In this document: positions 1 to 64,000 of the stretch, piece by piece
How the letters are laid out: each line of letters starts with the position of its first letter
Numbering within the stretch: the stretch's first letter is position 1
Source: Dactylellina haptotyla
Lineage: Eukaryota; Ascomycota; Orbiliomycetes; Orbiliales; Orbiliaceae
DNA length: 64,000 nucleotides
Direction of reading: 5' to 3'
NCBI GenBank assembly: GCA_031310005.1
Contig: CM062380.1
Location: 2,046,001-2,110,000, forward strand
Made by a program: the position numbers and the translations under genes
The notes under the pieces: model-generated
What the model saw: only the letters and a program-made list of their open reading frames with translations
What the model was told of the DNA's origin: nothing
The model's database searches: none

Positions 1-2364
1 ATACGCAACCAGAAAGATTAAGCTCGTCCAAGGTCAAGTCTTCGCCACTGACTACCCTGTCCCATCCGCTATCCAAAACGCCATCCTACCAAAGTATAAG
101 AGCAAGGATCTTGAGGGTGGAACCGAAGAATTCACACATCTGAGATACACAGCTGCCACTTGTGATCCTGATGATTTCACTTTGAAGAACGGTTACACAT
201 TGCGTCCAGCTATGTATAACAGATCGACCGAATTACTCATTGCCATCACCTACTACAACGAAGACAAGGTCCTCACGGCCAGAACGTTGCACGGCGTTAT
301 GCAGAACATCAGGGAAATTGTCAACCTCAAGAAGTCCGACTTCTGGGGGCGGGACGGCCCTGCCTGGCAAAAGATCGTCGTCTGTTTGATTTTCGACGGT
401 ATCGATCCTTGCGACAAGGACACCCTTGACGTTTTGGCTACAATCGGTATTTTCCAGGATGGTATCATGAAGAGGAAGATCGACAACAAAGAAACCGTCG
501 CCCACATCTTCGAGTACACCACACAATTGTCCGTCACTTCTTCGCAGATGCTCGTCAGACCAAAGGAAGAAGATCCTCAATGCCTCCCACCTGTCCAGAT
601 GATGTTCTGTTTGAAGCAGAAGAACTCCAAAAAAATCAACTCTCACAGATGGCTGTTCAACGCATTTGGCAAAATCTTGAACCCTGAAGTTTGTATTCTT
701 TTGGACGCTGGTACCAAGCCCGGTCCAAAGTCTATTCTCTATCTCTGGGAGGCTTTCTACAACGACAAGAACCTGGGTGGCGCCTGTGGTGAAATCCACG
801 CCATGTTGGGAAGAGGTCTCAAGAACTTGATCAATCCACTTGTTGCAGCTCAGAATTTCGAGTACAAGATTTCCAACATTCTCGACAAGCCTCTGGAATC
901 TTCCTTTGGTTACGTCTCTGTGCTTCCAGGTGCTTTCTCCGCTTACAGATTCCGTGCTATTCTCGGCCGGCCTTTGGAGCAGTACTTCCACGGTGACCAC
1001 ACGCTCTCCGCGCGTCTTGGTTCCAAGGGTATCGAGGGTATGAATATCTTCAAGAAGAACATGTTCTTGGCTGAGGATCGTATTCTCTGTTTCGAATTGG
1101 TCGCCAAGCAGAATGAAAAGTGGCACTTGACCTATGTCAAGCTGTCGAAGGCCGAAACCGACGTTCCAGATGGTACGCCGGAGTTCATCTCCCAGAGACG
1201 TCGTTGGCTCAACGGTTCGTTCGCCGCCGGCGTCTACTCTTTGATCCATTTCGGTCGTCTATACAAGTCGAGCCACAACCCACTCCGCATGTTCTTCTTC
1301 CACATCCAGCTCCTGTACAACATTTTCTCGCTCATTCTCTCCTGGTTCGGTCTTGCAAACTTCTGGCTTACTACTTTCGTTATCATGGGTCTTACCGGTA
1401 ATCCCGAACCTGGAAAGAGCCCATGGCCATTCGGAAAGGCAACTCCTATCATCAACACTATTCTGCAGTACATCTATCTCGGCTTAGTCATGATTCAATT
1501 CGTCCTAGCTCTTGGTAACAGACCGAAGGGTTCGAAGCACACATATATCGCATCATTCATCTTCTTTGGTGTTATCCAGCTTTACGTTATTATCCTTTCC
1601 ATCTACCTCGTCGTGGTCGCCTTCCAGACGTTCCAGCTGGATACGAGTAGCGCAGGTCAATTCTTCAAGAACTTCTTCCAGGGAACCAGCGGTGTCATTT
1701 TGGTCGCTCTTGCTGCCACCTTCGGTCTCTACGTCGTCTCTTCCCTTCTCTACCTTGACCCATGGCATTTGTTCCACTCGTTCCCTCAATATTTGCTCAT
1801 CGCCTCTTCCTATGTCAACATCCTCAACGTTTACGCTTTCTGCAACTGGCACGATGTTTCTTGGGGTACGAAGGGAGCTGATAAAGCCGATGTTTTGCCA
1901 GCTGCTCAATCGAAAACTACAGACGGCGGCAAAGCACAGGTTATCGATGAACCTGACAAGCCACAGGCCGATATTGATTCCGCGTTCGAGGCTACTGTGA
2001 AGCGTGCCTTGACACCGTACAAGCCGGTCGAGACTAAGGAGAAGAAATCTCTTGACGATTCCTATAAGAGTTTCCGTACCCGTCTTATTTTGTTTTGGAT
2101 GATTTCCAACGGTATTTTGGTTCTCGTCGTCACCGATAACGCTTTTGATAGCTTCGGTATCCAGAATGACGCCAACTCAAGAACTGCCTTCTACTTCAGA
2201 CTCTTGCTCTGGTCGAACGCCGTGCTTGCCTTGTTTAGATTTGTTGGATGCTGCTTTGTAAGTTTATACTCCATCTCCGAGTCTCGTTTTTGGATAATCA
2301 CTAACGATTTACATAATAGTTCCTTTCCCGAGCCTCGATCCAATTCATCATCGCTCGCCGCTAA
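1..2364 (+). CDS. chsB: Class III chitin synthase, 3' part (5' end outside window)
   Basis: Membrane enzyme polymerising UDP-GlcNAc into cell-wall chitin. The frame is already open at the left edge (first whole codon at base 2), so the N-terminus is missing. Coding is 2..2257 joined to 2320..2364; the phase-0 intron 2258-2319 has GTAAGT, CTAAC and TAG. Reading through this intron would add a spurious tail of about 45 residues, whereas splicing ends the protein in IIARR, which resembles the usual end of the family. Seen: the chitin synthase signature block (TLKNGY...[16 protein letters not shown]), EDR at 1073-1081, QRRRW at 1193-1207, then about six or seven hydrophobic membrane segments. The wording around [18 protein letters not shown] and [12 protein letters not shown] matches class III (Aspergillus ChsB, Neurospora chs-1) as I remember it; the class assignment rests on that memory. 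No defect seen. Confidence 0.93.
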
Positions 2365-3102
2365 ACGGGGCAGTAGTGTGCGTATGCATCGCGACGACTT
2401 AGAGAATGCGCTTGCCGCCATGATAGTTTCCTATGCATATCTGATATGACGTGACGAACAGATAAAATTAAACGATGACAGACTATACACCTTTTTTAAA
2501 AAAATTAAAACTTGGTTTTGCACAGGAGGGTCTTTAAAAAAACGCTGTTGGGCTCTGCTTTATCTCTGGCATTCGAATTGTGTTTCTTTTACCATCCGCT
2601 TTCTTCTTTTCGAGTGTATAATGTTTATTCTTTTATCCGGCGTTGACATTATTTTTCATCATGCGAGTCGTTTTATTTACATCATTCGCATTATTCTAAC
2701 GTTTCATTTTCACTCTTCTACTTTTTTTCTAGTTATACATTTCATTGCCATGTGGAAGATTATGACACCTCTTTTGTTCTTAGTAGAACGAATATCAATG
2801 GTAATATCTGGTTCTTAACTTGAATCTACAAATATCTATGTGGAATTCTAGGATGGTTTTATAAGCGATAGACCGTCGCATGAAACCTGAAAATGCACAC
2901 TGTGGACAACGCAAAGACGAATTGAACATTGGTCGTCGAAATTCCCCGATTAGGAAAGCATCGATGGGTAGAGTTTATTCCGCGATGCCGCATTGTCAGT
3001 GTTGAGGGGAAGCCGCATGCGGCCCACGAGTGGTATCTACCTTTTTGTGCAACGTGGTTCATAAGTCAGGAACGGGGAGCTTAAACCAGAACTTTGCTTA
3101 TC

Positions 3103-3197
3103 GCTCTCCGATTATTATTGGTTGGGACAGACGCTGATGTACCTGATATCTTGTTGTGGACAGTCAGTGACACTGTAAGTTAGCTCTCCGATTATTA
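3103..3197. repeat. 15-base direct repeat, two copies 80 bases apart
   Basis: GCTCTCCGATTATTA occurs at 3103-3117 and again at 3183-3197. No other copy was noticed in the window. It lies in gene-free sequence about 0.8 kb downstream of the chitin synthase. Function unknown. Confidence 0.7.
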
Positions 3198-4090
3198 AGG
3201 AAATTGCAACAGCGGCTGTTTTTGACGTATCGAACACGCGGGAGGGTACCCCACGATTTCCAGCGCCGTGCACCGGGGTTTAATAGAGCCATATTATTGA
3301 TGGGAAGAGGCGATCAAATGTGGATAGCGATGACGAAATAATACATTCTACATAAACAAAAGGACCTTGCGGGATGTTGCTCCATGCCGGGAAACCTGCC
3401 TTCGCCATTATCTCAGATTCAGCAGTTGCTTCTGATCCCTGATTAGCTCCGAGACCACTATTTATCATGAAACTTGGCCTTTGCTTTGGAAATATTTATT
3501 TTCTGTAGAGTGGGATTTATGTTAGATGTGTTGGGTGTGTGGTTGGGTTTGATCGGTGAGAATTTGCCTAAATTGGGTATTTTGAAACGGGTGGTTTTTG
3601 GGCTGATGACGTACATCCTTCATCCGAGGATATTTGCAAATTTGGGGGTTTTCCCCTTCCCACACGACCACCGCGTAAGATCCGATGGACACAGTGTTTC
3701 GAGATGCTTGAACCGGTCCACCTCTGGCACGAACTTTTCTTTTCGAGATCAATGTTGAAAACGATAAGGCAGACGCCGTGTCACATAATGCAAGAGCGTA
3801 ATCCTCGATTTCGAGGTATTTTTTTTATTTTTTTTTGGGAGGTCCTTGCTGTCTTTCCGAAAGTTCTTTTCTTTCCCCCCACAAATCAGAAAGGTGATCC
3901 AAATGGCCCACTGACTTAGTTCTTTCTGCGCACTACATGTATAACGTTTTAGACATGTTGTTCGGATTTCTTTTGGGAGCAAATTTGATGAAAGGAAAGC
4001 TATCTGGTTAGCAGCAGCAAGCTTTTGCCGCGAGCCGGTAGCTTGTCCACCAATAAAACACTGCGATTTAACAGGGAGGGTTAATAGCAC

Positions 4091-4144
4091 TCCTTCTTCT
4101 TCTTAATTTTTTTTTTTTTTTCCTTTCTTTCTTTCTTTCTTTCT
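4091..4144. repeat. Pyrimidine tract with (CTTT)n microsatellite
   Basis: A CTT-rich run and a T tract are followed by about five CTTT units at 4122-4143. Simple-sequence repeat in a gene-free stretch. Confidence 0.85.
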
Positions 4145-6830
4145 GATGTGCTTTCCGTTTTTGTCTCCACACTATTATCCGATGGGCCAGCGCTGGATTG
4201 GACGAACGGTATTTCATCATTAGTTCTCGCACGATTGGGTGTTAGGTGAGTACGTACTTTGTCTGAGACGAACCACTAAACGGACACCCGCCCGAGCAGA
4301 ACTGAAAAATTCGGCAGTATCTGGTTACATCAATGGATGGCGCCGAGATGTCATTTTTGGTGAATAGAGCATATTTTTCAATTCCGAGGAGGAAGATAGA
4401 TATCATTTATCCTAAAACGAAAATAATCATATTTGAGAGAATTTATCAGAATCCCTAGTTAAGATCTGCGGATTCGATCTGAAGGTGAAAAAAGGGGGTT
4501 GTCGAGGCTCTTCTAGATTAGGGAACGAAGAAAGTACCTGTATACAAATGTATACTCACACTACTAAACGGCGTGTCTGTAGACTGTTCGTTGGGTTCCC
4601 CCGCTAGTTTTGACTGGCTGGGATCCCTTCCCTTGCTGCCCATGCAGCATGCAATCTGAGTGCGCGCTCCCCTGTTCGGTGGACGCAGAATAAGAGTACC
4701 GAAAAGAAAAGAAAAGCCAATGCACATAGGGGGCTCGAAGCCTATCGATTCCAGAGCTGCAAGTAGTTACATGATGCAGGTGGTAGATAGGTGGAGTCTC
4801 TGTATTGTGGAAAAGAGGAATTCACCACCACTTTCTTCTTTTTCCTTCCGTTTGACCTGGTCGGAGCGTTTTTTGATCACACTTTATATTTCCTTTTTTT
4901 TCTTTTTCTTCTTCTCGCACACGTTTGATTTATTTAATTTTCAATCATACAAGAAAACCGTGGATGGGACTAGGGTGGGGGGGTAGAAATCATGGAAATG
5001 GCTATCCCCTGGTCACAGTTTGGGGAAGAACAAAGCATGGCTCTTTCCTTTCTGCATGACCGTCTGTTCTTCAGTTTTGCCTATGACGTTAGCCCCCTAT
5101 TTTCTTCTTTCTCCCCCCTTCTGTTGTCGCAAGGAACAAACGCACGCTGGTGTTATTGTATGACTACAGTCACAACATGATTTTCCGGATGAATTTAAAT
5201 GTATGTAAAATATGAAGAAGAAGAAGAAGAAAACGCTGTACATCGGTGAGCTAAAAGGTGGTTCGAGGGAGCACGTATACCAATGGGCTTATTAGGCCGT
5301 TTTATTGCCTATCGGTCGAGATGTGGCTTTTTGGCGAGGTTTCGCCCCTCGGCCCACCCTTTGGAGACGGGCGTCGTCCTCGGCCGTAATCAAAAGGGCG
5401 TTTTTTTCGGGCAATGCAGAGAAAAGGGCACCCGTGAATACAGTTCCATTACCGATTTGTAAGAGGTAGCGATGGTGTGTGTGGTGTGCTGGGCCTAGCC
5501 AGTAAATCACCAGTCAGATAAAGCAGTTTAGCTTAGCGGAGTAAGAAAGCAGTTAGCCATTGCCGGGGAACGTGTGCATGCTGGCTGATTAAATTTTGGC
5601 GGTGCGCTCAATCAATCCCTTTTTAAATCTTTCGCTTTGGTTTAATTTTTTTTTCTCTTCCCCCTTCCCATCGTACGTCATTTCATCATCATTCCACTTT
5701 TCCTGCCAACCCGCAAACACAAGCAGCATCACCACGCATGCTCGTCGCCCCGTACGCACCAAACCACCATTATCGTACCTGGCGACCCTGACCGTACTTG
5801 TATCTACAAAGAAGAGGCTCTTACCGTCTGCGAAAGAGCACCAGCCATCCCATCAAGCTTGTTGCGCCTCTTTTTGTTTCGATTCGGATTCGATCCCTCT
5901 TAGTTACTGTTGTGTCTGCCTCCCTCTCTCTCTTCTGCTGCACTCGACCGATCGCCTCTTAGCCCGTTTTCGATCGCAGCGATAAAGCAGGTGGAACGGT
6001 TCGCAACTCACCTACTAATCTACTTGCAGCGGCCCTTTGCATACCGAGGTGAGTTTTTTTCTCTGTTTCTTTTCCATAAGCCATCGATTCTAGTCGTCGT
6101 CCTTTGCTTCTCTGTCGTTTCCCTGCTCTCGTCTGGCTGGCTGTGGTGTGTGTTATTTCTTACGTCCCACCGCGGGCCGCAACACATCCTCCACTACACC
6201 TTTCCCACTTGACATGCCTTTTTCCGCTTCGGTTTACTTCAAGAAGCCGTGGTAAGGGATTTGATATCTCGATCTGATATCGAGAATGATTGTCCTCCTC
6301 GTCCTCCCGTGCTTGCCCCGTTATCTACCGGCCCATCATCACCTATTGAGTGTTTCTATTCATGGAAAGGAAATAAAAGAGCAAAGAAAAGTAGTGGTCG
6401 AGGGCGGTGGTGGATGATCATTTCCTCGTTGCCAGTGGCCTGCTGCTTGTTCCCTCGACCACGCCTTTTCCAGAATTCAGCTCTGATTTGTAAGACCGGG
6501 CTTCCGTGCCCGTTCCATCTCTTTTCGTATTGTTTGGATCTATCTGGGCAACTTTGGCACGCCCGTTCGGTTCGATTGCTATAGAAGGTCTCGATCCCTT
6601 GGGCCTGGTAGATTGCCACCCACAAAGCAACCCCGAGGAACGAGACTGCATTTTGCCCCCTAGAAGAATCACCTGCCGTTGTTCCAGCGCCGTTCTAGGT
6701 CCCCAGTAGCACATTTTATTTCATTCTTTGCAGGCGCTATTGTTCAGCAATCTCGTTCGCTGGGATGGGTTTTGGAACTCTTGCATCTCTGAGCCCGCAC
6801 CACCCGGCAAACTGCCACCGCGTTGGGGCA

Positions 6831-6862
6831 CCACCACCACAACCACAACCACCACCACCACC
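6831..6862. repeat. (ACC)n trinucleotide repeat
   Basis: Imperfect ACC/ACA repeats within the GC-richer part of the presumed atfA upstream region. Confidence 0.85.
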
Positions 6863-7010
6863 GCCTCTGGGCAGTCGGATAGGCACGTTTGTGGTGTGAG
6901 CGGTCCCCGGCTAGCATATCGCGCCAGCCTATTGAAACGGACAAGAGATAGCTGGAACCACCACTGCTACTACTGGTGCTTTCCCCTCGAAGTAAGGAGG
7001 GACAGCTCGA

Positions 7011-7048
7011 GGAGGAGGAGGAGGAGGAGGAGGAGGAGGAGGAGGAGG
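7011..7048. repeat. (GGA)n trinucleotide repeat
   Basis: About 38 bases of uninterrupted GGA units on the plus strand, 1.1 kb upstream of the atfA start. It is purine-only on one strand, so it could form triplex or G-rich structures; this is inference. Confidence 0.9.
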
Positions 7049-8141
7049 GCGACTGACAGCATTTTCACCGCCGCTGCCAAATAAATTAATTAATTGGCTG
7101 CTGTGGAAATGGACTGGCCGTTCGCGAGTGTCCGCTGGTGCTGCTGTTTGGGCCTGACATATTATTTCGTCATTTCGCTCTCTCGCCAGTCCTCCCTCCC
7201 CTTCCCTTTTCACTCCCTTCTCACTTTGAATGAACCTCCTCGTCCAACGCCCGCTGCCGGATTTCCACCTTTTTGCCTGACCCCAAATTCCCATCTGGCG
7301 GAGCAGCAAGATGTAAGGATGCTTCTATCCGTTTTTCTCCATTTCCCTATATTCCCTCCAAGATCCCCCATTTTAAACGTTTATCCCATGGCAAGCTGTA
7401 TACTGTTGTACATGCTACGTCCCCACACCCACAGTTCCGTATCCATCTCCGTCTCCCCTCTCCCTATTAATCAGCATATCCAGTTGTGTCCCATTTCGCC
7501 TCACAAATAAATAAGAATAGCCTGTCTTTGGCCAAACGGCGCACCGAAGATCCGATTGCCAGATCTCTGCGCAATCAGAGCCCCTTCGCCTCCCCTCTTT
7601 TAATTCCTTCCACTCTTCAGCAGTAGCGACGTCTGATTATTATTATTTTTTTTTTCTTTCTTCATTGCCTCTGATACAATTATGCTATATCAGTTTGACC
7701 TGTTCGCATGCTTACAAACCTTCCTCTGGAGTAGACGGTACGCTGTTCATAGTACATAGAGTTTCCGAGTCTCTTGCTTCGTGCCCAATCCCAAGCCCCG
7801 AGTCGTCGCTGCATTCGGACTCCGACCCCAAAAGTCGAGTTTAAAAAGAACGTCAGTCCGGGCCAAGACATTTCAAATTCCAGCGTCTCTGTCGTCATAC
7901 CCTCGGAAACCTAAAATAGTTTCCCAATACGTCACATTGTTGTTGACCTTTCTTTCCGGCCGCCATCCTCTCGTTTTGGGCTGTTTCTTCTACTTGAGCG
8001 TTACGCATTGGAACTAGGACTGCGGCCTCGATTGCATATTGTCGTCATTGCTTCCCCTTTCCCACCAGTTTCCTATAGGGGACGTTATAGTAGGAATTCG
8101 GTCCTTGAGCAACAACTTTTTACCAGTCCAGTTAAGACAAA

Positions 8142-10311
8142 ATGTCTGCCGCTGTAGCTACTCGCCAGTCCCAGGGACCGTCTAATCCCACTTCCCGCAT
8201 CAACTCTCCTCTCGACACTAAGCGGCACTTTGATGGTATGTACGCCGTGTTCTGTTGGATTTTACTTCCGTCTCCTTCGTGATCATGTTTCGTCGTGGGC
8301 CCGGGATATGTGACAGGTCATGCATTTTCTGCTGTCGGATCGTCTTTGAGGAACACAATCATCAAGATCTTCCCGCTGTAACGGGGTCCTTCTTTCCTAT
8401 CTGTGATCTCCGAACAACGTCCTGGCAAAACGGGGTTCCATTCTCCGATGCATCATACCTCCATGCTAGCCTTCCTTCCTTCCCTCCCTCCCTTTACGTT
8501 TCTTTTCATAGTATCGATAGGACCATTACGGTGTTTACTAACAAGTATCCGTCATGTCATCAGAGCCAAAACGAGCTTCTCCAAAGGTTTCAAATCGAGA
8601 CTTATCCAAAAGCTCACCCAAGACTTCCGTCAAGCAATCCCCAGCCAGAGGCGGTGCCTCGAAACCGGCGGAAGCTGCTGCAAAGGCGACTACATCGACA
8701 GGAAACAAAGGTGCAGCCCCAACATCGGAAACAAGTCCGGCAAAAGCACAGGACTCTTCTATAGCCCCTCCGCCTCCACCTCCTGCAACCCTTCCCGAAG
8801 ACGGTGGTGATTATTTCTCCCAGGTCCCGAATAAATATCGAGAAGAACCGAACCCATTCGAAGAATCATTCTCCAAGCCCGACGTTCTCACACCAGGAAA
8901 AGCGCTATTGCCGCCCGCTTCGCAAATAGCCTCGCCCAACACGAATTTCGGAACGGGAAGCACGTTCAACTGGGGGTTTAACTCTCTTCGATCGGGGCCG
9001 CTGTCCCCTGCTATGCTGACCGGCCCTTCCGGGCATACATACGATGCTTCTTTGAGGACTGGTCTCACACCAAATGAGTCTGGAATCCGATCAGGTTTGA
9101 CGCCTGGAGGAAGTGGAACCATGTTCCCAGCACCATCACCCAACACACAAGCCCTGTTCGGGTTTGGAAGCGGGCCAACACCCGGTACCCTTGAATTCCA
9201 GAAGACTGCCATGGCAGCTGCACAGGCTGCTAGCCGACCGGCAAAACCAACTATGGCTGCTGGCCAGGCGATACCAGTACCGAAACCCGACGAAAACCCA
9301 GATGCTATGGATGTAACTGCTATGGGTGTGAACAAGATGCCTCAACCATCACAGCCGCGACACCCGTCTGATCCCTTCGGTGTTGATGCTAATGCTGCAG
9401 CAAATGGTTTGTACATGCTCGCCCAACAAGGTCAGAAGCATCAGGAGAGCCAGTTTGTGCCAGCAAATATCCCACAGGCCATTCCGGTTCCGGTCGCAAA
9501 TGGCGCTGTACCTATGAATATTGACGCCAACGGGAACAACACAATGAAGAGAAACTCGATAGCTACCAGCGGACATAGCAGGAACGCTAGCACTGCAACC
9601 CGTGGCCAGAGCGAAGCTAGCGAGGATATGGCTGGCAGTGATGGCGAGAATGGTTCCGCTAAGGGCAAGAAGGGAAAGAACAACGCAACCAAGAAGGGTG
9701 CAGTGAATGCAGGGGTTACTAAGGGTGCGAACAACCGCCGAAAGGCTGACGAACCAAAGGGTGGCCCGAACAAGAAGAAGAAGCCTTCTTCCTCTCTTGG
9801 AGACGAAGACGAAGATATGGATGATATTGATGACGATGATATGGACGGTGATCTTAGAGACCCATCGGGTGGGACGGATAACAAAAAGATGACTGACGAG
9901 GAGAAGAGAAAGAACTTCCTAGAGAGGAATAGGTAGATTTATTACTCCTACGTATTTTGTGGACACTGGACAGAAAACTAACACATCTTCGTTTTCAGGG
10001 TTGCTGCATTGAAGTGTCGACAGCGAAAGAAGCAGTGGCTTGCAAATCTCCAAGCCAAGGTGGAATACTACGGGGCGGAGAACGATGCCCTGACTGCCCA
10101 GGTCACCAATCTTCGTGAGGAGATCTTAACACTCAAGACCCTCCTGCTTGCTCATAAGGATTGTCCAGTGAGCCGAACAGCTGGTGGCCCACCTATGGGC
10201 GGTCTCGATGCTCTCGGAGCTCTGACCCAGGGCGACTACGCTCAACTTCACCACGGATACCCAGTTCCTCAAGTTAGCATGGCCCCACCGGGACCTAGAA
10301 GGTTCTCGTGA
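8142..10311 (+). CDS. atfA: AtfA/Atf1-type bZIP transcription factor
   Basis: ATF/CREB stress regulator, in other fungi a target of the Hog1/SakA MAP kinase acting in osmotic, oxidative and spore stress. Proposed exons 8142..8235, 8564..9932 and 9999..10311 (591 residues). The N-terminus MSAAVA is the start I associate with filamentous-fungal AtfA. Intron 1 (328 bases, GTATGT, TTTACTAAC, CAG) is phase 1 and rejoins as a GAG codon. Intron 2 (66 bases) splits the Arg codon of the basic region, so the bZIP reads NFLERNRVAALKCRQRKK across the junction near residue 488, followed by a leucine zipper to about 540. The middle is Ser/Pro/Gly-rich with an acidic D/E run just before the basic region. 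The long upstream stretch suggests a large promoter or leader. An in-frame ATG at 8554 lies inside intron 1, ten bases before the exon. Confidence 0.93.
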
Positions 10312-11497
10312 GCCCGTGCTTTCTTCGCTTTTACGAATTTTCTTCTTCACACTCTACGTGCTCGTGTCTTTGACCATTGAGTGAGCATTACCCCCGGATA
10401 AATTCATCATAATCCGTCCTCTCCCTCACCTTCGTCCTTTATTTTCGGCACGGGTTTGTTTAGCTCTTTATTAATATGGATACGTAAAATACCTCCTCTC
10501 TCTTTTTGTTATATTTTGAGCTTGCATTCCATGAATGGCTGCAGGTAGCCTTCATTTCTCACTTTTTTTTACTTTTATGGTGGAGTCAGAATGTACGATC
10601 TTGTCTAGGGTTTTATGGGACGGTGGAAAAACTACATACGATTTTAATGTTGTCATATTTCTTCTTCGTTTGTCTTTTTTCTCGGTTGGATATTGTTTCT
10701 ATCCATACGATTCTCCCTTGGTTCGATAGCAGCTTCGAGTTATCGCTGCGCTGAAATACCCTTTGTTTGGCGTCATCAAAAATTTCTTTAACCAAATCTC
10801 TCTTATAACATTCACACTCTCACTTCTTTTCTTGAATAACAGACCCCATGAACTCCGCCCATTTTCCCCATTACGCTCCATGCCATATCTCACACCTCTT
10901 CTGCCGAGTTGCATGTTTCCTTTTATTATGCCTCATGATGACAGGCCCCCCTCCGCCTTATATATTTCCATATAATCTGCCTTTTGTTGGAGGCGTTTTT
11001 AGAACCGGAATAAAATCTTTATGTTGAACCTCACCCCTCGTCTCTGTTTCTTCTCCGATCAAATTGATTCTTGCGGCCGCTATTCCGTTCTTAATTTGGT
11101 TTATTTGCGTGCTTGGACTTTCATGGTGGGCTTCTTGTGATTTTTCATTTTTTCATTGATATCATTTCCTGTATTTCCTGCGATTGCATTGCCTGCATAC
11201 CTGCCTTGCCTTGCCTTTGCTGCTGCCCTCCTCCTTGTTAGCTTATTCACTCTAGCTATATTTTTTATATATATGTACATGATAAATCATTATTCTCTCT
11301 CTCCATCGGCTGGTGACGTGATGTTTTAATGCCGGGTGCGTTGCGTTGTGCGGTTGCTGGCGATTAAGAATTTTCCAACTTCAACCTCAAATTCAGCGAT
11401 ATCACCATATACACCCACCCACCCACCCACCACCATCTCCACCTCCACCTCCACCTCCGCCCGACCCAACTGGGCGGCCAGTCAACCCACAAAAAGC
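10312..11497. other. Intergenic, atfA 3' UTR and mrpl20 promoter
   Basis: AT/pyrimidine-rich sequence with no gene seen. It has CCACCC repeats near 11415-11430 and a CCACCT run near 11436-11458 just before the next start. Confidence 0.6.
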
Positions 11498-12262
11498 ATG
11501 GCGGGCCCTTTTGTCTTCACGATGAGTGCTTTGTCATCATCTCTCCCCTTCCTCTACATGTCCGCTCCGACAGTCAGACGGAGAACCGCAACCATCTTCA
11601 CCAATGTCGCCTCTCAATGCTCCAACGTGCGATACAAGTCTACGACAAGGCGGATGACAAAGGCTCTCCGCCTCCACCCCCATGGATCTTTCATTGGAAC
11701 CGCCTCCACAATCCCCTCCAAATCATCGCACCCACCGCCGTCACTGTCGAAAGAGCAGCCAGCTGCGTCCATCCTACCAAACATCATACACAACCCTCCC
11801 GCAGCAGCTCCCACGCCGTACATCACACCTAAACTCTTCCTTCCACCCAAAGATCCTCGATACTCGGCGCCTTCGCCCTCAGCGATCCTCACATCCGCTC
11901 CGACGAATACCGCCAGCCCAGTACCCCCTCGTCCCCAAGTCTCAGACGGAGACGCTACAGGCCGAAAACTTCCGCCTGCGCTCTCACGGCCGTACCAGAA
12001 ATCATACCATCTGACGGAACAGGATATAAGGAAGATTCAACGAATGCGTCAGGCAAGTCCGACTTTGAACACCCGTAGAAAACTGGCCAAGCAGTTCGGA
12101 ACCTCCGAGTTCTTCATTGGCATGGTGGCACCAACAACAGAAGAGAGGAAGACGGAGATGAAGCAGAAAGTACAAGGTGTTAAGGATAAGTGGGGCAAAA
12201 TTAGGACGTTTGCGAGGACGGAGAGGACCAGAAGGCGGGAGCTGTGGAGCAAGGATTTGTAG
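11498..12262 (+). CDS. mrpl20: Mitochondrial large-subunit ribosomal protein L20 (mL58) family
   Basis: Component of the fungal mitochondrial 54S ribosomal subunit. The recognisable part is the C-terminal third: LTEQDIRKIQRMR, then TRRKLAKQFGTSEFFIGMVAP, then a basic helix ending RTRRRELW; this is the fungal MRP-L20 pattern. No intron is needed. The frame is open further upstream but the first in-frame ATG is 11498 (254 residues); a second at 11522 (246 residues) is equally plausible. Either start gives a Ser/Arg-rich N-terminus (VRRRTATIF, VRYKS) that looks like a mitochondrial presequence. The middle is a low-complexity Pro/Ser/Thr linker (roughly residues 55-170), longer than needed for the fold and probably disordered. 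Confidence 0.85.
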   Translation: MAGPFVFTMSALSSSLPFLYMSAPTVRRRTATIFTNVASQCSNVRYKSTTRRMTKALRLHPHGSFIGTASTIPSKSSHPPPSLSKEQPAASILPNIIHNPPAAAPTPYITPKLFLPPKDPRYSAPSPSAILTSAPTNTASPVPPRPQVSDGDATGRKLPPALSRPYQKSYHLTEQDIRKIQRMRQASPTLNTRRKLAKQFGTSEFFIGMVAPTTEERKTEMKQKVQGVKDKWGKIRTFARTERTRRRELWSKDL

Positions 12263-12919
12263 GCGGTATAATAGGGAGGTTGCCTTCAATCTATAATTGA
12301 AGGAGATATCGGGTTTAGGGAGTTTATGGGCAATTTGCACCGTCGTATATCAAACCTTGGCCTACATGAAGGATGATATCTTTGCACTATTGTTTCATTC
12401 AGTACTGCTTGAACGCCACGCTGTGTAACTTATATGGGAGCAAACTGGGCCCTTGGTTCGACATGATTCCTTCCTGGTACCGGCATGCTTTGTAGTTGGC
12501 TATATGTAATATAATTAGAACATGGATATCTCCTGCACATATTAGCACGTTTCTCGTTGTATATGCATATATCGAATGCTACTTATCACAACATCAGAAT
12601 AGTGTCACCTGTTCAAAGCCCACCCCCAAACCCGCCCAGTGTTACTTTCCCCCATACAGACAGATTCCACTACTAGCCGCAATGCAAGGCTGCGAGGCAG
12701 GCCCTCATCGATGACTTCCGTATACGGGCACTCGCTACATCTCCACCCATGTTCTCTTTTCTCAGCTGGTTAGACGCGGGTAGCCGAGTTTCCGGCCCAA
12801 GCAAGCCCGAAGGAAAAGCTTGTGCAGAGCGTACCGCTAGTGCATCATTGCAGATTAAACCCCCCTCGATCGTGCTTTTGTACCTACTGGTTCTAAGGTA
12901 AATAAATCACTCGTCCCGC
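12263..12919. other. Intergenic, mrpl20 3' side and dug1 promoter
   Basis: No gene seen. AT-rich first half, GC-richer second half leading to the TATA box of dug1. Confidence 0.6.
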
Positions 12920-12954
12920 ATGTCCAGACTGCCGTGTCGTCTGAACCGGGCGGT

Positions 12955-12962
12955 TATAAATA
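12955..12962 (+). promoter_or_regulatory. Probable TATA box of dug1
   Basis: TATAAATA stands 210 bases before the ATG at 13172. No other ATG occurs between about 12961 and 13172, which supports 13172 as the main start codon and a leader of about 180 bases. Confidence 0.6.
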
Positions 12963-13171
12963 TCCAGGCGTTCAAGAGGTGTCCCACCACTGCAATCCCG
13001 ACGAGAGCCTTTGGAGTTGTTGCGAGAGCACGAGCTACCTCTCCCTCTTCCTCTGCCCCACCAGCACTATCACCCCACCACACTCGAATCCGAGCCGCGC
13101 ATCCCTCACACGCGAGATTCACAGTACCGAACGGGATCACCAAGAGCTACGACTACAGCACACAGAACAAG

Positions 13172-15009
13172 ATGCCAGTTGATTTAAGCGGTTATTACGC
13201 GCAGTGGGTTCTTTAGATCCGAGGACTCCTGTCCGATGTTGTATATCCGGGAACGCTAATTGGTTGCCTGGGCTTTGACAGGGTCGATGCGCTCGAGGAG
13301 AAATTCATCGACAGTTGGTAGCATCTGCCTCGGGAAGACACCAGAGACATAATACTTATGGCATATTCGCAATTTAGGACTTCGCAAGGCAGTTGCCATA
13401 CCATCGGTATCCGCCGAGCCCGAACGCCGTCCCGATGTCGTCAAGGTGACCCCTCCATTCGAAGAACACAGTTCAGATGCTTTATTAAGATAGAAGATCT
13501 AACTAGACAGTAGATGGCAGAATTTCTAAAAGCCGAGCTTGAAGGCCTCGGCGCTTCCATTCAGTATTACTACCCGGGAGAACAGTCCCCAGGTCTCGAC
13601 CTCCCACCAGTTCTGCTCGGTCGATACGGGAGCGACCCAGCCAAGCGCACGATCTTGGTTTACGGGCATTATGACGTCCAGCCTGCTTTCAAGGAGGACG
13701 GATGGGAACACCAGCCATTCGATCTGACTATTGATGGCGAAGGAAGAATGTTCGGACGTGGATCCACCGATGACAAGGGGCCGGTTTTGGGATGGCTGAA
13801 TGCCATCGAAGCTCACCAGAAGTAAGCATCCAGATGTTTCGGATACCTACGATTGTTTTTTACGTATACTAACTAACGATGGGCGATTGTAGGGCTGGAT
13901 TGGACTTCCCAGTCAATCTCTTGATGTGCTTCGAAGGCATGGAAGAATCCGGCTCTGAGGGACTTGAGGAGCTTATCAAGAAGGAAGCGAAGAACTTCTA
14001 CAAGGACACCGATGCTGTCTGCATCTCGGACAACTAGTAAGATAGATTTAATGTCATGTTTCCGAATAGAGAGCTTTGGCTAACGTATTATATTCCTACA
14101 GCTGGCTTGGAACCACAAAGCCATGTTTGACATACGGTCTCCGCGGCTGCTCCTACTACCAACTCGAGGTTTCCGGCCCTGGTCAGGACCTTCACTCTGG
14201 CGTCTATGGCGGTACCGTCACGGAGCCGATGACCGATCTCGTTAATATCATGTCTACCCTCGTTGACAACAAGGGCAAAATACTGATTGACGGAATCTAT
14301 AACCAAGTCGCCCCAGTCACCGAGCGGGAAACCGCCTTGTACCAAAACATCGATTTTGAGATGGGTACCATCCATGAGGCTCTCGGATCCAAGACCACCA
14401 TTTCTCAGGATGCAAAAGAAACACTTATGGCTCGATGGAGATTCCCATCTCTATCCCTCCACGGTGTCGAGGGCGCATACTACGCTCCTGGCGCGAAGAC
14501 TGTCATCCCAGCCAAGGTTATTGGTAAATTCTCTATTCGAACCGTTCCAAATATGGAGTTGGACGAGGTTACCAGACTTGTCAAGGCACATATTGAGAAG
14601 GCTACCAAGAACCTCGGAACCAACAATAAGGTTAAAGTTAGCCTGATCCATGACGGTAAGTGGTGGGTTGCTGATCCCGATCACTGGAACTTCAGAGCCG
14701 CGGCGAAGGCCACCAAGCAGGTTTGGGGCGTCGAGCCCGATTTGACCAGAGAGGGTGGAAGCATTCCCATCACTCTCACTTTTGAAGAGGAGACCGGAAA
14801 GAACGTATTGCTCTTGCCAATGGGCACTTCGACAGATCAACCTCATTCCATCAACGGTAAGGTTTTCCCACCCCATGACTACCTAGAGAAACAACCCACT
14901 GACGTACAACTACCCGCTCGCAGAGAAACTTGATAAGAAGAACTACATCCAAGGAACCAAGCTTTTGGGGTCGTATCTCCACTTCGTTGCTGAAGAAAAG
15001 ATGGAGTAA
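13172..15009 (+). CDS. dug1: Cys-Gly metallodipeptidase (M20 family, Dug1/CNDP2 type)
   Basis: Cytosolic zinc dipeptidase hydrolysing Cys-Gly from glutathione breakdown. Seven exons: 13172..13203, 13282..13313, 13378..13445, 13514..13821, 13893..14036, 14102..14856, 14924..15009 (474 residues, close to the 481 of yeast Dug1). Each junction keeps frame and rebuilds family sequence: [58 protein letters not shown]. Metal and catalytic motifs are visible: [32 protein letters not shown], and the terminal HSIN histidine. Intron donors 1 and 2 are GTGGGT and GTTGGT rather than GTAAGT. The frame stays open upstream to an ATG at 12920, giving an Arg/Ala/Ser-rich extension of 84 residues, but that ATG precedes the TATA box. 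Convergent with the next gene. Confidence 0.94.
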
Positions 15010-15357
15010 ATCGAGTTCCCGTCGATATATATCAATGTAGCCATGTAACCTAGTATTGGAATATTATCAGAATGGTACTATTGATCCAAAGAAGTCCAGT
15101 TTTATTATTGCTGTTATTCGACAAAATAATTATTGCGGTACTCCAGGGAGCTAGCTTTTGATATTCCAAAGCCACCATTATTCCCTTGCCACGCTTCCAG
15201 AAGATCATACACATAATCATATACATATACACCGGCTAAGAAAAATACGATAACCAAGCCAAATCACACTGTACAGCCTGCTATTAACCCCATCCAAAAT
15301 ACATACCCTACCCTAAATAGAACATACTCCCCGCCCAACATTTAAAACCCCATTCTT
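15010..15357. other. Convergent intergenic gap
   Basis: AT-rich 3' regions of dug1 (+) and the claudin-like gene (-). Several TATATA and AATAAT strings could serve 3' end formation. Nothing else seen. Confidence 0.6.
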
Positions 15358-16125
15358 TTATCGTGATCTATCCGTCAATCGCTCATATCCATCCTCTGAA
15401 GGCAGCAACCATCCGACCATGGCGATAAGTCCGGCGATGACCAATGTGATGCCCCACGAGAAGGTACACAGTATCCACGAAATGTCGAGCCTCCAACCGA
15501 TGAAAAAACGTTCGTCATTCTCGTAGACATAAGACACCAGTGACATGGCGATAAGCTGCAACGCAACGTTGAGGAAGAGCAGCGACGAGAGCAGTTTCCA
15601 GCCTTTCTCCCGTCTCTCCCTCCCACCGATCAGAATGATAATGTACGCCGCGATGATGACCAGTTCCAGCGATACGGCCAGGTCCATCAGATACCCCGTC
15701 GTGCGCCATAGCGAGCAAAAGTGCTCGTCGTCAACACAATCGGATTCGAGCGGGAAGGGTTCGCATGCGTCTACGGTGCCGGGCCCTGACCTACAGCGGT
15801 GGTGAAGACCGTATGTCTGTGTGATATGGCCGGAGGACTAAGATGCATAAAGAAAAAACAAGTTTAGCACGAAAGGACCCCACAGCCTACTGAAGCATAG
15901 ATATGTTTTCTTCTTCTTCTTCTGTTTCCTCTTCAAACGTACAGTCTCGTATGAATACGACAGCCATCGCGGGATAGTAATGGCGGTTAGGGTGAGAACC
16001 GAAGCTGTGGGTAACAACACACACGTGTGGGTCAGTAAAGAGGAGAGGCCAAGGCTGTTTAGCTAGCGAGGCTTACCGGTAGCGAATGCGACCAAGGCCG
16101 CGGCGTAGAAGCCTGCTCGCGGCAT
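15358..16125 (-). CDS. Four-pass claudin-like fungal membrane protein
   Basis: Exons on the minus strand: 16077..16125, 15943..16004, 15358..15837 (195 residues). The first hydrophobic segment (AAALVAFATASVLTLTAI) follows MPRAGFY; then a Cys-containing loop (HHRCR, DACEPF, ESDCVDDEHFCSLWR), then three further hydrophobic segments from about residue 86 onward and a short polar tail. This topology of one TM, a Cys-rich extracellular loop with a W-type motif and three TMs recalls the claudin/PMP22 or fungal SUR7-like superfamily. I recall similar uncharacterised proteins in many Pezizomycotina but cannot name a function. Both introns have good signals and preserve frame; intron 2 (105 bases) contains a polypurine AGAAGAAGAAG stretch. 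Probably plasma-membrane or eisosome-related, by inference only. Confidence 0.75.
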
Positions 16126-16599
16126 GTTCTCGATGTCTGGGAGGGGAAGGTGGTCTCAGACCATGAAAAAGGATGACTGGCGAGCTCGAAGGATGACAAA
16201 GAGAGAGAAAGACAGAGTGCAACTGTGTTATATTCGTGCTCGGAGGACGATGGAGGAAGTTCGAAGGGGTGTGTGGTGGTGCGAGGTGTCGGCCGCGCAG
16301 GAATGCGTCAGCGACTAAATTGACTCGGTGTTGGCTGCGCTTTGGACCACACCACGTTTCCGGTCAATGGACGCCCGGTGCTTGGGCTCTTGGGCATATA
16401 TGATAATGATAATGATAATGATAATGAAGCTGGTATTCGAGCACAGGGTTCTCTATTTTACACCTGACCGTAAGGGCGATATCTAATTTCAAGTTCAACT
16501 CCCGCTATAACGAATCCACAATTGTAGTCGCCTGTGACAGTAACAAAACATCATAGTCACAGCGGCTAGCAACATATCTATCCGACGGAATTTCTTTTT
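16126..16599. other. Intergenic with a (TGATAA)n repeat
   Basis: Promoter side of the claudin-like gene and 3' side of the CDK10-like gene. A perfect (TGATAA) run of about four units lies at 16401-16426. No gene seen. Confidence 0.6.
16401..16426. repeat. (TGATAA)n microsatellite
   Basis: About four tandem hexamers. Each unit contains GATAA, the core bound by fungal GATA factors, so it might act as a clustered GATA site; that is inference. Confidence 0.85.
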
Positions 16600-18475
16600 C
16601 TATCCATGCCTGTGCCTCTTCTTCTGGGGCATTCCTCCAAAATGTGTATCAAAATCAAACACATATCCAGAGTTCGCACTTGTGGGCTCGCCGTAGCCAC
16701 CAGCCCGCTTTCCGTGAACAGCAATCGTATCGTTGGCATCGCTGGTACTTGTGCTATTGCGAGACTCAGGGAACGTCGGCAGTAGAGACGGCTCCTTTGG
16801 AGGAGGGTTCTCTCTAAAATATTCGTGTGAAAGCGCTTGACGAGCCGTGATTCTCTTATCGGGGTCGTATGTCAAACAACCATTCAGTAGGTTAACCGTC
16901 GCCGAAGACGTGAGCCCTAGAAACAATATTTCCAGCTGGTTCTGTCGTTGCGGGTTCTGAATCCGGTACTTCATCTGATGGTATCCCGGCATCGTATGGA
17001 TTTTGGGCCAGATGCGATCGTTAGGCACACCAAGCAGCTGCGCGATCTTGTTAAGCTGCTCAATCTCATTCTCGCCAGGGCATAGGGGGACCTGTTTGAT
17101 AACCTCCCCGATAACCATACCGGCTGCCCAGATGTCGACCGCCGGAGTGTATCTATTGGCACCCAGCAATAGCTCTGGCGACCGGTACCAAACAGTGACC
17201 ACATGAGGGGTTAGAGGACGATTAGAGTACTCTCTTGCAAGACCGAAATCGGCTACCCAGGCGTAGAGTCAGCGGTATCCTACGAGTTAACAGCCAAACG
17301 TCGGGTTGCAAATATCATACCTATTTTCAGGATTCCCTGCGCTGTGAGCAACAGATTACTGGCCTTTATGTCTCTAAGAATGATATTAGTTTTGAATACT
17401 GTAACGACTTCATTCAGGCGTGCCGGAACCCACCTGTGTATGACATTTCGTTCGTGTAGGTACTCTAAACCTTCGAAAAGCTGTTTTGCCAGACATTTCA
17501 CTGCCGTCATTGGGTAACGGTAAGTCGTTTGAAACCACCAGATATTGCTTGACAGGACCTTACCTTCACTCTGCGAATAACTGACGCGCGCGTAGTCGAG
17601 AAGATTGGCCAAGTCCTAAGAGTATTGCAACCTCGGAGCGGAGAGCTGAATACCCTCGAGAAACCACCGATCGTCCGCCAGAGCCATCATTCAAAACAGG
17701 GGCTCTATAGAAGAGTCTTAAATCAAATTTCTGGCACCCAGCATCGGAAAGGAATAGTTTCACCAAGGGATTCAAAAATAAGCCAGCCAGGTGTGCCTTC
17801 CCGTCTTTCTAATCATGGGGCGCTTATAGAAGGGGAAAAGCGCATCTCATGTAGATATAAAAAAAAAGATATCCCAGGAGAGGTTTCCTAAGGGAAAGTA
17901 TCAGATAAGACCAACCTGCTCAGCGTATTCCATCACCATATAGACGTCATTCAACTCATCCCCGACGGCGATATCGAGCACTCGGACGACATTTCGGTGT
18001 TTGAGATCGCGTAGGAGAAAGATCTCGCGGAGTGCGGTGATCGGAATGCCATTGTTACGATCTTCGTCAAAGATCCGGACCTGCTTGAGCGCGACAATGG
18101 CATGCTTGTCCGTTCGGTTGGATATCTTGCGATCGCGGGCGCGTCGGACAACGCCGTAAGCTGTTTAGAAAGTTCGAAAGCCGTCAGCACCGGGGCGTGT
18201 GGCACGGCAGTGGCATGGGGGGTTCCACTAACTTCCTTCACCAAGCTGGTTCAAAGATTCAAATTCGTCTATATGCCTACACTTTCCTATACGATGACAG
18301 GAATTTAGTAACTGTTTTTGTTCAAACCTGCCGGATTCTCTTGCTTGCATCGACACTAACCCAGGAAGCCTTTGTCGAGATCGAGTTGCAAGGGCTCGCC
18401 CGTGATGGACATGTATTTGGGCAGACGGCTGGGGCTATCGTCGTCGCGGTCGCGTTCTCGTCGGGAAGACGCCAT
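16600..18475 (-). CDS. cdk10: CDK10-like cyclin-dependent protein kinase
   Basis: Ser/Thr kinase of the CDK10/PITSLRE group (S. pombe Ppk23 is the related yeast protein). Seven exons on the minus strand: 18361..18475, 18233..18268, 17916..18160, 17564..17615, 17434..17500, 17321..17373, 16600..17252 (406 residues). All junctions keep frame and rebuild kinase motifs: LGEGTYG across exons 2-3, VALK with Lys76, the cyclin-binding helix as PITALRE (residues 90-96), YAEQDLANLL across exons 3-4, VIHRD across exons 5-6 (Asp173), and ADFGLA across exons 6-7 (Asp191). The T-loop reads LTPHVVTVWYRSPE. The tail LLPTFPESRN matches the end of CDK10 kinases and is followed by a basic KKRHRHG terminus. One intron (17616-17915) is 300 bases, against 60-100 for most of its neighbours. 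Confidence 0.9.
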
Positions 18476-18743
18476 TTCGGGGGCAATTAGCGGTATCAGA
18501 TTGATTTGCACTTCGAGATGGCCTTTGTGCTGGGAGAAGGCGGGCGGAGGAGGAAGGGATCCCAGCGACGCTCCAAGTGATCAAACAGGGCGTGTTTTGG
18601 CAACACATTTGAGACTGCTACGGATGGATAGAAATACACTGCATATCTCTTGGGCTCATGGCAATAGTAATAATAAAAGTAATATAAATATACTGGTAGG
18701 AACGCTATTCTCATGCTCATTTCCATCGTCCTTTCGATCTCTC

Positions 18744-19552
18744 TTACTCCTGGGCCTCTGTCTCTTCTGTTGGAGCGGGTGCCATTTGGTAGACACCGTG
18801 CACGTTGCCCTCGCTGCGGTATACAAAGCACAGGTCTCAGATTAGCCAGTGCACGCCAATGTCTTTGCGGGGTATTCGGGGCAACTTACGTATCCTCAAA
18901 CAATCCCATTAGGCCGTGTTTCCCTTCCGGTTTCTTTGGCTCCCGGATCTTGCCTCCGAGGCTCTCAGCCTTCTCCAATGCCTGGTCCACATCTTCCACC
19001 ATAAAGTACAAGATGGTTCCGTTGGAAGGAACTGAGTTGGCATCGGTCTTGGTGATCCCGCCTGTCAGCATTCCACCGGGGTTCTTGAGCGTGTACATGG
19101 CGATATCTTCATCCTTGTATCCTTCCGGAGCTGGCTTGAAGTCAAAGTCCAAGTATTCTTGGTAGAACCTGCATCAAAGAGAGAGAGAGAGAGAAAAGTT
19201 TAGCACACCACCGCCAATGCAACCACTGTAGGCGAAAGGAATACAACAAAGACTGCGTTGCAAGGTGAGCCTACTTTTTCGCGCGAGCTACATCAGTGGC
19301 TGGAATCTGGATCCAGCAGACGGACCCGAACGGTGGAGGAGCCCATGACGCAGCGGCATCAGCTCCGTCCGTCTTGGTTTCCGTGCCGTTCGTGTCCTTT
19401 TCAACAGCCATAGGCTCTCCGGTTTCATTTGAAGCGGCCTCCTCGGTGTGGCCGTTAGCCTCTTCCTCGTCGGTCTTGACCTTCTTCTTCACGGGAGAGT
19501 CGACATTGGGGGTTGGCTCAGTGACATCGGTGCCTCTCTTTTCGGACGACAT
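18744..19552 (-). CDS. Glyoxalase/VOC-fold protein
   Basis: Vicinal-oxygen-chelate fold protein; substrate unknown. Exons on the minus strand: 19275..19552, 18890..19168, 18744..18813 (208 residues). Junctions rebuild ARAKKFYQEYLDF and LFEDTEGNVHGVYQM, the two ends of a VOC domain at residues about 77-198: SVCWIQIPATD, the GGMLTGGI and ILYFMVEDVDQAL strands, and GLFEDTEGN. The N-terminal 70 residues are charged and low in complexity, with a basic patch VKKKVKT. This is the one-domain fungal glyoxalase/bleomycin-resistance-like family, usually annotated without a known reaction. The metal-ligand set cannot be assigned with certainty by eye, so enzymatic activity is not claimed. Confidence 0.85.
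19177..19194. repeat. (GA)n tract in an intron of the VOC gene
   Basis: Short GA dinucleotide run inside intron 1 (19169-19274) of the glyoxalase-fold gene. Confidence 0.8.
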
Positions 19553-20857
19553 TGTTCACGGATCTCTACAGTCAAATCGCGGTGCATTGTAAGCATATAT
19601 GTGCTCGGGTCCTTTCCTTGCTCCTGCCGGATTTCCTTGCGGCCGTTTGGGAGTGTTGTGTGGAGCCAATGGGCACGTAACCGAGCGAGGCGGGAACGGG
19701 AACGGGGGAATGGTAACGAACGACAGGCCCAACAACAGGAACGACTGGAATCAAGAGGCGACATACTGTGTGGTAAGGGTGATTGGATGCAATGATATAA
19801 AAATTTGTATAAAAGCGCGATCTGATTCAACGGGGGAAACCAGAAAAAGGGCTGCTGTTCAATGGACAATTGGATCCCCAACGGATGAGCAATACGATCG
19901 ATGGAAAAGAAAGACCGGAGGACGAAAAGATGGAGGGGACGCGCTGCCTTTTGAACTCTCCCCAGGCCCGGCGAGACCATCGCCTTGTCTCGCCTTGGAA
20001 CCAGCCCTCAGGCGAGATCCCGTGCGGACGTGTTGGGGATCCTGCTAGTTTTCGTCCGCTTCTTTTCTTTTCTTTCTTTCTTTGTCCGGCCTCGATGATC
20101 GTAGCAAATGCATTAACTGCGAGCATTCCAAGCCAAGTCAAGCCATCGATGCGAGGGAACGGCTTTCCCTGAGGCTTGGACCACCCAGACCAAAGCCATT
20201 GGCAGCCGCATGTTAGCGAGGATTTCTTGCGCTACTACCAACAATCCACAGTCTGTACCTTGCTAGCTCGAAGGATATTGCATAACGTTGCCCTTGACGA
20301 GCTGAGGGTGGGTACAGTCTTTGCAGGAGGTCTCCCTGGTGCCGCGATCCATGCCCATGATGCCTGGTCGTTCGAACATGCTCCAACTGCAGCTACTCGC
20401 GCAAAAGCTGGTTGCATGCCATTACATCGGCATGCGTGCATTCCAACAAAGAAAAAAGCCGGCTGCATCTTACCCTGCACCTCGTCCAAACGGGTAGCTA
20501 CCGTCAGCTCGGACGGCTTTGTGATCATGCGTTTTCTTTTCTTCCTTTTTGTTGCTTGCGAGCGCTTGCTTCCACAGGCACGTCGTTGTCGCGCAACCTT
20601 TCATGTAAGCAAGAACTACCAGTGTAATGTATGACAAATATGCGACTTTCTTCCAGCATAAACAAGCAATCCTTTCGCCGCCTCATGCGGCTCGTCTCAG
20701 TATATTTACAATGTAGAACGCTACTATATACAAACCCAACCTGTTTGAAATGCCTGCACCCAAGAATAATAGGAAGGAAAAACATAAATATGTACATTAC
20801 AAAAGAAAACAATAAAATATATATTTACAGAAAGCTGCAGGTTTAAGCTACAGGCAC
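19553..20857. other. 1.3-kb intergenic stretch
   Basis: Upstream of the VOC gene and downstream of the large PPR-like gene. Frames of 100-150 codons occur on both strands but none shows family motifs or coherent composition; I regard them as chance. No RNA gene recognised. Confidence 0.55.
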
Positions 20858-23800
20858 TTACTTCTCTCGGGTATTTTTATACAATTCTTCATAATCCCTG
20901 AGCATGTCACCTTTTTCGAACTCTTCCGGGAGCGGTGGCGCAGGTGCAGGCGCATATTTTGCTTCTTGATCCGCGTCAATGGCGGCAGCTTGACGGCCCA
21001 TGCTCTCAGTGTACTCCTCATCACCGTCATCGAAATACGGTTTGGCCACCTCATCTGTCGGGTCGGTCAACCGGTCATCCTCGTCGGCTGGGGCATCCCG
21101 GGCGAGGTTAGCGGGAGGCACCTCATCCCAGGCCTTGAGCGCATCATCCAGCGCAAGGCTAGCCTCACGTTCTAAGAATTCACCATCAGGAGTGTGAGCT
21201 TCGTCGTCGACATCATCGAAATCCGCAAATTCGGGGCTTTCCAAATCATCGTTGAGGATTTCTTCATAAAACGCGTACAGGTCCTTACCTGTCAGCTCCT
21301 CTGTATCCATCGTATCTGCTGAGTTTGCTTCCAAGGAGGGGTCTTCGTGTGGTGACCAGTTTGTGTCACTGAGTGTTTTGTGTACTCCGCCGTCGAGCTG
21401 AGTTGGCATATTCTCGAGTATAGAGTAGCTGAGGGCATTTATCTTTGCCTCGCTGAGCATGTCATCGTTCTTATTCTTGGGCTTCCTTTCAAAGACGTCC
21501 ACTTTGAGAGGCTTTGTTGTGTCGACCGCCTTTCGTGACCTCCGTACTTGGTACATACTCCACGCCCACCTCAAAGGCGACCAACCTTTGCTTTCGGCAT
21601 GGTGCTTCCTCAACCAAAGATCTCTTCTTATCGCAGCTACAAGATCTACGGAGAACCACCGTCGCGGCTTGTGGTGGTGATGAGCAACAAGATCGAGCCG
21701 CATTAACTCCTTCCGCATCTCGACCGTCCTCTCTCTAAACTCATATATTTTTTCCATCCTTTCTTTCACATTGTTCAAGTCTTTCATTATCGCTGGGTTG
21801 TGATATCCTTCTCCCTCGCTCGCAAGGTAACCAATCGGATCTCTCGCTTTGGAGATGAGTCTCATTGCCCAGACCGGAGTCTGCACCACCGCTTCCGAAT
21901 CCTCGGAACAAACACCAAGCGCGAGCTTGCCAGGCTTCCCAGCCTGCCTCCCGGTTTCGTAAATATCGTGTCTCATCCGGTCAATGATTCTCTTCGTCGC
22001 CTGGTTTGTCAAGCACGCGTGCGCCCAAACCGTTCTGACGACGTTATAGTATCGGAACCTGTGCGCCAATTTGAAAATTTGTTCCATAATGAGACTGTCT
22101 GCCGTGATGCCGTATTTATACTCGAAGACGTGTATTGCTTTCACTATAGTTTGCAGATCTCTGAGTTTACTGTTCTCTCTTACAATTATCCGGAGGGTTC
22201 CTAGGTTCGGTGACATTCCAGTTTTCCTCACTCGAAACAGGAAAGTCCGAGCCTCGTCATAAGCATTGTGATTGTAAAGAAACTGCAGGATAGGGTTCAC
22301 AGTATTGGGATCCAATCTGATGCCTTTGAGATGCCGCCAAGGCACTAAAGCGTTCGTGTTTCCTGTCCGTAACTGGTCTTCATACATCTCGAATGCGAGA
22401 CGCAAGAGGAAACCTGGGGCCAGGCGCTTAGGGTCTATGCCTAATTTCACCATCGTCTCGAAGATTTGAAGTTTTTGACCTGGTGTGTGTGTACACGCTA
22501 GGGCTGATTGCCAAACTTCTTTATTGAATCTGATTTTCTTCAGCATCATTCGTCGAAGGAGTCGTTCGAAAACAAAGATATCTTTGGCCTTTGCTGCAGC
22601 TATAAGCGCGTGTTGGAAGGTCCCTATGTTCATCGGAATCCGTAAGTAGGCCATATACTCGATAAGATTTCTTCCCCTCTTGATGTGATTTTTTCTCATC
22701 ATGTAATTGATCGCGATATTCATGATCTTGGTATTCAGCACGTCATGACGTTCATGGGCTAGAAGGAGGCAGATGATCGTGTGGCTGAAGAACTCTTGAC
22801 TGTTGGGATATTCAGGTGGTAGAATATATCTAATGTCCTGCTTTGAAATCTTCTCGTAAGATATTGCCGACAGGAGCGCGAAAAGTTCGTTTGAAGAAAG
22901 CGGGAACGATCCCAGCTTTACTCCAAAAGCTTCCCCCAAATTCTTCATGTCGACTTCTCTCATATACTCCGTCCTGAATTCTTCAATCTCCCCCGAGGTC
23001 CCCGGAGGTCTCCAGCATTTTAGAGATATCATGGCTTGTAACCGCTCCTGCTCGGTATTCTCTAAGGCTTTGTAGTTGTTCGGGTCGTGTTCCTCGAGAT
23101 CATTACGCCAATCAGTTACGATTTGATCGAGAAGCTCGTCTTCTTCTGGTGCTTCTGTGGTATGCGTACCAGGTGGCCTCGGAAGCTTGTATCTGTAAAC
23201 TATTTTATCATCCGTAGACCTTTCGAGCATGAACAAAATGTTGGTAAAACTCTTTCGTATATCGGGTGCGTTATGCCAATTCTGATGCAGAGCGTAAATC
23301 TTTTTAATTTTTTGCTTGTGCTCCCAAAAGTATTTTTGATACTCCTTGTGAAGCTCGGAAACTGTAGGTTTCCAGCTGCTAGGACGCCCCAGAAGAACCA
23401 ACGGGTCACCTTCTCGGTAACGCTTGATAAAATCCATCTTGAACATCTGCCATATGCTCACTTGATAGCCTTGCGTCAGCTTAAGCGATCTGGTGACGAC
23501 GCGATTATGCCTCCACCTTGCATTTGGCGTTACCAACTGATATCCTCCTTCATCGAGACTTGTGTTCATTCTTTCTAGTTGCTCGAGGAACTTTTCCCTC
23601 TTCGTGGGCACTTGATGGAGCCAGTGGACGATCGAAGGTCTCCAGAAAGTAATAGCTCCTCTGCCGACGGAGCCCACTCTCCTTAAAGATATACCATTAG
23701 TTCCCTCAGAACCTTCGCTACTATCTTCGTTTTCAATTGCCTCGCCTTCCTCCAAGGTACCTGGTTCAATTGTTTCTTCACCCTTTTTCCATTCTTCCGG

Positions 23801-24280
23801 CTTGTCGAGGTTTTCAATGATTTCTTCCATATCAGCATCGGTCGGCTTGTAACCATAATCGAGCAACTCCCCCTCCAGATCATTGTTCGCCACGTCATCG
23901 GAAAGGTTCTCTTCGAAATCTTCACCATTCCCATCTTCAACGTAGGTGCTGGATCCGGAGCGTTTTGTGGGTTGTATATTCTCGTCTTTTACACTATCGA
24001 AGGAGTCCTTTCCGGCGCGCGGACCGCCATCCGAGCTGTAGAAACGTCGGCGTATTATGGAAGCCCCTGATCTTATCGCGGTCGGAGCTATGGGCCGCTG
24101 GTAGCGGGCGGCCGTATAAGACGCACATGCTTTGGTCGACAGAGAGGGCTTGGATGGTTCCAGATAATTGAACGACCTGAAGGTGTATATCTGGCTGACA
24201 GAGTAGCCCAGCTGCTGTCGACAGTCGCTACATATCCAATTGTAGCTTCGGCGGGCTCTAAAGGTCACCTTCTGAAGCAT
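20858..24280 (-). CDS. Large mitochondrial PPR-like (alpha-helical repeat) protein
   Basis: A single uninterrupted frame of 1140 residues. The N-terminus (KVTFRARRSYNW, then a CSDCRQQLGY zinc-ribbon-like Cys motif and IIRRRFYSSDG) has the look of a mitochondrial presequence. Residues about 500-790 form helical repeats resembling pentatricopeptide units, for example NIGTFQHALIAAAKAKD, MLKKIRFNKEVWQSAL and GMSPNLGTLRIIV. The C-terminal 150 residues are very acidic (EDDRLTDPTDE, DDGDEEYTES). Fungal proteins of this kind act in mitochondrial mRNA maturation or translation (Cya5/Aep-like factors), so a role in expressing a mitochondrial gene is the best inference; the exact orthologue is not recognised. 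Intronless in an intron-rich window. Confidence 0.8.
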   Translation of the reverse strand: MLQKVTFRARRSYNWICSDCRQQLGYSVSQIYTFRSFNYLEPSKPSLSTKACASYTAARYQRPIAPTAIRSGASIIRRRFYSSDGGPRAGKDSFDSVKDENIQPTKRSGSSTYVEDGNGEDFEENLSDDVANNDLEGELLDYGYKPTDADMEEIIENLDKPEEWKKGEETIEPGTLEEGEAIENEDSSEGSEGTNGISLRRVGSVGRGAITFWRPSIVHWLHQVPTKREKFLEQLERMNTSLDEGGYQLVTPNARWRHNRVVTRSLKLTQGYQVSIWQMFKMDFIKRYREGDPLVLLGRPSSWKPTVSELHKEYQKYFWEHKQKIKKIYALHQNWHNAPDIRKSFTNILFMLERSTDDKIVYRYKLPRPPGTHTTEAPEEDELLDQIVTDWRNDLEEHDPNNYKALENTEQERLQAMISLKCWRPPGTSGEIEEFRTEYMREVDMKNLGEAFGVKLGSFPLSSNELFALLSAISYEKISKQDIRYILPPEYPNSQEFFSHTIICLLLAHERHDVLNTKIMNIAINYMMRKNHIKRGRNLIEYMAYLRIPMNIGTFQHALIAAAKAKDIFVFERLLRRMMLKKIRFNKEVWQSALACTHTPGQKLQIFETMVKLGIDPKRLAPGFLLRLAFEMYEDQLRTGNTNALVPWRHLKGIRLDPNTVNPILQFLYNHNAYDEARTFLFRVRKTGMSPNLGTLRIIVRENSKLRDLQTIVKAIHVFEYKYGITADSLIMEQIFKLAHRFRYYNVVRTVWAHACLTNQATKRIIDRMRHDIYETGRQAGKPGKLALGVCSEDSEAVVQTPVWAMRLISKARDPIGYLASEGEGYHNPAIMKDLNNVKERMEKIYEFRERTVEMRKELMRLDLVAHHHHKPRRWFSVDLVAAIRRDLWLRKHHAESKGWSPLRWAWSMYQVRRSRKAVDTTKPLKVDVFERKPKNKNDDMLSEAKINALSYSILENMPTQLDGGVHKTLSDTNWSPHEDPSLEANSADTMDTEELTGKDLYAFYEEILNDDLESPEFADFDDVDDEAHTPDGEFLEREASLALDDALKAWDEVPPANLARDAPADEDDRLTDPTDEVAKPYFDDGDEEYTESMGRQAAAIDADQEAKYAPAPAPPLPEEFEKGDMLRDYEELYKNTREK

Positions 24281-24772
24281 GGATTGCAGAAGGATGTGTG
24301 GGTTGTCCGGGTATATATTCGTCTAGAATCGGCGTGCATCATTCTCTGAGGAGGTTGTTAGCTCCCAAACAGCAACTGGTGAATTATGACGCTAACCTCA
24401 TGGATTGAACATTCGCCGTATCGGCTGGATTTGCCCGAGCTTAGTTATGGGGCATTGGACGGCTATTATATGATGCCGAAGGAATGTCTGGTGCGCACGC
24501 TTGGTGGAATGAAGTTGAGCACAAGCTAAAAAAATATTTTATTGCTGCGAAATGCAGGGTTGTGGCAACACAATGTAACATCCAACAGAGCCTCCACTGC
24601 GGACCCCGAACCGACAAGATATAAATCAGAACCGGAGAAACTAGCTTTGGATGAGAAGGAAATGCTCTTGCTGTTTTCACTACCCTCGAGAATTCATTAC
24701 TTAGGTACTTGTTTAGCATAAGATTTCAAGTAGATAGTATTACATTTTCGCTGGTACAGGCGTAAAGGTCTC
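24281..24772. other. Intergenic, promoter side of the PPR-like gene
   Basis: 492 bases with no gene seen. It separates two minus-strand genes. Confidence 0.6.
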
Positions 24773-25769
24773 TCACGCGATATCCTTCAACTTGGAGAAC
24801 CCGGCCTCCGTCGGCTGCAGCCAGTTCTTCGCATCATACTCATACTCTCCTTCGATCATATGGAATGTATAAATCCATCTGCTCTTCGGGCTTGTGTTTC
24901 TCTCACTCTTGTGTAGCACACTTCCGTGGATCAACACCAATGTCCCCGCCTTCACTTCGGCCATCTCATACCGGTCTCCTTCCTCGGGCTTCTCCTTCGA
25001 TTCGAAATTAGCAGGCCAGGTCTCCGGAATATCCTCGAATCCTGTACCATCTTGCCCGCCGTTCAACCTGACCAGCCGTTTCGTGATGGGTGAGTATTTG
25101 TGCGATCCTGGTATGAAGCTCAAGCAACCGTTGGTGACCGTGCAGTCTTCCAAGGCGTACCAGAAGCCCATTGCGGATGGCGGGTTAGTGAATAGAAAAG
25201 GGGAGTCCTGGTGGGGTCCGACCTCGCCGCCGATTTCTGGCTGTTTGCAGATGATCATGGACTGGAGGACCCTGGGGTCCTTGAAGCCTAGGGAGAGAGC
25301 TATGCTGAGGTTCTGCGGCGTGAGGGTCATTTCCCGGAATGCTAGGTCGACTTCGTGCAGACCATGACCGATTTTATTGATCGATTTCTCCTTGGGTCTA
25401 GTCAGGTTTCCCTCCGTGTCGAATGCGCCTATGATTTATTCGTTAAATCTCCATATATAACTTATGTAGCGGATTTTGGGGGGGAAGCTGGAAAAGTCAC
25501 ATACCCTCCTCAAAAAAGAAGCGTACTTTGTCCCCGCTGGTTAAGAAATAGTCGTCACCAATATGCTTGTTTCCCTTTTCGCCGGTGGAAAATTTTGTCA
25601 TAGAATGTCCTTCCAACGAGAAATCTTCTAGTAAATTCTTCGTCCGGTCTTTCAAGCTGGCGACAGTTTCTGGTGACAGCGCATTCTCGAGGAGTAAGTA
25701 TCCATTCTCGTGAAAGAACTGGACCTGTTCCGGGGAGAGAACCTGCGGAATGGTGGCCGCTGGTGACAT
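24773..25769 (-). CDS. Phytanoyl-CoA dioxygenase family (PhyH-like) oxygenase
   Basis: Non-haem Fe(II)/2-oxoglutarate dioxygenase resembling PHYHD1. Exons on the minus strand 25505..25769 and 24773..25428 (306 residues), intron 76 bases with GTATGT and TAG, joining as a Gly codon to give FFFEEGAFDTEGNL. Seen: an N-terminal FFHENGYLLLENAL motif, the iron-binding HxD in GPHQDSPFL, GFWYALEDCTVTNGCLSFIPGSH typical of the family, and the distal histidine in HGSVLHKSERN followed by SRWIYTFHMIEG. The length is normal for the PHYHD1 type (about 290-310). No PTS1 is present, so a peroxisomal location is not indicated. Substrate unknown. Confidence 0.92.
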
Positions 25770-26460
25770 TATGAAGCTCTACCGTGCTAATATTCCTGAA
25801 TTCTGCGGTTTGTAAGGAGTATTTTGGATTCTCACGGGCGACGGAGCCTTTATCAAGGGAGGATGACGGTGGTGGGGCCGGCATTTGGATTTATCATGTT
25901 ATTGATAATTTGGCTGCCTGTGGAACCGCGGTACCGCCCGATGGTTCAAGCCGCAGCCAACCGATTGCGTCGGATTGGACAGGGGACGACTTCTCTGCAG
26001 ATGCCAATATCTGTCTACGGATGCGGTAAATTTAGCCTACTTTCAACCTAACAAGGAACGGCCTTTTCACCATTCCAGCTTAATGTCCTATAGGATCTCC
26101 TAATCTATAATTGTGTGAAAAGATATGTCGCGAAACATGGGAGCTAGATTTATGGTAAATGCTGGTCTCGCGGTAAATGCTAGGTATCACCTTGGAAAGC
26201 ACCACGGCAACACACAATTACAGTAGATTTAAATGCAATGGCACGCGCGCAATGCAAGTCGAGAAAAAGTTACGATGCTGTAGATAACGTATATAGCCCT
26301 CAGTTCATATTTGTACATCCAAATTCTATCAAAGAAATACCAACATGCAATGCGAAAATGGTATGGTATAGTGGTTTCTAACGAAATCCGGCCCCAAAGC
26401 TTCAGATAAAAATAAAAAATAATAAAAAGAAACTATCCGGGAATCATAAGGAAAGGCGGA
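25770..26460. other. Intergenic between PhyH-like gene and icl1
   Basis: Promoter of the PhyH-like gene at the left, 3' UTR of isocitrate lyase at the right (AATAAAAAATAATAAAAAG near 26410-26430). No gene seen. Confidence 0.6.
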
Positions 26461-28308
26461 TCAATGTCCCTTGAATTGATCTTCTGTAACACCTGCACCC
26501 ATGGCAGCCGTGGAGGAGACGCCACCGGTCACCATCTTCAACAAGTTATCGACATAGTTGGCGCCAGACCATTTCTAAAAAAAAAAAAAAAAAAAAAAAA
26601 GAGGTGCCAGTTAGCGGATATACTTTAAATCTAGGACACTCTGACTAAGAAAAGTCACTCACCTGATGTGTAACAACTTCGATCTTGTTCCTCATTTCTG
26701 GTTCCTGCACTAATTCTCCGTATGCCTTCATTCCCTTCTGACTGTACGCCTTCGCGAAAGTATCCGAAATCAAAGCGTTGGTGTGCAGACCCGCGAGGGT
26801 GATGAACTGCCAGACGTATCCGAGGCTTCCTAATCGGCTGATATAAGTCTCTTGCTCGTCGCTGGTCATCGCGGTCTTCCAATTGAACGATGGAGAAAGG
26901 TTGTACGCCAGTTTCTGCTCCGGCCAGACCTTGTGCACACCTTCGGCGAACTCTTTGGCCTGTGCGTAATCTGGCTTCTTGGACTCCATCCACAGGAGAT
27001 CGCAATATGGAGCGTATGCGACAGCGCGGTTTACGGCGCATTGAGTGCCACCCTGATATCTGTAGAATCCCTCACGGGTCCTGGAGGCATCCCAGTCGAA
27101 GAAAATGTCGAGGCCGGTGAGGCCCTTGGCGATGGTGCGAGCCTCCTTGTTGGATTTGTGGTAGGCCTTGGTGAGGTATTCCTTGATTAAACCATCCTTG
27201 TTGCCGAGAGAAGAAGCCTTGATGGCATCAACAACGGCCTGGTCGAAGAGCTTGATGCCGGCTTCGCGGATCCAGCGGTCTTCGACGGCTTGGAGCTCGT
27301 CACCGCTCTTACCGGCACGCTCAGCGGCGACCATGAGGTCGGCGAGAGGCTGAAGGCTGGGGTTTGTAGAGCCGAGGATGAAGGAGTGATCTCTTGGGTC
27401 AATGGTGGATGTGATGAGAGTGGCAGCCTCGGAGTCGGTTCTGGCGACAGAGAGCAGATCGACACCCATGATGTCTGCCTGAGCGCGGATGGCAACGAGA
27501 CGGTTGCAGTGCTCGGAGATAGGGACAAGGACTTTTCCAGCCATGTGACCGCACTTCTTTGTTCCTGGGGCCTGGTCCTCGATATGGATACCGGCGGCTC
27601 CTCGCTCGACGAACATCTTTGTGAGCTTCATGATGGCGGTGAGACCGCCATGGCCGGTATCGGCATCAGCGATAATTGGCCTGAGGTAGTCAATGGCCGG
27701 CCCACGCTTCGAGGGATCGGTGGTAAGACGTTCCTCACGCTGTTTCCTGTCGTGGAAGAGTTGGGCCATGAAGAGATGTTGGACCTTGTTTGGAACGGTG
27801 TCCTGTACAACCCCGACGACGTCATCAATCAGATATGGGCCAAAATAATCGCATGTGAAGATATTGCAAACGTACCATAGGATAATCAGCCAGATCCGGA
27901 CTGGGCTCGTGGCTGGAGCTGGCTGTCGACGAGCACTGCCATCCGGAAACGTAGACGGTTTCCAAGTACTTTGCCATCTGGGTCACCATGACTGGGTCCA
28001 AGCAGCCATATGTGTACGAGGCGGTTCGTTCCTGCACTCATATTGTTAGCTCTCGGCGCTCTTGGGTTTGAATACTGCATGCCGGACCGTAGAAAACTTA
28101 CGGGGAACCTCTTCTCCAGAATACCCCACAGCTTCTTCGCCTGGACATTGCTTGGGTACTCGATCTTGATATTGCCTCGCTTCTGGACAATCGCCTCGGC
28201 TGTGTATGGTCGCTTGGTGAAGCGGAATCGCGGGGACTTCCACCACTGCTTCACGGCCTCGACCTCAGCGAGGTAGGCGGCCTGCTCGTCCTTGACGTTT
28301 ACAGACAT
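26461..28308 (-). CDS. icl1: Isocitrate lyase (glyoxylate cycle)
   Basis: Cleaves isocitrate to glyoxylate and succinate, needed for growth on acetate and fatty acids; known as acuD in Aspergillus. Exons on the minus strand: 28102..28308, 27876..28031, 26663..27802, 26461..26574 (538 residues, the usual length). Junctions rebuild [27 protein letters not shown] and [14 protein letters not shown]. The catalytic KKCGH motif is present ([10 protein letters not shown]), as are [18 protein letters not shown] and the WMESKKPDY region. The protein ends in FKGH, with no SKL-type signal. The last intron has a 24-base A tract (T tract in the transcript) next to its 3' splice site. TATA-like strings lie 20 and 140 bases upstream; in relatives the gene is induced by acetate or oleate. 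Confidence 0.97.
26577..26600. repeat. Poly(A)/poly(T) tract next to an icl1 splice acceptor
   Basis: 24 consecutive A on the plus strand. In the icl1 transcript this is a U tract immediately before the UAG of the last intron. Confidence 0.95.
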
Positions 28309-29626
28309 TGTGTATGAGCTACTAAATTATATATACAGGTATGATTGGAAATGAGGGGGAGGGGGTATTTTGGTACGAGAAGGAATAAGACGAAGGAAGA
28401 GGAAGAGGAAGGGGAACGTCTACAGAGGACGGTGGAAGGAAAGCGTATATATTGGGAGGGTTCGAAAGAAGCTTGTGAAAACAAGATTCACGTTCACAAG
28501 ATCAGAAGAATACCTTGTTTAAGAAAGACCAAAAGAGGGACTAACGGTTCGTATATATCGAAACCCACGGCTCTACGCCATTTCGCGCATGCCTCGCCCT
28601 TCGTCAGCCGAGGACATGAGTCTCACGAAGCCCCAGGCCGGCGCGGAGCCTTCGAACATGGGGAGGTGCCCAGCATTGTTCCTGCTTTGGGTGCCCTTGA
28701 CCCGGACCCAAGCCGAGCTAGACCGCCAGGCCTCGAAAACGAATGGGCTCCAGCGTAGGAGTGGTGCGCAAGTTACCGGATGGGGTGGTGACGGTACGGC
28801 TTCGAGATAAGATTTCGGTTTAGCGGATGGGCACTTTTTCTGCTCGTCTGCGTGCGAATGTCTGGCCCAGCCTGAACGGGCCTGCGTTGCGGTGTGTCAC
28901 TTGCTTGGGCCCATGCCGCCCACCGGCGCCCAATTGGCCAGCGTCTGCCCGCGACGGCAATTTTTCATGTGACGGGCGGCGATGGCTTCGCAGCAGAGGA
29001 TCTCGCAGGCGCTGGGCCATTTTGAATATTTCATCATCTCGCGTCCCCCCCAAACGGCATGTGAAGGTGGGCGGGTGCCAACAGCTGGGCCAGGCTGGTG
29101 CCCAGAACCAACACACATGGCTCTCAGAACCAACACCACCTCGGCTGAACGGCTGTCGTTTGTGGGGAAGCCCAGTCGGACTCCCCTCGGCCATTGCCCG
29201 GCTATCACCACCCCAGGCCAAACGAGACTGCCTCAAATCTCGCAGTGGACAGGCGGAGTCCAAGAGCTCGAGCTAGCCATGGCAAATCCGTTATCGTGTG
29301 TCGGAGAATATCGTAACCTGAGACGGCAATATCTGTTTCGATTTAATTCCTATCGGCTACGTTGTGCATGCACGAAATCTGGTGTCGCATGCCACCAAAC
29401 CTCTCAATTTCCTAATATGTTTCCCCGTTGTTTTAGTCTTGAATTTTTATTTGTTTTTGTATATATTATCGTACACCTATTTATCAATCAACCAAACAGC
29501 CCGGGATCTTGCATCGCTTCTGAACGCCCTAATGCTAAACGTAAAAAAAAAAAAAAAAAAAACTCCAAACACAGAGAATTACAGGACTATATATAGACTA
29601 TACTAGTAGAAGCATCCAACCTCCAC
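28309..29626. other. 1.3-kb icl1 promoter region and cdt1 3' side
   Basis: No gene recognised. GC-rich between 28600 and 29280, then AT-rich with a 20-base A run at 29543-29562. Overlapping frames of 100-200 codons on both strands lack family motifs. This should contain the carbon-source control sites of icl1, but I could not identify them with confidence. Confidence 0.55.
29543..29562. repeat. Poly(A) run
   Basis: 20 consecutive A on the plus strand, about 65 bases beyond the cdt1 stop codon. Confidence 0.95.
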
Positions 29627-31201
29627 TCACACCGCCTCCTCGTCTACGTACTTCCAATTCTCGACCGTGTGCCTTCCGTTCCTATCGAAAATCACCCCGA
29701 CCAATGGACTCCCCGTCGAATCCCCTTTCCACTCTACAATCTTCACAAACTCGCTCGCAACTTCATCCGCCAACACCCTCAGACTTCTCTCCACCTCCTC
29801 GGTACTGATTGGCTTCTGCAGCGATGTTTTCACGTTTTGAACGACCGTCGCCATGGGGAAGGATGTAGTTGACGGGACCGACAGTTTTGGTTTCTTTGTG
29901 TTGCCCAGGATACCAGTCGAGGAGGGTGTGGTGAGCTGTAATAGAACCGGGATGATCGATTCCAACCACTGAAGTGCCGTGCGCCGCTGCATAACCTCAG
30001 GTGACGGAGCCGCAGGGGCTGATTTCGCTGCCGCAGCTTTGGCCCTGATGCGTTCCAGTAACGAAGTATTGCGATTTGCGACAGACGGCGATTTTGATGG
30101 TGAGATAATGTTCTCCTTCTTCACAGGAGATGGTGATAACGACGTTTGCTTTGTCAATGTGAAACTCTTCAGGTCTAGTAACCGTCGTTGGCCCTTTGAC
30201 AGTGATGCTGAGACTGGTTTGGTCGGTTTGGATGGCGTCACGGGCGGGGTGAGGGTATCGCACGGTGCGCCCTCAGCGGTTATCGGCGCCAATTCAATTT
30301 CCTTTAGTATTTCGTCTTCATCGGCGGGACCCCGGGATGTCTTTTGTTTCCACCACTTCTCCACATGCTGCTTGAATTCGGGGCCTAGTTTTGAAATATT
30401 TCCCGAAACGCCGTTTACTAACTCTACTGCGTTCCCACAACCGTCGACGTTGATCAATCGTATTGTTTTCTGTGAGAGAGTGATGATTCTTTGAAGATCG
30501 ACCAGGGAGACGTTGGTGCCTGCGTTTCTGGAGATCTGGGTGAGATATCCTGATAACACTGCCGGTTGCGAGTGCGAATGGGTTGCATAGTGCATGAGGA
30601 GGAGCGATATGAGGCTGCTATGTATTGTCATTAGACGAACAATGCGTTTCGGTAGGGCGGGAGACCCGGCGGGATTTCCCTGATCTTCCTCGTCCGGCTC
30701 GGTTATCGCTGTCGAGGCTTTAGACGTTATCGAAGAAGACAACGAGGAGGAAGAGGAGGAAACAACCGGTGCATCCAAGGGGACAGTAGTGGTAGTGGAT
30801 GTCGCTTTCCTTTTCGACGGAGTAACCGGGTCTACTTGATCATAGATCCTTGTTCTTTTAACGACAGAGATTTCCTGATCATCTTCAATTCCACGCTTCT
30901 TCCTTGGAGTTGCAGGTATGTTTCTTGGTTTCGCCGAGCTCTCATTCTCCGCCTTTTCAGCAGCTACAGGCTTCTCTTCTACGGCCTTGACTTCCGTCTT
31001 CTGTTTCAGCTCTACTTGAACGACCTCTGAGACTAGGTTCTCGCCTTCCTTTTTCTTCTTCTCTGACCATTTTGTGATCTTGGTAGCCTTGAAAGCTATT
31101 GCCGTAGTGGTTTTCGTAGCTGCAGCATTCTTAAGCGCGCTCGTACTCTTTGTGCTTCTCAGGTTTTTCGGCGCCGAGGCAGACTTCTTAGGTCTTCCCA
31201 T
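29627..31201 (-). CDS. cdt1: Cdt1-type DNA replication licensing factor
   Basis: Loads the MCM2-7 helicase onto origins in G1. One exon; the frame extends 52 codons upstream to 31357, but the Met at 31201 (MGRPKKS) gives a natural start and 524 residues. Seen: a basic, low-complexity N-terminus with Ser/Thr-Pro sites (VTPSKRK, PATPRKKR) suited to CDK control and nuclear import; a central helical region (about residues 175-280) resembling the Cdt1 middle winged helix; then NTSLLERIRAKAAAAKS...RRTALQWLESIIPVLLQL...SLRVLADEVASEFVKIVEW, the C-terminal Cdt1 winged-helix domain that contacts MCM. The C-terminal match is good; the middle domain is assigned by position and looks. Fungal Cdt1 proteins diverge strongly, so the name is likely rather than proven. 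Confidence 0.8.
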   Translation of the reverse strand: MGRPKKSASAPKNLRSTKSTSALKNAAATKTTTAIAFKATKITKWSEKKKKEGENLVSEVVQVELKQKTEVKAVEEKPVAAEKAENESSAKPRNIPATPRKKRGIEDDQEISVVKRTRIYDQVDPVTPSKRKATSTTTTVPLDAPVVSSSSSSLSSSITSKASTAITEPDEEDQGNPAGSPALPKRIVRLMTIHSSLISLLLMHYATHSHSQPAVLSGYLTQISRNAGTNVSLVDLQRIITLSQKTIRLINVDGCGNAVELVNGVSGNISKLGPEFKQHVEKWWKQKTSRGPADEDEILKEIELAPITAEGAPCDTLTPPVTPSKPTKPVSASLSKGQRRLLDLKSFTLTKQTSLSPSPVKKENIISPSKSPSVANRNTSLLERIRAKAAAAKSAPAAPSPEVMQRRTALQWLESIIPVLLQLTTPSSTGILGNTKKPKLSVPSTTSFPMATVVQNVKTSLQKPISTEEVERSLRVLADEVASEFVKIVEWKGDSTGSPLVGVIFDRNGRHTVENWKYVDEEAV

Positions 31202-31763
31202 GCTGCAACAGATCAGCGTATGGATCTGTGGAGGGCGCGGGAACGAAAGAGCCCGAGTTTCCGGTGGTAGAGTCCCTTGGGCAATAGGGGTGGGTGGTGG
31301 AGTGGCGGGGTGTATCGCTGGGAGACAGAGATGTCGTCCAGTTCGCAGGGCAGCCAAACGTAAAGCCGGATAACTACAACAGTGACAGGTGCGATGATAG
31401 GCGTCTCGATGACGAAGCAGTGGCGATGCTCGTGGCTACGACGACGGCGATGGTGTTGCTTGTGGGTGTGGTGATGGTGGTGCTTGTAGGTGCTTTCGAG
31501 GGCAGCGGAGAGGAAAGGTGGGCGTTTTCGGAGTGTTTTGGTTGCACCTGGCCAGGCAACGTGCCCGATTGGGACATGTTTCCACTTACATTTCCCGTTT
31601 GGGCCAGCTGATGGATCCAACGCGACCCGCGTCTCCAACACCACAACGCACGAATATAATATGACACATCTGCACAATACGATCAGGCGGAAGAAACGGA
31701 ATTCTGTTTCAATTATAACCGAAAGTATATATAAATAAGTAAATATAGTTAACAAATATACGA
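31202..31763. other. Intergenic between cdt1 and the GH31 gene
   Basis: Promoter of cdt1 and 3' side of the GH31 gene, both minus strand. GC-rich at the left and AT-rich after 31650. No gene seen. Confidence 0.6.
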
Positions 31764-34097
31764 CTACAAGCCAACTTCGTGCTGTAGATCCACAACCTGG
31801 ACCCCCAGTCCGCTAGCCGTTAGGTCCTTGCCAACAGTGAATGTCTGGCTGACCTTGCTCACGTCCGATGGCTCGACAATCTCCACCTTCTTAGCCTCCA
31901 CCAATGGCCTGTTCACAAGCACTTGCAGGCCCTTCAGATAATCGCTGTCCGGGGTAGTGATGCTTGGATTGTAGGCAATGGTCGCGCCCGGTCTGACCAA
32001 AATCGGCATGGTATCAAATCCGTGCGTCTCGGTGTACCAGTGGCCTTCCTCGTAAACCTTATTCACCCCGTCGTTCTTATAGAAGAAAGATATCCATTTC
32101 CCGTTCTTGACCCCCGTCTCGGGGACATAAAAGCTAACCTCCCCTTCCCGACTGAATACCGGTGCGACCAGCAAGTCCGAACCAAGCATGTACTGCGTGT
32201 CTATATTCCAGACATTCGGGTCCGTCTCTCCAAACTCGAATAGCATGGGCCGCATGATCGGTGCTCCCTTCTCTTTCGCTTCCAGTGCTGTCCGAAGCAG
32301 GTACGGCATCAATGCAAACTTCCTCTTCACGCTGTCCCTGAGGACCTTCGAGCACGCCTCCGCTTCACCGGGGTAGTCCTTCTCTTCGTAGATCCACGGC
32401 ACCCGGTACGAAGAGGAACCGTGTAATCTCGTATGGCTGCCCAATGCTCCGAACTGTACCCATCGCTTATACAACGCCGGCTCCGGCAAACCCTCAAACC
32501 CACCAATATCGTGCGCCCAGAACGCAAACCCGCTCAACGCCAACGAAAGCCCACCCCGCAACGTCTCAGCCATAGCTTCAAAGGTGCTCTCACAATCGCC
32601 ACCCCAGTGAACGGGAAACTGCTGTCCTCCCGCCGTTGCAGATCTAGCGAACAAGCAACCGGGCTTCCCGTGCTTCTCCATGGTCTCGAACACGCACTTG
32701 TTGTAAATAAACGTGTAAAAGTTGTGCATCTTCTCCGTGTCGCTATTATCGGAGTACTTGACAATCTTCGGGTCGAAGGGAATCCGCTCACCGAAATCGG
32801 TCTTGAAGGCATCGATGCCTAGGTCCATCAGACGTTTGAGATGGCTAGAGAACCACTCGCACGCCTTCGGGTTGGTGAAGTCAACCAGCGCCATTCCCGC
32901 CTGCCATTCGTCCCATTGCCATACTGTGGGGCGCGGGGTATCTGCGCGCATAACGAAATATCCGTTCTTCTTGCCCTCGGCGAATAGCGGCGATGCTTGG
33001 CCGATGTACGGGTTGATCCAGACGCAGGTTTTGAAGCCGCGGTCCTTGAGTCTGCCGATGTACGCTTTCGGGTCTGGGAAGTTTTCTGCGTCAAACTCGA
33101 AATCGCACCATTGGTAGGACTTCATCCAGAAGCAATCGAAGTGGAAGACACCGAGGGGGATATCGCGTTCCTTGAAACCGTCGAGGAAGCCCGTAACGGT
33201 TTCTTCTGAGTAAGATGTTGTGAAGGAGGTAGTGAGCCAGAGCCCGTAGCTCCATGCTGGGGGCAGGCTGGGACGTCCTGTGAGTTGGGTGTACCGGTCT
33301 AGGATATCCTTTGGCGTCGGTCCCGCGATGACCATATACTCGAGGCTCTCGCCCTTGACGACAATATTGACTCTTGTGGTTCGCTCGGACTGTATTTCGA
33401 GCATGACTTTTCCGGGGTGGTTGATGAAGATACCGTATCCGCGGCTGGAGATGTAGAATGGGATGTTCTTGTATGCGAGCTCAGAGGATGTGCCGCCGTC
33501 CTCGTTCCAGACTTCGACGGTTTGGCCGTTCTTTGAGAAAGGACCGAAACGCTCGCCGAGACCATAGATCTTCTCGTGGACGGCTAGGTCTAGTTCGAGG
33601 AGGATATAGGTGTCTTTTTGGGCGTAGATGCCTTCCGCCCATTTTGTTTTTTCCGTGGTGACATCGTTCACGAAGGCTATTGAGCGGAAGGAGTGGCCCG
33701 TTAGACGTTTGCCCTTGTCGTCGGTGTAGTTGAACGCCAACTCGTTGGGTGCGGTGTTCACGTCGAGGCTGAGGTTGCCGCTGACGTATTTGAGGTTCTT
33801 GACCGGATCATTCTTGATGGTGACCTTGGGTTTTGAGGAGGTGTTTATGGGGAAGTCCGGACCGAGCTCGTCCTCGCCATCCCAGTGAGAGAACTTGACG
33901 GCGGTGACGCCCTCGAGAGGGGATGTGATCTTAGCGTTCAGGGTGCCCGCATTGAGGGTGTCGCCGCGGTGCCTGGTGAGTTTCGCGAGGAGGAGAGAGG
34001 CGGAGTCTTCGTCGGTGCTAATCACTCGCTCGACGTGGGACATCCAGTTGAGCTGAATCCCACCCCGGATCTTCCACATGCCCTCCGTGAACTTCAT
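31764..34097 (-). CDS. GH31 alpha-xylosidase (YicI/AxlA type), probably intracellular
   Basis: Glycoside hydrolase family 31, releasing xylose from xyloglucan oligosaccharides in characterised relatives. Intronless, 777 residues, the usual length of the YicI group. Seen: N-terminal beta-sandwich with YGLGERFGPFSKNG, an ACTIVE (beta/alpha)8 barrel with FHFDCFWMKSYQWCDFEFD, nucleophile motif KTDFGE (Asp434) and acid/base motif WGGDCES (Asp501), and ARSATAGGQQFPVHW between them. No signal peptide at the start (MKFTEGMWKIRGG), so a cytosolic enzyme acting on imported oligosaccharides is likely. The KTDFGE nucleophile context with YQWCDFEFD points to alpha-xylosidase rather than alpha-glucosidase; that preference comes from family knowledge and is not proven here. 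TATA box about 135 bases upstream. Confidence 0.94.
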   Translation of the reverse strand: MKFTEGMWKIRGGIQLNWMSHVERVISTDEDSASLLLAKLTRHRGDTLNAGTLNAKITSPLEGVTAVKFSHWDGEDELGPDFPINTSSKPKVTIKNDPVKNLKYVSGNLSLDVNTAPNELAFNYTDDKGKRLTGHSFRSIAFVNDVTTEKTKWAEGIYAQKDTYILLELDLAVHEKIYGLGERFGPFSKNGQTVEVWNEDGGTSSELAYKNIPFYISSRGYGIFINHPGKVMLEIQSERTTRVNIVVKGESLEYMVIAGPTPKDILDRYTQLTGRPSLPPAWSYGLWLTTSFTTSYSEETVTGFLDGFKERDIPLGVFHFDCFWMKSYQWCDFEFDAENFPDPKAYIGRLKDRGFKTCVWINPYIGQASPLFAEGKKNGYFVMRADTPRPTVWQWDEWQAGMALVDFTNPKACEWFSSHLKRLMDLGIDAFKTDFGERIPFDPKIVKYSDNSDTEKMHNFYTFIYNKCVFETMEKHGKPGCLFARSATAGGQQFPVHWGGDCESTFEAMAETLRGGLSLALSGFAFWAHDIGGFEGLPEPALYKRWVQFGALGSHTRLHGSSSYRVPWIYEEKDYPGEAEACSKVLRDSVKRKFALMPYLLRTALEAKEKGAPIMRPMLFEFGETDPNVWNIDTQYMLGSDLLVAPVFSREGEVSFYVPETGVKNGKWISFFYKNDGVNKVYEEGHWYTETHGFDTMPILVRPGATIAYNPSITTPDSDYLKGLQVLVNRPLVEAKKVEIVEPSDVSKVSQTFTVGKDLTASGLGVQVVDLQHEVGL

Positions 34098-35519
34098 TGT
34101 GGCAACGGATAGCAGGTACGAGAAGAAGAAGGACCGGTTACGTTCAATCCAGCGGTATTCAAGCTCGAGTGTAACGAGAAGTATGGGGGAAGCAGGTGAG
34201 GGGCAGCTTCATGAGAGGGGCAGCCATTGAGCTTATATACGCAAAGCTACACGTTAGAGAGCTTGCCATTCAGACGCTCTGACGTCGAGTCAGTCGAGTC
34301 CCAAAGGTCAGCGGGCATGCGTACATGCATGCACACAAGAGTGGCATATACGTCCGGCATAATTCCTTCCGAAAGAAGAGCGGGGAGATTTCCAAACCAT
34401 GGGCCGCCATAACGAACCTGTGGGACTGAAAACGGCGTGGCCCGCCAGCTTGCTTCTGCGGAGAAGCTTCGGCCGCTGGAGGTTATCACTCTCTTTTTGT
34501 ATGTATCTTGGCAAAAGTGGAGATCCGTAGGCAGAGAGCGCTCGAGCTAAAAGGAAACGGGCATCGCGGTGTTCCTTTCCATTCGATTTAAGTAGCCCAA
34601 ACGTGTTCCGTCGCCGTCGAGAGCACCGCCGCCCTTGGGCTCCGGTGGGGGTGGGCGACGCCTCTCGGCTCCGGCGGGGTGGCTGTCGTCGAGCCGCGAT
34701 CGAGGCCACACGCCAAATGATAATATACTTTATCGAGCTGTAAGTCGACATTAGCCTAACCTGCAGGATGGGATGCTGCCGCCGCGGGCTTATTTCGACT
34801 AGTTTCGGTGAAATATCGACCGAAGCGAGCACGTACCAAACCTGGTTTTCTCGGAGCGCTTCTCGGTCTGCTGAGTTTATCCACAATTGAGCCGAACCTG
34901 TCATACAATTGTGGGAAGATCTTGTTCCACCAAAGACGGCGGCATTCAAAATTCTGGAACATCGTGCTCGACAATCGTGGGTATTCTACATCTTGTGTGT
35001 GTATTATTTTGTATATGGTATATAATGTTCTTTCACGAGACAGGACAACGAAGTAGTTCTGTAAGGATGAAAGGGCATATGCTAAAATGCAGCAGAGCTC
35101 TGAAATCGGCAACCTGGATAGTAAATGGTCACCTAGTATAATACAAATAAAATAAAATAGAAAAGAAATAATTGAAAGCGAAAATGGCTTTGTAGGTATA
35201 GAAATTGTGAACGTGAAGTTGAAGAAGGAAGAAGGGAAAAAAAAAAAGTCCTTCATAACAAGTGTCCAACAGGCTGTAAGTGGCAGGGAGCTCTCATGTA
35301 TAATTCGAAGCTCTCTCCTAAACAATAGTAAACATTATAAAATTAGTAGGAAATATTTGTGGTAATGTGATCCACGACCTTCAACTTTTTGAGATCCCCC
35401 AAGGTTGACACCAATGCTGTCTGAATCCGAGATAAAACGCCATAACCCCACTAAAAGCTGTCACAAGAGAATAATAAAACAAAAATGAAAACCCATCTCC
35501 CAAGAGAAAATACACCGCA
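34098..35519. other. 1.4-kb intergenic stretch with two long unassigned frames
   Basis: Promoter of the GH31 gene (34098-about 34300), then sequence up to the 3' end of the dysferlin-domain gene. Overlapping minus-strand frames of 213 codons (34308-34949) and 189 codons (34756-35325) are open but show no motifs and an unnatural composition (Arg/Pro-rich, then Phe/Ile-rich). I do not call them genes. Confidence 0.5.
34233..34239 (-). promoter_or_regulatory. Probable TATA box of the GH31 gene
   Basis: TATATAA on the minus strand, 136 bases before the ATG at 34097. Confidence 0.5.
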
Positions 35520-37429
35520 CTATTCCGTCGCTTTTCCTTTGCCCTTCTCTTTGGCCTTCAGCGAGGCTGCGTCTGTCCCTCGACTCTCAATCGTGCTTCT
35601 GTCAGACTCGTCACGCTCGCCCCAACTCCCCCGTGCCCTACCCGATATCTGCTCCTTTCTCTTGTTTATAAATTTCCCTCTAGCCTTCCAGATGTTCGCA
35701 TGTTCATAATCCGAATCATCGCCGTCCTTGGTTAGCGTGTAAGTACCGGCGCTTTCTACACCACCGTATCCTTCATATTCAACCTTTTTGATGTCACTCC
35801 AGTACTCCAGTTTGCGTACTTCTTCCTCACCGGCTTCAACAGCTCTTCCCAAGCCGTCGATGTAGCGCTTTTCTTCGTCGTCATCAAACCCTTCTTCTAA
35901 ATGTTTTTTCGGTGCACCGTTTCCAAGCTCCCGCGATTGCCGTTTATCCTTGGCTTTGTAGAGGGTATCGAGTATTATTTGTAGGAGCTGCCGCCGCGAC
36001 TGCTGGAAGATCATGCTTCTCATTATCTGTGGCATCTTTAGAGATATAGTTAGTCGGAAGGATCTTTGTGGTGCTTGGTTGAAAAATATATCTGTAAACT
36101 TACGCTATCAGCCAGGTACATGACCTCTGATCCTCCATGCAGAAGAAAATTCGACAGCGCTTCAAGCTTCTCTCTATCTAACCGTGCTCTTCGAAATGCT
36201 TTCGTCAAGGTAGGTATATCCTGTATTTCAAAATCTTCCAACTCGCTATCGTCGGACTCCTGTTGCGTAGCCGTCGGGTATTCATCCAGCTTGCTGTTCC
36301 GCTCCACACTACGGATAGAACTTGAATAGTAACCGGACGGCTCTGCTTGGAGGCTCGCATTACGAGAGTGTATTGTAAAGTATTCTGGTGTGAGGCTGTG
36401 GGCGTCTTCGATAGTGCTAGTGATCCTCCTCTTGATTCGCTTGCGGATCCACCGACGCCGGCGGACAAAGCCGTGCCACCATACAGCGTTCCCGTGCCAT
36501 TTAGTGCCTCGAAAAGCGAAAGAGTACTGCCAACCTTCTTCGTCCACATCGCCTGTCATGTCCACGGCGAAGGACTTCCAGGCCCAGGCCCAGGAAGGGT
36601 CGGGTACCTGTGCGGTGAAGATATTGACGGCGCTCGGGGCGTGGTGCCGGTTCGTCCAGGGTGCGGAGTCGACAGGGAGGAGGGATTTGGCAGAGAAAAG
36701 CGGGATGCCGAAGAAGAATGTTCCTCTCTGGTTTTCGTAGAGGATGTCCAGCTCTCCAGCGTCGTCAATCAATTCCTCTTTGCGGACTCGCCTACCGACC
36801 TGCCGAGCCTTTCGCAGCGCCCTGGTGCCCTTCGATTGGATCTCGTCCTTTTTAGAGAGAACGGCAGTCGGGAAATCCTTGATTCGGTCCATCTCATCTT
36901 TGTATCTCCGGGAGTCTATCCTCTTGATCTTCTTTCCATCTTTACCGTTTGGGAGTGAGAATTCCGACTCCTCGTCTGAGGAGCTGTTATCGGAGGAATT
37001 CGAAGAGGATTTCCCGGATGCCTCGCCGTTCGTATTGGCCTTGTTGTGTTTTTGCTTCCATTCTCGGTGGTATTTTCTCTCGGCGAGATGCTTCCGGAGG
37101 GATTCTTTTCGTTTGTGGCCGGGGACAAAGGCGGGATTGGAGGAGGTTTGGCTGAGGCTGGGGACGGTGCTGGCGGTGGTGTTGATGGTGCCGATTCTAT
37201 CGATTCGATCCGTAAGGGAGGCGATGGATTGGACACGGGAGACGGTCGTGGAGGCGATGGGGCTGTTGTTCTCGCTGAAGTTGCTGAGGTCCTTGGTGGT
37301 GGCACGGGAGAGACTGTTCGGGTTGGTGGGAGACGGGACGGTATTGTCCTTGAGGACGATGAAGTGGTCAGAGAACTCGGGCTCGGTATTCTGGCGCTGG
37401 GAGCCCAGCGAGAAGCGTTTGACCGACAT
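35520..37429 (-). CDS. Dysferlin-domain (DysF/Pex24-like) protein, Mug65/Spo73 type
   Basis: Exons on the minus strand 36104..37429 and 35520..36035 (613 residues); the phase-0 intron 36036-36103 joins LADS to MPQIMRSM. The core at residues about 225-320 is a dysferlin domain: ILYENQRGTFFFGIP, then SWAWAWKSFAVDM, then DVDEEGWQYSFAF, then WHG...FVRRRRWIRKR. The N-terminal 200 residues are Ser/Thr/Lys-rich and probably disordered, with HLAERKYHREWKQKHNK before the domain. The C-terminal part is charged and ends KEKGKGKATE. Related yeast proteins are S. pombe Mug65 and S. cerevisiae Spo73 (prospore membrane extension), and the domain is shared with peroxisomal Pex24/Pex30 proteins; the N-terminus here shows no membrane segments. 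A run of 14 C lies just upstream of the start codon in the mRNA sense. Confidence 0.86.
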
Positions 37430-37432
37430 CTC

Positions 37433-37446
37433 GGGGGGGGGGGGGG
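37433..37446. repeat. 14-base poly(G) run at a start codon
   Basis: Fourteen consecutive G on the plus strand, separated from the ATG (complement of 37427-37429) by three bases. In the transcript of the dysferlin-domain gene it would be a C14 tract directly before GAGATG. Confidence 0.95.
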
Positions 37447-37724
37447 TTCAGGAGGGGAGGGGGCGGTTTGGGAGGCCGAAAACCCCCGGCCTTGGGTTGG
37501 CGAGTGGCGATGGGTTGAAGACGCAATATAAGGGTATAAGGGGAGGGTTTGCGTGTGTGTGGATGGATATCGCCAGAAACCGCCTGCAGTTGGCGAATGC
37601 GGATGGGGGCAGGGGGTTCCTGAAAACAAAGGGAAAAAGGGAAGGGACCAGTCACATCGCTGAACGGGAGAGATCGGCCGTCTCTGCGAGAACGAGCGTG
37701 GTCGAGAGAGTAGCAGCCAGCAGA

Positions 37725-37750
37725 GGGCGAGGGCGAGGGCGAGGGCGAGG
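37725..37750 (+). repeat. (GGGCGA)n repeat, possible G-quadruplex
   Basis: Four GGG tracts at 37725-37745 separated by CGA loops plus a trailing GG match the classic G3N1-7 quadruplex pattern on the plus strand. Confidence 0.85.
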
Positions 37751-37980
37751 AGGTTGAAGGGGGAGAGGTTGAGAGAGTGACGATGATATTGATATTTAAT
37801 TTATTATTATTTTGTTGTTGTGAGGCAGGATTACAATCAAGGCGAATGACGACGCTGCGGGCGGCCGAGCAGGGAAGGGCCAGCCAACACCGCACCCAAA
37901 GCGCCCATGTGAATGCGGACTGGCATTCCCGCTCGCAGGACAGGATATGTGCCATATATAAGTACTTGTATATAATTACT

Positions 37981-38014
37981 TATGTATATATATATATATA
38001 AGAGTATATATATT
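37981..38014. repeat. (TA)n repeat
   Basis: Alternating TATATA sequence, interrupted by AGAG. Confidence 0.85.
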
Positions 38015-38108
38015 ATCGCAGACACCAGCTCTGTGGTGAGGGCCGACTGTTGGCGTCGCCGTGATGGCAGATATGTTGGATGTACGATGCACTACTCTAT
38101 ACGTACTT

Positions 38109-38161
38109 ATACATATACATACATATACATATATATACATATACATATATATACATATACA
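38109..38161. repeat. (CATATA)n-type alternating repeat
   Basis: About 53 bases of tandem ATACATAT/CATATA units, almost perfectly alternating purine-pyrimidine with many short palindromes. Confidence 0.85.
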
Positions 38162-39039
38162 AAGATGTACCACCGATATGTTGGTTGGCCTTCAGACTAG
38201 ATGATTATTACTATTATTATCAATATTATGACCATGACACAATCGGGCACCGAATCTCTGGTCGTTCTGCCGTGGCAGCCGACATCCGGACACTACCCTT
38301 TCCAGCCACGGCAGGATGCGGGTCCGGTCCCAGCTGCGCCTTTGACCCGTCGAAGCTGAAGAGGAAGAAGAGAGTCGATGTCCGACTCGGTGCACGCAAA
38401 TCTCGTGGGCGTTGATATCATCCGCCGACCACACCGTCGCCACGGAACTCCTCCGCAGACCGCTTTCTCCACAAAAGTCAATCCCTCGAACCTCTGAAAG
38501 CTTCCCCGCGACGGCTGCGGGGCATCGACATCCTTTTTATACATCCCATTACAAATACCTGCCCCTTCGCGCTGCACGTGGGGCCCGTACTCGCCAGAGC
38601 TGCAGTCGTTCCGCGGGCCAGCCCAGGGATGGCGATGTCATGCCCACACCTGGGCAACCTCACATGAGCCCTCCCTCTGACCTTCCCCCAAAAATCCTTC
38701 AGCTTGCTCCCTCCCCTTTCCCAACATCGTTCTCTTCCACGATTATATACGGTCGTTACCGCAGCTAATTCTTTTTTTTTTTTTTTTCGGCGGTGCTTTC
38801 CCCAAAAGATTTACTCCGAGTTTCTGCATTCTCACGTTCATGTATTCTATCGCTGCTGTCTTATCTACTGTCGCTCATGCCTTCCCAATTCGCGGGTAAC
38901 AAAACTTGACCGGTCCTCGAGATCACACCCCTTCCATTGCTCTCGACCCAAGTTCACCGCTGGTCAATCAATCTCTTGAATTTACATTCTTGTGTAACCT
39001 TTTCTTCCCTCCTCTTGTTTTTCTCACGCATATGAAAAT

Positions 39040-40933
39040 ATGCCGATGTCGCTGAAGCCGCCGCAGCCGCTATCTCGCGGCTGGCCGTCCTTCTGGCGTT
39101 CAACATGGTACAACTGGAAAACGGTCTTTGAAAACCCCGTCGGCGAGGTCGCAGGTTCTCTAGGCGATCTGGGAACCTTACTGCCTCTTCTCACAGCCAT
39201 GGCCGCCGCCGGGACCATAGATCCAACCGCCACTTTCATCTTTTCTGGTATCTGGAATATAATATCAGGCAGTCTGTTTGGAATCCCGTAAGCATCCGCT
39301 ACCCTTTATGGCTATAAAATCAAGAATTAATTGCGGACCTAACAAATTATACGCAACATGCAGAATAGTAGTCCAGCCCATGAAAGCCATTGCCGGAATA
39401 TCCATCGCCCGTCCCATGACCCTGCAAGAAACCATGGGCGCCGGCATCGCCGTATCCTTCATCGTATTCATCCTCTCGTTCACCGGCTTCCTCGCAGAAT
39501 TTGGTGAAAGAATACCCATTCCTCTCATCAAAGGTATCCAAATGGGAGCTGGTCTCTCCCTCGTCCTCAACGCCGGCGCAACGCTTATGAAACTCTCGTG
39601 GACGGCGCATTCTGCGGATAACTATGTCGTCGTTATCCTCGCTTGGATTCTACTCTGCTTTACCTCCCGACACCAGCAATTTCCTTACGCCTTATTGATA
39701 TTTGGCCTCGGAATGATGTTGGTCTTAGGGAGCGGCGTGGAAGTACCGAATCCTGGATGGAACCTACCATCGTGGATGCCGCCCACGGGGGCGGATATCA
39801 CGAATGGCTTCTTGTTCGCCGGGCTGGGTCAGCTGCCGTTGACGATTTTGAACTCCATCATTGCGGTCTCTTACCTCTCTGCCGATTTGCTCCCGGAGCG
39901 CCCATCGCCATCCATCGAATCGCTCGGGATGAGCGTAGCTAGCATGAACCTGATAGGCTGCTGGTTTGGTGCCATGCCCGTTTGTCATGGCAGCGGAGGG
40001 CTATCCGGGCAGTATAGATTTGGTGCACGATCTGGAGCCGCACCAGTTATTCTGGGTATCGCCAAAGTACTCGTCGGACTTTTCTTCGGTTCTTCGGTCA
40101 GCGCTTTGCTCGTCAGCTTCCCGAAATCATTCCTGGTTGTCCTCGTTTTCGCAGCTGGTATCGAGCTCGCAAAAGTTGGCGAAGATCTCAATTCGACCGC
40201 GAGAGATCTGTGGGAGATACAGGTTGAGAACCGAGCAATTATTCACCCCACGCTGGGGTTGAGGCTCCACCGCGAGAGATTGGTTCGAGTCGAGATCACA
40301 GATAGGGAGAAGAAAGAGCGGTTCGTCATTATGCTTGCCACCGTTGGCGGTGTTATCGCCTCGAGAAATGACGCTGTGGGGTTGCTCGCTGGTACTGTCT
40401 GTTATTTCGGATATATATTGCAAGAAACCATGGAAGATACGAGTTTCCTCAAAATCGCATTCGATTTATGGAGGAAAATCACAGCATGGATGTTCAGACG
40501 AGTATTCAGAAGGAGGCGTCGAGTTGTTGTGACACCCGTTCACAGCAGAGAAACATCGCCGTTACTGGGGCCGAGGAGGTCATTCAGTCCAAGGGGCATC
40601 AGGCGCTCTCTGAGCCCAAGAAGGAGTAGACAACAGAGCCCAGAAAGGTCTCTGAGCCCCAGTCCGAGGAGGTCATTCAGCCCATTCCGTGGACGGAGCC
40701 CACAAGTGTCTGTTCCTGGTAGCCCGAGGAGGTCGACCAGTCCTCAGAGGTCCCTCAGTCCGAGAAGATCTCCCAGCCCGAGGCGCTCGTGGAGTCCCCG
40801 CCGCTCTCTGAGTCCCCGTCCCTCTGCTGAACCAACTCCCATTGGAAGCCCTGTTGGCTCTTCCAGTCCTACCGGCATCCTTAGACGACCGAGGAGCCGA
40901 GGCAGATCCAGGACGAGAGAGGGCGAAGTCTAA
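39040..40933 (+). CDS. MOT1-family molybdate (sulfate-transporter-like) permease with SR-like tail
   Basis: Multi-pass anion permease of the SulP-derived MOT1 molybdate group. Exons 39040..39287 and 39364..40933 (605 residues); the 76-base intron splits the Pro codon of GIPIVVQPMKAIAG. Seen: NPVGEVAGSLGDLGTLLPL near residue 30, PMKAIAGISIA, and the group's hallmark MPVCHGSGGLSGQYRFGARSG, with about ten hydrophobic segments up to residue 450. After a basic stretch (FRRRRRVVV) the last 130 residues are unusual: repeated SPRR, SFSP, RSLSPRR and SPSPRRS units ending in RPRSRGRSRTREGEV, like the RS domains of splicing factors. It stays in frame with no stop and runs straight from the permease domain, so it looks like a real tail. 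Start could also be the second Met at 39046. Confidence 0.88.
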
Positions 40934-41639
40934 CCACTTTCTACCCTTTCATTTGTTACTACTATATATCTCTCCTTGTTTCTATTTTTTTTTTTTGTTT
41001 TTTTTTGCATTCGTGGTTTTCTTTTCTACCCGGTGTTTCTGTTTTCTTAGACTGGGTCGGGTTGATTTTTAGTCTAGGCTGATAGATCTTTTGCGATTCC
41101 TTGGGTCCTTTTTTTTAAGTATCGTTATATACACTATTTGCTTTCCTTGCATGGAGCTTGCTTAAGAAGGAGGGTTTGCATCTTATTGGGAGTTATTTTT
41201 TTTCCCTCGGAGTCCTGTGATATTTGAATTTCCTGTACATTATCGCGGGCGAGATGTTGGCATCCTACATTACTTGCTTTACCGTTTTTTATTTCCGCTA
41301 GACATCGTCCACCAACATATACCTATACTTATATACATCCACGCATATATCTCTCTCCTTGATATCATATCCTTTGGAGGTGAAGTTCGAGAAACCGTAT
41401 TTATATGTGGGTTGTTGGGGCAACACATCCTGCCCGCCTCGCCAAACAAACGTGCAGCTAAGCTCAGGTTAAAGCTGCATGCAAGGGACGCTCCGGGGCC
41501 GGGCACCACGACTCCAAAGCAAGCTCCTGTCCATTGACCCCTTCGCGAACTATCTCTACCGGATACACCTCGACAGCTTCTGCAACACTATTCTACCGCG
41601 GCTGAGAAGACAACCGAGAAGTCGACAAATACTCAAACT
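40934..41639. other. Intergenic between the permease gene and mad2
   Basis: T-rich 3' side of the permease gene followed by the mad2 promoter and leader. No gene seen. Confidence 0.6.
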
Positions 41640-42584
41640 ATGCCTGCCGAAAAACCTGTCAAGAAGACGAAGAAGGCCGCCGCCGCCGCTCCTGCAGGCG
41701 GGGAGGGAGAAGATAAGGTCCACAAACTCACGCTGAAGGGTAGCGCGAAGATGGTTTCGGAGTTTGTATGCTTTCCTGTAACTCTAGATTGGCGGATAGG
41801 AAACAAATACTAATTGGAAGCTAGTTCGAGTACTCTATCCATTCGATCCTGTTCCAGCGGGGAGTGTACCCTCCTGACGACTTTGCCCCGTACGTGAATA
41901 CGCTCAAACTTCCTTCCAGTCCCCAGTGAACTACCAGGCTAATATCCAACAGAGTCAAGAAATACGGTCTCAACATGCTAGTAAATACAGACGACCAGGT
42001 CAAAGCATACATCAAAAAGATCATGTCGCAGCTCAGCAAATGGATGCTTGGCGGCAAGATCTCGAAGTTCATCTTGGTGATTTCGGATAAAGACTCTGGC
42101 GAGAAGCTAGAGAGATGGCAGTTTGACGTACAAATTCTGGCGAAGAGTAAGAAGAAGAAAGGGGACGCCGAAGCGGACACGGTCATGGGAGGCACGGACA
42201 AGGAGAATGCTGGTGCCGGGTACGTATTTTCTGTCCACTTTTGTTGAAACTATTCGCGTCGATAGTGCTTTGACTGATATTTGATGATATCTCGATAGCA
42301 CTAGTACCGAAGCAACCATGGAGAAGACTGAGAAGGAGATCCAAGAGGAGATCCAGTCGATATTCAGACAAATCACCGCGTCTGTTACGTTCTTGCCCAT
42401 GCTTGATAACAATCATTGTACTTTCAACGTGCTTGTATATGCCGACGGGGACGCTGAAGTGCCTATGGAATGGGGCGATGGCGAGGACTTGGGCATTCAG
42501 GATGCGGAACAGGTGCAGCTGAGATCGTGGTCCAGCAGTAGCCACCGTGTGGAGACCATGGTCAGCTACCGTATCGCCGATTGA
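41640..42584 (+). CDS. mad2: Mad2 spindle-checkpoint HORMA protein
   Basis: Inhibits Cdc20-APC/C until all kinetochores attach. Exons 41640..41765, 41825..41889, 41953..42219, 42299..42584 (247 residues). Junctions rebuild KMVSEFFEYSIHSILFQRGVYP, DDFAPVKKYGL and GAGTSTEATMEK. The HORMA domain runs from LTLKGSAKMVSEF to the end, with KYGLNMLV, WMLGGKISKFILVI and RWQFDVQ, and the C-terminal safety-belt strands (NVLVYADGDAEVP, VQLRSWSSSSHRVETMVSYRI). The protein is about 40 residues longer than human or yeast Mad2. The excess is a Lys/Ala-rich N-terminal extension (KKTKKAAAAAPAGG) and an insert after AKSKKKKGDAEAD before the EKEIQEEIQSIFRQI helix. Confidence 0.94.
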
Positions 42585-42967
42585 TTTACACGAGCTCTTT
42601 TGGGATAAGAGGTGCAAACCATGCACCTCCAGCTCGTAAATCCGAGCCGTTAATGTATCAGCCAAAACATGTGAGTGAGCAAAGCTCATTCTTCACGCTT
42701 TTTGTTTCCTTCTTACCGCATGCCGCATTTGGAGCCTTTGATTTCGGCGTTGTTTTGCTTCTCTTCCTGTTTTATTTTGAAAGAAGGTGGTGGTAAATGA
42801 GCTTGGGATCATGTTTTTTTGTCTCTTGTCACCCGCATTTCCGTTGATAACAGAGCAGAGTGCCTCTCTGCGTTGTGAACATGTCCAAATGAAAATTTAC
42901 AACCTCCAAAACTTTACGACATGTCTATGCTTTCCTTAGTTCCACCAAATTCAATAGTAGTCAATTG
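42585..42967. other. Intergenic between mad2 and guf1
   Basis: 383 bases, AT-rich, with no gene or site recognised. Confidence 0.6.
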
Positions 42968-45472
42968 ATGCCAATGGCCGCATCGTTTCGGACGAGTGCT
43001 GCGATACTGCCGGAATTTCTGCTCTCCAGGTTCGCCGGGTCCAAGCTCAAGTCCGCTGCAGCCCTCCGAAGTGCATGCCGCCAACCTCGACGGTTGGCGG
43101 CACCGGCGCAGAGGCGATATGCTGGTACCGTGCGAGCTAGTCCGGAGCTCGAGGCTCGAGTCGCCGCTGTTCCGATAGAAAGGTACTTGCTAAATTGTGC
43201 TCTATTATCTTACCGCCGGCCGGGCTAATATGCCATATCTTATTTAATTAATTCCTGCAGAATGCGCAACTTCTGCGTGATCGCTCATATCGTATGAAAC
43301 CATTCTTCGGATCCATATATTCTCCAAATACCCCAAAAATCTGGACTTCTCTTCTGATGGATGCGTATTGCTGTAGGATCACGGAAAGAGCACTCGTATG
43401 CGCCCCCGGTTTACAAATCACCCAAAGCTTCAGACCCCTCGAATAAGAATTAACGAATAGTGCTTCGACAAATTAGTCAGCGATCGTCTCCTCGAACTCA
43501 CAGGCACCATCCAACCCGGCGGTAGCCACCAGGTCCTCGACAAACTCGACGTTGAACGCGAGCGTGGCATCACCGTCAAAGCGCAAACATGTAGCATGCT
43601 CTACAATCACAATGGAGAGGACTACCTCCTCCACCTAGTCGACACACCCGGTCACGTCGACTTCCGCGCCGAAGTCTCGCGCTCCTACGCCTCATGTAAT
43701 GGGGCGCTGCTGGTGGTCGATGCATCACAGGGGATCCAAGCCCAGACGGTGGCGAACTTTTATCTCGCCTTCGCCCAAGGGCTGAGTATGATTCCTGTGA
43801 TTAACAAGGTCGATTTACAGCACGCAGAACCCCAGAGGGTAACCGAGCAGCTGGAGAACGTATTCGAGCTGGAGGACCCGATATTAGTCTCTGCGAAGAG
43901 CGGGTTGAATGTCGGTGGGATATTGCCTGCGGTTATCGAGCGAGTACCTGCGCCGGAAGGGTCGGCGGATAAACCGCTGAGAATGTTGTTGATCGATTCC
44001 TGGTATTCGACGTACAAGGGTGTCGTACTGCTCGTTAGGGTGTTCGACGGTGTGGTGAAGCAGGGAGATCATATCATGTCAATGGGGTCAAAGTTGAAGT
44101 ATATTGTTGGGGAGTTGGGAATGCAGTATCCGACTGAGGTGGCGACGAGCTCGCTGAGAGCAGGGCAGGTGGGGTATATGTATTTCAATCCCGGTATGAA
44201 GAATATTTCGGATGCGAAGTTGGGAGATACTTTCTGTCATATGGGGAAGGAGGTCGAGCCGTTTAGAGGGTTCGAGGAGCCGCAGCCAATGGTATTTGTG
44301 GGTGCTTTCCCAACCAATCAGGACGAATTCCAGAAGCTGGAGGATAGGTAAGTCGGTATTCTTGGAAGAACGAAAGAACAGAAGGCTAACTTGGCGGAAT
44401 AGTATAAACCAATTAACGCTGAACGACCGAAGTGTCACTATAGCTAAGGAATCTTCTCACGCTTTGGGGCTCGGCTGGCGATTGGGATTTTTGGGAACCT
44501 TACACTGCTCTGTCTTTGAAGATAGGCTGAAACAGGAGTTTGGTGGCTCAGAGTTGCTCATTACTGCTCCTACCGTACCGTTCAAAATTATATGGAGGCA
44601 GCCTGGCAAAAATAAGAACGGAGATGACGAGCCAGCAGAAACAATCATCACGAATCCAGCATTATACCCAGAGGAGGATGTCGTCCGCACCAGGCTTGAA
44701 GAGATTCAAGAACCATATGTTCTTGCGACAATCACCATCCCTGTGGACCCACCCGAGTTCCTGGGAAATGTTATCGAACTGTGCCAGGAAAACAGAGGAA
44801 ACCAAGTTGAGTTGACTTTCTTCTCGAACCAGGTTATTCTCAAATACAAACTTCCGTTATTGCAACTGGTCGACAACTTTTTTGGGAAACTCAAAGGAAT
44901 CACGAAGGGTTATGCATCTCTGGACTATGAAGAGGCAGGATACGTGAAATCGGATATCGTTAAGCTCGAACTTTTGGTCAACAAGGAACCTGTAGACGCC
45001 ATCGCACAATTGTGTCATCGAAGTCAGGCGGAGAGGCTGGGTCGAATGTGGGTCCAGCGGTTCAAACAGTTCGTTGACAGGCAGTTGTTTGAGATTGTGA
45101 TCCAGGCGGCGATTGGGAAGAGGGTATTAGCAAGGGAAACAGTGCAGGCATTCAGAAAAGATGTCACCGCGAAGGTAAGTTCAATAGCGCATGGACACCA
45201 TATATCGTTGAGTAGGTTTGCTAACAAGTGTGTGTTTAGTTATACGGTGGAGACCACACCAGAAGGAAGAAGCTACTAGAGAAGCAGAAAGCTGGCAAGA
45301 AGAAACTCAGAGGTAAGAACGCCAAAGGTGTCGTTCGATCTAACGTCGGAGGGCATCCAAGCTAATGAGAATATGACGATGTCTAGCGATTGGTAACGTT
45401 ATTATCGATCAGAAAGCCTTCCAGGGCTTCCTGTCGAGAGACGGCGGAGGTGACCCCAGACCGAAAAAGTGA
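42968..45472 (+). CDS. guf1: Guf1, mitochondrial elongation factor 4 (LepA)
   Basis: Ribosome-dependent GTPase that back-translocates or rescues stalled mitochondrial ribosomes. Seven exons: 42968..43182, 43261..43291, 43377..43395, 43477..44347, 44403..45174, 45240..45312, 45387..45472 (688 residues). N-terminal 65 residues are Arg/Ala/Ser-rich, a mitochondrial presequence. G-domain: [13 protein letters not shown], then DHGKST on its own 19-base exon, [41 protein letters not shown]. LepA-specific C-terminal domain: [16 protein letters not shown]...[17 protein letters not shown], and [22 protein letters not shown] across exons 6-7, ending [13 protein letters not shown]. All junctions conserve frame and family sequence. 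Start is the first ATG (MPMAAS) with MAAS two codons later as an alternative. Confidence 0.96.
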
Positions 45473-45738
45473 GCGGCCATTATATAAAATACTGAATTAT
45501 AGCAATTGTACCGATTATTATAGTATTCCTGTACGATATGTGATATTAAACCCACTGTATACATATCTATTTCATGTTTTCAATGTTTTCAATCCAGGCG
45601 GGTTGCGTTGTCGGCTGTTGTAAAAATTTCGCCGAAGTTTTGGCTTGTCGCTCCCCAAAAATAAAAATTTCCCAAACGAACTTGCTAGCATCTTCAACCT
45701 CATCTCTCCCCCAAAGTCTTCTCGCAACATCTCTCAAA

Positions 45739-47352
45739 ATGGCGGCGCCAGTGCAGCACATCCAGCCTGTGAAGCTGGCTGCTCTCCCAGCGGCCCTCAC
45801 GCCCGACAATCGCTACTGGCGCACGTACAAATCGCCCCTTCTCATAAATTCTTACTCTGCCATCAATCACATCAACTTCTCGCCCGCCGCTCCCCACGAC
45901 ATCATCATCTCTTCGGCCACCCGGGTGCAAATATTCTCCTCCAAGACCCGTGCCGTAACCAAGACCGTCGCCCGTTTCAAGGATACCGTCTACTCGGCGA
46001 ACATCCGCTCCGATGGCAAAATTCTCGTCGCAGGAGATGCTACCGGTCTCATCCAGATCTTTGACGTCGGTTCACGAGCAATTCTTCGCAGCTTCGATCA
46101 GCATAAACAACCCGTACAGGCCACAAAATTCTCCCCAACCAGCATGACAACCCTCATGTCCGCTAGTGACGACACCACTGTACGAATATGGGACATCCCC
46201 AGCCAGGAAGCCACGCAAGTTTTCATGGGCCACACTGACTACGTCCGTTGCGGTGCTTTCCTACCAGGATCGTCCGGCACAGTTATATCCGGATCGTACG
46301 ATGGAACCGTCAAGCTTTGGGATCCGAGGATATCCACATCCAGTGCATCTGGTGGCTGCGTTATGACTTTTACACACAAGCATGCGGTAGAAAGCGTGGT
46401 ACCTATGGTTGGGGGCACGACGATATTGAGTTCTGCGGATAATACGGTCAATGTGTTGGATATTGTCGCAGCGAAGACGTTGAAGCAGTTGGGCAATCAT
46501 CAGAAAACTGTGACGTCGATTGCGACAGCGAGTGGGAACCGAGTACTGTCCGGCGGGTTGGATGGCCATGTCAAGGTGTATGAGACGAGAGAGTGGAAAG
46601 TGGTACACGGGTTCAAGTACCCCGAACCTGTCCTGTGCTTGGGCGTTTCTCCGGACGATAAGCATTTGGTTGTGGGTATGTCGAATGGTATGCTTAGCAT
46701 TAAAACGAGAGCTTCTGGTGCGCAGAAGTTGGACGTCCTATCCGAGATTGGAAAGCTGGCCGATATGGGTATAGAAGAGGTCATCAGGCGGGAAAAGAAA
46801 GCAAAATCTAAGAATTACCAGAGGAAGATTCGAGGAATGGACTATAAAGGCGGTGCTGAGGACATTGCGGTTATGGATAAGGATAGCAAGAAGAAATTGC
46901 AAAAATGGGAACGATCGTTCAGAAATGCCAATTACGCTCAGGCCCTAGATGAAGTGCTAGTGGTAAGTTGCCCTTTACCTCTTTGACTATATTCCGAGAA
47001 TATGGGACTAATGATATGATAGTTCAAGGACCCTGTTGTGCCTTATAACTGTTTGACAGCCCTCAAGCACCAGTCTGCTCTCCGTGCTGCCCTCCAAGGT
47101 CGTAATGAAGAGACACTCCAGCCGATTATGAAGTACCTAGCCAAACACCTACAAGACCCCCGCTTCTTCAACTTCCTCGCCGATGTTACAATGCTATTGC
47201 TAGACACATACGCAAGCTCCTTCGGCCAGTCCAAACAGATAGACAGCTTAGTTGTCAAACTCCACGATCGGGTAAACGAAGAGATTAGGAAGAGCAGAAG
47301 TGCAACTGAAGTCCATGGCATGCTTAGCTTGTTGCTTGCCGGATCTGAGTAA
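45739..47352 (+). CDS. utp15: Utp15, U3 snoRNP WD40 protein
   Basis: Subunit of the t-UTP/UtpA complex of the small-subunit processome, needed for 18S rRNA maturation. Exons 45739..46962 and 47023..47352 (517 residues), with a phase-0 intron joining EVLV to FKDPVVPYNCLTALKHQSAL. The first five-sixths holds WD repeats (SASDDTTVRIWD, SGSYDGTVKLWD, SSADNTVNVLD, SGGLDGHVKVYE); the C-terminal half of exon 1 and exon 2 hold the UTP15 C-terminal helical domain (RKIRGMDYKGG, RNANYAQALDEVL, LSLLLAGSE). The frame is open 55 codons upstream, but the Met at 45739 (MAAPVQHIQPVKL) matches the usual family start. Confidence 0.95.
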
Positions 47353-47699
47353 TCTACCAAATGCGTTTTTAGTATCAAAAGGAGTTGCATTTAGCAGGCG
47401 TCTTCACGGGATATGTATCTTTCTTTCGTCAGAACCAAAAAGTTAAAATTTTGAGGGGATCTTTCTGTATATAAACAATATTTTTCTGGCGCCACGGGAC
47501 ATGTGGGATGTATTTGTATTCTATAGAGCTAGAGTACTGTAATATATATATGAACATCCGTCGAGACGACGGTTAACACAATCATCCTTTTGTCTTCCAC
47601 CTCCTATCCAATTGACCAAATCTCACCACTTTGCCACGAATAAGGGATAGAAATATATCTAAGAAGTCTCCAAGAACATAGCGAGATCCGCATTCAACC
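47353..47699. other. Intergenic between utp15 and the next gene
   Basis: 347 bases, AT-rich, no gene seen. Confidence 0.6.
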
Positions 47700-48373
47700 A
47701 TGTTGCAGAATATAACCAGACGGGCCGTTTCTGAGAAAACGTTGCCAGGCGCACCTCGTCCTCAGCTCTCCTTCAGCAACATTGGCCCTCCATTATCACC
47801 AATCTCAATCAACTCAGACCCTGATGCAACTATTGAAGACCCAAATCTCACCACAGACGACGACGAAAACGATGACGACGACTTTTTTGACACAAGTCTC
47901 TCCTATCGCCCTCGGTACCATCATAACCCTGGCGCTCCACCACGATCGCTGCAAGACTATTTTTACGCCCTAGATCTTGAAGGGGATGGCTGTGAGAGCA
48001 GCAAAGATGATGAAACTCAAGAAAGCGAATACTTCACTGCTCCCACCGAGCAGGATAACGGCTCAGTTGCTTCACATCCTCGTTCTCGGCGCGGTAGGCT
48101 CCTCACAGTTACATTCCACCGCCATGATATGTACCAGCGCGAACTTCGAAAGCTCGGGCTACAAAGTGTGAATGATTACAAGGTGTTAGCAGATGGTATA
48201 AGACTAGATATTAAATTTCCAGAATTGCAAATACTCGCGAACGATGTCTGGTGTAAAATTCGATCAGCAATTGTTGTAAGTCTAGTTTCTATATCCCAAT
48301 TGTTGGATTTTCGGTGTTGTTCAACATGCTGGGAGCGCATACAGCTCTAGAGCTTTGAGGTCTTCAGAGAGAA

Positions 48374-48405
<32 letters not shown>

Positions 48406-49009
48406 CTTGAAATAGAATGCATGCTAAAATATATCAAAAACAAAACTAATGATACAAATAGTTACACAAAGATCTAGCCAATAGCAGCGTAAGCTTCAGC
48501 CGCTGGTCCGTCGAAGGCGTATGCCCCGACATGGATATCTTCAACATGCTCATGTCATTCGGTGCGCTGAGACGAGAATGCCAGAAGAAAGAGCAGCAGA
48601 AGCGTGCCGGTACCCTGTTGTTTCCTAGGAAGCTTATGGCTACGACAGACATCGTAAAGCACTCTATATTCACGGAGAAACGGTAAGTCTCTTCGCTACA
48701 TCATAGCTATTTACGTACCAGTTCATTGACGTCAAGTACAGGATAAAGACCGATAGGTTCAATGAACAGGTTTTCAAGTTGCCGGTGAGAATGTACCCGG
48801 AGAAGCTTAGCCCAGGGCAGAATTATACAGTTGGTGTGTCACCATACGGAAATGTTGCAATAAGATATAATTTTGGAACAGGGAAATTCACGTTCTCAGG
48901 GCACTATCATAAGATTGAGCTGGAAGGGAAGAATCTAGCGACTGTCGATTGGTATGCATCGCAGATACGAAGTCACAAAGCCAAGGTACGGGATAAGGAG
49001 AAGTGGTGA
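47700..49009 (+). CDS. Unrecognised protein, three exons
   Basis: Not recognised. Proposed exons 47700..48275, 48462..48682, 48742..49009 (354 residues). Donors GTAAGT at both introns and CAAATAG/TACAG acceptors; both junctions keep frame. Residues 40-65 are an acidic run (DDDENDDDDFFDTS) in a probably disordered N-terminus with RPRYHH and ESEYFTAPTEQ; from about residue 135 (LLTVTFHRHDMYQRELRKLGL) the sequence looks folded, with VCPDMDIFNMLMSFGALRREC and a C-terminal beta-rich part (NYTVGVSPYGNVAIRYNFGTGKF). No signal peptide or membrane segment. Intron 1 is 186 bases and contains a (GA)n run. The coherent frame after splicing argues for a real gene; without splicing of intron 1 it would end at 216 residues. 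Confidence 0.6.
48365..48403. repeat. (GA)n tract in an intron
   Basis: Purine-only GAGA/GAAA run inside intron 1 of the unrecognised gene at 47700-49009. Confidence 0.9.
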
Positions 49010-49486
49010 AGTTGACTTGGTAACCGGGTGATTAGGATGTGGTAACTCCGAAATATTGATATTAACAATGCGGTGACTGTATAGAGCATCATCGAATGAA
49101 TCATTTGTGGATAAGATAAGCGTCAAGAGCTATAGACAAAGAAGGGATCTGAGCATCCACCAGGAGAACGTCTCCAACCACAATTGTAACAAGAAACATG
49201 AGGAAAATCCGTTAACTATAGCTAGAAAATCAAAAGATAAAGCAAGCGGAAAGCCCTGAAAATATAACACTCCATGTCTCCTGCAAATGCAAAAAATGGT
49301 GTATGGTTTAGGGTGTATAGGGTATACATCTATACTCTACAACTCTACAAACAAAAGGGAAAAGGAAAAGGATCCGGTATCTTTCTCTTATTCTCAGCTC
49401 GTGTAGCCTTAGTATGTCTAAATTATTCGTGACGGGGTTTAGTTGCAAAGATAGATTCAACGAATTTGTTCTCTCGTTTCTTGAAT
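49010..49486. other. Convergent intergenic gap
   Basis: 3' regions of the unrecognised gene (+) and idpA (-). AT-rich; nothing else seen. Confidence 0.6.
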
Positions 49487-51588
49487 CTACAACTTGGATT
49501 CAAGGGCAGACTTGAGGCGTCTCTCAACGGCGTCAAAGTACTGCGCGGTGTTGACCCAGGCGCTTCTGTCGGACTTTCCTTGAGCGAGGGCGAGATCTTT
49601 GGTCATAATTCCATCCTTATCGACAGCATCGATACAGGCCTTCTCGAGAGCCTCGGCGAAGGCAACAACTTCAGGCGTATCGTCGAGCTTACCACGCTGA
49701 ATCAACCCACGGGTCCATGCAAACTATATTACCATTAGCTATCATTCCTCATGAAAACTAATGAATAAATTAAACTTACGATGGAGGCGATCGGGTTTGT
49801 AGACGTCTCTTTTCCTTTCTGGTGTTCACGGTAGTGTCTGGTGACTGTTCCGTGGGCGGCCTCAGATTCGAACGTCTTGCCATCAGGAGTGATAAGAACA
49901 GAGGTCATGAGACCGAGGGAACCGTAGCCCTGAGCGACAATGTCGGACTGGACGTCACCGTCGTCTATTATTCTGTCAGTAAGAACCTACAAGATTGATA
50001 TTACGACTCTCTTACACTAAAAGTATAAACGTTAGCATTTTTGTTTATAGAGTAGGAAGGGTTGATTCCTCGACTTACGTTCTTCAATGCCATAACGAAA
50101 CCGCCGGTAGACTTGACCATTTGGGCAACCATGTCATCGATCTAACAACTCGGTTCAGCAATGAATTCTAACATAGTACATCGTGGATTCTTTTCTGTAC
50201 CAATCTGTGCTCATACCAGAGCCCCTTGGCCTCAAATTGAGACTTGTAGTCCTTCTCATAGATCTCCTGGAAGATATCCTTGAATCGACCGTCGTATTTC
50301 TTCAAGATGGTGTTCTTGGTGGACATGTAGAGGGGATATCCGCGGTCGAGAGCGAGCTTGAAAGAAGCGTGCGCGAATCCTTGGATGGACTCGTCGGTAT
50401 TGTACATGGACATAGCAACACCACCGCCGTTCTAGGGATTAAAAGTTAACTTTGAGACCATTCTCGATCATATTTCTTTCCGTTAAATCTATGGATTCAC
50501 CTTGTAATCAAAAACGTGGATCTTCTCAGCCGGGCCTCCGTTCTTTGGGGTGAAAACCATCTCGAGAGTTCCCTCTTCCTTGGCGACGTAGTCCTTGGCT
50601 TTATACTGATCACCGTGGGCATGACGGCCGATGATGATTGGCTTCTGCCATCCTGGTACGAGTCTAGGGATGGCTGGGATGACAATTGGCTCTCTGAAGA
50701 CCGTGCCTCCGAGGATGTTTCTGATGGTCCCGTTGGGTGACAGCCACATCTGCTTGAGGTTGAATTCCTCCACACGAGCTTCATCTGGAGTGATGGTGGC
50801 GCATTTGACACCAACGGAGTACTTCTTGATGGCCTCAGCAGCATCGATAGTGACCTGGTCATTAGTCTGGTCACGGTATTCGATTCCCTGCGAGCTTGTT
50901 AGCATTGATGTATTTGTAAAAATTACTGTGATGGGGATGCTGTACCAGATCGTAGTACTTGAGGTCGATGTCGAGGTATCTACAGAACTAGTTTAGATAA
51001 ATCGGCCACTAGGCTAGGGAGCTAGTAGCTAAAGCTTACGGGTTGATGAGCTATCAAGACAGCAAATTGTGAGTTGATCGGCTCGTACATTTCTAAATGG
51101 CAGCAGGTAGATGATTACATACCCTATCCTTGATCATCTGCCAGATAATTCTAGTTTGTTCCTACAAAATTTCAATGAGATGAGGTTTCGTCTTCGAGTG
51201 GTCTGAATTTGATTTCTTACATCTCCGTCGAGCTCCACAACGGGATTCTTGACTTTGATCTTGCGACTAGAACCTAATTTATATCAAATAGAGTGTTGGT
51301 ACCTCGCTGATATCGCTTGTTTCCATCCAGGGTGCGCGACGAACAATGATAACAAGAGACTGCGCAAGCCCAAAACATAAGGGGAAAATTCAGGAAGTAC
51401 GTACTTTCGGATGACATCTTTCGTACTAAAGCAAAGGAGCTCAGAGCGACTGGGTTTCTGGCGGTTGCGGCGAAGCTTGGGGCGAAGAGCGATCTGGAGG
51501 GAGTCGAGAGAACCGCGGAGCGAACGGGCGTTTGGATGAACTTTTGGCAGCAGCGCCACGAAAGAGCAGATGTCGTTGAAGAGAGCAT
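49487..51588 (-). CDS. idpA: NADP-dependent isocitrate dehydrogenase, eleven exons including a 1-nt exon
   Basis: Converts isocitrate to 2-oxoglutarate and makes NADPH. Exons on the minus strand: 51405..51588, 51221..51273, 51123..51161, 51040..51050, 50946..50979, 50501..50887, 50201..50431, 50079..50141, 50016 alone, 49780..49964, 49487..49723 (474 residues). Junctions rebuild [68 protein letters not shown] and KNYDGDVQSD; the last needs base 50016 as a single-nucleotide exon supplying the T of the Tyr codon. Catalytic regions seen: [35 protein letters not shown] with the metal-binding Asp residues, [11 protein letters not shown]. The N-terminus is a mitochondrial presequence; an internal Met58 (MSSESSSRK) precedes the cytosolic-type start; the C-terminus ends SKL. 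Aspergillus IdpA is known to reach mitochondria, cytosol and peroxisomes from alternative starts. Confidence 0.95.
50016..50016 (-). other. Candidate single-nucleotide exon of idpA
   Basis: On the minus strand, intron 50078-50017 (62 bases: GTAAGT, GCTAAC, TTTTAG) ends one base before intron 50015-49965 (51 bases: GTAAGA, TACTGAC, AATAATAG). The single T between them plus AC of the next exon codes the Tyr of KNYDGDVQ. See findings. Confidence 0.75.
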
Positions 51589-52578
51589 CCTTTTTAAAAT
51601 AAAATAAAACAGAATACCGGGGACCGGGGTTTTATTTAAAAATTCGATTTGTGGGCGGGCCTGGACGAACGGGGATTTCGGAACGACAGCTCAAGCTGCT
51701 CGGTTTATTGGTTTATCCGAGGTTCTTTTTTTTAATTTTGTCCCTCTTAGTTAATTTTGGGCGGTGGCAGAGCAGCTGTTATCAGCTTGGAGGTTTTTAT
51801 TTTTTTTCGTTCGTTCGAGGAATGTGAAAGCTGCAAGCGAAGGCCATTAATAAGGGCTTACTGGGCCTCTCCGAGCTGGCTGAGAATGCGGGGAAGCAGG
51901 CGGGCGAACAGGAAGGCGGGTGCGAAGGACCCTTCAGCGAGGACGAGGGGGGCACCTACCAAAAGCGCCTTAACACGGCTTACAAGACAAGACGCTCGGA
52001 GTCGGTCTGGCGAGTATCTTGATATCGATATATATTATTTCAGAGGCACACGACGGTGACGGCGGCGGCGGGAGGGAGAGCGAGCGCGGGCACTTTTATA
52101 TGTGCTCAGGAACGGGCCAACGACCGGCCAAATTAAAACCGCATCGCTGACATGACAGAATTCAAAATCAATCGCAGAGATCGGACGGCCGCTGCATTTG
52201 CCTGGCCTTTTAGGCGGAAATGCAAAACGGGCATGTCGCGCGAACTGGTCGCCCGGCCTCGTCCCCCACACTTGCGACTTTTTTTCTTTTCCTCCTGTCG
52301 GTTCTGCTGGTGCCGACCGCTCTCGCGCACCGTCTTTGCACTATCGATAGCGGAGTTGCGCCGTGCCCCGCGGCATTTGACACCTGCTAGTTGTGAGCCA
52401 AGCTGGTCCCACGCGGCGCCGGTGAGCTCCCCGAAGAGAAGAGACCCGAGCTAGCCAGCCAGCCAGGCCAGCTCCCGCCCCGGCCTGGGTCTCAGATATA
52501 AAATATCACTTGTAGAATACAAAATGTATAATTTCCGCCGTCGCTACACTCTGCTGTTGCATATATTATTCATACAAT
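51589..52578. other. 1-kb intergenic stretch, idpA promoter
   Basis: No gene recognised. T-rich then GC-rich; 3' region of the racemase-type gene at the right. GGCGGC-rich stretch near 52057-52070. Confidence 0.6.
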
Positions 52579-53952
52579 TTACAACTTTGAACCCGGCTTC
52601 AGGCCCAGCCCGCCGCTTTCCTCCACCTCAAACTGCTTGCCCCGTCGCCAGCCCACCCACTGCTCCAGCACACCCTCTCCGCCCACCCCGGCCTGCAATC
52701 CTTCCTCTTCCCAGCCAGACCCCTTCACTCCCTGTCCCTGTCCCTTCGCAGCCTTGATTGCGACATCTTTCTCCTCTTCCGCTCCTCCTTTGCCATCCCC
52801 CCCTCCCAGTGCAAGACCCGGAGAATCTCGCAGCGTTACAATCGGCCGCTGGTCGTAGCCCTGCTCCTCCAGCTCCCCCTGCGTCAGGACCGGCGTGCAA
52901 CAAGCATCCGTCCCGTCAAAGACACTCTCCCACTCCGCACGTGTCTTCGATTTGAACCTTTCCGTGAAAAGCTTCCGTAGATCTACCCACGTCGATGGGT
53001 CCTCGCGAGCTCCCGGGAGATCGGCCGTGGTTAATCCAAGGCCCTTCAAAAACGCCGCGAAGAATTGAGGCTCCAGCGCCCCACTAAATAAAAGAGATCA
53101 GTATGACGACATCCGATTGAGAGTTTATTTATAATGGAAAACTTACACGGCCATGTACTTCCCATCCTTCGTCTCGTACGTATCATAATACGGACACCCT
53201 CCGTCCAACAAGTTCGTGCCCCTCTCCCCACCCCAGCTCCACGTCTTGGTCGTCAGTCTCGGCATGGTAGCCATATAGGCACTCCCATCCACCATATTCG
53301 CCTCCACGACTTGTCCCCTCCCCGTTCTTTGCCTCTCAATCAAAGATAGCAGTATCCCCAGGAAGCAAACGGCCCCGCCGCCCGCGAAATCCCCAACAAT
53401 ATTCCCAGGAGCGTACGGCTTCTCGTGTGCTCGTCCTAGCATGCTCAACACCCCGGAGACGGCAATGTAGTTTATATCGTGGCCCGCCATTCGAGAGTAC
53501 TTGCCATCACGCCGGAAACCCGTCATCCTCGCCACGATTAGCCGTGGGTTTAGAGCCTTGAGGACGGTCGACGGGCATAGCCCTGCCTTTTCGAGAACAC
53601 CAGGCCTGAAGGGGTCGATTAGCACATCAACATGTGGGATGAGCGCCTTGAGGAGAGATAGGCCGCCCGGTGATTTCATGTCCACCGCGATGCTCGTCTT
53701 GCGACGGGAGAGGAGATCGCGGGTCGGTGGAGCCGTAGAAAGGGTCGCGCGGTCAACACGGAGGACGGTGGCGCCATAGTCGGCCAGGAGCATACCCGCG
53801 AAGGGACCTGAAGTGTTATATATATTTATCTCGAATTAGTGAACGTTGTATACTTGACCATGAACTTGATATAAAAACAAGCAATTCGTACCTGGCGCTA
53901 GGCCGGCGAACTCGAGCACGCGGATACCGGAGAGGGGTGGGGGCGACGCCAT
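52579..53952 (-). CDS. Alpha-methylacyl-CoA racemase (class III CoA-transferase family), peroxisomal
   Basis: Epimerises 2-methylacyl-CoA esters for beta-oxidation. Exons on the minus strand 53892..53952, 53147..53807, 52579..53083 (408 residues); junctions rebuild [19 protein letters not shown] and [17 protein letters not shown]. Seen: the Asp/Gly-rich N-terminal CoA-binding part ([28 protein letters not shown]), the racemase signature [16 protein letters not shown] with the catalytic His-Asp region, and the [15 protein letters not shown] motif. These match AMACR better than formyl-CoA or succinyl-CoA transferases. The protein ends in GSKL, a canonical peroxisomal PTS1. Between residues about 330 and 385 lies a Gly/Lys/Glu-rich low-complexity segment ([14 protein letters not shown]). 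Diverges from the next gene. Confidence 0.92.
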
Positions 53953-54707
53953 TGCGCGTAAACTTGTCCGGACCAATATATATACACTGTCTCCGAGGAG
54001 GGTGAATGTTTTATCCCAAGAGTAAAAGGAAAGTCGCCGTGTAGGTGCTAGTAGGTACGGATATATGTCTGTCCCTCTGGGGTAATTCGATTGATTCGAT
54101 AGCCGAGGTCAGCCCCCCAGGGCATCTGACAAATTGGCGGACATCTTTGGAGGGACGAATCTGGGGAAACGGCATTTATGTTTCTGCCAGCGGCGCTGTT
54201 TTTAGTCTGGAGGAGGGAGTGGAGAATAAGAGTAACAATATGGGGTAGGGAATGCTCTGAGGCATGCGGAGGGAAGCAGGTTTTCGGCCGCGGCCAACAA
54301 GACTACGGCCATGCCTGGCCCAGCATCTGCGAGCCAGCTAGCATCAAGCTAACGAGTCGGCGGATGGTTCAACGAGTGGGACCAACCACTAGCAGGGTCC
54401 TCCTAACAGGGTCCATTTCAGACATTAGTGCATTTTGACCGATAGAGTAGATGTAGCAAGCTCAAGAGCATACGTATATATATGCAGGCCGTTGATATCG
54501 AGACGGGCGCGTTGGGGGTCCCGGTACCCGCATGCATACCAAGACAGTTAGCCCGAAACCGTTATAAATTTGTATATATTCCTGTCGTAATTGCTCCGTC
54601 CCTGTTTCTCCTCTCCGCTTCGTATACGTACCTAGCACCGTTCAAAGCTGCAAGTCTATAGATGCGTACGGCGCCAGTACGTATACATATACCGTATATC
54701 TGCCGCC
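53953..54707. other. Divergent promoter region
   Basis: Shared upstream region of the racemase gene (-) and the histidine phosphatase gene (+). A TATATATA string lies at 53977-53984, close to the racemase start. No gene seen. Confidence 0.6.
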
Positions 54708-56186
54708 ATGTCCCCCTCTTCGACACCTAGCGTCCCTAATAATGACGCCTCGACACCGAAGAAAGACCGGCCGGTTATGCATTACATGGTCTCCGGTCGC
54801 GCTCCGATGTTCGAGTACTCCGTCGTCCGAAGTTTGTTCGTTCAGAGCTTGCCGGAATATCTCATTGACCAGCAGGAGTTTAATGACCACTACGTAATAA
54901 TCCAGCCAGCCGTCTTGAGCTTACAGCTTCTATGTTGAAATCGTTTCTAACACATACGATTACGGAACCGGTGTGTAGTTCAGCAAGAACTTCGGTTTGA
55001 TGCTATTCAACGACGACGACGAGCCGGACTGGCAGGCTTTTGTCGACAGGGTGAACGAGTTGAACGCCAATGCGGCACCCGATGAAACCTACAAGGTCTT
55101 CTACCTCGCTCGGCACGGCCAAGGTACTCATTGATCCCCGATGATCATATTTGGGGAGAACGTTCATGCTCACAACTTAAAACAGGACCTCACAATGAAG
55201 CAAGTAAGTATACCCACCAGAGCCTTGTAAGCCCGGTGAGCCCTTCTGCTTACAAGCAAATATAACACATCGCAGTTGAAACATATGGCCACCCGCTATG
55301 GGATGTACGTATTAGTCCTCCGATGCTACCGGCGCTAGGGTATCACTGACTGTAAATTATAGGAGAAAATTGGCATGCTCAAGGAATACAAAGGCCTTAT
55401 CTTGGGACCCGACCCAGACCTTACAGAAAAAGGCAAGAAAGAAGCCATCGCCATAGGTAATATTTGGAAGACCCAAATCGAAAACTATGGCCTGTTCCAT
55501 GCCGGTGCTTTACCTCAGAAATTCTACGCCTCGCCGTTCACTAGAGCTCTGCGAACCCTTGAACTCACCTGGAAGGACATTGTTCTCAACCTCCCGGATG
55601 CACCTACAGTCAGCGTTAAAGAAACCCTTCGTGAGACAATCGGGCACCATTATTGCGATTATCGGGGCAACATGAAGGAAGTGAGAGAAAGGTTTCCCTT
55701 CATCCGGACGGAAGAAGGTATGCTCGATGAGGATACGATATGGACTGAAGTAAGAGAGGATGAGGCAGGAGGATCATTGGAGCTGAGGTTGAGGGATGCG
55801 CTTGACGACATTATTATGGAATCAGGAGAGACCTTTATCAGCATCACGGCCCACAGTGGCTGTTTGAGGTTCCTCATGAAAGGTACGTATCATAAACCTG
55901 TTGAAACGCATATCCAGAACCCGGCTAATTATTATTTATTTTTGTAGTTGTTGGTCATAGACCCTTCCCACTCGAAACTAGCAGGATGGTGCCGATTGTG
56001 GTCAAAGCCAAGTTGAAACCGGAGTTTAAGGACAAGAAACTACCAGAGCAAGTGACTGGCTTACCATATACCTTGACCCCCGCCACTGCTTCAGAATCCA
56101 ACAAGAGGAAAGACTTTGACAAGACTAGCACTCTGCCAGAGAACGTTTCCAAGAAGGCCCAGATCAGCGGCGTCGATAAGGATTAA
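54708..56186 (+). CDS. Histidine phosphatase superfamily (phosphoglycerate-mutase-like, Pmu1 type)
   Basis: Phosphohistidine phosphatase-fold protein similar to yeast Pmu1 and fungal PGAM-like proteins; substrate unknown. Six exons: 54708..54893, 54979..55123, 55186..55203, 55276..55304, 55363..55882, 55948..56186 (378 residues). Junctions give KVFYLARHGQGPHNEAIETYGHPLWDEKIGMLKEY: the catalytic RHG is in exon 2, and the rest of the signature is carried by an 18-base and a 29-base exon. The second catalytic His is in SITAHSGCLRFLMK, and the conserved Arg in SPFTRALRTLE. All later junctions are in phase. The first donor (GTAATA) is the weakest call, so the end of exon 1 is less certain. The C-terminal 60 residues are Lys/Ser/Thr-rich. 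Confidence 0.85.
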
Positions 56187-56404
56187 CGGCGTAGAAAAAA
56201 AGCAGGCAACTTTTCTCTGTCGCTGACGAAACTTTCTTGATTGCGATAGACGGACACACGTTTGATTTTATTGAGGCAGACACTTGCAATTGGTTTGTGA
56301 ATGGGTTTGTATTAGCTTTTGTCTTCATTATAGAGCAACTATAAACCGACTATAAAACATAGACTTTAGATGCCCTTTTTTGGTTTCATTCATTGTTTTC
56401 CTGC
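56187..56404. other. Convergent gap
   Basis: 218 bases between two convergent stop codons; nothing seen beyond probable 3' UTRs. Confidence 0.6.
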
Positions 56405-57466
56405 CTAAGCCTGCTGTTCTACAAATTCTTTCATATTGGGATAGGCGTTCAACGCCAATTGGCCGCCTAGATGAGCATACAATACGTTGCCTCCGCTGAT
56501 TTCGCCCTTCTTGATCATATCGATCATTCCGGCGAGACTCTTGCCTTCGTAGACGGGATCCGTGATGAACGCATCCATTCTGGCGCCGTACTCGATGGCG
56601 TCCAAGGTTTGCTTGTCCGGGATGCCATAGGTCCCCGCATGGTACCTCTCATCGAGGATGATGTCATCTGCGGTGATGTCTTCGTCCTTGAGGCCGATTT
56701 TGACAGCGGTCTCCTTGGCGGATTTGAGCAGAGCGGCTCTCGTTTCCGCAGGTTTGGCGGAGGCGTCTATGCCGACGACCTTTCTCTTTTCCCCGGGGTA
56801 CATGCGCTCGAGCAACTTGAAGCCGGCAACCATACCGGACATCGTCGAGCCCGTGACGGCACAGACGATGACGGTGTCGAAGAAGACGCCCATGGTCTGT
56901 TCTTGCTCGCGAACCTCGAAGGCCCATCTGGCGAATCCCAGGCCGCCGAGGGGATGATCGCTTGCACCCGCGGGTATGTAGTACGGCTTCTCGCCGTTGG
57001 CGACGCACTCTTCGAATACCTTTTTCAAGGTACCCTTGTGCTCGATACCGAAGCCGGAGTTCTCAAGACGGATGTCAGCATCCATCATGCGCGAGAGCTG
57101 GATGTTGCCGACCTTGTCGTAGATGCCGTAGGGCTCCTCCCAATCGACCCACTTCTCCTGCACGAGCTTGCATTTCAGGCCCGTGGCGGCGGCGGCACCG
57201 GAGACTTGGCGAGTGTGGTTGCTCTGGAAGCCGCCGATGGAGACGAGGGTGGTGCAGTTGGTGGAGAGGGCGTCGGCGAGGAGGTACTCGAGCTTGCGGG
57301 TCTTGTTGCCGCCAAAGGCGAGGGCAGAGTTGAGGTCCTCGCGTTTGGCGTAGACGGGGACGCCGAGGTCTGCGGAGGTGCGGGGCAGGAGGTGGATCGG
57401 GGAAGGGGTGGGGAGGAGGAGGGGGTGGCGGGGGATGGAGGCGAAGGGTTCGGGGAGGGTGGCCAT
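56405..57466 (-). CDS. acdS: ACC deaminase (PLP-dependent), intronless
   Basis: Opens the ring of the ethylene precursor 1-aminocyclopropane-1-carboxylate to 2-oxobutyrate and ammonia. One exon, 353 residues, slightly longer than the bacterial enzyme (338). Seen: the PLP-binding Lys in FGGNKTRKLEYL (Lys55), SNHTRQVSGAAAA, EKWVDW, the phosphate-binding TGSTMSGMVAG loop, and ITDPVYEGKS...LYAHLGG. The Glu in PVYEG and the Leu in YAHLGG correspond to Glu295 and Leu322 of Pseudomonas AcdS, the residues held to separate ACC deaminases from D-cysteine desulfhydrases, so true ACC deaminase is favoured. Several fungi that live with plants carry it, often thought to derive from bacteria. A GC-rich, intronless gene in an intron-rich window fits that, but does not prove it. 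Confidence 0.93.
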   Translation of the reverse strand: MATLPEPFASIPRHPLLLPTPSPIHLLPRTSADLGVPVYAKREDLNSALAFGGNKTRKLEYLLADALSTNCTTLVSIGGFQSNHTRQVSGAAAATGLKCKLVQEKWVDWEEPYGIYDKVGNIQLSRMMDADIRLENSGFGIEHKGTLKKVFEECVANGEKPYYIPAGASDHPLGGLGFARWAFEVREQEQTMGVFFDTVIVCAVTGSTMSGMVAGFKLLERMYPGEKRKVVGIDASAKPAETRAALLKSAKETAVKIGLKDEDITADDIILDERYHAGTYGIPDKQTLDAIEYGARMDAFITDPVYEGKSLAGMIDMIKKGEISGGNVLYAHLGGQLALNAYPNMKEFVEQQA

Positions 57467-57776
57467 TTTTATGGAAGGAAGAAGGAAAGACGGTACAATT
57501 GGAGGTTGGGTCCGGCGTACGACCGTTAGTTCCTACCTGCGATCGATATAGATATATACTCGAGGGATACGGCTCGAGAAGGACGAGGAAGCCGGAGAGC
57601 AGGTCGAGTTTGCCGTCGGGGATGCGAGCAAAGGTGCAAGAACCCGTCGGGGAGCTGCGTAGACGGGCGCTGGTGCCTGGCGATGCCGAACCGGCGGCTA
57701 CCCGCAGCGCCTGACAGATGCCCCGTGTCGAGGGTTCTCATCACTCCTTTCTACATTTTATAAACACTTAAGTATC

Positions 57777-57818
57777 TACATATATATATATATATAAAGA
57801 GAGAGAGAGAGAGAGAGG
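57777..57818. repeat. (TA)n(GA)n compound microsatellite
   Basis: Perfect TA run followed directly by a GA run. Confidence 0.9.
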
Positions 57819-58044
57819 TTGAGGTTGGGATGGAGGGGTGGAGGGTGAGTGATGTTCAGGCACCGGGCTGTTTGGGCTGTTTGGGGCCAGCCACATCTGC
57901 GGCGGTGCGGCCGGGCCAACCGCATCGGGCGAGGCTGAGCCGGGCGATGGTTCCAGAAGACTCACTTTTGACGGGCAGGAAAAAAGGCCAGCTTATTGCT
58001 GCTCGACTCATCTCCAACCGCAGCCCGCCGCTCGCCTTCTCAGC

Positions 58045-58053
58045 TATAAAAAA
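58045..58053 (+). promoter_or_regulatory. Probable TATA box of mbf1
   Basis: TATAAAAAA stands 140 bases before the mbf1 ATG, followed by a C/T-rich stretch that suits a transcription start. Confidence 0.6.
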
Positions 58054-58184
58054 CCCCGTCTCCCTGCCCACCCCCCTTCCTTCCTCCCGTCAATCAATCA
58101 ATCGATCGATCAAATATACCCTCATCATCACCAGCCTCACCTCGACCCTCAGAAAATAAAATATAAACAATCAAGCCAACAATC

Positions 58185-58795
58185 ATGTCGGACTGGGACA
58201 CTTCCACCGTCAGAATCGGAATCGGCTCCCGCAGCGGTGGAGGTCCTCGTGAAAAGGTCGCCCGCACACAGTCCGAAATCAACGCTGCCAGACGAGCCGG
58301 TGCCGTCGTCTCCACCGAGAAGAAATACTCTGGTGGCTCCAACAAGACGGGTGCCCCCGAAGGTCAGCATCTCACCAAGGTACTTACTCTTCTCCCATCC
58401 GCCCTTCCGTCGACGGAGGGATCCGTTTTCTCCTTCGGTGGGCTATTTTTAGCCTCATACGCACTCCCAACCCAGCTGATGCTAACCTGCTCTTTTTTCC
58501 CCTCTCCCACCAGGTCGACCGTGAAGACGATGTCGGCAAGATCGCCAAGGTCTCTCTGGACGTAGGCAAGGCCATGGCCAAAGCCCGCCAGGCCAAGGAA
58601 CCCGCAATGTCCCAGAAGGACCTGGCCACCAAGATCAACGAAAAGCCTTCCGTTATCAACGACTACGAGAGCGGCCGGGCTCAGCCTACCCAACAGGTCC
58701 TTGCTAAGCTGGAAAGAGCCCTCGGCGTCAAGCTGCGTGGCAAGGACATCGGATCCCCTCTAGGACCCAAGAAGAACGGTGAATCGTCAAAGTAA
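58185..58795 (+). CDS. mbf1: Multiprotein bridging factor 1
   Basis: Coactivator linking bZIP-type activators (Gcn4/CpcA in fungi) to TBP. Exons 58185..58379 and 58514..58795 (158 residues), with a phase-0 intron of 134 bases. The N-terminal MBF1 domain ([42 protein letters not shown]) is followed by a Cro/C1-type helix-turn-helix at residues about 90-145: [45 protein letters not shown]. The length is typical of the family. The TATA box and pyrimidine-rich leader suggest strong expression. Confidence 0.97.
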
Positions 58796-59649
58796 AAGCT
58801 TCACGAAAGCTTCATACCCCTTTGCCTAGCTCCACAAGCAAGCACCCCATGTTCTTACGACGTTTGGTATTCTTCTTTCCTTTGCATTTTGGGCTCCCAA
58901 TGAGAGAAAAGTGAGAGTGAGAATTTTTTGTCACACACCTGTTCGCAAAACTATGCCTCGGTCTTTTAAATGATTGAAACACACGCATTTTATCAACGTT
59001 TCTACGGGTCACGGTTGGATTTGGTTCTGTTTTTTTTCTTTATTCTTGCACTTTTGGATCACGAAGGAGAAGAAAACAAAAATTGTTGGAAGGGAAGGGG
59101 GTTCCTCTGCAGGCTCTGGAATTTGACGGTCGTCTCTCTCGTTTGTTTCTTGCAATTTTAGCGGCTTCCGATCCTTAACATACCCTCTTTCCCGGGTGCT
59201 CTGGATATTAGACATCTTTATATATACACATAGACCTATAGACATCTGTTAAATCAAACGGCTGTTCTTTCTTCTCAGTGCCCGTGAGAGAAGCTTGGCC
59301 AGGTTGCACAAGACCTGGTTGTATTTTGTAACTAGCGTCATTATTTGTCTCTGCCTCTTTGTTGCGTGCCACCAACATGAAAACTCCCAAACTCGCGACA
59401 TCAAGCACAAAGAAAGAAAGCCAGGCCAGCTTCACCTCGTATACTCCACGCTGTGTACGCTTCAATATTGGATACCATCGTACCGCGCGTCCAGCTGATT
59501 TCCCGTGAACCAACCCGTCGTCTGATGATGCTCACGGAAACGCCTGCGACAGCTGCAGGACAACCACCACCACCACCACCTCCCCAACGCAGCTCCCTCG
59601 CACGACGCCTCCAACTTCACAGCTCAAGCCATTATCGGGAACATCGAAA
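58796..59649. other. Intergenic between mbf1 and the next gene
   Basis: 854 bases with no convincing gene. Short frames on both strands look random. An ACC repeat near 59564-59582 is close to the next start. Confidence 0.55.
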
Positions 59650-61993
59650 ATGGAGGACTCGATGGATATCGACGGACCGGAGGCAGCTACGCCAGTCTTC
59701 GGCACACGGGCCTTCGTGACATCCAAGGAGTTTCACAAAGAAATTATCCGAAAAATCACAGTTCTACTCGAAGAGGGAATGAGTACGTCTCCAAAAACGC
59801 GTCTTTTATATCACCACATATACAGGGACTAACCCTTTTATTCCAAAACTACCAGACACAAGTGCCATCGACTTCCTCGGCCAGGTATCCTACGCCGGTT
59901 TGTCCAGGCCCAGTAAACCAGGAAGGCTAAAGGAGATCGCTATCCCCTCGCCGGACATCCTCTCGATTGTAACAACGATATCGCTCCATCCAAGTTACAC
60001 CACCAGACAAACGGGCCTCCTGCAACTGGACGGAGCACTAAAGGCTTCCCGGTACATGCGCAATATCATCCGCCTGGCCGGTGCTACCAATTGCCAACTA
60101 CAACAAGCATGGCGATTCAAACGAGGAGAAGCCAATGCGGGATCCGATGACAACATGGGCGGAGCCATTGGCGGCACCCGCAACATGAGGAACAGAAATG
60201 TAGCCAAAACCGGCGCTGCAGGTAGAAAAGGAAAACGGGCAGCCCATGATCTAAGCACGGCGCCCTTCGCAAGTTTGGCCATCGCCAATGACGAAAGTCT
60301 ATTCAAACGCTGCGACGATATTTGGTCCGTCATCGGTTGGGCACTGGTCACTTCTTGCTGCTACAGTAAACGGTGGGATGTGTGGAAGGACTTTCTTGAC
60401 CTTCTTCTGGAGACGCTCCAGAACGATTTCCAAGAACGCATCAACGCTGCAGGCGATAACGCGGAGGATATGGATCTCGAGGGCAGTCTCGTGAACGCCA
60501 TCGGGTTCATACCGGATGTTTCTGGAAGCGCGGGGTATAAACGTGTCGTGCGGGCAATCTTCGCCAACGGGTCAGAAAAGTCAAGGAACGAATGGGTGCC
60601 CGTCTTCCCCAGAGAGACCAAAAAACCACCAAAAAAAGAGAAAACCACGGAATGGAAAACAAAGGTCGATGCAAATCCCTATGCGGCTAAGAAGGGATCC
60701 AGCAGCCTACTAGCCACACTCGATGAGAATACCAGCGAAGATTACAACAAATTTCGGAATAATGTAAACGACGCCTCGGATGCGTATAGAGAATTTAGGG
60801 ACGAGCTCGCAAAGACCGGTTACGCTGATGATGAGGATGGATCCGACGAGGATATAGACATCCAGCAGCTTCAGAAGGAGGACAAGTCGAAATTGGAAAC
60901 GGACCAGGAGGCTATCAGAGCATGGGGGGGTACCGACTCTATCATTATAAGGTTGAAACTTATGGCCCTGGTAAGTGTAACAGGAGCGGCAGCGGACCTT
61001 CATAACAAGAAACAGCAGCGTCTCCAAAATGAGATTATAGATAGCTCTCGCAAAAGCCGCCAGAGATCCAAAATACAGAAACCAACTGATGGTCGAGATG
61101 CAGAGCTTCTCGATCCACCTCTTGAGACAAAAATGGCAGACCTCAAGACTGAGGAATCACCAAGCTCTGAAAGGGCGGAAGAGGCAGAAAATAGCTTAAC
61201 AAGCCGTTCACCTCCTCCTCCCCTCTCTCAAAATGTCATACGACCATCAAACAAAAACACCACCCTCCCACATCCTTCCTCCTCTTTGTCACACTCTTCT
61301 ACTACCTCCTCACCTTTCAACATGCGCTACAACCCCCCCACCCTGCTCGAATCCCTACCCCGCAACCTCAAAAACCAAAGCAACCTACCTGATAAAAATA
61401 ACCTTAACAACTTGCAGATATCCTGGATGTTCTACTGGGACGAGTCGATCATCAGCAGTTTCGTTGACGAATTCATCGACCACATCCGCTCTCTTCCCGT
61501 AAAACAAATGAACCTCTTCCTCTCCCCCACAATATATCAGGCCGCCGATCCGTACTTCCGCACTTCGTTGCTCACCGCCATCTTGCAGAAATCTATGGTC
61601 TGGCAGCCAAGGAACGGCTGGACATCCGATCAAGTCGGCGACGAGGCTCTCGTGGAGTGCTACCTGCCGCATTTTGCTCGAGGACAGGATGTGGAGAACC
61701 AGGTGCGCATGGCTACCGCCTTGGAGTATCTGGCGAGGTTGTTACACGTCGAGGCTCCAGAAGAGAAAGGGTTGAAGTGGAGTGAGAGGATGGAGGATGC
61801 TATGGAGACGGGGATCAAGGCAAGGAAGGAGAAGGCGGAGGCGGCGTTTAAGAGGAAGAAGAAACCCACCGCAGCTGATGAGGAGCTGGTGCGGATGTTG
61901 GATATGACGGCCTTCAGACTTAGGTTCTTAATGGGACAGGCAAAGACCACGACGCTAGAAAGGAGGAGGAAGAAGAAGAATACGAAAGCGTGA
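59650..61993 (+). CDS. Large unrecognised protein with basic tail (756 residues)
   Basis: Function not recognised. Exons 59650..59782 and 59856..61993; the phase-1 intron (73 bases, GTACGT and CAG) joins LLEEGM to NTSAIDFLGQVSYAGLS. The N-terminal 300 residues look folded and helical (KEFHKEIIRKITVLLEEGM, WSVIGWALVTSCCYSKRWDVWKDFLDLLLETL). A charged disordered segment follows (DDEDGSDEDIDIQQLQ), then a Ser/Pro-rich linker at about 460-550 (SSSLSHSSTTSSP). A second helical domain follows (WMFYWDESIISSFVDEFIDHI, LVECYLPHFARGQDVENQVRMATALEYLARLL), and the tail is strongly basic (ERRRKKKNTKA), probably a nuclear localisation signal. This layout suggests a nuclear scaffold or chromatin protein, but that is inference. 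No transmembrane segment. Confidence 0.75.
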
Positions 61994-62727
61994 TTTCGTG
62001 TCATTACCTTTTTTCCCTCACCTTTTGATATTTATTTGGGTTTCTTATTTTACTACTTTTAAGTTTAGGCGCGGGGAAATACAAGAATCGGTAATTAGAA
62101 AAGGTGCCCCATACTAATTAATATAAGGTTGAGGTCCACAGTTGAATGATGTCACATGATGCAGGTAAGGCGCAGTAGCAACGAACTTCATCTCTTATCG
62201 ATGAGATCAATGCGGATTCAATTTGGTAATATACAATGTTTTCGTATCCGAGATGCGGATATAGATTTTGTCGAGCCCAGCCGTATTAAGTAAAATGAAA
62301 CAGGAAGAAGAGCAAAATAAACCGGAAGAAATAGGCAACTGAAGAAGGTATTTGGAAGGAAAACAGGAAGCCAAAAAGTTTTTGTATGGTCATGAGACGT
62401 TCGAAAAGTTCCTGGTATGAAATAGAAGTGAGAGTAAAAAAGAAATATGAAAAAATAAAGAAAACTCCCCTAACACCGTCACAGATGATAGTGTCCTACT
62501 TCTCACGAAATATATATAAAACAAAGGCTCCTACCAAAGAACAATATCGTAGCATCGCACCGTGAGAATGGAATGCTTTGGGAAGGAAATTTGAAACAAA
62601 GAGGTATATAAAAACGGACGATAGAACACCAGCCGATGAAGTCTATGAACTGTAGGGGGGAATTAAAAGGAAAAGAAGAAAATTAATTTAAATGGTACCA
62701 AAAAAATGAAACAAACCATTCAGCAGC
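61994..62727. other. Convergent intergenic gap
   Basis: 734 bases of AT-rich 3' regions between the 756-residue gene (+) and prp24 (-). No gene seen. Confidence 0.6.
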
Positions 62728-64000
62728 TCACTCCCTATCGTCTTCTTCAACATCCGCCTTTCCCTTTAACAACATCCGTCTAAATTCAGCATTCGTCTTC
62801 GGCTTTGATTCATCCACTTTCGTTTCATCATTATTCTCAGATTTTGATGGGCGGAAACCAAGTCCCATACGAGTTTTTCCACCCCTAACAGCCGGGACGG
62901 GTCGATGGACCCTTACAGGAGCTAGACTTGTGGTAGCCCTTTCATCCTGTTTCTTCTTCGCGAACGGATTCTCGCCAGGTTTCGCCTTTTTCTCTGGGGC
63001 AATTTTTAGCATTTCCTGGCGATCCCCAAATCTAATGCGTCGTCCGTCGATTGCATGTCCGTCAAGGGCAAGTGCAGCAGTACCCGCATCTTTGACTTCA
63101 TCAAATTCGACGATGGCTGCCTGGTGATCGAGCTTAAGCTGCACCTTCCGCAACGAACCGTACTTTTCAAATACAGCACGGACTTTATTGTCATTGACGG
63201 TGTCCGCGATATTAAGTACGTAGAGAGTTTTCTGGCGAATCGTGTCCTTGTCAGGAACATCTGGCATATCCGACGCCGTAGTAGACATTGGAGAAGCGGC
63301 GTTTTCTGGCGAGCCAGCGGATCCGTTAGGGAATTTTGCTTGTGTCTTTCCGGATGATTTTTTGCTTGCTGGTGCGCCCCCTTGAGGCTCACCAATTACC
63401 ACCATGAGTTTTCGGGATCTCAGTTTGTGTCCATTTAACTCGAGAGAAGCTTGAGCCGCTTCGGCGGTCTCATAGTCAAGAAATCCGTACCCGGAGTGGG
63501 TTCCTTTCCCTTTGCTAATCAATCGGACGGACTCAATAGTTCCATACTTGCTGAAGAGCTCTCTTACATCGGCCTCGGTAGCGTTGTAATCGACATTCCG
63601 TACAAATACTTCCCGTCCCTCGTGTCTAAATGTTTGCCGCTATGTTAGTAGACATGGACATCATAGTTAGAATATTTATGTTCAAACTTACACTGCGCCA
63701 CTCCTATCCTGCTTCGCACCAGGATCGGAGAGTTTAGATACAAGAGTGAACCCTTCGATTTCTTTCCCATTATAGCCTGCTGCCTTGTTGGCATCTTCCG
63801 AGGCTTCGAATTGGACGTAGCAGAACCTGCGATGGGTATTGTATTTGAGACTTGGAAATCGAACTTCGACAACCGGTCCGCATTCTTTGAAGAGCTCGCG
63901 GATCCATTTCTCATCAGCTGTAGGTGGGAAGTTTGTCACGTATAATGTAGTGTTGTGTCCGACCTCCACGCTGACTTCACGACCTTTCAACTTTTTCTTG
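62728..64000 (-). CDS. prp24: Prp24/SART3-type U4/U6 snRNP recycling factor, 3' part
   Basis: RNA-binding chaperone that re-anneals U4 and U6 snRNA. The N-terminal coding part lies beyond base 64000. Exons on the minus strand: 63692..>64000 and 62728..63625; the 66-base intron joins GAV to HEGREVFVRNVDYN. Three RRMs are visible: TLYVTNFPPTADEKWIRELF with FCYVQFEA; REVFVRNVDYNATEADVRELF with GYGFLDYE; and TLYVLNIADTVNDNKVRAVFEKYG with AAIVEFDE. The C-terminus carries NAEFRRMLLKG, the Lsm-interaction motif that contacts the Lsm2-8 ring on U6, which separates Prp24/SART3 from other multi-RRM proteins. A HAT-repeat N-terminus like that of SART3 would be outside the window, so its presence is unknown. 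Confidence 0.88.

What the first reader, a model, noticed from the sequence alone, without database searches (positions are those of the whole stretch)
49965..50078. Candidate single-nucleotide exon in idpA
Between exon 8 (ending ...MALKN) and exon 10 (starting with AC GAC GGT) two complete introns lie back to back with one base between them. The first has GTAAGT, GCTAAC and TTTTAG (62 bases); the second has GTAAGA, TACTGAC and AATAATAG (51 bases). Splicing both leaves a single T (plus-strand base 50016) that makes the Tyr codon of KNYDGDVQSD, a motif nearly invariant in NADP-IDH and containing metal ligands. Using only the first intron leads to a stop within ten codons. Using the first donor with an internal TTGTAG gives a frame-keeping alternative that replaces Tyr with seven residues (VLTDRII). 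The single-base exon is thus the reading that best fits the protein. One-base exons are known as rarities in plants; sequential removal (upstream intron first) would avoid the size problem of exon definition.
Basis: partly seen in the sequence, partly recalled or inferred. Interest (0 to 1): 0.9.

Follow-up and report, generated by a model that had tools for sequence, protein, structure and literature searches.

The report
One-base exon in a fungal gene
A single DNA letter between two tiny introns very probably forms a complete exon of a key enzyme gene in a fungus of the nematode-trapping family; such exons are very rare, and gene models of three relatives look wrong at this very spot, each in a different way.

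Summary
Confirmed. On the minus strand two complete introns (50078-50017, 62 nt; 50015-49965, 51 nt) flank one base, T50016, in an NADP-isocitrate dehydrogenase gene of a fungus close to Dactylellina haptotyla (Orbiliaceae). Of 95 one-intron and 553 two-intron GT/GC-AG solutions tried, only this one restores KNYDGDVQSD. KNYDGDV is invariant, without insertion, in 117 of 117 aligned homologues outside Orbiliaceae.

Relatives support it. Three of the four Orbiliaceae protein clusters found break at this joint, each differently: P0001 (D. haptotyla) keeps VLTDRII, P0003 (Orbilia brochopaga) keeps SRKGRFTNPAICT, and P0121 ends ALKN-CKK...MLL, which reads as T+GTAAG: intron 1 removed, intron 2 read through. 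The tails can encode a TACTRAC branch box. The P0001 model argues against a sequencing error. The fourth cluster, P0002, has the normal Tyr; its gene structure is unknown.

Many other fungi have a single intron here, 2-3 nt upstream (A|AC TAC), so the pair looks derived.

No transcript was available. One-base exons are known in plants (APC11, VPS55) and Fusarium CYP621A (2026): a new member of a known, very rare kind. Confidence 0.9.

The parts
50016..50016 (-). Candidate one-nucleotide exon (exon 9), base T on the minus strand; first base of the Tyr codon of KNYDGDVQSD
50017..50078 (-). Intron 1 of the pair (62 nt): GTAAGT ... CTAAC (50035-50031) ... TTTTAG, phase 0
49965..50015 (-). Intron 2 of the pair (51 nt): GTAAGA ... 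TACTGAC (49981-49975) ... AATAG, phase 1
50079..50141 (-). Exon 8 (63 nt), ends ...MALKN
49780..49964 (-). Exon 10 (185 nt), starts AC GAC GGT (completes Tyr, then DGDVQSD)
49987..49992 (-). TTGTAG inside intron 2: acceptor of the rival VLTDRIID form, whose exon would start at 49986
   Evidence: used in the public D. haptotyla model P0001
49487..51588 (-). Whole coding span of the NADP-isocitrate dehydrogenase gene, 11 exons and 10 introns in this reading, 474 aa

Best explanation
T50016 is a constitutive one-nucleotide exon of the NADP-isocitrate dehydrogenase gene. Two ordinary U2-type introns of 62 and 51 nt are recognised by intron definition and removed one after the other, leaving AAC-T-ACGAC and so the Tyr of KNYDGDVQSD. 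Shown: complete signals for both introns; the only solution among those tried; an invariant residue; relatives' models that break at the same joint with intron-like tails. Inferred: that the mRNA contains the T; that removal is sequential; that the arrangement is shared by at least three Orbiliaceae lineages and replaced a single intron lying 2-3 nt upstream.
For: Only with the T do the exons give a full-length 474-aa protein with the motif; 1 of 553 two-intron and 0 of 95 one-intron solutions restore it. KNYDGDV without insertion in 117 of 117 homologues outside Orbiliaceae; also in PDB chains 2qfv (yeast-type Idp), 1lwd and 5h3f. P0001 (D. haptotyla), differing from the window's protein at 5 of 474 positions, carries exactly the VLTDRIID reading, so its DNA lacks the base at the same place. 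P0121 ends ALKN-CKKRTAKLPATMILTMLL: C K fits T|GTAAG (0.1% of random frames start C K) and the tail can encode TACTRAC. P0003's insert can also encode TACTRAC (1.7-2.9% of random frames). Rarity of a one-base gap. Genome searches found no second close copy of the gene.
Against: No transcript or cDNA. The relatives' DNA could not be read, so conservation is inferred from protein letters; the P0001 tail is identical to the window's and adds no independent branch-box evidence. P0002, the fourth Orbiliaceae cluster (19 members), shows the normal Tyr and may have one ordinary intron. 24 single-intron choices are in frame and stop-free, among them VLTDRIID, which a public annotation uses.
Confidence: 0.9

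Rival explanations
1. One intron from donor 50078 to the TTGTAG acceptor ending at 49987 (92 nt) is removed; the protein carries VLTDRIID in place of Tyr.
For: In frame and stop-free; it is the public model of D. haptotyla (P0001).
Against: No insertion at this place in 117 of 117 homologues outside Orbiliaceae. O. brochopaga has unrelated letters there and P0121 a different ending. The nearest good branch box lies 46 nt from that acceptor, a weak GTAAT 15 nt away, and the first acceptor after the good box, TTTTAG, would have to be skipped. The segment spells the TACTGAC box of intron 2.
Confidence: 0.05
2. One intron from donor 50074 (GTCGAG) to 49965 (110 nt) is removed, giving KN-VN-DGD.
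For: In frame, stop-free, only one net extra residue.
Against: Poor donor four bases beyond a near-perfect GTAAGT; loses the invariant Tyr; profile score 858.6 against 868.2 bits for the T form.
Confidence: 0.02
3. A base was lost in sequencing or by mutation before ACGACGG, and the real structure is one long intron (or the gene is broken).
For: A 113-114 nt single intron is not impossible; intron 1 of the gene is 131 nt.
Against: The P0001 model reads ...IIDDGD, and the P0003 model ...ICTDDGD, i.e. G|AC GAC with no extra base, in other species' records. It leaves the complete second set of splice signals, with the right base between, unexplained. The rest of the gene is intact.
Confidence: 0.02
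4. Both the T form and the VLTDRIID form are made, the second as a minor or regulated product.
For: Both are open frames; plant one-base exons have retention isoforms (VPS55, PMC8831610 passages).
Against: No sign of conservation of the inserted letters among relatives. Not tested with RNA.
Confidence: 0.15

Closest known systems
Single-nucleotide exon of CYP621A in Fusarium (Nelson and Syed 2026, PMC12940212; parts 1 and 2 of 3 of the text read)
   Same: One base between two short fungal introns inside a conserved motif; needed for frame; most public models wrong at the joint; RNA reads confirm it there.
   Different: Other gene and lineage; the base is a G, the middle of a Gly codon, here a T, the first base of a Tyr codon; CYP621A genes are said to be rarely expressed.
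APC11 single-nucleotide exon of Arabidopsis (Guo and Liu 2015, PMC4674806; parts 1 and 2 of 3 read)
   Same: Constitutive, frame-restoring one-base exon; authors favour intron definition with sequential removal.
   Different: Plant; the base lies 333 nt into a 422-nt intronic stretch; proven by cDNA and base-substitution reporters, which are lacking here.
APC11 and VPS55 1-nt microexons of land plants (PMC8831610; passages)
   Same: Conserved one-base exons missing from reference annotations.
   Different: Plants; confirmed by RNA-seq and RT-PCR; isoforms without the exon known.
Stwintrons of filamentous ascomycetes (PMC12403724, PMC9024468: listing abstracts; PMC6616335: passages)
   Same: Two short fungal introns at one place that need consecutive splicing.
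   Different: There one intron splits a splice signal of the other, which fixes the order and leaves no base; here no core signal is split and one base stays in the mRNA.
Placozoan mitochondrial cox1 single base pair exon (PMC5436844; listing only)
   Same: An exon of one base.
   Different: Mitochondrial gene, not a nuclear gene with spliceosomal introns.

Membership tests
Single-nucleotide exon | One base flanked on both sides by complete introns | tested here: met
Single-nucleotide exon | The base restores the frame and a conserved residue, and no other solution tried does | tested here: met
Single-nucleotide exon | Arrangement present in relatives | tested here: inconclusive
   Three of four Orbiliaceae protein models break at the joint as expected; the fourth, P0002, is normal; no DNA of relatives was readable
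Single-nucleotide exon | Mature mRNA contains the base | not testable with these tools
   no RNA reads or cDNA
Single-nucleotide exon | Changing the base changes the cDNA accordingly | not testable with these tools
   bench reporter needed, as done for APC11
Stwintron | Internal intron interrupts donor, branch box or acceptor of an external intron | tested here: not met
   both introns have their own intact signals; T lies outside both
Introner-like or repeated intron | Similar copies elsewhere in the genome | tested here: not met
   only the locus itself matched at E<=10; the tool warns that no match does not prove rarity
Tandem-duplicated intron pair | The two introns resemble each other | tested here: not met
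   core local score 6.0, reached by 88% of 2000 shuffles
Eukaryotic NADP-isocitrate dehydrogenase (TIGR00127) | Profile match above the curated cut-off | tested here: met
   orthologues P0001 754.8, P0002 772.1, P0003 741.0, P0121 507.0 bits, cut-off 397.15; the window's own protein was not scanned but is 97% identical to P0001

The most novel reading that the evidence does not exclude
The one-base exon is the trace of a short-range intron relocation. The intron that many other fungi have in the Asn codon (A|AC TAC) was replaced in Orbiliaceae by two abutting introns 2 and 3 nt further on, the one-base frame gap being bridged by a recruited one-base exon that has been kept in a central enzyme across several lineages. 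Such a double intron would be a real intermediate for one-nucleotide intron shifts.
Probability: 0.4. Interest if true: 0.75.

Novelty: new member of a known kind. Interest (0 to 1): 0.62.

Why it matters
It would be a second fungal gene with a one-base exon, next to Fusarium CYP621A, and in a central-metabolism enzyme that should be expressed well enough to test easily. Three relatives broken in three ways in public models would show how annotation fails on such exons. The contrast with the single intron 2-3 nt upstream in many other fungi gives a tractable case of very short-range intron relocation, a debated process. It also poses a clean question of how spliceosomes handle a 3' and a 5' splice site one base apart.

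Tried and rejected
Tandem duplication of one intron: no similarity between the two cores. Introner or repeated intron: no other copy found (with the tool's own caveat). Stwintron: no signal is interrupted. Lost base in the assembly: argued against by the P0001 and P0003 models. VLTDRIID as a conserved segment: P0003 and P0121 have other letters there.

Led nowhere: PMC5587772 on single-nucleotide intron shifts is not held and is known to me only from a reference-list passage. The search 'microexon, fungi, 1-nt' held no paper; 'Orbiliaceae, intron, splicing' listed two papers, neither opened. PMC12409088 passages only repeat APC11. The listings show no title about a one-base exon in an isocitrate dehydrogenase gene; the library holds open-licence papers only. 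No structure prediction was run.

Limits: each protein search scored 8000 candidates and listed the best 120, so counts over 120, 159 or 279 proteins are counts over capped lists. One search left out P0001, P0002 and P0003 before counting, leaving 117; P0121 was not among its 120. Species names of P0002 and P0121 are cut in the listing ('[Orbili'); my notebook calls P0002 Orbilia oligospora, which is a guess.

Full report
Where it is. The window is G000:C2:2046001-2110000 of a 39.8-Mb genome in 11 contigs. The gene, minus strand 51588-49487, encodes an NADP-dependent isocitrate dehydrogenase. Its best public relative is H072_1316 of Dactylellina haptotyla (P0001, 97% identity); with the disputed joint set equal the two proteins differ at 5 of 474 positions. 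So the organism is very probably an Orbiliaceae fungus close to Dactylellina. Searching its genome with P0002 gave six matches, five being exons of this locus and the sixth a weak 28% match on contig C1. The last exon alone matched once. No second close copy was found; these searches score only the best candidates.

Anatomy. Eleven exons and ten introns join to 474 aa plus stop; exons 3, 4 and 5 have only 39, 11 and 34 nt. The joint is AAC|GTAAGT...CTAAC...TTTTAG|T|GTAAGA...TACTGAC...AATAG|ACGACGG. The branch A lies 16 and 12 nt before the intron ends. Of the eight other introns of the gene, five have a branch-like box with its A at 12-15 nt (two of them strict CTRAY), one has only TTGAT at 11 nt, and two have none by the pattern used. 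The two introns in question thus carry better boxes than most of their neighbours.

Is the T needed? With it the protein reads KNYDGDVQSD. Skipping it, keeping intron 2, keeping intron 1 or keeping both breaks the frame or stops. Of 95 single GT/GC-AG introns of 25 nt or more tried around the joint, 24 are in frame and stop-free and none restores the motif. Of 553 two-intron choices, 114 are in frame and stop-free and one restores it: the T exon. KNYDGDVQSD is exact in 115 of the 120 best homologues. Of the other five, P0001 and P0003 have the inserts below, and three (P0040, P0070, P0102) vary only after KNYDGDV. All 117 aligned homologues outside Orbiliaceae have KNYDGDV with no insertion, and a profile built from them scores the T form 868.2, the VN form 858.6 and the VLTDRIID form 851.7 bits. 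PDB chains 2qfv, 1lwd and 5h3f share the motif. That Asp residues of this block bind the metal is recalled, not tested.

Is it chance? A strict scan finds this as the only pair of introns 0-30 nt apart in the window, both strands. First-order Markov sequences gave a one-base pair in 1 of 60 (GTRNG) and 0 of 60 (GTAAG), although pairs at any gap of 0-30 averaged 0.8 with GTRNG. Twenty 10-kb stretches at even steps along contig C1 gave no pair at gaps 0-3 and four at gaps 0-30 with GTRNG. The criteria were chosen after seeing the locus, and the scan is insensitive: it misses the pair around the 11-nt exon of the same gene. These numbers describe rarity and are no formal P value.

Relatives. Four protein clusters of Orbiliaceae were found (two names are cut in the listing). 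These four, and no other of the proteins held (159 with that block), carry DEQTR in the first conserved block. P0002 (19 members) has the normal motif. The other three break exactly here. P0001 reads [13 protein letters not shown] and P0003 (Orbilia brochopaga) KN-SRKGRFTNPAICT-DDGD. P0121 ends ALKN-CKKRTAKLPATMILTMLL. The last is what one gets if intron 1 is removed and intron 2 read through: C K is T+GT AAG, and the read-through to the stop would be 56 nt by my arithmetic, a normal intron size here. 0.1% of random frames start C K. The tails can encode TACTRAC with its A 12-18 nt from the end, against 1.7-2.9% of random frames of equal length. P0001's tail equals the window's own letters, so only P0003 and P0121 are independent in this. 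My reading is that all three carry the same pair with the same T, and that annotation programs which do not place a one-base exon chose three different patches. This is inferred from protein letters; their DNA could not be read. P0001 and P0003 both show G|AC GAC with no extra base, which argues against a base lost in sequencing.

Other fungi. Proteins and reading frames of other fungi, many from metagenome contigs, show where their intron lies. Among the 159 proteins of the first two searches, 140 have NYD after the K of this block, 15 run from K into S (AAG A|GT), 3 are the Orbiliaceae models and 1 lacks the block. Of 120 C-terminal frames, 66 enter with ...DY-DGD (G|AC TAC), 30 have NY and 24 start inside or after the motif. 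So many other fungi have an intron after the first base of the Asn codon. The window has none there; its introns lie 2 and 3 nt further on. Nelson and Syed propose, for CYP621A, a lost base rescued by a cryptic one-base exon. That fits here, but independent gain of two introns is not excluded.

Mechanism. Filamentous ascomycetes pair splice sites across introns (PMC6616335, passages). Both introns here are complete, so either may leave first with the same product. Simultaneous assembly on sites one base apart is unlikely; Guo and Liu argue likewise for APC11. This part is inference.

What is known. One-base exons are reported for APC11 (PMC4674806, parts 1-2 of 3 read), APC11 and VPS55 across land plants (PMC8831610, passages) and Fusarium CYP621A (PMC12940212, parts 1-2 of 3 read), which names itself the first fungal case. 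The listings show no further fungal nuclear case by title (open-licence library only). The kind is known; this is a new member, in another gene and another class of fungi.

Verdict. What is missing is RNA across the joint.

Noticed in passing
51040-51050 (-): An 11-nt microexon (exon 4) in the same gene, between 39-nt and 34-nt exons.
   Followed up: partly
51588-49487 (-): Two in-frame Met codons (474- and 417-aa forms) and a C-terminal SKL suggest mitochondrial, cytosolic and peroxisomal forms from one gene, as reviewed for A. nidulans idpA (PMC3798809, passages).
   Followed up: partly
protein block DGDEQTRIIW, exons 2-3: DEQTR in place of DEMTR in the four Orbiliaceae clusters and in no other of the 159 held proteins with the block.
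   Followed up: no
P0001, P0003, P0121 (public protein models): Three public Orbiliaceae models of this enzyme appear wrong at the same joint.
   Followed up: yes
L007 (G000:C1:7217070-7217558): Weak 28% match to isocitrate dehydrogenase elsewhere in the genome, perhaps another member of the wider dehydrogenase family.
   Followed up: no
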